Assembly: GCF_025362505.1 (NCBI RefSeq)
Contig: NZ_JANYGG010000028.1
Coordinates: 1-33,714, forward strand
Direction of reading: 5' to 3'
Length of the DNA: 33,714 nt
Source: Sphingomonas sp.
GTDB taxonomy: Bacteria; Pseudomonadota; Alphaproteobacteria; Sphingomonadales; Sphingomonadaceae
Below, piece after piece: positions 1 to 33,714 of this stretch. The notes beneath the pieces are model-generated. The model was not told where the DNA came from. It worked only from the letters and a program-made list of their open reading frames with translations, and ran no database searches. The translations under genes and the position numbers were made by a program. Within the stretch, counting starts at the first letter, position 1. The number at the start of each line of letters is the position of its first letter.

Positions 1-651
1 CCGTTGGGAACGCTCAACCACCTCGCCAGGGAACTGGGCGTGCCCGCCGACCTCAAGGGTGCGGCCCAGGTCGCGGTCAACGGCCGGCGCATTGCGATCG
101 ATCTTGGTTGCGTGGGCGATACGGTATTCGTCAACAACGCCTCGATCGGTCTCTATACCCGGCTGGTGCGGCGGCGCGACGCGATAAAGCTGCCGAAATG
201 GTTGGCGACGGTGCCTGCTGCCTGGGGCATCCTCAAGCGCATGAAGTTGCGCCCGCTCTGCATCGATATGGGTGAAGGGGTGCAGCCGATCCTGACCCCA
301 CTGCTGTTCATAGGCAACAACCGCTATAACTACCAGGGCCGTTGGCTGGGCAAGCGCGACAGCCTGACCGACGGGGTGCTGTCTGTTTACGCGGTTGCGC
401 CGCGCACCGTCTTAGGGCTCGCCGGTTTCGGCTTGCGCGCGCTGGTGGGCCGCGCCGATCCTGAGCGGGATTTCCTTGCGCTGGGCGAGGTTGAAACACT
501 CGTCGTCAGCGGTGAGGGCTCGATCGATGTCGCGCACGATGGCGAAGTGACGCGCATGGCGCTGCCGCTCACCTTCCGCAGCCTGCCCAAAGCCCTGACC
601 GTGATGGTTCCGGTGGACAAACCTGCTGCCACTGGCGTCGGATCGACCTGA
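1..651 (+). CDS. Diacylglycerol-kinase-type lipid kinase, C-terminal part (5' end outside window)
   Basis: The reading frame is open from base 1, and its first residues (PLGTLNHLA) match the segment just after the nucleotide-binding glycine motif of the DAGK/sphingosine-kinase catalytic domain. The N-terminal half is therefore missing from the window, and the TTG at base 4 is an internal leucine, not a start. The rest has the all-beta C-terminal domain of this family, including the FVNNASIGLY stretch and the LLFIGNNRYNYQG strand. Family members phosphorylate diacylglycerol or related lipids with ATP at the inner membrane face. The exact lipid cannot be read from the sequence. It lies upstream of alaS in the same direction with a gap of about 50 bases. 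Confidence 0.8.
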   Translation, partial: PLGTLNHLARELGVPADLKGAAQVAVNGRRIAIDLGCVGDTVFVNNASIGLYTRLVRRRDAIKLPKWLATVPAAWGILKRMKLRPLCIDMGEGVQPILTPLLFIGNNRYNYQGRWLGKRDSLTDGVLSVYAVAPRTVLGLAGFGLRALVGRADPERDFLALGEVETLVVSGEGSIDVAHDGEVTRMALPLTFRSLPKALTVMVPVDKPAATGVGST

Positions 652-703
652 GCGACGAAACGCGCTTGTTCCGCGACGGGTGAGGGCTTAATCCCCCCAA
701 CCT

Positions 704-3369
<2,666 letters not shown>

Positions 3370-3373
<4 letters not shown>

Positions 3374-5148
3374 ACCGACTTGGCTGGCAAAGAGTCCCGC
3401 ACTCGGCGGCGCCCAAGCACCCGCACATCGTCGACTGCGCCCCCCGCCATGATCTTGGCGCGAAGCTCGCTGCGTTTCTCGTGGATACTCGCGATCACCG
3501 GCCCCATCGCCAGCCCGATATCGATCAGCACCGCCTCCGATAACTGCAGCGACGCCTCCAATGTCTCGGGCACCGCATCGCTCACCCCGGCGCGATAAAG
3601 CTCGGCCGCATGCGCCGTGTCCCGTGCCCGGGCGATGATCGGCAGCTCGGGGCACCAGCCGCGCACTCGCTTGGCGAGCTGCGCTGTCAGCACCGGATCG
3701 TCCATCGTCAGGACCAACGCCGCGGCGCTCCCCAGCTTCAACCGGTCGACCAGCTCGCCGCGCGAAACGTCGCCGAATTGGACCGCATAACCCGCGCGCC
3801 GGGCCTCTTTGACCTCGTCGATATCGCTGTCGATCGCCAAATAGGGCTGGTCGTGCGCGATGAGCATGTCGGCAACCATCTGGCCGACGCGGCCGAACCC
3901 GAACACGACGGTCCGCCCAACCCCCGTCAGCTGCTCGTGGTCCGACGCGGCACGATCATCGACGCGGCGCGCGATTCGCTTGCCTGCCGCGGCAAGGAGG
4001 GGGGTGACGGTCAGCCCGATGGCGGTCACGACGGTCCAGAAATCGGCACTGGCGCGCAGGACCAGTCCGGCACTTGCCGCAGCGCCGATAACGATCAGAC
4101 TGGTCTCAGACGGACTTGCCATCATGACGCCAGTTTCGACCGCGGTGCCGTGCCGCGCGCCGCTGAGCCGAAGCAGCACGGCGGTGACGAGCGCCTTGAC
4201 GAGGAGCAAGGCGACCGTCGCGCCCAATAACATGGGCCAGTCGGCAATCAGCGCTTTGAGGTCGATCCGCATGCCGACGGTAATCAGGAAGATGCCGAGC
4301 GCCAGCCCGCGCAGCGGCGCGGTGACGGTCTCGACCTCGGTGCCATAGTCGGTCTCGGCGATGAGGATGCCGGCGATCAGCGCACCGAGGATCGGCGAGA
4401 GCCCGACCGCGCCGGTGGCGAGGCTGGCGAGGATGACGACGAGCAGGCTGACGGCCAGGAACAGCTCGGGGCTCTTCGTTCTCGCCGCCTGCGCGAACAG
4501 CCGTGGCAGGAGGAAGCGTCCGCCGACCAAGACCGCCGCGACGACCAGCACGCCGCCGACCGCGGTCCGCAGCAGCCCCGAAAGCGAGGCGTCGCCGCTC
4601 ATCACTTCGATCAGGAACAGCAGCGGGACCAGCGCGAGGTCCTCGAACAGCAGCATGGCAAAGGCGGCGCGCCCGACCGCGCTTTTCGTGCCCGCGATCG
4701 GCAACACCAGCGCGGTCGAGGACAAGGCCAGGGCGAGGCCGAGCGCGGTAGCGCTGCTGATCCGCTCTCCGGTGGCGAGCAAGCCGATGGCGATCAGCCC
4801 CGCCGACAGCAGCAGTTCGGCGGCGCCGACCCCGAATACCTCGCGGCGCATCGTCACCAGTCGGCGAAAACTGAGGTGCAACCCCGCCGCGAACAGCAAG
4901 AAGATGATCCCGAGCTCGGCGAACGGCTCAATTCCTTCCGGATTGGAGATCGAGAAAGTCTCGAGCCACGGATAGGCTGGCGCAAGCGCCCCCAGCGCGA
5001 ACGGACCGGCGATGATCCCGACCAGGATGAAGCCGATCACCGGCGACACCTTGAAGCGGGCGAAGGTCGGGATGACGATGCCCGCAGCCAGCAGTATGGT
5101 CAGCGCGTCGGAGAAGCCAGTGCCGCTGAAATGGTTGGTTGGCGCCAT
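3370..5148 (-). CDS. CPA2-family monovalent cation:proton antiporter with RCK domain (Kef/Ybal type)
   Basis: The 592-residue protein has about twelve hydrophobic segments over the first ~390 residues, as in Na+/H+ exchanger-fold CPA2 transporters, followed by a cytoplasmic RCK/TrkA-N domain. That domain has a Rossmann glycine motif (VFGFGRVGQ), an acidic end to the second strand (AIDSDID) and the [12 protein letters not shown] segment typical of Kef proteins. Members exchange K+ or Na+ for protons across the inner membrane and are gated by nucleotides, or by glutathione adducts in true KefB/KefC. Nothing visible proves glutathione control, so no symbol is given. It is convergent with alaS, and the two stop codons overlap. 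Confidence 0.9.
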
Positions 5149-5221
5149 GCCCGCTGCCTAACCATGGCGGACACGCGAAGTCACCACGGCACTGCGTGGC
5201 GACTGACGCGTTTGGCAGCAG

Positions 5222-6604
5222 TTGGAGGTGCGTCATGGCGAAATCGGTCAAGACCGGCGACAAGGTGGGCTGGAATTCGAGCGGGGTCATTCGACCGGCA
5301 AGGTCGTCAAGAAATTGACCTCGCCGCGAATTATCAAGGGCCACAAGGTCGCCGCGTCGAAGGACAATCCCGAATATCTGGTCAAATCCAGCGCGGGCAA
5401 GCAGGCCGCGCACAAGCCAAGCTCGCTTCTCATCGTCGGCGGTGGGCCGGCCGGGATGCTTGCCGGCCTGCTGTTCGCCCGCGCCGGCGTAAGCGTCACG
5501 CTACTCGAAAAGCATGCCGACTTCTTCCGAGATTTCCGCGGTGACACGGTCCACCCCTCGACGATGGAGATCCTCGACCAGCTCGGGATGCTCGGGCGGT
5601 TTCTCGAGCGGCCGCACGTACGGCTCGAGCGCGCCCAGATCCGGCTGGCGGGGCGCGACTGGAAGATCGGCGATTTGACTCACTTGCGCACCCCAGCACC
5701 GTTCATCGCGATGATGCCGCAGTGGGACTTCCTCGATTTCCTCCGCGACGAGGCGTCCGCATTCCCCGGCTTTGCGCTCGAAATGAACGCGGCGGTCACT
5801 GGCTTCACGCAAACGGACGGGCGCACGAGCGGGGTTACGCTCGCCGACGGCCGGGCGATCGTCGCCGACCTCGTTATTGCCGCCGATGGCCGCTCATCGC
5901 TCGCCCGTCGCCTTCTCCCGCTTGAAGTGCTCGGCGCCCCGATGGACGTCTTCTGGTTTCGCATCGGCAAGGCCAACAAGGCGGGTGGTGCCCTGCGCGG
6001 CTCGATCGCGGCTGGGCGAATGGTCGTGCTGATCGACCGCGGCAGCTATTGGCAAGTCGCCTTCCTCGTTCCCAAGGGCGGCGCCGATGCGGTCAAGGCC
6101 AAGGGCATCGAGTGGGTCGCTGGCGAGGTCGCCACTGCCTTCCCGGACCTGACCTTTCCACCCAACGCGCTCGATTCCCTCGATGACCTTCACTTGCTGA
6201 CCGTCGCGCTCGACCGGCTGACGTGCTGGCACCGTCCGGGCCTGCTCGCCATCGGTGACGCGGCCCACGCCATGTCGCCGATCGGTGGTATCGGCATCAA
6301 CCTCGCCATTCAGGACGCAGTTGCCGCTGCTAACGCCCTCGCCGGCCCGATGGCGAGAGGCGAACCGATCGACGGCCTGCTCGACAAGGTTCAAGCCCGC
6401 CGCCTCTTTCCGACCCGCCTGATCCAATCTGCTCAGAAGCTCGCCCAGGACGCGATCATCGGCCGCGTCCTCGGCGGGGGGGCAATTACCCGCGCGCCGT
6501 TGGTGATCCGCTTGCTCGACCGCTTCCCGCTTCTCCGCCGTATCCCGGGCCGCCTGATCGGCCTCGGCATTCGACGCGAGCACGTCACCTCCGGCACCGC
6601 ATGA
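5222..6604 (+). CDS. FAD-dependent monooxygenase (PHBH/UbiH-type), N-terminally joined to a DUF2945 remnant
   Basis: From about base 5426 the frame encodes a class A flavin monooxygenase. It has an N-terminal GxGxxG dinucleotide motif (IVGGGPAGM), an LLEKHADFFRDFRGD segment that contacts FAD in this family, and the second FAD motif GDAAHAMSPIGGIGINLAIQD near the C-terminus. Such enzymes hydroxylate aromatic or related substrates using NAD(P)H and O2; the substrate here is unknown. No ATG lies between the DUF2945 remnant and the FAD motif. The frame extends upstream to a TTG at 5222, but the well-placed ribosome site belongs to ATG 5235 in another frame. How the enzyme is started is therefore unclear: a TTG at 5315, a -1 slip at the G run, or an assembly error are all possible. 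Confidence 0.85.
   Translation: MEVRHGEIGQDRRQGGLEFERGHSTGKVVKKLTSPRIIKGHKVAASKDNPEYLVKSSAGKQAAHKPSSLLIVGGGPAGMLAGLLFARAGVSVTLLEKHADFFRDFRGDTVHPSTMEILDQLGMLGRFLERPHVRLERAQIRLAGRDWKIGDLTHLRTPAPFIAMMPQWDFLDFLRDEASAFPGFALEMNAAVTGFTQTDGRTSGVTLADGRAIVADLVIAADGRSSLARRLLPLEVLGAPMDVFWFRIGKANKAGGALRGSIAAGRMVVLIDRGSYWQVAFLVPKGGADAVKAKGIEWVAGEVATAFPDLTFPPNALDSLDDLHLLTVALDRLTCWHRPGLLAIGDAAHAMSPIGGIGINLAIQDAVAAANALAGPMARGEPIDGLLDKVQARRLFPTRLIQSAQKLAQDAIIGRVLGGGAITRAPLVIRLLDRFPLLRRIPGRLIGLGIRREHVTSGTA
5235..5425 (+). pseudogene. DUF2945 (hypervirulence-associated TUDOR-like) small protein, frameshifted and lacking its own stop
   Basis: The ATG at 5235 has a strong Shine-Dalgarno (GGAGGT at 5224-5229) and encodes MAKSVKTGDKVGWNSS, the expected start of a DUF2945 protein. 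The expected continuation (G-H-S-T-G-K-V-V-K-K, then ITSP-like and KGHKVAASKD stretches) is present, but one frame away. The break falls at the run of four G at 5283-5286, where a fifth G would restore the frame. The domain then runs to about AAHKPSSL and continues in frame into the monooxygenase with no stop. DUF2945 proteins are normally ~70 residues and free-standing, with unknown function. A sequencing error at the G run is a simple alternative for the frameshift but does not explain the missing stop. Confidence 0.7.
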
Positions 6605-6748
6605 CGAAGGATTGGCGATTTCGCTTTCCTACAGCCACTGAAAGGGAATATAGGCTATTTCAGTTGCTTCCCGTCGTCTCTGCAGAATGACTCGAAGCCG
6701 GAGAATGCAATTCAGGGCTGACTTTAGCCTGACTTTCCAAGCCGGCTT

Positions 6749-7969
6749 CTACGCCGCTTGGGCCATCTCCTTTTCGAGGTTGGCGCGGATCGCCTCGAAG
6801 AATTGCTCGGTGGTCATCCACGCCTGATCGGGGCCGATGAGGATCGCGAGGTCCTTGGTCATCTTGCCTTGCTCGACCGTCTCGATGCAGACCCGCTCGA
6901 GCGTCTCGGCGAACTTGACCACTTCGGGCGTGTCGTCGAACTTGCCGCGATACTTTAATCCGCCGGTCCACGCGAAGATCGACGCGATCGGGTTGGTCGA
7001 GGTCGCCTTGCCAGCCTGATGCATGCGATAATGCCGCGTGACGGTACCATGTGCCGCTTCGGCCTCGATTGTCTTGCCGTCGGGAGTCATCAGCACCGAG
7101 GTCATCAGCCCGAGTGAACCGAAGCCCTGCGCGACCTGATCGGACTGGACATCGCCATCGTAATTCTTGCACGCCCAAACGAACTTGCCGCTCCACTTGA
7201 GCGCTGAGGCGACCATGTCGTCGATCAGGCGGTGCTGATATTCGATCCCGGCCTTGGCGAACGAATCCTTGAATTCGCTATCGAATACTTGCTGGAAGAT
7301 GTCCTTGAAGCGCCCGTCATAGGCTTTGAGGATGGTGTTCTTGGTGCTCAGATACACCGGCCAGCCGAGGTTGAGCCCGTAGTTGAGGCTCGCCCGCGCG
7401 AAATCGCGGATCGAATTGTCGAGGTTGTACATCCCCATCGCGACCCCGGCTGAGGGATAGTCGAACACTTCGTGCTCGATGACCTGCCCGTCCTCGCCGG
7501 TCCATTTCATCATCAACTTGCCCGGACCCGGGATCAGGAAGTCGGTCGCCTTATACTGGTCGGCGAAGGCGTGGCGACCGATCACGATCGGGTCGGTCCA
7601 GCCGGGGATCAGCCGCGGGATATTGCTGATTACGATCGGCTCGCGGAAGACCACCCCGCCCAAAATATTGCGGATCGTGCCGTTGGGCGACTTCCACATC
7701 TTCTTGAGGCCGAACTCCTCGACCCGCGCTTCGTCGGGGGTGATCGTCGCGCACTTCACGCCGACGCCGTATTTCTGGATTGCTTCGGCGCTCTCGACGG
7801 TGACCTTGTCATCGGTCGCGTCGCGATGCTCCATGCCGAGGTCGAAATAGATCAGGTCGACGTCGAGATAGGGGAGGATCAGCCGCTCGCGAATCCATTG
7901 CCAGATGATCCGCGTCATCTCGTCGCCGTCGAGTTCGACGAGCGGGGTTTTTACCTTGATTTTGGCCAT
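6749..7969 (-). CDS. icd: NADP-dependent isocitrate dehydrogenase (dimeric type)
   Basis: The enzyme oxidatively decarboxylates isocitrate to 2-oxoglutarate in the TCA cycle, in the cytoplasm, producing NADPH. The 406-residue length and motifs match the dimeric, eukaryote-like NADP-IDH class common in alphaproteobacteria: the substrate loop [23 protein letters not shown], the metal-binding [21 protein letters not shown], and the NADP-binding [12 protein letters not shown] followed by [16 protein letters not shown]. The ATG at 7969 has an AGGA Shine-Dalgarno about seven bases upstream. It is transcribed divergently from psd across a ~117-base gap. Confidence 0.97.
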
Positions 7970-8086
7970 AAAATCGTCCTGAAATACATTTGGGTTGCGC
8001 GGGCCTTAAGCGGGGGAAACGGCTTAGGCAACGCTTGGACCGCTCCGACGGTTGTCGCTATGCGATCGCGCTTGTAGAGGAAGCCC

Positions 8087-8812
8087 ATGCCACAGATTGA
8101 CAAGCCCGACAGCCAGTTGACCGCGGTCAAGTGGCGCTTTCCCTCGGTCCACCCCGAGGGGCGCAAATTCACCCTGATCGCCGCCGTCGCGACGCTCGTT
8201 ATGTATGGCGGCGTCAGTCATTTCATCGGCTGGCTGCTGGTCGGGCTGACGATCTGGGTGGCCGCCTTCTTCCGCGACCCCATTCGCACCACACCGCAGG
8301 ATCCGTCGTTGATCGTCGCGCCGGCCGACGGGCTGATCACGATGATCGTCAGGGTTGCCGCGCCGCCCGAGCTCGCCGCGCAGATGAGCGGGAGCTTCAC
8401 CCGCGTGTCGATCTTCATGTCGGTGTTCGATGTCCACATCAATCGCTCGCCGATCGCCGGGCGGATTGCCCGCGTCGCCTATGTCCCGGGCAAGTTCCTC
8501 AACGCCGACCTCGACAAGGCAAGCGAGGATAATGAGCGGCAGCATTTCCTCGTCACCCGCAACGACGGCGTGTCGATCGGTTTCACCCAGATCGCCGGGT
8601 TGGTCGCGCGGCGGATCATGGCCTTCGTCAAGGAAGGCGACGAGGTTGCCGCCGGCGAGCGCATCGGCCTCATTCGCTTCGGCAGCCGGGTCGATGTGTA
8701 TCTGCCCGAAGGCACGTCGCCGCAGGTTTTGCTCGGCCAGCGGACGATTGCCGGCGAGACCGTCCTGGGCACGATCGGCCAGGACCGCGCGTTGACCGGC
8801 AGCAGCCAGTGA
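8087..8812 (+). CDS. psd: Phosphatidylserine decarboxylase proenzyme
   Basis: Psd converts phosphatidylserine to phosphatidylethanolamine at the inner membrane. The 241-residue protein is of the short class found in alphaproteobacteria and archaea. A hydrophobic N-terminal region (about residues 28-55) precedes the catalytic part, which has APADGLI, the [13 protein letters not shown] histidine motif and the self-cleavage site in [11 protein letters not shown]. Cleavage between G199 and S200 would create the pyruvoyl cofactor on the new alpha chain. Its stop overlaps the GTG start of pssA by four bases, so the two successive enzymes of PE synthesis are probably translationally coupled, although they act in the reverse order. 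Confidence 0.97.
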
Positions 8813-9606
8813 ACGAACCCGAGGGCCGCGGATTGCCGCTTCGCGCCTTTCTTCCCAACGCCGTCACCGTGCTGGCGCTGTGCTCGGGACTGACCGGAAT
8901 CCGCTTCGCCTTCGGCGGCGAGTGGGACAAGGCATTGATCGCGATCGTCGTCGCCGGCGTGCTCGACGGACTCGACGGGCGCATCGCGCGGATGCTCAAG
9001 GCCAACAGCAAGTTCGGCGCCGAGCTCGACAGCCTGTCCGACAATATTGCGTTCGGCACCGCGCCGGCGCTGATCCTGTTCCAATGGTCTTTGACCAGCG
9101 CACCCAAATTCGGCTGGACGATCGCGCTGGCGCTTGCGGTATCCTGCGCGCTTCGCCTCGCCCGGTTCAATTCGCGGATCGATGCCGAGGTGCAGCCGCA
9201 TAAATCGGCGGGGTTCAATACCGGCGTCCCGGCACCGGCGGGGGCGGGACTTGCGTTCGTCCCGATTTACCTGTGGCTGATTACCGCCCACGACATGTTC
9301 CGCGACTGGAAGCTGGTCATGCCGTGGACGCTGTTTGTCGCGGTGCTCATGATCTCCGCCATCCCGACCTACAGCTGGACCTCGATCCGCATCCGCAAGA
9401 GCTGGCGGGTCGTCGCGCTGGCCGGTATTGCCCTGCTCGGGGCGGCCCTGATCAACGAACCGTGGATCACACTGACACTGGTCTCGCTCGCCTATCTCGC
9501 AACCGTTCCCTTCAGCATCGCCAGCTATGCCCGCGTCAGGCGGCGGCGCGCCACTCAGGCTTCGCCCGCGCCGACTGCGACCGCAGCGACGGATGGCGCC
9601 CGCTGA
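8809..9606 (+). CDS. pssA: CDP-diacylglycerol-serine O-phosphatidyltransferase
   Basis: PssA makes phosphatidylserine from CDP-diacylglycerol and serine at the inner membrane, supplying Psd. The 265-residue protein carries the CDP-alcohol phosphotransferase signature DGLDGRIAR...GAELDSLSD near residue 50-75, with the spaced aspartates that bind the metal ions, and about six to eight hydrophobic segments. The GTG start lies in a GTGA overlap with the psd stop. The C-terminal ~25 residues ([23 protein letters not shown]) look like a basic/Ala-Pro tail, and their coding bases overlap the 3' end of the small reverse-strand gene at 9536-9772. Confidence 0.96.
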
Positions 9607-9772
9607 TCCGCACCGTGACCGGGCTGGTCAGCACCGGTTCGCGCGCAAGCATCGAATCACCCTTGAGCGCGGCCACTATCTTGGCGCTGCTATCGTCGAG
9701 ACCGACGATCACCGCATAGACAGTCGCCCAGGCGGCGACGAGGAAGCTCAAGGTGGTGACGGCAGCAATCAC
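9536..9772 (-). CDS. Small single-pass membrane protein, candidate SOS-regulated gene
   Basis: I do not recognise a family. The 78-residue product has one hydrophobic segment right at the N-terminus (about residues 2-24, rich in A, V, L and T) followed by a soluble tail that becomes basic at the end. The GTG start at 9772 has a good Shine-Dalgarno (GGGAG, about nine bases upstream). A perfect GTTC-N7-GTTC sequence lies 86 bases upstream of the start, in a promoter-like setting. The 3' end overlaps the convergent end of pssA by ~70 bases, so the last ~23 residues may be constrained by that frame. The small membrane protein, own ribosome site and LexA-type box together argue for a real gene. 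A role in damage-induced division control, as for Caulobacter SidA, is inference only. Confidence 0.6.
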   Translation of the reverse strand: MIAAVTTLSFLVAAWATVYAVIVGLDDSSAKIVAALKGDSMLAREPVLTSPVTVRISGRHPSLRSQSARAKPEWRAAA

Positions 9773-9857
9773 GGACGTTCTCCCTTTGTAGCGCTGCCAA
9801 CCCCGGGTGACCTGATTCGTTCCATATCGGGGGTGGAAACGGCTCTATTGCGCTGAT

Positions 9858-9872
9858 GTTCACTATATGTTC
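9858..9872 (-). promoter_or_regulatory. LexA (SOS) box, GTTC-N7-GTTC, inside a candidate promoter
   Basis: Bases 9858-9872 read GTTC, seven bases, GTTC, which is the direct-repeat LexA operator known from alphaproteobacteria. On the reverse strand a perfect TTGACA lies at 9883-9878. With a 17-base spacer the -10 region would be AACATC at 9860-9855, a weak match, so the operator would fill the spacer as in typical repressed promoters. The gene downstream in that orientation is the small membrane protein starting at 9772. Confidence 0.65.
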
Positions 9873-9904
9873 TTCCGTGTCAAGCGCTGGCGTTGCCCAC
9901 AAGC

Positions 9905-9913
9905 TGTGGATAA
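9905..9913 (+). promoter_or_regulatory. Perfect DnaA-box 9-mer
   Basis: TGTGGATAA is the exact reverse complement of the DnaA box TTATCCACA. It lies about 160 bases before rpsB and 33 bases from the LexA-type box. It is single, and a 9-mer can occur by chance in a window this long, so a role is uncertain. It is part of the 300-base stretch 9773-10072, which otherwise holds the LexA box and the rpsB leader. Confidence 0.3.
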
Positions 9914-10016
9914 AATTCGGGCTCTCGGCAGCGACGGCGACCACCAGTAGCTTGAACTCGCGATGCGGTTCGGCTAACGGCGCGGCCATCCCACAGGCGG
10001 GTCCGTCATACCGGTG

Positions 10017-10032
10017 CCGATCTCACGATCGG
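10017..10032 (+). promoter_or_regulatory. Hairpin in the rpsB leader
   Basis: CCGATC and GATCGG form a perfect six-pair stem with a TCAC loop, about 40 bases upstream of the rpsB start. Ribosomal protein S2 is known to repress its own mRNA in other bacteria, so a leader structure is plausible, but I cannot match it to a described motif. Confidence 0.3.
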
Positions 10033-10072
10033 TTCTTGGATCCGCCGAGGTTTAACCGGAAGGAGACTGATT

Positions 10073-10825
10073 ATGGCGACCACTGTCGTCACCCTGCAGC
10101 AATTGCTCGAAGCCGGAGCCCACTTCGGCCACCAGACCCACCGCTGGAATCCCCGCATGAAGCCGTACATTTTCGGCGAGCGGAACGGCGTTCACATCAT
10201 CGACCTGTCGCAGAGCGTCCCGTTGTTCGCTCGTGCGCTCGAATTCGTCCAGCAAGCCGTTGCGCGCGGCGGCAAGGTGCTGTTCGTCGGCACCAAGCGC
10301 CAGGCGCAGGACGCGGTCGCCGAGGCGGCTCGCGCGTCGGGCCAGCATTTCGTCAACCACCGCTGGCTCGGCGGCATGCTGACAAACTGGAAGACTATTT
10401 CCAACTCGATCAAGCGCCTCAAGACGCTTGAGGAGCAGCTGTCGGGCGACACCGCCGGACTGACCAAGAAGGAAGTTCTCCAGCTCACCCGCGAGCGCGA
10501 CAAGCTCGAGAAGAGCCTCGGCGGCATCCGCGACATGGGCGGGCTTCCCGACGTCATGTTCGTGATCGATTCGAACAAGGAAGAGCTCGCGATCAAGGAA
10601 GCCAACGTCCTTGGCATCCCGGTCGTCGCGATCCTCGATTCGAACTCGAACCCGCAGGGCATCGCCTTCCCGGTCCCGGGCAATGACGACGCCAGCCGCG
10701 CCATCCGCCTCTACGCCGACGCGATCGCCGCCGCGGCTCGCGCAGGGAAGAGTGGCAACCAGGCCGCCAAGGGCGTCGACATTGGCGAAATGGCCGAACC
10801 GCCGGTCGAAGAAGCACTGGCGTAA
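10073..10825 (+). CDS. rpsB: 30S ribosomal protein S2
   Basis: The 250-residue protein carries the S2 signatures: [30 protein letters not shown] near the N-terminus, the coiled-coil insertion region around residues 110-150, and [31 protein letters not shown]2 binds the small-subunit body and is needed for S1 attachment. The start has a strong AAGGAG site eight bases upstream. It heads the rpsB-tsf-pyrH-frr cluster. The 152-base gap to tsf holds several hairpins, so rpsB may be expressed partly apart from tsf. Confidence 0.98.
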
Positions 10826-10833
10826 CCCTTCGT

Positions 10834-10960
10834 CCCCTCCCTTCGTCAGGGAGGGGGCCGAAGAGTTGGTCTGTCGCAATGCAGGCCGCGTCCCGAACTT
10901 GAAAAAACCCACCCCATGAACCGCCCGCTGGCGGTTCATCCCTCCCTCGAGCGGGAGGGG
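10834..10960 (+). repeat. Cluster of three perfect inverted repeats between rpsB and tsf
   Basis: Three hairpins follow one another. The first pairs CCCCTCCC (10834-10841) with GGGAGGGG (10849-10856). The second pairs ATGAACCGCC (10916-10925) with GGCGGTTCAT (10930-10939) around a CGCT loop. The third pairs CCCTCCC (10940-10946) with GGGAGGG (10953-10959). The first and third share the same arms, which looks like a REP-type intergenic element of sphingomonads rather than a U-tailed terminator, since no T-run follows. They could also attenuate readthrough or stabilise rpsB mRNA. Confidence 0.6.
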
Positions 10961-10977
10961 AGTCAGAGGAACATGAC

Positions 10978-11922
10978 ATGGCTGAGATCACCGCTGCCTC
11001 GGTGAAGGAACTGCGCGAGCGCACTGGCGCCGGCATGATGGACTGCAAGAAGGCATTGTCCGAGAACCATGGCGAGATGGAAGCGTCGGTCGATTGGCTG
11101 CGCACCAAGGGTCTTGCCGCCGCCGCCAAGAAGGCCGGCCGCACCGCGGCGGAAGGGCTCGTCGGCGTTGCTGTCGACGGCACCAGGGGTTCGGTCGTCG
11201 AGGTCAACTCGGAAACCGACTTCGTCGCCAAGAACGAGCAGTTCCAGGGCTTCGTCGCCGAAGTGTCGAAGCTGGCGCTGACCACCGGCAATGACATCGA
11301 CGCGCTCGGCGCGTCCAGTTTCTCGACCGGCGGCACCGTCGCCGAGGCGCTGACCCACAACATCGCCACGATCGGCGAGAATCAATCGCTGCGCCGCGCC
11401 GCCCGGCTCGATGTGAGCGAGGGCGCCGTGGTCAGCTATGTCCACAACGCCGCCGCCCCGAACATGGGCAAGATCGGCGTGCTGGTCGCGCTCGAGGGCT
11501 CGGCCCCGGTCGAGACGCTCAACGCGCTCGGCAAGCAGCTCGCGATGCACATCGCCGCCGCCAACCCGCTGGCGCTCGACGCCGCCGATCTCGACCCCGC
11601 GCTGGTCGAACGTGAGCGCGCCATCGCGATCGAAAAGGCTAAGGACAGCGGTAAGCCGGCCAACATCATCGAAAAGATGGTCGAAGGCGGCCTCGCCAAG
11701 TTCCGCAAGGAGAATGCGCTCCTGTCGCAGCTGTTCGTGATCGACGGCAAGACCCCGATCGCCGACGTCGTCGCGGCCGCCGCCAGGGAAGCCGGCGCGC
11801 CGATCACGCTCAAGGCGTTCGAGCGCTTCCAGCTCGGCGAGGGCATCGAAAAGCCGACCAGTGATTTCGCCGCCGAAGTCGCCGCCACCGCCGGCATCAA
11901 AAAGCCCGACCCGGTCGCGTAA
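10978..11922 (+). CDS. tsf: Elongation factor Ts
   Basis: EF-Ts is the nucleotide exchange factor for EF-Tu. The 314-residue protein starts with [27 protein letters not shown], containing the conserved [13 protein letters not shown] motif of the N-terminal UBA-like domain, and later has [13 protein letters not shown], the TDFV motif that contacts EF-Tu. The two EF-Ts core repeats follow, with the common [16 protein letters not shown] region near the C-terminus. An AGAGGA site lies just upstream. It is part of the forward rpsB-tsf-pyrH-frr cluster. Confidence 0.98.
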
Positions 11923-12040
11923 ACCCGACCATCTCCTGCTCTGGCGGGGGGAGAAGTCAGTTGGCAGCGGGGCGGGGGGTGCGTAAGAGCGCTTCCGGCC
12001 CCGTTTGTCGTCATCGGCCAGCAGAAGAAAAAGGATCCGC

Positions 12041-12763
12041 ATGAATCGCCCGCGCTTCCACCGGATTCTCCTCAAGCTGTCGGGCGAAGCGCTGATGGGC
12101 GACGGCCAGTTCGGGATCGATCCCGATACCGTGGCCGGTCTCGCGGGCGAGGTCGCCGCCGCCAAGGCCGCCGGGCATGAGCTGTGCCTCGTCGTTGGCG
12201 GAGGCAACATCTTCCGCGGCATCGCCGGCGCCGCCAAGGGCTTCGACCGCAGCACCGCCGACTACATGGGCATGCTCGCGACGGTGATGAACGCGCTCGC
12301 GGTTCAGAATGCGCTCGAGAAAGTCGGCATCGATACCCGCGTCCAGTCCGCCATCCCGATGGCCAGCGTGTGCGAACCTTATGTCCGCCGCCGCGCGATG
12401 CGGCATATGGAGAAGGGCCGTATCGTCATCTTCGCCGCGGGCACCGGTAACCCCTATTTTACCACCGATACCGCCGCTGCCTTGCGCGCCGCCGAAATGG
12501 GCTGCGACGCATTGTTCAAGGGAACCAGCGTCGACGGCGTCTACGATGCCGATCCCAAGAAGGTGCCGACCGCCAAACGCTATGACCAGCTCGCGTTCAG
12601 CCGCGTGCTGGCCGACGACCTCAAGGTGATGGACGCGTCGGCAGTCGCCCTGTGCCGCGATAACAACATCCCGATCGTCGTATTCAACATCCGCCAACCC
12701 GGCAATCTTGCACAGGTGCTGGCGGGGCAGGGGACCGCGACGATCGTCCAGACGGAGAATTGA
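12041..12763 (+). CDS. pyrH: Uridylate (UMP) kinase
   Basis: PyrH phosphorylates UMP to UDP in pyrimidine nucleotide synthesis, as a hexamer in the cytoplasm. The 240-residue product from ATG 12041 begins [16 protein letters not shown], the usual start of the amino-acid-kinase fold, followed by [10 protein letters not shown] (phosphate loop), [31 protein letters not shown] (UMP pocket) and [13 protein letters not shown]. The frame extends upstream to 12005, but only ATG 12041 gives a family-length N-terminus and has an AGGA site close by. It is followed by frr after three bases. Confidence 0.98.
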
Positions 12764-12766
12764 CCA

Positions 12767-13324
12767 ATGCCAGCCTATGACAAGTCCGACATCCAGCGCC
12801 GCATGGCCGGCGCGACCGAGGCTCTCAAGTCCGACCTCGTCGGCCTGCGTACCGGGCGCGCCTCGACCGCGCTGCTCGATCCGATCCAGGTCGAGGTTTA
12901 TGGCGCCAACATGCCGCTCAACCAGTGCGCCACCGTTTCGGTGCCCGAGCCGCGGATGATCTCGGTCCAGGTATGGGACCGGTCGAACGTGACCCCGGTC
13001 GAAAAAGCGATCCGCAACGCCGGGCTCGGGATCAATCCGATCGTCGATGGCCAGGTCATCCGCCTGCCGATCCCCGACCTCACCGAAGAACGACGCAAGG
13101 AGTTGGCCAAGCTGGCCGGGCAATATGCCGAAAAGGCGCGGATCGCGGCGCGCAACGTCCGCCGCGACGGCATGGACGCCCTCAAGGCCGACGAGAAGAA
13201 GCACGAGATCAGCGAGGACGAGCGCAAGCGCCACGAGACCGAAGTGCAGAAGATGACCGACGAGACGATCAAGGACATCGATGCCGCAGCGTACAGCAAG
13301 GAACAGGAAATCCTCGGCAAATGA
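12767..13324 (+). CDS. frr: Ribosome recycling factor
   Basis: RRF splits post-termination ribosomes together with EF-G. At 185 residues it has the family length. It shows the conserved [19 protein letters not shown] segment, the [23 protein letters not shown] stretch of domain II and the long helices ending in [14 protein letters not shown] and the [16 protein letters not shown] tail. The start follows the pyrH stop by three bases, and the stop overlaps the ATG of uppS (ATGA), so expression is coupled on both sides. Confidence 0.98.
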
Positions 13325-14079
13325 CGCTCGAACGCCCTCTGGCGCCCTTGAGGGCCGAGGGCGTCGCCAGGACGGGGGACGCCCGCGTTCCACGCCATGT
13401 CGCGATCATCATGGACGGGAACGGGCGCTGGGCTTCGAAGCGGGGGCTGCCGCGCGTTGCGGGTCATCGGGCCGGTGCCGAGGCAGTTCGCAAGACCGTT
13501 CGCGCCGCCGCCGAATCCGGGGTCGAGGTGCTCACCCTCTATGCCTTCTCGTCAGAGAATTGGCGCCGCTCGGCCGAGGAAGTGTCCGACCTTACCGCGC
13601 TGATGCGCTTCTACCTCGACCACGAGCTTGCCAGCCTCAAGAAGGAGGGGGTGCGGCTCGAATTGATCGGCGAGCCCGAGGCGTTCGGCCCCGACCTTGC
13701 CGCGCGGCTCCAGCGAGCGGTCGAGAGTACCCGTCATAATCGAGCGATCACGCTCGTCATGGCGCTCAACTATGGCTCGCGTGGAGAACTGGCCAAGGCG
13801 GCGCAAACCCTTGCCGTGAAGGCGCAGCGCGGCGAAATTGATCCGGCCTCGATCGACGAAGCGATGATCGGCGCCGAGCTCCAGACCGCGCGCTGGCCCG
13901 AGCTTGACCTGCTGATCCGCACTTCGGGCGAGGTTCGCCTGTCCAACTTCCTGCTATGGCAGGCGGCTTATGCCGAACTCATCTTTCTCGACACGCTATG
14001 GCCTGATTTCGACGCCGCTTCGCTGACCGCCGCGCTCGACCAATATGCGATGCGCCAACGCCGTTTCGGTGGTCGCTGA
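13321..14079 (+). CDS. uppS: Undecaprenyl diphosphate synthase
   Basis: UppS condenses isopentenyl diphosphate onto farnesyl diphosphate to make the C55 carrier lipid for peptidoglycan and surface glycans. The ATG at 13321 overlaps the frr stop and gives 252 residues. The cis-prenyltransferase motifs are all present: [13 protein letters not shown] with catalytic D32, [39 protein letters not shown] and the C-terminal [18 protein letters not shown]. The first ~22 residues (a Leu/Pro/Ala-rich stretch) are slightly longer than usual. Its product carrier links it to the envelope genes that follow. Confidence 0.97.
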
Positions 14080-14083
14080 TCCT

Positions 14084-14716
14084 GTGACAGAACTGCTCAC
14101 GCGCATTGTTTCCGGGCTGGTGATGATCGCCATCGCGCTCGCTGCGGCGGTGATTGGCGGGACCTGGTTCGCGGTGCTGGTCGCCGCCGCCGCCACGATG
14201 ATGTATTACGAGTGGAGCCGGATCGTCCGCGGCTGGGGTTTTCACTGGATGGTCGCCGGCTTCGGCTATGCGCTGATTCCGGCGCTCGCGCTGCTGTGGA
14301 TCCGCGAGCGCGGGGCGCACAAGCTCGAGATGCTGTTGTGGGTCTTCATCGTCACTTGGTCGACCGATATCGGCGCCTATTTCGCCGGTCGGACGATTGG
14401 CGGGCCCAAGCTCGCGCCCTCGATCAGCCCGAACAAGACCTGGGCCGGGCTGATCGGCGCGATGATCGCCGCTGGAGCGCTTGGCGCCGCATGGATACTC
14501 TATTTCGACCTTCCCGACCTGTGGCTCTACCTTGCCCCGTTGTTCGCGGTCGGCGCGCAGATGGGCGACCTGTTCGAAAGCGGGCTCAAGCGCCGCGCCG
14601 GGGTCAAGGACAGCGGTTCGATCCTACCGGGTCATGGCGGCGTGCTCGACCGGCTCGACGGGCTCGTCGTGGTCGCCACCCTGACCGTCATGGTGCAGCT
14701 GTCGGGATGGCTGTGA
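14084..14716 (+). CDS. cdsA: Phosphatidate cytidylyltransferase (CDP-diglyceride synthase)
   Basis: CdsA makes CDP-diacylglycerol from phosphatidate and CTP at the inner membrane and so feeds PssA. From the GTG at 14084, five bases after the uppS stop, the product is 210 residues, shorter than the ~270-285 of enterobacteria, with fewer N-terminal membrane segments. It has six or so hydrophobic stretches and the family signature near the C-terminus: SPNKTWAGLIGA, then GDLFESGLKRRAGVKDSGSILPGHGGVLDRLDGL. An upstream ATG at 14045 lies inside uppS and is less likely. Confidence 0.96.
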   Translation: MTELLTRIVSGLVMIAIALAAAVIGGTWFAVLVAAAATMMYYEWSRIVRGWGFHWMVAGFGYALIPALALLWIRERGAHKLEMLLWVFIVTWSTDIGAYFAGRTIGGPKLAPSISPNKTWAGLIGAMIAAGALGAAWILYFDLPDLWLYLAPLFAVGAQMGDLFESGLKRRAGVKDSGSILPGHGGVLDRLDGLVVVATLTVMVQLSGWL

Positions 14717-15870
14717 GGCGGTCACTGTCGATCCTCGGTGCCACCGGTTCGATCGGGACATCGACGCTCGACCTCGTCGCGCTCCACCCTGAACGGTTCG
14801 AGGTCGTCGCGCTGACCGCCGCAAAACAGGTTGCCGCGCTGGCCGACGCCGCGCGCCGCACGGGCGCAAGGCTCGCGGTGATCGACGACGAAGCGCTGCT
14901 TCCCGAGCTCGAGGCACGCCTTGCCGGGACCGATTGCCGCGCCGCGACCGGCCGCGCCGCGCTCAACGAGGCTGCCGTCTGCGCTGACCTCGTCATGGCC
15001 GCGATCGTCGGCTGCGCCGGACTCGAGCCAGTGATGGCGGCGGTCGAGGCGGGCAGGGTGGTCGCCCTCGCCAACAAGGAAGCGCTGGTCACCGCGGGCG
15101 CGCTGATGATCGACGCGGCGACCCGCCACGGCGCCACCATTCTGCCCGTTGACAGCGAACATAATGCAATTTTCCAGTGCCTTGCCGGAAGTCGTTTGAA
15201 TGAAGTCGCAAAGATTGTCCTGACCGCGAGCGGGGGCCCGTTCCGTGACCGCAGCCTCGCCGAGATGCGCGATATGACACCCAGGCAGGCGGTTGCTCAC
15301 CCCAACTGGTCGATGGGCGCGAAGATCTCGGTCGATTCGGCAACGATGATGAACAAGGGGCTCGAGCTGATCGAGGCGCACCACCTCTTCGGCCTGCCGT
15401 CGGACCGGATCGACATCCTCGTCCACCCGCAATCGGTGATCCATTCGATGGTCGAATACGTCGACGGATCGGTCCTTGCCCAGCTTGGCAGCCCCGACAT
15501 GCGCATCCCCATCGCGCACGCGCTCGCCTGGCCCGAGCGGATGACGACTCCGGCCGCGCGGCTCGACCTCGCCAGCATCGCCACGCTGACCTTCGAACAG
15601 CCCGATCCAGAGCGCTTCCCGGCGCTGCGCCTTGCGCGCGCCGCGCTTGAGGTCGGCGGCGCCGCCCCGATCGTGCTCAATGCCGCAAACGAAATCGCGG
15701 TCGCCGCCTTCCTCGACCACCGCATCGGCTTCGGCGACATCGCGGCCCTCGTCGAGCAGGCGATCGACCGGACTGACGCGCCGCCGCCCCGGTCCGTCGC
15801 CGACGTCATCGACATTGATGCACGGACGCGCGATACTACCCTCCAGTTGATGACCGCGTTCGCCACCTAG
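14707..15870 (+). CDS. dxr: 1-deoxy-D-xylulose-5-phosphate reductoisomerase
   Basis: Dxr makes 2-C-methyl-D-erythritol 4-phosphate, the committed step of the MEP isoprenoid pathway whose products UppS consumes. From ATG 14707 the protein is 387 residues, the normal length. It has the NADPH motif GATGSIG, the ALANKEALVTAG segment, the metal-binding PVDSEHNAIFQCL, TASGGPFR, and the SMGAKISVDSATMMNKGLELIEAH motif. A GTG at 14713 is an alternative start that would give a four-base overlap with cdsA instead of ten. Confidence 0.97.
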   Translation: MAVRRSLSILGATGSIGTSTLDLVALHPERFEVVALTAAKQVAALADAARRTGARLAVIDDEALLPELEARLAGTDCRAATGRAALNEAAVCADLVMAAIVGCAGLEPVMAAVEAGRVVALANKEALVTAGALMIDAATRHGATILPVDSEHNAIFQCLAGSRLNEVAKIVLTASGGPFRDRSLAEMRDMTPRQAVAHPNWSMGAKISVDSATMMNKGLELIEAHHLFGLPSDRIDILVHPQSVIHSMVEYVDGSVLAQLGSPDMRIPIAHALAWPERMTTPAARLDLASIATLTFEQPDPERFPALRLARAALEVGGAAPIVLNAANEIAVAAFLDHRIGFGDIAALVEQAIDRTDAPPPRSVADVIDIDARTRDTTLQLMTAFAT

Positions 15871-16998
15871 ATGCTCAGCCAACCCCCCGTCTGGTTCATC
15901 CTTGTCGCCTTCCTGTGCGCACTGGGACCGCTCGTCTTCCTCCACGAGCTCGGCCATTACTGGGCCGGGCGGCTGTTCGGGGTCGGCGCCGAGCACTTCT
16001 CGATCGGCTTCGGCCCGGAGCTGTTCGGCTGGACCGACAAGCGCGGCACCCGCTGGAAAGTCGGGCTGCTCCCGCTCGGCGGCTATGTCCGGTTCACCGG
16101 CGATGCGGACGCGACCAGCCGGCCCGATAGCGCGCCACTGAGCGAGACCGACCGCGCGCGCAGCTTCCACCTCAAGCCGGTGTGGCAACGGTTCCTGATC
16201 GTGCTCGCTGGCCCGGCGGCGAATTTCGCCATCGCGATCCTGATTTTCTCGGCCTTCTTCGTCACGCTCGGCATGCCCCACAGCCCGCCGGTAGTGGGGC
16301 GCACCTTGCCCAATTCGACCGCGTTCAAGATCGGACTCCAGCCGGGCGATCGCATCCTCTCGATCGGCGACCGGACTACCGATTCTTTCGAGGATATCCG
16401 GCGGACGGTGGCACTGCGCGCTGGCCAGACGCTCGATATCCGGTTTGTCCGAAACGGGTCCGAGCAGGTCTTGCCCGCGCCGATCGCCAGCTTCGAGATG
16501 AAGGACGAGTTCGGCCAGACCGCCCGCATCGGCCTGCTCGGCATCGTTCCGGCCGATCGCGAGTGGGTTCGCCCACCGTTGCTGTCGGTCATCCCGCAAG
16601 CGACTCGATTCACATTCGAGATTACCCGCTCGATGGCCGATGGTCTTGGCCAGATCATCGGCGGCCAGCGCTCGGTCAAGGAATTGGGCGGCACGCTGAA
16701 AATGGCGCAGATGGCTGGCCAGCAGGCCAGCCTCGGCTTTTTCGAGTTTATCCAGCTCGTCGCGCTATTTTCAATTAATCTGGGATTCATCAACTTATTG
16801 CCAGTGCCGATGCTCGATGGCGGCCACCTCTTCTTTTACCTCGTCGAGGCGGTCCGGCGGAAACCGGTCAGCGAGCGGGCGCAGGAATGGGCTTTCCGTG
16901 GCGGGCTTGCGCTCATCCTCGCTCTGGTCATGTTCACGACCTTCAACGATCTCGGGTCGTTCGGTTTGTGGGCTCGGCTCGGCGGGCTGATGGGCTAG
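15871..16998 (+). CDS. rseP: RseP-type site-2 intramembrane zinc metalloprotease
   Basis: RseP proteases cut membrane-embedded anti-sigma factors and remnant signal peptides. The ATG follows the dxr stop directly. The 375-residue protein has the first membrane segment with zinc motif HELGH (H25, E26, H29), a GFGPELFGW region and LLPLGGYVRF, one PDZ domain (about residues 140-200, around GLQPGDRILSIGD) and the third zinc ligand motif LLPVPMLDGGHL in a later membrane segment. One PDZ domain rather than two gives a shorter protein than E. coli RseP, as in other alphaproteobacteria. Its place before bamA is standard. Confidence 0.97.
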   Translation: MLSQPPVWFILVAFLCALGPLVFLHELGHYWAGRLFGVGAEHFSIGFGPELFGWTDKRGTRWKVGLLPLGGYVRFTGDADATSRPDSAPLSETDRARSFHLKPVWQRFLIVLAGPAANFAIAILIFSAFFVTLGMPHSPPVVGRTLPNSTAFKIGLQPGDRILSIGDRTTDSFEDIRRTVALRAGQTLDIRFVRNGSEQVLPAPIASFEMKDEFGQTARIGLLGIVPADREWVRPPLLSVIPQATRFTFEITRSMADGLGQIIGGQRSVKELGGTLKMAQMAGQQASLGFFEFIQLVALFSINLGFINLLPVPMLDGGHLFFYLVEAVRRKPVSERAQEWAFRGGLALILALVMFTTFNDLGSFGLWARLGGLMG

Positions 16999-17083
16999 CA
17001 AGCTTGATCGGGAACGGGGCTTAGGGCAGGGCCGCACCAAGCGCCCGGTTGGCGCTTATTGAAGAAATTATAGGGCGGGACGC

Positions 17084-19753
17084 GTGAACGCATCGACCAA
17101 CATCAATATCCGGCGTTTTGGAGCCCTGCTCCTGGTCGGGACCGCCCTCGGCGCCAGCGCGACTCCGCTGCTCGCCCAGGCGGCGCCTGCCGCTGCGCCG
17201 GCTCCCGTTGCGGCCGCGACCGCTCCCGCCGCCGCGCCGACCGTGAACACCGTCGCGGCGCCGAGTACGGGAACGATCCGTTCGATCAAGGTCGTCGGCG
17301 CCGAGCGCCTCGAGCCGGAAACGATCCGCTCTTACGCCAACCTCGTTCCGGGCCAGACCTACACCACCGAGACGCTTGATACCGCGCTCAAGGACCTTTA
17401 CGCGACCGAGCTGTTCTCCGACGTCGTCATCTCGGGCACCGACACCGGTGACCTCATCATGACCGTGCGCGAGAATCCGGTCATCAACCGCATCGTGCTC
17501 GAGGGCAACAAGCGGCTGAAGTCCGACAAGATCACCCCCGAGATCAAGCTCGCCCCGCGCCAGATCTTTACTCGATCGAAGGTCCGCGCCGACGTCGACC
17601 GGATCATCGAGCTGTACAAGCGCCAGGGCCGCTTCGCCGCGACGGTCGAGCCCAAGACCGTCCAGCTCGACCAGAACCGCGTCGACCTGGTGTTCGAGAT
17701 CAGCGAAGGCGACAAGTCGAAGGTCCGCGCGATCAACATCATCGGCGCCGATCACTTCCCGGTCGGCAAACTGCGCAAGCAGATGTACACCAAGCAGGCC
17801 GGCGGCCCGCTCGGCTTCATGAAGTCCAACGACAGCTACGATCCCGACCGGCTCGCCGCCGACCAGCAGAAGCTTCGCGCCTACTATCTGACGCAGGGCT
17901 ATGCCGATTTCCGTGTGGTCAGTGCGCTCGCGGAACTGACGCCTGACCGCAAGGACTTCGTCATCACCTACGTTGTCGAGGAAGGCCCGCGCTACAAGTT
18001 CGGCAAGGTCACCGCCGAAAGCGACCTGCGCGACTTCAACGCCGCAAAGCTCAACTCGCTGATCAAGTTGAAAGAGGGCAGCTGGTTCAACGCCAAGGCG
18101 GTCGAGGACACGGTCACCGTGCTCAACGAAATTGCCGGCACGCTGGGCTACGCCTTTGCCGACATCTCGCCGAACTACGACCGCGACAGCGAAAAGCATA
18201 TCATGGGCATTACGTTCCATGCCAACGAAACCCCGCGCGTCTACGTCGAGCATATCAATATCCAGGGCAATACCAGCACCCGCGACAAGGTCCTGCGCCG
18301 CGAGTTCCGCGTCAACGAAGGCGACGCGTTCAACTCGCTCAAGGTCAAGCGCAGCCAGGACCGTATTCAGAGCCTCGGCTTCTTCCAGGAAAAGCTCGAG
18401 ATAAAACAGTCGCAGGGGTCGAGCCCCGACCGGGTCGACCTCAGCCTTGACGTCGAGGAAAAATCGACCGGCCAGCTGCAGCTGTCGGCGGGCTATTCGA
18501 GCCTCGAGAAATTCATCATTTCGGCGTCAATCGAGCAGAACAATTTCCGCGGCATGGCTCAAACGCTGTCCGCCGGGATCAACTATTCACGCTATTCCAA
18601 GTCGATTCAGCTGGGCTTCACCGAACCCTATTTCCTCGATAAACAGATCCTGCTTGGCGGCGACATTTTCCGTCGCGATTACAATAGCTTCAACTATATC
18701 GGTAACACTCGCAATACGACCTATTCGCAGTTGTCGACCGGCGGCGATCTGCGCCTCGGCTTCCCGATCACCGAGTTCGCCAGCTTCGGCACGCGCTATT
18801 CGCTGATCCAGGACACGGTCAGCCTCAACAAGAACAGCTTCTACTCCCTCAAGAACGGAGTACTCTCCTGCGACCCGCTCAAGGCTGGTCGGTATTTGTG
18901 CAACGAGATCGGTAAGCGGCTCACCTCGTCAGTCGGCTATTCGCTCGGCTTCGACAACACCGACGGTATTCGCCCGACGCGTGGCCAGCGGCTTGCCTTC
19001 AGCCAGGATTTTGCGGGGCTCGGTGGCGATGTCAAATATCTGCGCACCCAGGCAAACGCGACGAAATATTTTGGTCTGCCGCGTGGCTTTGTCTTCTCGG
19101 TTCACGGCGAGGGCGGCTATATCGCTCCGCTTGGTGGCAAGAAGTTTGACGGCGAGGGTAACGAGCTTGACGGGGTCCGCCTGACCGACCGTTTCTTCGG
19201 CGCACAGCTACGTGGCTTCGACATTCGCGGTATCGGCCCGCGCATCATCAGGCAGACCTACAACCTCGCCGGCGGACTAATCCCGCCGACCAAGAACAAC
19301 AACTTCAGCGACTCGCTTGGCGGTCGCGCTTACTACATGGGCCGGCTCGAACTCGAGATTCCGCTCGGCGCCGGTGCGCGCAGTCTTGGCCTTCGTCCGT
19401 CCGCATTCGTCGATGCCGGATCCGTCTGGTCGCTGACTAGCCCTAACCTCCAGAACATCGGCATCATCTGCACGCCGAAAGCGATCAACACGACCGGCAC
19501 CACCCTCTTCCAGTCGCCGGGGACCCTGTGCCCAGGTGAAACGGCTACGACGCCAAGCGTCAACTACTCGCGCTCGCCGGGCTATCGCGAATTCTTCCTC
19601 GGCAATTCGCCGTCGCCGCGCCTGTCGATCGGCATCGGCGTCAACTGGACTTCACCTTTCGGCCCCTTGCGCATCGATCTCGCCAAGGCACTGCTCAAGC
19701 AAAAGGGCGACGAAATCAAACTCTTCTCGTTCAACGTAGGAACCCAATTCTAA
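17084..19753 (+). CDS. bamA: Outer membrane protein assembly factor BamA
   Basis: BamA is the central subunit that folds beta-barrel proteins into the outer membrane. From GTG 17084 the 889-residue protein has a signal peptide (about residues 1-30, ending near LLAQA), an Ala/Pro-rich linker (to about residue 60), five POTRA domains beginning at TIRSIKVVGAERL, and a C-terminal 16-strand barrel ending in phenylalanine (FNVGTQF). The conserved lid-loop motif is seen as VRLTDRFFGAQLRGFDIRGIG. Unusually, the barrel half holds two cysteine pairs, C596/C606 and C796/C816, in stretches that look like surface loops. The stop overlaps the skp start by one base. Confidence 0.97.
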   Translation: MNASTNINIRRFGALLLVGTALGASATPLLAQAAPAAAPAPVAAATAPAAAPTVNTVAAPSTGTIRSIKVVGAERLEPETIRSYANLVPGQTYTTETLDTALKDLYATELFSDVVISGTDTGDLIMTVRENPVINRIVLEGNKRLKSDKITPEIKLAPRQIFTRSKVRADVDRIIELYKRQGRFAATVEPKTVQLDQNRVDLVFEISEGDKSKVRAINIIGADHFPVGKLRKQMYTKQAGGPLGFMKSNDSYDPDRLAADQQKLRAYYLTQGYADFRVVSALAELTPDRKDFVITYVVEEGPRYKFGKVTAESDLRDFNAAKLNSLIKLKEGSWFNAKAVEDTVTVLNEIAGTLGYAFADISPNYDRDSEKHIMGITFHANETPRVYVEHINIQGNTSTRDKVLRREFRVNEGDAFNSLKVKRSQDRIQSLGFFQEKLEIKQSQGSSPDRVDLSLDVEEKSTGQLQLSAGYSSLEKFIISASIEQNNFRGMAQTLSAGINYSRYSKSIQLGFTEPYFLDKQILLGGDIFRRDYNSFNYIGNTRNTTYSQLSTGGDLRLGFPITEFASFGTRYSLIQDTVSLNKNSFYSLKNGVLSCDPLKAGRYLCNEIGKRLTSSVGYSLGFDNTDGIRPTRGQRLAFSQDFAGLGGDVKYLRTQANATKYFGLPRGFVFSVHGEGGYIAPLGGKKFDGEGNELDGVRLTDRFFGAQLRGFDIRGIGPRIIRQTYNLAGGLIPPTKNNNFSDSLGGRAYYMGRLELEIPLGAGARSLGLRPSAFVDAGSVWSLTSPNLQNIGIICTPKAINTTGTTLFQSPGTLCPGETATTPSVNYSRSPGYREFFLGNSPSPRLSIGIGVNWTSPFGPLRIDLAKALLKQKGDEIKLFSFNVGTQF

Positions 19754-20328
19754 TGAAAAAGCTTGCTCTTCTGACCCTCGCCGCCGCCTCGTCGGTGATC
19801 ATTCCCACCGCGGTTCAGGCCGCGCCGGCCAACATCGTCGTCGTCGACAACGAGCGCATCTATGCCGAGTGCACCGCGTGCAAGGCCGCGCAGTCGCAGC
19901 TTCAAGGCCAGGCGACCGCGCTTCAGGCGCGGCAGGCCGCGCTCGCCGCGCCGCTCAAGACTGAAGCCCAGGCGCTGCAGACGGATGCCGAGGCGCTCAA
20001 GGGCAAGGCGCCCGACGCCGCGCTCCAGGCCCGCGCCAATGCTTTCCAGCAGAAGCAAGCGAGCGCCAACCAGGAACTCCAGCGCCTCCAGCAGAACATC
20101 CAGTCGACCCAGGCCAATGTCCTGCGCCAGATCAACGCCAAGCTCGGGCCGGCGATCAATCAGGTGATGGTCGCCAAGGGCGCAAATCTCGCGCTCGACA
20201 TCGGCGCGACGCTCGCTCACGGGGCCGGTCTCGACGTCACCACCGACGTGCTCGCCGCGCTGAACGTGACCCTGCCCTCGGTCAGCGTCACGCCGGGTGC
20301 CGCCCCGGCCAATGTGCAGAGCCGCTAA
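19753..20328 (+). CDS. skp: Skp/OmpH-family periplasmic chaperone
   Basis: Skp-family chaperones hold unfolded outer-membrane proteins in the periplasm for delivery to BamA, encoded directly upstream. The 191-residue protein starts with a signal peptide (MKKLALLTLAAASSV to about residue 23, QAAP), then a short beta strand (NIVVVDNERIYAE) and a long Ala/Gln-rich helical coiled-coil region (about residues 44-150), as in Skp. A C40-x-x-C43 pair sits where the first helix begins, which is not a usual feature of Skp. The C-terminal ~40 residues look like a strand region plus a short disordered tail. Confidence 0.9.
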   Translation: MKKLALLTLAAASSVIIPTAVQAAPANIVVVDNERIYAECTACKAAQSQLQGQATALQARQAALAAPLKTEAQALQTDAEALKGKAPDAALQARANAFQQKQASANQELQRLQQNIQSTQANVLRQINAKLGPAINQVMVAKGANLALDIGATLAHGAGLDVTTDVLAALNVTLPSVSVTPGAAPANVQSR

Positions 20329-20334
20329 ACCGCG

Positions 20335-20814
20335 GTGAGCGAAGAGGCTGCAGCTCGGCCGGCAATGGGCCCGCTCGACGTGCGCAAGGTGATGGCGGCG
20401 CTCCCGCACCGCTATCCCATGCTGCTCGTCGACCGGGTCGAGCGTCTCGAGCCCGACGTTCGCATCGTCGCCACCAAGGCGGTGTCGATCAACGAGCCCT
20501 TTTTCGCGGGCCATTTCCCTGGGCGGCCGATCATGCCCGGGGTGTTGATCGTCGAGGCGCTGGCACAGGCCGCCGGCATCCTCGCGGTCGAAAGTCTCGG
20601 GCTCGCCGGGTCGGGCAAGCTGGTTTATTTCATGGCGATCGAGAACGCCAAGTTCCGCACCCCGGTAGAACCCGGCGTGCTGCTCACGCTCGAGGTCGAG
20701 TTCGTCCAGAAGCGTTCGAGCGTGTGCAAGTTCACCGGCCGCGCCAGGATCGGCGACAAGCTCGCGGCCGAAGCGAATTTCACCGCGATGATCGCCGACC
20801 CGCCCGCCGAGTGA
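20335..20814 (+). CDS. fabZ: 3-hydroxyacyl-ACP dehydratase FabZ
   Basis: FabZ dehydrates 3-hydroxyacyl-ACP in type II fatty acid synthesis. The 159-residue hot-dog protein has [13 protein letters not shown], the active-site [20 protein letters not shown] with H60 and E74, and the later [11 protein letters not shown] strand. The GTG start is six bases after the skp stop. In many Gram-negative bacteria lpxD precedes and lpxA/lpxB follow this gene; here neither side has them, as expected for a lineage without lipid A. Its stop forms part of a hairpin shared with the convergent btuD stop. Confidence 0.97.
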
Positions 20815-20830
20815 TCAGCCCCGGCTGATC
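20813..20830. terminator. Bidirectional hairpin overlapping the fabZ and btuD stop codons
   Basis: GATCAGCC (20813-20820) and GGCTGATC (20823-20830) are perfect inverted repeats separated by two bases. The element covers the convergent stop codons of fabZ (20812-20814) and the ATPase gene (20815-20817). The position suggests a shared transcription end or mRNA 3' stabiliser, though no T-run follows on either strand. Confidence 0.45.
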
Positions 20831-21516
20831 GCCCAGCCGCCCGCTGTCGCTTCCACTCCGAACAGCGCGCCCAGCCGTTCCCGCAACGCTCGCGGCGGGC
20901 CATCGCCTACGACCCTCCCGCCTTCGAGCAACATCAGCCGGTCGAACTTCCCAACCTGGCCGATGTCGTGCAGCGCCACCATCACCGTCGCGCCGCCGTC
21001 CGCCGCATCGCGCAACAGCTCCAGCGTTCGCAGCACCCAATAGGGATCGAGGTTCGACAGCGGCTCGTCGAGCAGCAGTAGCCTCGGCCGCGCCGCCAGC
21101 GCCCGCGCCAGCAACGCCCGTGCCCGCTCGCCCGTCGACAGCGTCCCGATCGGGCGGCCCGCCAGCGTCGCCAGTCCGAACAGTTCGACCAGTTCGTCGA
21201 CCCGCGCCGCGTCGGATGCCCCGAGCCCCATCGCGATCACGTCGCGCACCGCGATCGACCAGGCGATCTCGCGCGATGCGGGCAGGAACGCCACCAGCCG
21301 CCGTCGCCGCGCCTCGCCGAGCCCATCGAGCGCCGCGCCATCGATCAGCATGTCGCCCGCGGCATCCTCGACCCGCGCGAGGGCGCGCAGCAGGCTCGTT
21401 TTGCCGCCGCCATTCGGCCCGACCAACGCGACCAGTTCGCCGCCAAGGCTCTCGAAATCGAGCGGCGCCAGGCGCGTACCGAGTGCAATTCCACTCGCCT
21501 CCAACAATGACGTCAT
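20815..21516 (-). CDS. btuD: Vitamin B12 ABC transporter ATPase (BtuD-like)
   Basis: The 233-residue ABC ATPase has Walker A (GPNGGGKTS), the signature region as LSTGERARALLARALA, Walker B (LLLLDEPLSNLD) and a switch histidine (VALHDIG). It would power cobalamin or corrinoid import through the adjacent permease. The ATG at 21516 overlaps the permease stop (ATGA). The frame is open further upstream, but that sequence is antisense to nothing family-like and is ignored. The signature has TGE in place of the common GGE/GGQ. It is the last gene of the riboswitch-led operon; its substrate assignment rests on that context. Confidence 0.88.
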   Translation of the reverse strand: MTSLLEASGIALGTRLAPLDFESLGGELVALVGPNGGGKTSLLRALARVEDAAGDMLIDGAALDGLGEARRRRLVAFLPASREIAWSIAVRDVIAMGLGASDAARVDELVELFGLATLAGRPIGTLSTGERARALLARALAARPRLLLLDEPLSNLDPYWVLRTLELLRDAADGGATVMVALHDIGQVGKFDRLMLLEGGRVVGDGPPRALRERLGALFGVEATAGGWAISRG

Positions 21517-22460
21517 GGTGTCAACCCGCGCCGCTGATGGATCACCAGCCACAGGAACAGCGGCGTCCCGGCGAGCGCGGTGACGACCCCGATCGGCACT
21601 GGACGGTCGAGCGATCGCGTCGCCAGGTCGGCAATCAGCAGCAGCACCGATCCCGCCAAGCCGCTCGGCACCATCGCCCGCCCCGGATGCCCCGCGCTCA
21701 ACCGCCGCCCGAGGAACGGCGCGATCAGCCCGACGAAGCCGATCGCCCCGCACACCGCGACGCACGCCCCGATCGCGATCGCCGACAGCGCGACCACTTC
21801 GATACCGAGCCGACGCGGTCGATGCCCGAGCGATGCCGCAACGTCCTCGCCCAGTGCCAGCAGGTCGAGCGCCCGACCGCGCCTGAGGAGCAGGGCTGCG
21901 GCCAGCGTGGCGGGAATGAGGGCGGCAGCCGCCTGGCCGAGGCTGCGATCGACAAAACTGCCCATCAGCCAGTCGAACGCGTCGTAGAAAGCAAACGGGG
22001 AGGGGGCGAGCGCCAGCGCCAGGCTCGTCGCCGCCCCGCAAGCGAGCGAGATCCCGATTCCCGCCAGCAACAGCGTCGCCGTGTCGGCCCGGCGCCCGGC
22101 GAAGGCGAGCAACGCACCCAGTGCCAGCAACGCTCCCGCCGCGCCGCACGCGGCCAGCGCCAGCGGTTCGGTCAGCCCCAGCCAATAGCCACCGAGGACC
22201 GCCCCGAGCGCCGCGCCGCCGCTGCTCCCGGTGACGTCGGGCGAGGCGAGGGGGTTGGCGAACAGCGCCTGGAGCGCTGCCCCGGTCACGCCGAGCGTCG
22301 CGCCATATCCCGCGACCAGCACCGTGCGTGGCAGGCGCAGTTCGACGAACAGCAGTTGCCGCACCTCAGGGTCGAGCGCCATGATGCTCCACGGCGTGGC
22401 GAGGTGGAGCGCGGACAGCGCGATTACCGCGACCGCCAGCCAGATCGACCCGCGCCTCAT
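21513..22460 (-). CDS. btuC: Vitamin B12 ABC transporter permease (BtuC/FecCD family)
   Basis: The 315-residue protein from ATG 22460 has nine to ten hydrophobic segments and the FecCD signatures LRLPRTVLVAGYGATLGVTGAALQALFANPLASPDVTG and, towards the C-terminus, GAIGFVGLIAPFLGRRLSAGHP and PIGVVTALAGTPLFLWL. Members of this family move vitamin B12 or iron chelates across the inner membrane. B12 is preferred here because of the cobalamin riboswitch at the head of the operon. The start overlaps the stop of the binding-protein gene by four bases and the stop overlaps the ATPase start. The longer open frame up to 23147 is readthrough in the wrong frame of the upstream gene. Confidence 0.9.
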   Translation of the reverse strand: MRRGSIWLAVAVIALSALHLATPWSIMALDPEVRQLLFVELRLPRTVLVAGYGATLGVTGAALQALFANPLASPDVTGSSGGAALGAVLGGYWLGLTEPLALAACGAAGALLALGALLAFAGRRADTATLLLAGIGISLACGAATSLALALAPSPFAFYDAFDWLMGSFVDRSLGQAAAALIPATLAAALLLRRGRALDLLALGEDVAASLGHRPRRLGIEVVALSAIAIGACVAVCGAIGFVGLIAPFLGRRLSAGHPGRAMVPSGLAGSVLLLIADLATRSLDRPVPIGVVTALAGTPLFLWLVIHQRRGLTP

Positions 22461-23209
22461 CGCGCCGCCCTCAGCCGCTCGATCTCGCCGATCATCATCG
22501 GCCCGCCGCAGGTCCACGCCCGGCCATCGGTCGCGATCAGTCGCGACGGGAGCGCGGCGAGCAACGGGTGCGCCAGCCAGCGTTGTCCCTGCGACACCTG
22601 ACCCGCGCGATAATTGCTTGTAACCAATATCTTGGGCGGAGATATGATGAGCGCTTCCAAGGTTTCCCGCCCGCCCGTCAGGGGCCGCTGAGCCATTCCC
22701 GCAAGCGCCATCCACCGCGCGCCCAACGAACCGGGGGACTGCGTCAGGCCGCCATGACCAAGCCAGATCGTATCGATCCCGCGCTGTGGCGATGCGGCCC
22801 GCAACGCCGCGATCCGCGCCAGCGTAGGGGCCGCCCGGCGCGGATCGCCAAGAGCGGCGGCGACAATGCGGAGGTTCTCGGCCACCTCGTCGATCGTCGC
22901 CGGCGCCGGCAGGTCGATCACCCGTATTCCCAGCGAGCGCGCAATCGCGCCACTCGACCGCCCCCCGCCACCCATCGTCAGAACCAAGTTGGACCGCGCC
23001 GCGATGACATCCTCGATCCGCCCGCGATTGCCCGCCACCCGCCGGGCGAGCGGCGCAAGGCTGCTCTCCTGCGGGTCCTGCGACAGGCGCGAGACGCTGA
23101 CCACCTCGCCGGGATGCGCGAGCAACAGCAGATACTCGTCGCTGCACAGGTTGAGCGACGCTACCCTGAGCGCGGCGCTAGCGGCCAACAGCGATGCGAA
23201 CGCCGCCAT
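22457..23209 (-). CDS. btuF: Periplasmic cobalamin-binding protein (BtuF-like)
   Basis: The 250-residue protein has a short hydrophobic leader (about residues 1-14), then RVASLNLCSDEYLLLLA, the opening strand of class III (helical backbone) substrate-binding proteins. It also shows the SRLSQDP turn, IEDVIAARSNLVL and PPKILVTSNY segments of BtuF-like domains. It would capture corrinoids released by the outer-membrane receptor and pass them to BtuC. The leader is short for a Sec signal and lacks an obvious basic start, so export should be tested. The start lies 32 bases inside the receptor gene, and the stop overlaps the permease start. Confidence 0.85.
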   Translation of the reverse strand: MAAFASLLAASAALRVASLNLCSDEYLLLLAHPGEVVSVSRLSQDPQESSLAPLARRVAGNRGRIEDVIAARSNLVLTMGGGGRSSGAIARSLGIRVIDLPAPATIDEVAENLRIVAAALGDPRRAAPTLARIAALRAASPQRGIDTIWLGHGGLTQSPGSLGARWMALAGMAQRPLTGGRETLEALIISPPKILVTSNYRAGQVSQGQRWLAHPLLAALPSRLIATDGRAWTCGGPMMIGEIERLRAAR

Positions 23210-24995
23210 TCACGCTCCTTCCCGACGGCCGATAGCCGACGACGTCCTGATAATGACGATCGAACGCGTTGGCGACGCGCGCGAACAGTTCGGTCCGTCC
23301 GTCCAGCTTCCAGCCGATCCGGGCGCTCGCCAGCGCATAACCGCCAAGCCGTACCGTCGCATACTGGTCGAAATCAAAGTCGCTCCGTGGCCCCGCATAG
23401 GCCATCGACGCGCCATAGCTGAACCGCCCCGTCTCTCCATCCGCGACCAGCGCTCCCGACCAGCGCGGCCGACGAGTTTCCTTGATTTGGGTGGTCGCCG
23501 TCATCGGTTCAGTTGCGTGCAGGAACGCGCCTTGAGCACGGAGGCGAAGGGCGGGGGAGGGCGACCAGCCGACCTCAAGCTCGACCCCCTCGCGTCGGCT
23601 CGTCCCACTGGAATTGATCGCGCTGGTATAGTCGGCGCTGCTGACGATCTCGTCGTGCAACCGCTGGCGATAACCGGTCAGGGCGACGTTCCAGCGGGCG
23701 TCATGCCACCGCAGCGATACTTCCGCGCCGCGTGAACTCTCCGGTACAAGCAACGGATTACCAACGAAACTTCCCGGGAAGAAGCCGTAGAGATCGAAGA
23801 AGGTCGGCTGCGCGATGCCTTCTCCATAGGAGGCCGTGGCTTCGAACCCGCCGCCAAGCCGCGCCAGCAACGACGCCCGCACCGTGGTCGCATCGCGAAA
23901 GCGGTTGAAGCCATCGCGCCGCACCGCAACGTCTCCGGTCAGCGCGCGCCATTCGCCCTTCCACTCGAGAGTTGCCGAGCGATGCCGACGGCTGCGATCC
24001 TGGTTGCTGAAGCCACCATAAGCGACGTCCCGGGCGTGGAAATTCTCGTCCTCCTGCTCGACCGCGAGGACGATGTGCTGATCGATCCCGGCGATTTGCG
24101 AATGATGGCGCAACTCGCCCGAAAGCGAGCGGCGGTCGGCCCGGGTGCGGTTTATCTCGGTCTGGTCGAGCCGGTTGAGGTTCGACGAGCCGAGCAGGCT
24201 CGCCGAGAACGTCCCCGAAAGTCGATCGCCGATTGCCCCTGCGCTGACCCAGCCCCGTACCGCACCGAGCTTGTTGCGCGTGTTGTCGAGTGTGTCGGCG
24301 TGCTTGTAGGTGACAGGCGAATAACCGTCGAACTGGCTCAGCCCCGACGTCGCGAAGCCCGACAGGCCCAGTTCGACCTTCGGCGCCGCGGCCCACGTCA
24401 CGCGTCCGCGCAGGCTGGCGTTGTCATAGCCATCCTTGTCCCCGGTGCCGTCGAACGCATCGGTTCCGCGCGACTTCTGCCCGGCGACGCCAAGCGCGGC
24501 GGTGAAGTCCTTGCCGACATAGGTTCCGGCAGCCGATCCGCGATAGGTGGCGAACGATCCCCCCTCGGCCATCAGCGAGGCGCCGCTCTTCGTCCCCGGA
24601 TCGCCGTCAACCGCGACGACGCCGCCGATCGCTTCGGATCCCCACAGCGCCGACTGCGGCCCGCGCACCAGCTCGATGCGCGAGGCGAGGTCGGCGTTGA
24701 GCAGTTCGAACCGGGGGGTATTGCCCGCCGCCGGGTCGTTGGCGCGGATGCCGTCGATGAACAGCAGCGTATGATTGGCCTCGGCGCCGCGAATGCGCAC
24801 TTCGGTGAGGCTTCCGGCCGGCCCGCTGACCGACACTGCGGTCGATGGCAGCAAGCGCAGATAATCGCCGACCAGCGGCGCTCCGAGGTGGGCCAGCGTG
24901 GACAGATCGACGACCGAAACACTGGCTGCGGTCGATCGGGTCGTTTCGGGCACGCGCGATGCGGTGACGACGATGGGAATGGGGAAATCGAACAT
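23178..24995 (-). CDS. btuB: TonB-dependent cobalamin receptor (BtuB-like), no visible signal peptide
   Basis: The 605-residue frame begins almost directly with the TonB-box/plug region (PIPIVVTASRVPE), then has the plug domain with VRIRGAEANHTLLFIDGIRANDP and IELVRGPQSALWGSEAIGGVV, and a beta barrel ending in VNAFDRHYQDVVGY and GGVRIAVGR. BtuB imports B12 across the outer membrane using TonB energy. An exported receptor should have ~20-25 signal residues before this point. Upstream the frame reaches a stop nine codons away, and none of the three frames encodes a hydrophobic leader. A GGAAGG site lies 11 bases before ATG 24995. The signal coding sequence may be deleted or mis-assembled. Confidence 0.88.
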   Translation of the reverse strand: MFDFPIPIVVTASRVPETTRSTAASVSVVDLSTLAHLGAPLVGDYLRLLPSTAVSVSGPAGSLTEVRIRGAEANHTLLFIDGIRANDPAAGNTPRFELLNADLASRIELVRGPQSALWGSEAIGGVVAVDGDPGTKSGASLMAEGGSFATYRGSAAGTYVGKDFTAALGVAGQKSRGTDAFDGTGDKDGYDNASLRGRVTWAAAPKVELGLSGFATSGLSQFDGYSPVTYKHADTLDNTRNKLGAVRGWVSAGAIGDRLSGTFSASLLGSSNLNRLDQTEINRTRADRRSLSGELRHHSQIAGIDQHIVLAVEQEDENFHARDVAYGGFSNQDRSRRHRSATLEWKGEWRALTGDVAVRRDGFNRFRDATTVRASLLARLGGGFEATASYGEGIAQPTFFDLYGFFPGSFVGNPLLVPESSRGAEVSLRWHDARWNVALTGYRQRLHDEIVSSADYTSAINSSGTSRREGVELEVGWSPSPALRLRAQGAFLHATEPMTATTQIKETRRPRWSGALVADGETGRFSYGASMAYAGPRSDFDFDQYATVRLGGYALASARIGWKLDGRTELFARVANAFDRHYQDVVGYRPSGRSVNGGVRIAVGR

Positions 24996-25097
24996 CGGTG
25001 GACAGGCCTTCCATGACTGTCGTCACGAAAGGGACGTGCACCATTGCCCGGCCCTCCGCCCACGGCTGGACCCGGCCGGGGGAAGCGAACGACGGAC

Positions 25098-25236
25098 CGG
25101 GGCCAGTATCTGACTTCGCGCGCTCACCGATTGCTCGGATCTGGGCAGCGCTTACAGTTGCGGGCACAGCGCCGGATTTTCGCCGGCTTCCTCTTCGCCG
25201 ATGGCTTTCGCCGCCGGAACCCAAGTCCTGGCGCGG
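25098..25236 (-). ncRNA. Cobalamin (AdoCbl) riboswitch
   Basis: On the reverse strand bases 25191-25154 carry the conserved core: GGAAGCCGGCGAAAATCCGG followed by CGCTGTGCCCGCAACTGT. The B12 box AGTCAGATACTGGCC follows at 25115-25101, and a 5' GGTTCC-type segment precedes the core. Together these match the cobalamin riboswitch consensus. Downstream, CCCGGCC and GGCCGGG arms (25080-25074 and 25053-25047) can form a GC-rich hairpin that may act as the expression platform before the receptor start. Binding of adenosylcobalamin would be expected to turn off the uptake operon. Confidence 0.93.
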
Positions 25237-25341
25237 CGGCTAGGGGGGAACCACGCGCCTTGTCAATCGCGGCGTCCTCGGCTAGGCGCGCCACCTTGAA
25301 CCGGCTGGTCGGAAACCAGCCACCTCACAAGGAATAGCGAC

Positions 25342-25572
25342 ATGAAAAGCGGGACTCACCCGAACTATCACTTCATCACCATCAAGATGACCGACGGCTC
25401 GAGCTATCAGACTCGTTCGACGTGGGGCAAGGAAGGTGACACGATGACCCTCGACATCGATCCGACCGCTCACCCGGCGTGGACCGGCGGCAACTCGCGC
25501 ATGCTCGACACCGGCGGCCAGGTCGCTCGCTTCAACAAGCGCTTTGGCGGGCTCAGCCTCGCGAAGAAGTGA
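25342..25572 (+). CDS. rpmE: 50S ribosomal protein L31
   Basis: The 76-residue protein starts [19 protein letters not shown], with the conserved HP-x-Y segment, and ends with the family motif [19 protein letters not shown]. No CxxC zinc motif is present, so it is of the zinc-independent alphaproteobacterial form. The gene is divergent from the riboswitch-led B12 operon, which leaves ~100 bases for both promoters. The stop overlaps a GTG (GTGA) that begins the acetyltransferase frame. Confidence 0.97.
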
Positions 25573-26162
25573 CGGCTGCCAACAGTCGTCATCCCGGACC
25601 TGATCCGGGAACCCACGCTGCGAACGACCGCCCGGCCATCCATTCGGCTCCAACGCTGGAGACCGAGCGGCTCATCCTGCGGTCGTTTCGCCGCGAGGAT
25701 CTCGACGCCCACGCCGCCAAGCTCGCCGACCGTGAAGTCGTGCGGCATCTGGGCGGCCATGCCTTCAATCGCGAGGACGCCTGGCGCCGCTTGACGATGG
25801 CGGTCGGCCAGTGGCCGCTGCTCGGCTTCGGCTATTGGGCGGTCGAACTGAAGGCCGAAAACCGCATGGTCGGCGAGGTCGGTTTCGCCGATTTCGAGCG
25901 CGGCATGGTGCCCGACATCAGCGGCGCGCCCGAAATGGGCTGGGTGTTCGACCCGTCGGTTCACGGCAAGGGCATTGCCGTCGAGGCCGCCCGCGCCGCG
26001 CTCGACTGGATCGACGCGACCTATGCGCCGCCCGAAATCCCGGCGATCATCTCGATCGAGAACGCCAGGTCGATGCGCCTCGCCGAACGCCTCGGCTTCG
26101 TCCGCGAGCCCGACGCGGTGTACCTCGACGAGCTCATCGCGCTGTTCCGCCGGCGGCGTTAG
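25569..26162 (+). CDS. GNAT-family N-acetyltransferase (RimJ/RimL type)
   Basis: The protein has the RimJ/RimL-like acetyltransferase layout: [20 protein letters not shown] at the start, the [10 protein letters not shown] strand, the [31 protein letters not shown] segment with the acetyl-CoA pyrophosphate loop, and [18 protein letters not shown]. Its substrate is not evident. The only plausible start is GTG 25569, overlapping the rpmE stop, which gives 197 residues. The first ~30 residues are encoded across a palindromic intergenic repeat and look non-homologous (RHPGPDPGT), so the domain start is effectively at TLETERL. It is convergent with gcdH. Confidence 0.85.
25592..25610. repeat. Palindromic intergenic-type repeat within the acetyltransferase 5' end
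   Basis: TCCCGGA (25592-25598) and TCCGGGA (25604-25610) are inverted arms around CCTGA. The wider sequence (CGTCATCCCGGACCTGATCC and following) is a form of the small dispersed repeat often seen between genes in sphingomonads and related alphaproteobacteria. Here it is read through as codons. Confidence 0.5.
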
Positions 26163-26205
26163 TTCAGCGAAGAACTGTTCCGGCCCGCTGGAACGGCACT
26201 CGCAA

Positions 26206-27396
<1,191 letters not shown>

Positions 27397-27535
27397 GTGA
27401 TTCTACTCCGACAAGATAATTGTGCGAGCCTGTATCGAACCCCGCCCCGCCACGCCACCCCGGGGTGCGATGGCGGATGGGGAGAGATACTCGTCACCCC
27501 CCGGTGCCTCGCGCCTTCGGGTGCGGGGAGCTGTC

Positions 27536-27763
27536 GTGAATGGGCGACGCTACATACCTAGGCGCCCCAGCTTCCTGCGCAACTTGACGTGCGGCGCCCG
27601 CGCCCGCTCGGGTGAACCTTGCCGAATGACGGCGCTTCTCCCGAACGGTCGCTGCATTTGGCACGGCGGCAAATCTACCGGGCCAACGTCGGTTGAAGGC
27701 CGGGCAAAGGCGCTTGAGAACCTAAAATTGGGACGGCTCAAGCGCGGGAAGTCACGGAGCTGA
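27536..27763 (+). CDS. Small HGGxSTGP-motif protein of phage/mobile-element type
   Basis: The 75-residue product from GTG 27536 (GGGGAG site about seven bases upstream) has CGARARSGEPCRMTALLPNGRC and IWHGGKSTGPTSVEG, a pattern with three conserved cysteines and HGG that recurs in small proteins of prophages and integrated elements. Zinc binding is possible but not shown, and function is unknown. The open frame extends back to 27422, but that part overlaps no conserved sequence. It lies just left of the tRNA-derived att fragment, outside the element as I draw it, so it may be left over from an earlier insertion at this site. Confidence 0.65.
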   Translation: MNGRRYIPRRPSFLRNLTCGARARSGEPCRMTALLPNGRCIWHGGKSTGPTSVEGRAKALENLKLGRLKRGKSRS

Positions 27764-27821
27764 TTTAATACAGGCTTTTTGGCGCATCCCACGCGCGTGT
27801 GCGAGTTTGGGCCACTAGCCT

Positions 27822-28331
27822 TCAGTGACCGGCAGGTGAAAGGGACCCGCTTGGCGGGGCGGCTGGCTCATCAGGCAGATATTTCACCACCAGCATGCGC
27901 GTCACGGTTTTGCTACCGCCCGACATGCCTAGGCCGAACAACCATCCGAGTCCGCCGGAGGCGCTTCCGCTAGTGCTGCTAAAACCGCCACCGTGGCCAG
28001 CCTCATCTTCACTTTGGACGATAACCGCGTCCCCGCCCGCGTTTTTTACCTTGCTGGCAATGGAGGGGCTCCCGATGGCATGGCCACCATCCCACATTTC
28101 GTCTCGTTTATCCTGCACCATCGCGATGACTTGGTAACGGCGCGGAGGCTCACCGCTGGTCCAATAGTCGATGCCATGCTTGGTCAGCTTGGTCCCGCCC
28201 TCGCCCGTCTTGATGATAGGCTTGCCTTCGTAAAGCGCGAAGTCGATTTTGGCCTGAGCGATCGCGGGGACATAAGGAAACACGACCGCAGTGGCGATCA
28301 AGGCCACTACAAGTTTGCTACGGTATTTCAT
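27822..28331 (-). CDS. Exported protein of unknown function
   Basis: I do not recognise a family with confidence. The 169-residue protein has a clear Sec signal peptide (MKYRSKLVVALIATAVVFPYVPAIAQA, cleavage near residue 27), a compact domain with YQVIAMVQDKRDE and SIASKVKNAGGDAVIVQSE, and a Gly/Ser-rich segment (GGGFSSTSGSASGGLGWLFG) that may be a flexible loop, then VTRMLVVKYLP. The AGGDAVIV turn is reminiscent of small YbjQ/RcsF-like periplasmic folds, but this is only a resemblance. It stands alone between the HGG protein and the att fragment. Confidence 0.75.
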   Translation of the reverse strand: MKYRSKLVVALIATAVVFPYVPAIAQAKIDFALYEGKPIIKTGEGGTKLTKHGIDYWTSGEPPRRYQVIAMVQDKRDEMWDGGHAIGSPSIASKVKNAGGDAVIVQSEDEAGHGGGFSSTSGSASGGLGWLFGLGMSGGSKTVTRMLVVKYLPDEPAAPPSGSLSPAGH

Positions 28332-28479
28332 TCCGGCCCCCCGCTGAAGAACAATGCAGGAGTTACCACCCGCTGTGATTCACCGCCAGCCGATCCGTCG
28401 CTAGTGCAGAGCTTATCGGGGAGCCATTATGGGAATACCAAGCTGCCACCAAATAAAAGGCAATTAAATCATTTATAGC

Positions 28480-28537
28480 TGGCGGAAGAGGTGGGATTCG
28501 AACCCACGGACAGGTTTCCCCGTCGCTGGTTTTCAAG
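28480..28537 (-). tRNA. 3' fragment of a tRNA-Ser(UGA) gene: attachment-site remnant of the integrative element
   Basis: On the reverse strand this reads as the 3' half of a serine tRNA: anticodon loop CTTGAAA (anticodon TGA), 3' anticodon strand ACCAG, a long variable arm with stem GACGGG/CCTGTC and GAAA loop, a T arm GTGGG-TTCGAAT-CCCAC, and acceptor 3' strand CTCTTCC plus G and encoded CCA. The matching 5' acceptor GGAAGAG, D arm and 5' anticodon strand (CTGGT) are absent upstream, where pairing breaks exactly at the anticodon loop. Such a fragment beside an integrase is what tRNA-targeted integration leaves at the distal end. Confidence 0.85.
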
Positions 28538-28685
28538 TTTGCCGCACGCGAGACCCTAGCTACCGGCAGCGACCCGTAGATGCCGGTAATTCCCTCTCGA
28601 ATCAACGACTTAAGCCCCTTGCGCCCTCGCCAGAACCCGTCGTAGCACGGTGTTGCGTGCTAGAAATGCGCTACAAGGAGGTCAC

Positions 28686-29960
28686 ATGCCCAAGCTGACA
28701 AAGTCTTATGTCGAGAAGGCGTTACCGCCCGAAAAGGGCTATAGAATGTATTGGGACGATAGCGTGCGCGGCTATGGGTTGCGCGTCGCTCCTGCATCGG
28801 AAGCGGGCAAGTCCCCGCGCCGCGTGTTCATCGTCATGGGTCGCGTCGCTGGTAAAGCGATACAGTTCACAATCGGCGCTTTCGGCACCTACACCGAGGA
28901 GCAGGCGCGAAAGCGGGCGCAGAAGCTCTTGCAGGACATGCGTGAGGGTATCGACCCGCGAGACACCAAGAAGCACGATGCGGCGGCCGCGATCACGCTC
29001 CGCGATGTAGCGGATGCCTACAAGGATCGGCCTGGCAAGCTGAAGGATTCAAGCGCGGACGTCATTGAGCGTCATGTGACCACGACCTTCGAGGCGTGGC
29101 TGTTGAAGCCCATCGCCTCCATCACCGAGGACGACGTTCGGAAGCGGTACCGCGAAATACTGACGAGGGGGCTGCGCGGGAAGGCAGGGGCACCTGGTCA
29201 AGCCAATCAGGCGTTCGCGGTGTTGCGCGCGCTCATCAACTTCGCAAGCCGCCGGTATCGGCGTTCGGATGGTTCGCCCATCATCACCCATAACCCGGTC
29301 AGCACGCTCAAAGATGATTGGGTTCAGCTAAAACCGCGCACTAGCCGCGTGCCGGATATTAAGGTCGGTCTTGTATGGGCTGCGCTGGAACGCTGGCGCG
29401 CCGAAACGCATAATCCGGAATCTGTCGCCAGCATCGACTTGATAAGGTTTTTATTCCTAACGGGCTGCCGCCTAAAAGAAGCGGCGTCGCTGACGTGGGA
29501 CCATGTAAATTTGGAAGAAGGGTGGTTCCACCTGCCCGATCCGAAGAACCGTAACCCCGTGTGGCTTCCGCTCTCTTCGCAGGCAGTTCGAGTGCTCCGG
29601 TCACGAGCAAAGGTAGATGGCAATCCGCATGTCTTCGCGTCGTGGAGCAAGGCAGGCCATATCATTGATCCCCGCGATACTCGCGCCAAGGTGAGCGTCG
29701 TCGCCGGGACCAAAATCACCAACCACGATTTGCGCCGGACATACATCACCATTGGCGTCGCAAACTGCGGTGTCGATTTTACCAAGATCGAGCTGCTTAC
29801 TAACCACATCCCGAACGGCTCCGTCACCGCTAAGCATTACCTAGAAACTTCGCGCCTCCAATATCTCAAGCCAGAAACACAGCGCATCTCCGACTGGATT
29901 GAAATGGAAGCGGCGAAAGCGAGCGGCAGCAACGTGGTGGCGCTACCCCAGCGAGCATGA
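28686..29960 (+). CDS. int: Tyrosine-type site-specific integrase (P4-like, DUF4102 arm-binding domain)
   Basis: The integrase would recombine attP with the tRNA-Ser site. From ATG 28686, preceded by AAGGAGGT four to five bases upstream, the product is 424 residues. It has an N-terminal DUF4102-like arm-binding domain (VRGYGLRVAP to IDPRD), a SAM-like core-binding domain (about residues 95-205) and a catalytic domain with R262 (TGCRLKEA), H347 and R350 (HDLRRT), H374 (LTNH) and nucleophile Y385 (AKHYLETS). All residues needed for activity are visible. It reads away from the att fragment 150 bases to its left. Confidence 0.95.
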   Translation: MPKLTKSYVEKALPPEKGYRMYWDDSVRGYGLRVAPASEAGKSPRRVFIVMGRVAGKAIQFTIGAFGTYTEEQARKRAQKLLQDMREGIDPRDTKKHDAAAAITLRDVADAYKDRPGKLKDSSADVIERHVTTTFEAWLLKPIASITEDDVRKRYREILTRGLRGKAGAPGQANQAFAVLRALINFASRRYRRSDGSPIITHNPVSTLKDDWVQLKPRTSRVPDIKVGLVWAALERWRAETHNPESVASIDLIRFLFLTGCRLKEAASLTWDHVNLEEGWFHLPDPKNRNPVWLPLSSQAVRVLRSRAKVDGNPHVFASWSKAGHIIDPRDTRAKVSVVAGTKITNHDLRRTYITIGVANCGVDFTKIELLTNHIPNGSVTAKHYLETSRLQYLKPETQRISDWIEMEAAKASGSNVVALPQRA

Positions 29961-29966
29961 TGCACC

Positions 29967-30061
29967 GTGCGGGCCGCTACAGCCGGGGTTACAGCCCCCC
30001 GCGCGAGTTGGGTGCCGGGGTAGGGGCAGCAGCCCCCCAATCGCGGCTGTAGCGCCCGCAC
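29967..30061. repeat. Large nested inverted repeat downstream of the integrase
   Basis: The outer arms, 29967-29985 (GTGCGGGCCGCTACAGCCG) and 30044-30061, are reverse complements except for one extra base, giving an ~18-pair stem. Inside lies a second perfect hairpin, GGGGC-AGCA-GCCCC (30023-30036), and further G- and C-runs that can pair. It begins six bases after the integrase stop. The rest of the 326-base gap to the regulator (to 30286) shows no convincing gene or promoter. Roles could be transcription end, protection of int from readthrough, or a processing or recombination site. Confidence 0.75.
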
Positions 30062-30286
30062 AGCGACGGCCGCATTTCCAAGATTCTCCGCAGGCTTCGC
30101 AACATCTGTTTTCCAAGCAAATTTAACTGCTTGCACGAACTGTAGCGCTCAGCTTAAGGTTACCACCGTCACCTACGGGTGGCCCCACTCGCTTCCAGTC
30201 TCCTGGCTGGTCACGAATCCATCGCTCCGGCGGTCGCGGGTGGCAACCTTCTCGATAAAAGGTCGAGCCTGTTGAAGGGCTTGTCT

Positions 30287-30541
30287 ATGTCCGATTTGTC
30301 GTTCGAGCAGCTTTGCGAGCTGTTCAATTATTCTCCCAAGCGGCGTCCCCTTGAACCTAAGGAGGCAGCGGAGATTCTCTCGCTCTCGTATGAGACACTG
30401 GAGGGTTACCGCACGCGCGGAGTGCCGCTCCGTTACTTCAGTCCGCCCGGCACCCGTATCGTACGTTACGCGGAACGCGACGTGCTCGCGTGGCTCGCGC
30501 GCGGTGCTCGCTACAGCACCAGCGAACAGGCTGCGGTCTGA
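30287..30541 (+). CDS. AlpA/excisionase-like helix-turn-helix protein
   Basis: From ATG 30287 the 84-residue product has a MerR-like winged HTH of the excisionase type: LEPKEAAEILSLSYETLEGYRTRGVPLRYFSPPGTRIVRYAERDVLAWLARG. The order is helix, turn, recognition helix, wing, then the R-Y-x-x-x-D-V-x-x-W-L ending typical of AlpA and phage Xis proteins. It would bind element DNA to direct excision or activate int. The open frame extends upstream to 30179, but the conserved part and an AAGGG site favour 30287. A 9-pair hairpin follows 20 bases after the stop. Confidence 0.85.
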   Translation: MSDLSFEQLCELFNYSPKRRPLEPKEAAEILSLSYETLEGYRTRGVPLRYFSPPGTRIVRYAERDVLAWLARGARYSTSEQAAV

Positions 30542-30562
30542 CTCTCCCACTTTTTATGAAAA

Positions 30563-30586
30563 GCGGCAGGGCTGTGACCCTGCCGC
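30563..30586. terminator. Hairpin after the excisionase-like gene
   Basis: GCGGCAGGG (30563-30571) and CCCTGCCGC (30578-30586) form a perfect nine-pair stem with a six-base loop. Read on the reverse strand it is followed by TTTTCATAAAAA, so it would be the better terminator in that direction; on the forward strand no T-run follows. Confidence 0.5.
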
Positions 30587-30598
30587 CGGAGTCTCAAG

Positions 30599-30745
30599 GT
30601 GAACAGCAACATATTACGCGGCCTCTACGAAGGTCCGCAACAGACACCAAATCCTCAAAAATTCGCGCGCGCTCAAAACGGGCCGGATGCGATTGATCTG
30701 CCTCGAATTGACACTCTACCCGGAGCGGCGGTGCGTCATGGATGA
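30599..30745 (+). CDS. Possible 48-residue small protein coupled to the DUF3987-like gene
   Basis: The GTG at 30599 has a GGAG site about seven bases upstream. The frame (MNSNILRGLYEGPQQTPNPQ... to DTLPGAAVRHG) ends at TGA 30743-30745, eight bases past the ATG of the next gene, which is a typical translational-coupling overlap. The composition is polar and Pro/Gln-rich, with no membrane segment. I know no family. It would fill an otherwise empty 196-base gap, and it competes with a 46-codon frame from ATG 30556 that has no good ribosome site. Confidence 0.4.
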   Translation: MNSNILRGLYEGPQQTPNPQKFARAQNGPDAIDLPRIDTLPGAAVRHG

Positions 30746-32237
30746 CCCCCTCTTTGATGCTTCCGGTTTGATTGAGAAGGCTGAGCAGGTTCGGGCGAAG
30801 GCAGAGCAATCGGTCCGGGAAAAGGCCGCTCGCGAGTTAGATGAAGCGCTAACCGCGCCCGGCGGTGGGGCGTACTCTGCAGGCGGTACTTCGCAACCGA
30901 CGCAAGGTGCAGTGCCGTTCCCACCAGGTTTCATCGGTGCGCTGGCTCAATTCATCTACGATCAAGCGCCTCTACCTGTAGCCGAGGTGGCAATCGTCGG
31001 AGCGCTAGGGCTCATGGCGGGCATTGCCGGTCGGAGTTGGCATATCCCTGATTCAGGTTTGAACCTGTACGTCGTGCTGGTTGCTCGCTCAGCCATCGGC
31101 AAAGAGGCAATGCACAGCGGCATCAGTAAGCTCTTAAGCGCCGCAATGGAGCAGTTCCCCGATGCGGAAGATCGCGTGGACTTTAGCGATTTTGTTTCAG
31201 GACCAGCGCTGCTGAAGGTCTGCTTGGACAATCCGTGTTTCGTTAATGTTGCCGGTGAGATTGGACACAAATTCCTCGCCATGTCCAAAGGCAATGATCC
31301 CAGCATGAGGTCGTTCCAGAAAGTGCTGACCACCCTTTATTCCAAGTCTGGTCCCGATGGGGTTGCAGGAGGGATGACCTATAGCAATCGGGAGAATAAC
31401 GTAGCGTCGACGCGGGGGGTCGCGTTTAGCCTGATCGGCGAAACAACTCCTGGCACGTTTTATGAAGCGATCACTGACGCAATGATGCGCGACGGTCTCA
31501 TGTCTCGGTTCTGCGTCATCGAATATGCAGGTGACCGTCCAGCGAGAAATCGTGTTCCCGTTCAGCGCCCGCCGAAGGCTTTGATTGACCACACTGTTCT
31601 CGTCATGCGCCACGCGGATGTGCTTCAGCGAGCAGGAAACTCTCCTGAGGTTGGATTCACCGAAGACGCGCGTGCGCTGCTCGACCGCTTCGATGTCGAA
31701 TGCCATTCGGCGATTATTGCTGCCGATGACGACGAGAGCCAGCGGGCAGTGTGGAACCGGGCGCACCTGAACGCGCTGCGCATTTCTGCGCTGCTGGCCG
31801 TGGGAGACAACCCCTTCTTTCCGACCGTCTCGTTGGACCAGGCGTCTTACGCGGTGCTCCTCGTTCGTCACGGAGCGTCAGCCTTTATCCGCCGCATTCA
31901 GGCAGGAGATATTGGCGAGGGAAGCGACGGCGGGCGCGAGCAGAAAGTCTTGGCACTGTGCAAGGAGTTTCTATGCCTCCCCGCTAATAAGATGCCATCG
32001 TGGTTGAAGCACGGCGCAGAGATGAAGGGGGTTGGCATCGTACCGCGACGATATCTCCAACATCGCACGCAACGGCTGACAGCTTTCGAGAATCACAAGC
32101 AAGGTCATACGGGGGCGCTCAACATGGCAGTCAAAACCGCCGTGACGAACGGCTACCTGATGGAAGTAAAGAAGGACAAGCTGGTGGAGGAGTTTAACTT
32201 TCACGGTCAAGCATATCGGGTGGTCGATCTGAACTGA
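30738..32237 (+). CDS. DUF3987-like replication-associated ATPase with degenerate Walker A
   Basis: From ATG 30738 the protein is 499 residues; an upstream ATG at 30687 is less likely because it overlaps the small frame. After a charged, then Gly/Thr-rich leader (1-60) it has the layout of DUF3987 primase-helicase-type proteins: VGALGLMAGIAGRSWHI, a P-loop position reading ARSAIGKE (K122), an acidic strand NVAGEIGHKFLAM, VAFSLIGETTPGTFYEAI and an arginine segment GLMSRFCVIEY, then a winged-helix-like C-terminus. The P-loop lacks both the first Gly and the Ser/Thr after Lys. In elements of this kind such proteins sit in the replication module, but activity here is uncertain. Confidence 0.7.
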   Translation: MDDPLFDASGLIEKAEQVRAKAEQSVREKAARELDEALTAPGGGAYSAGGTSQPTQGAVPFPPGFIGALAQFIYDQAPLPVAEVAIVGALGLMAGIAGRSWHIPDSGLNLYVVLVARSAIGKEAMHSGISKLLSAAMEQFPDAEDRVDFSDFVSGPALLKVCLDNPCFVNVAGEIGHKFLAMSKGNDPSMRSFQKVLTTLYSKSGPDGVAGGMTYSNRENNVASTRGVAFSLIGETTPGTFYEAITDAMMRDGLMSRFCVIEYAGDRPARNRVPVQRPPKALIDHTVLVMRHADVLQRAGNSPEVGFTEDARALLDRFDVECHSAIIAADDDESQRAVWNRAHLNALRISALLAVGDNPFFPTVSLDQASYAVLLVRHGASAFIRRIQAGDIGEGSDGGREQKVLALCKEFLCLPANKMPSWLKHGAEMKGVGIVPRRYLQHRTQRLTAFENHKQGHTGALNMAVKTAVTNGYLMEVKKDKLVEEFNFHGQAYRVVDLN

Positions 32238-32270
32238 ATGACTACAATGCCGAGGCTACAGCTATAGCTT

Positions 32271-32482
32271 GTGTTAGCCCGTGCGGCCCCGCCAACCACC
32301 AAGGCTCCGGTTAGTAATAGCCTGTGTTAGCTGAAGCCAGGCTAACGCTAGAAACCGCGAAAAACCCATAAATCCATATAAAAAACATAGAAGGTTAGTG
32401 CGTTAGCCTAAGCGGGCAGTCCTAGGCTTTTGGGTGCTGAACGGCTGGATCGCGCGAACCGCCCGACACTAACGGCTAACGC
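32271..32482. repeat. Array of GTTAGC repeats, candidate replication origin or control region
   Basis: The 436-base gap 32238-32673 has no gene. GTTAGC occurs forward at 32273, 32326 and 32402 and inverted (GCTAAC) at 32341 and 32475. Two forward copies extend to GTGTTAGC, and the others share (T)GCGTTAGCC or its complement GGCTAACGC. Partial copies (GGTTAG) lie at 32309 and 32393. An A/T-rich stretch (about 32361-32390) lies among them. Repeats plus an A/T-rich segment next to a replication-type ATPase resemble an iteron origin. Regulation of the next gene is the alternative. Confidence 0.55.
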
Positions 32483-32673
32483 GCTACAGCGTCGAAAGGA
32501 GCAGCGTCCAAAGGGTTCGCTGCCCGCGCTTTTAAGACGAACACCAAACTACCAGTTTTATGGTCGTCGCCGGACCAACTGACCTAAGTAGTTGAAACAA
32601 CAATATAACTATTGCGGACCTACAACCGGCTACCCTAAGCTCTAGCCCATGCTTAGCCGTACCGGAGACTAAT

Positions 32674-33408
32674 ATGTCCGAAGAAATTGATACCCGCGTA
32701 GCTGCTGATCTTCATCCCGATGTGGTTACATTAATGGAAGACTACGACGATGATACTGCCACCATCCTCGCGCCGACTGTGGCGGCATTTACCGAGGCGT
32801 ATAGTGGGATCGGCAGAGTGCACGACGCCAAGGAGAAGGCGCGCACGAACCCGACTTGGAACGACGCGCGGCAGCTCATTGAAACCGACAACTTCGGGCA
32901 AGCCGTGTTCGCGCAGATCGCCAAGCGCTTCGACGGTGCCGCAGCCAATCTGAAAACCGTCATCGGTAGCATCGAAAAAGAGTTTGCCGCGCCGATTGAG
33001 AGCAAGGCAGCGGGCATCATCGCGCAGGAGATACGCACGCATGTGAAGGGGCTGAAAACAGCCGAGCGCATGACGTTTGTTCAGGCTGCCATCCGGGACG
33101 GTGACCAGCGCACGGCTACGGCGATCTTAGGGGCACCAGCCTACCTGTCGGGCATGGACCGGGAGACCCAAACCGTCCTGACGCGGATCTATCACGAGCA
33201 TCACGAACCGGTGAAGACGAAGCGATTGAAGGCGGCTCAGGCTGGTCTCGATTTGGTCGAGAAGAGGGGAGGGGTCGTCCATACTCAGCTTGCGAAGGCA
33301 ATCGGCTGTATCGAGGAGCGGAACGACCGAGGCACCGTCACCCGGCGCATTTTCGCAAAAGAACTAAAAAAAGCGAAATCGGCGGCCGAGAAGGCTTTTG
33401 TCCTGTGA
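32674..33408 (+). CDS. Protein of unknown function, mostly helical
   Basis: I do not recognise this 244-residue protein. It is acidic at the N-terminus (MEDYDDDTATILAP), then charged and alanine-rich with predicted long helices (for example KRFDGAAANLKTVIGSIEKEF, IIAQEIRTHVKGLKTAERM), and basic at the end (RRIFAKELKKAKSAAEKAF). It has no signal peptide, membrane segment or obvious catalytic motif. The start has a GGAG site seven bases upstream. The stop overlaps the GTG of the next frame (GTGA), so the two are probably co-translated. A structural or DNA-associated role in the element would be a guess. Confidence 0.75.
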   Translation: MSEEIDTRVAADLHPDVVTLMEDYDDDTATILAPTVAAFTEAYSGIGRVHDAKEKARTNPTWNDARQLIETDNFGQAVFAQIAKRFDGAAANLKTVIGSIEKEFAAPIESKAAGIIAQEIRTHVKGLKTAERMTFVQAAIRDGDQRTATAILGAPAYLSGMDRETQTVLTRIYHEHHEPVKTKRLKAAQAGLDLVEKRGGVVHTQLAKAIGCIEERNDRGTVTRRIFAKELKKAKSAAEKAFVL

Positions 33409-33714
33409 CGCTTGATCCAATCAAATCACAGATCGCTCACAAGACCGATGTTTCACCGCCTCCATGGATGCAAGGATGGAAGCCGACGCCGCTTTGCCAG
33501 CAGGCTGTGGTCACACCAGGCGGACCCGGCAATCCATCATGGAAACCCGGTTGCCCCTCGCCAAACCCGCAAGGACGCCCGCCGGGCATACCGGACAGGC
33601 GGTTACTCGCCACTCAGCAGATGCTCGAAGAGATGCGTAACATCGTGGCGGTGCTGATCGGCAAAGCGCTTGAGGGGGACACTGGCGCGGCGGCGGTTGT
33701 GCTCTCCAAAACCC
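33405..33714 (+). CDS. DUF5681-like protein, cut by window end
   Basis: From GTG 33405, overlapping the stop of the preceding gene, a frame stays open for 103 codons to the last base. It encodes IKSQIAHKTDVSPPPWMQGWKP, then GGPGNPSWKPGCPSPNPQGRPPGIPDRR, then a helical ATQQMLEEMRNIVAVLIGKAL. The GNP...GRPPG pattern is like the short N-terminal motif of DUF5681 proteins, which are common in prophages and integrated elements near packaging genes; their role is unknown. The C-terminus lies outside the window. A closed 81-codon frame from 33412 in another phase is not supported. Confidence 0.6.
   Translation, partial: MTLDPIKSQIAHKTDVSPPPWMQGWKPTPLCQQAVVTPGGPGNPSWKPGCPSPNPQGRPPGIPDRRLLATQQMLEEMRNIVAVLIGKALEGDTGAAAVVLSKT

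Follow-up and report, generated by a model that had tools for sequence, protein, structure and literature searches.

A probable phage-satellite-like element at tRNA-Ser(UGA) in Sphingomonas sp. and the family to which it belongs

Toward the end of a stretch of Sphingomonas sp. DNA, half of a tRNA-Ser(UGA) gene is followed by an integrase gene and a short run of phage-type genes. What kind of element has inserted here, where is its other end, and what has become of the tRNA gene? The stretch (the window; 33,714 nt) is an entire contig, C96, and the element runs off its end; the truncation is therefore due to the assembly and not to the choice of window.

The two ends of the element

The 3′ half of the split tRNA-Ser(UGA) occupies positions 28480–28537 of the window (minus strand) and is 97% identical (E 9.5e-20) to the last 58 nt of an intact tRNA-Ser(UGA), so that the likeness is not due to chance. 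It begins in the anticodon loop, as had been proposed from the point at which tRNA pairing stops, with the 7-bp att core CTTGAAA (28531–28537), and is taken as attR. A complete tRNA-Ser(UGA) is found elsewhere in the assembly, on contig C71 (45665–45754), with 887 bases between it and the contig end. C71 carries, in order, the matching 5′ tRNA half, the complete tRNA and a gene for a type II restriction enzyme, and is the other end of the element. The original prediction had expected an intact tRNA-Ser(UGA) and a far att copy to the right: the 5′ half supplies the att copy, and the complete gene is present, but as a second, element-borne gene and not as the restored target.

An attempt to join C96 and C71 through an end overlap was abandoned, since the end of C96 matched only itself in a search of the assembly (estimated contamination 5.89%). 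The two ends are connected instead by a relative with an empty site, G683, in which a span of 2.53 kb takes in the left-flank gene of the window fragment, a single tRNA-Ser(TGA) and the sequence that lies upstream of the tRNA on C71. Both flanks are neighbours there, so the two ends belong to one locus, as predicted for an integrative element at tRNA-Ser(UGA). The middle of the element, between the ends of C71 and C96, is missing, and structural genes in the window copy are thus excluded only by analogy with its relatives.

Gene content, relatives and the terminase link

The tyrosine integrase gene next to the tRNA fragment (28686–29960, plus strand) matches PF13356 (Arm-DNA-bind_3, E 4.2e-10), PF00589 (E 1.5e-10) and phrog_1 (integrase, E 1.1e-36), an architecture that we take to be P4-type; in an integrase tree the window copy clusters with the integrases of other Ser(UGA) elements. 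The regulator (30287–30541, plus strand) belongs to conserved cluster F3 and matches HTH_17 (PF12728, E 4.2e-8); the AlpA Pfam model is not among its Pfam matches, so the predicted AlpA-like label is carried by HTH_17. The predicted replication-type ATPase is a DUF3987 helicase (30687–32237, plus strand; PF13148, E 1.5e-10; phrog_3022 'DNA primase', E 5e-130). It covers only positions 302–781 of the 788 in the phrog_3022 profile, indicating that the N-terminal part of such primase proteins is missing, and is 42.9–49.0% identical to phage proteins (20 phage matches listed of 314 records). The candidate replication origin predicted beside it fared less well: eight GTTAGC/GTTAGT/GCTAAC/ACTAAC hexamers at 32273–32480 (no strand assigned) make it a weak candidate, the top hexamer count in the window being equalled by 9 of 200 dinucleotide shuffles and being unremarkable in several of ten regions tested. 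The element family's hallmark protein, U244 (244 residues; 32674–33408, plus strand), follows, and then the predicted DUF5681 gene (33405–33714, plus strand; E 1.6e-6), a candidate small terminase (TerS) gene that is truncated where the contig stops.

Eleven relatives with both ends present measure 8.1–10.0 kb, and by analogy the window element is probably 8–10 kb as well. The order integrase, HTH_17, helicase, U244, DUF5681 recurs in 11/11, with a helicase that can be swapped, which bears out the satellite-like order first suggested. The accessory genes of these relatives were scanned with PHROGs: 59 genes from the 11 bounded elements gave 27 families, and the 25 listed include no head, tail or lysis family. 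Prophage-type structural genes, named beforehand as the sign of a prophage, are likewise absent from the PHROG results listed for the 11 relatives.

Defence genes had been suggested for the distal part, and the type II restriction enzyme beside the C71 tRNA (PADLOC E 6.9e-28) is of this kind. The same cargo slot holds restriction-modification or OLD-family genes in several relatives, and HEPN-type genes also occur in several members. No restriction- or HEPN-type gene was recognised in 7 of the 11 bounded elements, one of which (L083) has a weak PADLOC match (E 4.4e-5).

DUF5681 accompanies U244 in all 22 group A loci, though the helicase is swapped. Outside the element family it mostly occupies the TerS position: it adjoins the large terminase gene (TerL) in 6 of 8 loci over the cut-off (element family and window genome left out) and in a viral contig as well. 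The best PHROG of the tested prophage DUF5681 proteins is phrog_26239 (unknown function) and that of the element proteins phrog_9747 (L052, L095); with different best families, what speaks for a common role is a short motif region together with gene position. The DUF5681 structure model is of low confidence (mean pLDDT 71.5) and gave no match at E ≤ 1e-3, and a literature search for DUF5681 returned only a phage paper. We infer that DUF5681 is a TerS. In a second group of loci (group B), a U244-like gene adjoins TerL in 9/9, and in the five tested TerS precedes TerL, giving the order TerS-TerL-U244. U244 itself went unmatched in a search of 50,697 phage records, and its predicted all-alpha fold has none in PDB or BFVD with Foldseek at E ≤ 1e-3; a second fold comparison gave mainly generic helical bundles (best Z 10.0). 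The idea of a likeness to the P4 protein Sid gained no support from these fold results; Sid is absent from the 50 matches listed, an absence that still leaves room for such a likeness. We treat U244 as a putative packaging or capsid factor.

A split target and a second tRNA

The window copy sits in tRNA-Ser(UGA); among its relatives, both tRNA-Ser and tRNA-Lys genes serve as sites. The branch of the U244 family at tRNA-Lys(CUU) follows the usual island rule, by which a fragment restores the tRNA. Judged from sequence, the Ser(UGA) target instead stays split around CTTGAAA, and the element brings a complete replacement tRNA with no rebuilding from the 3′ fragment. All six Ser(UGA) elements (including L084, which enters the att and tRNA comparisons and lies outside the set of 11) have the core CTTGAAA with identical element-side letters and a complete second tRNA 124–148 bp inside it. 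For the five in which both ends were read, stem pairing between the 5′ half and the distant 3′ half amounts to 12, 12, 11, 12 and 12 of 12 positions (G-U pairs included), compared with only 7–11 of 12 between the 5′ half and the 3′ part of the intact tRNA. Set against the 3′ halves of other elements, the 5′ halves pair at 7–12 of 12, reaching 12 once (L052 with L122); this cross-control is high because the native tRNAs are alike. The element-borne tRNAs have 78–87 of 90 positions in common. The split gene is native-type in 5/6 elements and element-type in the window, a pattern that suggests two successive swaps there.

What may be left of the 3′ end of the host's original tRNA-Ser(UGA), in decayed form, lies at 27471–27506 (minus strand), in the syntenic place, ~75 bp from a gene of what we take to be an acyl-CoA dehydrogenase-like family. 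The evidence is modest: aligned locally with the 3′ half of the G683 tRNA, it scores 34, and none of 1000 random placements (window positions 1–27000) reached 34 (maximum 32). Between it and the attR lies a ~1-kb segment (27507–28479, no strand assigned) that is absent from the G683 empty site and may be the remnant of an earlier insertion; its ORF (27822–28331) gave no hit to Pfam or PHROG at E 0.1. L096 carries prophage-like genes across the tRNA-Ser from the element, an observation that bears on the trait of Gram-negative PICIs of having an att site never used by prophages.

Could the complete tRNA-Ser be a gene of the host that had been next to the target all along, the element carrying none? 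Of the 40 further genomes of the genus in the searches, 29 were read across the site, and 28 of these show no tRNA fragment there. In favour of such a host gene, the target region is variable in relatives, with a gap between the tRNA and the neighbour gene of ~75 bp to over 9 kb. Against it, each of the 29 stretches has a single tRNA-Ser(TGA), the second tRNA lies 124–148 bp from the core in all six Ser(UGA) elements, and the element tRNAs are closer to each other than to the host type. In 8 of the 29 genomes the tRNA is ambiguous between native and element type. We consider a pre-existing host gene very unlikely. The varying gap also led us to consider the site as a hotspot for the U244 element family, an idea set aside because 0/29 stretches carry element genes; the gap variation has other causes.

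Nature of the element and its place among known satellites

We read the locus as an integrated phage-satellite-like element that recombines at CTTGAAA, brings its own tRNA, is packaged by a helper phage and carries restriction cargo, and give this a probability of roughly 70%. The sequences themselves establish that the target is split, that a second tRNA is present, where both ends lie, how the genes are ordered and what the cargo is, and no structural family is listed for the relatives. The integrase would recombine the 7-bp core in the anticodon loop and thereby split the target gene, for which the complete tRNA-Ser(UGA) that lies slightly inward of the opposite end would stand in; excision, which such an element presumably undergoes, would rejoin the tRNA halves. 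The AlpA-like switch and the phage-derived DUF3987 helicase would bring about excision and replication, and the TerS-like DUF5681 and U244 would direct the element DNA into helper-phage particles, so that the element probably hitchhikes, helper-dependent, in the particles of other phages. The cargo slot adjoining the tRNA holds the type II restriction enzyme.

The same genes could be the leftovers of a normal temperate phage, since integrase, helicase and DUF5681 are all phage-type. Independent decay would not, however, have yielded the same ordered core within so narrow a size range in 11 relatives, none with a listed structural family, and U244 is unmatched among the phage records; we regard a decayed prophage as distinctly improbable. 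Somewhat less so, though still unlikely, is a defence island that persists mainly for the sake of its restriction or HEPN genes, travels by conjugation or general transduction and has no dedicated packaging; U244 and DUF5681 would then bind DNA in an accessory role. Genes of both defence types in several members agree with such an island, as do the still putative packaging roles of the two proteins. It accounts poorly for the constant pairing of DUF5681 with U244 in group A despite helicase swaps and for the TerS and TerL that adjoin U244 in the second group, and we know of no use of terminase genes in conjugation.

For the phage-satellite-like element, a wider proposal is tentative, and we rate it a little short of even. 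It would be one of a distinct Sphingomonadaceae satellite family marked by the satellite-only U244, whose Ser(UGA) branch would swap the host's only UCA-reading tRNA gene for its own copy, making the element or a tRNA scar indispensable; successive satellites would pass the essential tRNA on at one site, and U244 would be a new capsid-size or packaging factor in branches whose large terminase is either borrowed or encoded by the element. The phage satellites studied in depth are for the most part those of enterobacteria, vibrios and cocci, and a well-bounded sphingomonad family with terminase-type genes and no shell genes seen would broaden the set, with U244 and DUF5681 as a handle for finding further members. 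Carriers already named include Sphingomonas colocasiae JCM 31229 and Sphingobium sp. Leaf26. The tRNA exchange would be a testable case of a mobile element taking over an essential host gene and could explain resistance of the island to loss; the signature of an intact tRNA plus a fragment can conceal a replaced tRNA gene.

Among known systems, our best reading places the element near PICI and PICMI, as a subtype of which we found no report. The PICMI paper (PMC10803314) describes phage-inducible chromosomal minimalist islands, 6.7 kb on average in Vibrionaceae, with a core of integrase, AlpA/HTH_17 and DUF3987 primase, without capsid-remodelling genes and, in the prototype, with a defence system. 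PF00589, PF12728 and PF13148 are co-located in the window, and the elements are similarly small. PICMIs differ in sitting at fis, their stated hallmark (PMC10803314), whereas the U244 family sits in tRNA genes and adds U244 and DUF5681 and, in the Ser(UGA) branch, a tRNA. The PICMI model (integrase, AlpA, DUF3987/DUF5906) also picked up elements outside Vibrionaceae (PMC10803314), among which relatives of the window element may be found. Gram-negative PICIs combine an integrase, an AlpA-type regulator, a replication gene, TerS or cos packaging and cargo, without structural genes (PMC6092414), and depend on a phage for induction and packaging. The window element is like them in integrase, regulator, replication gene, cargo and a candidate TerS, and its integrase, replication module and master regulator keep the conserved arrangement; no structural or lysis family is listed for the 11 bounded relatives. 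At ~12–15 kb (PMC6092414) they exceed the bounded relatives, and the U244 family differs further in its replication protein without the N-terminal primase part, in U244, in the group B TerS-TerL pair and in the replacement tRNA.

The cf-PICIs are defined by their own capsid, portal and head genes, of which none appear among the PHROG families listed for the 11 relatives. P4 satellites have the marker genes sid, psu and delta; among the genes scanned, none drew these names from Pfam or PHROG. P4-like satellites share the small size and the defence-gene hotspot (PMC9122126, PMC6092414). Their replication protein is a different one. Some Tycheposons carry a full tRNA. They resemble our element in tyrosine recombinase, border tRNA and cargo but span 4–200 kb with metabolic cargo (PMC10872708). 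Islander-type tRNA islands similarly lie between a tRNA gene and a displaced fragment and use an anticodon-loop subsite, but there the attP fragment restores the target (PMC4383910), whereas the Ser(UGA) branch leaves the halves split and adds a complete second gene. A literature search of titles and abstract starts, with subscription journals mostly outside it, returned no report of the U244 family or of satellites with a whole replacement tRNA, and a search for phage satellites in Sphingomon- gave none about such satellites by title and abstract start.

Several loci were left out of the counts: L130 and L132 (profile matches whose U244 tblastn failed to confirm), L129 (helicase without U244), L208 (another element, found in a viral contig), L051 (only integrase and helicase, on a contig of 4.5 kb) and L055 (integrase and helicase similar to the element's, no U244 in an ORF search). 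L057 and L059, bounded islands with a DUF3987-type gene and without U244, were not counted as members. Two length-called ORFs of L052 and its relatives, u172 and u173, were discarded as antisense artefacts, codon-trained calls giving the conserved F5, F7 and F6 on the opposite strand. An IMG/VR contig (L095/L100/L101) at first suggested a Mu-like phage with U244; it has integrase and helicase at one end, U244-DUF5681 at the other and Mu-like genes between, a layout that we take to be an element into which a transposable phage has inserted.

The element and its far end

The window is one complete contig (C96) of a 2.64 Mb assembly in 138 contigs (completeness 99.98, contamination 5.89). From 28480 to the contig end it carries, in order, a tRNA-Ser(UGA) 3' half (− strand), an integrase, an HTH_17 regulator, a DUF3987 helicase, U244 (the 244-residue hallmark protein of the element family; 32674–33408, + strand) and a cut DUF5681 gene, which bears out the original prediction of an element at tRNA-Ser(UGA) with satellite-like gene order. 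ARAGORN found no whole tRNA in the window. Searched against the same assembly, the tRNA-fragment region gave a sole other match at C71:45697–45754, which covers the 3'-terminal 58 nt of an intact tRNA-Ser(UGA) gene (C71:45665–45754); the gene that had been expected beyond the window is thus present, on a separate contig. Contig C71 stops 887 bases past this tRNA, within a reading frame recognized by PDLC03417, a PADLOC model for type II restriction enzymes (E 6.9e-28, profile 6–221 of 262); searches of Pfam at E 0.1 and of PDB at E 1 gave nothing for this frame. In G683, a relative with an empty site, the gene at window 26206–27396, one tRNA-Ser(TGA) and the region matching positions 1–881 of L002 (a stretch of C71) are adjacent, with gaps of about 75 bp and 290 bp. 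Because these flanks adjoin in G683, the C71 and C96 ends are most likely the two ends of a single interrupted locus.

The split target gene and the element-borne tRNA

Upstream of the intact C71 tRNA lies a lone 5' tRNA half (L002 1285–1323) whose acceptor strand, GGAAGAG, is the complement of the CTCTTCC that terminates the window fragment; the acceptor stem of the intact tRNA is GGAAGCG/CGCTTCC. The same split-plus-intact layout was found in four more Ser(UGA) elements tested at both ends (L052, L083, L094 and L122). With G-U pairs counted, the 5' half pairs with the far 3' half at 12, 12, 11, 12 and 12 of 12 stem positions in the window element, L052, L083, L094 and L122, respectively, and with the 3' part of the intact tRNA at 11, 9, 7, 10 and 8. 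In a cross-control, 5' halves set against 3' halves from other elements also paired at 7–12 of 12 positions (12 once, L052 with L122), which makes this test strongest where the host tRNAs differ.

With a sixth element (L084) added for junction and tRNA comparison, all six Ser(UGA) elements have the tRNA-side junction GGT[CTTGAAA]GCT and the integrase-side junction AAA[CTTGAAA]ACC. The intact tRNA starts 124 bp from the 7-bp core in four elements, 145 bp in the window element and 148 bp in one. The six intact element tRNAs have 78–87 of 90 positions in common. The split genes of L052, L083, L094, L122 and L084 are alike at 77–88 positions among themselves and at 83–86 positions with the native, unbroken gene of L129 (a helicase-bearing locus lacking U244), but at only 71–74 with their own element's tRNA. 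Since the element tRNAs resemble one another and these five split genes are native-like, these alignments indicate that a complete tRNA-Ser(UGA) travels with the element. The first reading of the locus is supported and its tRNA account improved: the target stays split.

Of the 40 other genomes of the genus that were searched, 29 were read across the integration site. Each of these carries a single tRNA-Ser(TGA) (native type in 21, ambiguous in 8), none has an element gene at the site, and 28 have no tRNA fragment there. The window genome yields 43 tRNA matches, 42 of them with a readable anticodon. Among these 42, the serine anticodon UGA occurs in the intact C71 tRNA alone, though a second copy is possible in this fragmented assembly; the remaining serine tRNAs are one GGA and two GCT.

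In the window genome even the split gene is of element type: it matches the tRNA of its own element at 87/90 positions and L129 at 69/90. A decayed native 5' half (31/35 to G683) lies just upstream on C71, at about L002 1240–1274, after native upstream sequence, and window 27471–27506, the place predicted by synteny, holds a native 3' end, likewise decayed (score 34; 0/1000 random placements score as high, best 32). Because the split gene is element-type and decayed native halves flank both sides, we infer two successive swaps: an earlier element would have replaced the tRNA and then been lost, leaving only its tRNA and about 1 kb of sequence; the present element would have integrated into this remaining tRNA. 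The 1 kb between host gene and element contains a 169-residue open reading frame (27822–28331, − strand) with a signal-peptide-like start by eye; neither Pfam nor PHROG gave a match for it at E 0.1.

Seven elements at tRNA-Lys(CUU) (L053, L078, L080, L085, L120, L121 and L124) follow the usual arrangement: their direct repeats (34–54 bp, 97–100% identical) begin in the anticodon region and in 6/7 extend to the 3' end. A tree of the integrases places those of the window and the other Ser(UGA) elements, L096 among them, in one cluster (local support 0.963), next to those of the Lys(CUU) elements.

Family gene order and packaging candidates

Of 397 genomes of the family, 15 have a helicase match (in four other than the window genome, at 51–64% identity) and 15 a U244 match. 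U244 profile matches in 14 of 396 order genomes overlap the family set, and some of the weakest were unconfirmed by tblastn; five further U244 loci lie in named genomes and two in viral contigs. The eleven members with both ends read span 8,079–10,036 bp, and all have the order integrase, HTH_17-type regulator, helicase, U244, DUF5681. In one of these, L085, U244 is split into two reading frames (9855–10573) within an otherwise bounded element. The helicase is swapped among members (phrog_3022, phrog_2373 and other primase/helicase types).

In group A, collected via U244 or the helicase (L097 via DUF5681), DUF5681 adjoins U244 in 22/22 loci. Codon-trained gene calls place F5, F7 and F6, all small and conserved, after DUF5681 in 15, 9 and 15 of 30 sources, respectively; one example of each had no PHROG match. 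A PHROG scan at E 1e-3 of 59 accessory genes from the eleven bounded elements of group A matched 27 families; the 25 listed comprise methyltransferases, DNA-binding proteins, primase, helicase, repressor and unknowns, with no head, tail or lysis family. In group B, TerL immediately precedes a U244-like gene in 9/9 loci (TerL by PHROG in 3/3 tested, by Pfam in 2/3), with TerS (phrog_309) ahead of TerL in 5/5 tested; the integrases of this group do not form a single clade.

The DUF5681 model PF18932 gave 14 matches in 9 of the 58 genomes of the class searched. Of those above the cut-off, eight belong neither to the element family nor to the window genome (L133–L137, L142, L143 and L145). In six of these, DUF5681 sits between what we take, from sequence, to be a ParB-like/DNA-methyltransferase gene and TerL (by Pfam; L133 below cut-off); L136 has the methyltransferase neighbor only, and L137 has neither. 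In viral contig L212, DUF5681 overlaps the TerL start. A DUF5681 protein of a Salmonella phage is reported in its structural proteome (PMC8954984). The best PHROG differs between satellite and prophage versions, so position is what suggests a common role, with DUF5681 a TerS candidate.

Searches with three U244 representatives against 50,697 phage records, and with one against 72,556 plasmids, gave no match. Its model (pLDDT 91.1) is nearly all α, a long hairpin and a helical end, and structure comparisons gave no telling match. Because U244 is kept in both groups, beside the TerS candidate in A and TerL in B, we favor the view that it acts in packaging or on head size.

Cargo and relation to known satellites

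Cargo beside the tRNA includes the type II restriction enzyme of the window genome (C71; PADLOC), a restriction enzyme and methyltransferase in L078, the same gene clusters in L085, a restriction enzyme in L124, a methyltransferase and restriction enzyme in L086, an OLD-family protein in L087 and a methyltransferase in L126; between helicase and U244 lie a HEPN gene in L052 and DUF4145 in L053. Known restriction- or HEPN-type genes thus occur in 4/11 bounded elements (L052, L078, L085 and L124), or 5/11 counting DUF4145. L083 has a single weak PADLOC match (E 4.4e-5), and a PADLOC scan of part of the genes of the other bounded elements recognized none.

The window element has integrase, AlpA/HTH_17 and DUF3987 in common with PICMIs but is not at fis, integration at which is the PICMI hallmark according to the authors (PMC10803314). 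It has the PICI gene set but, judged on relatives, differs in size from PICIs (PMC6092414). The general rule for tRNA islands is that attP carries a fragment restoring the target (PMC4383910), and the Ser(UGA) branch departs from this rule. Because of these differences in site, size and tRNA we do not class the element as a PICMI or PICI, yet it most likely works like one. The evidence supports a known kind, a phage-satellite-like element with putative helper dependence; what is new is the tRNA account of the Ser(UGA) branch.

Other associations were observed. In IMG/VR contigs L096 (8265–15063) and L097 (7519–16487) the element abuts prophage-like genes (endolysin and tail-type proteins, partly by eye), and in L096 the tRNA is set apart from the prophage side by a ACTTGAAAAC site. 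A phage and a satellite may use one integration site in L096; IMG/VR selects for such neighbors. In L095, L100 and L101, all from IMG/VR 2700989279_000002, helicase and U244 are apparently separated by the insertion of a Mu-like phage with GemA and an rve transposase. A second, different element-like stretch of the window genome (G000:C56:24886–30696; L225 4887–10697) contains an integrase-like match, a DUF3987-like helicase gene (family by eye), a 159-residue gene and DUF5681, and adjoins an IS3-like transposase (by eye). Two bounded islands with an integrase and DUF3987-type helicase and lacking U244, L057 1613–10216 at tRNA Pro-GGG (51-bp repeat) and L059 2000–11221 at tRNA Ser-CGA (28-bp repeat), are possibly other satellite types.
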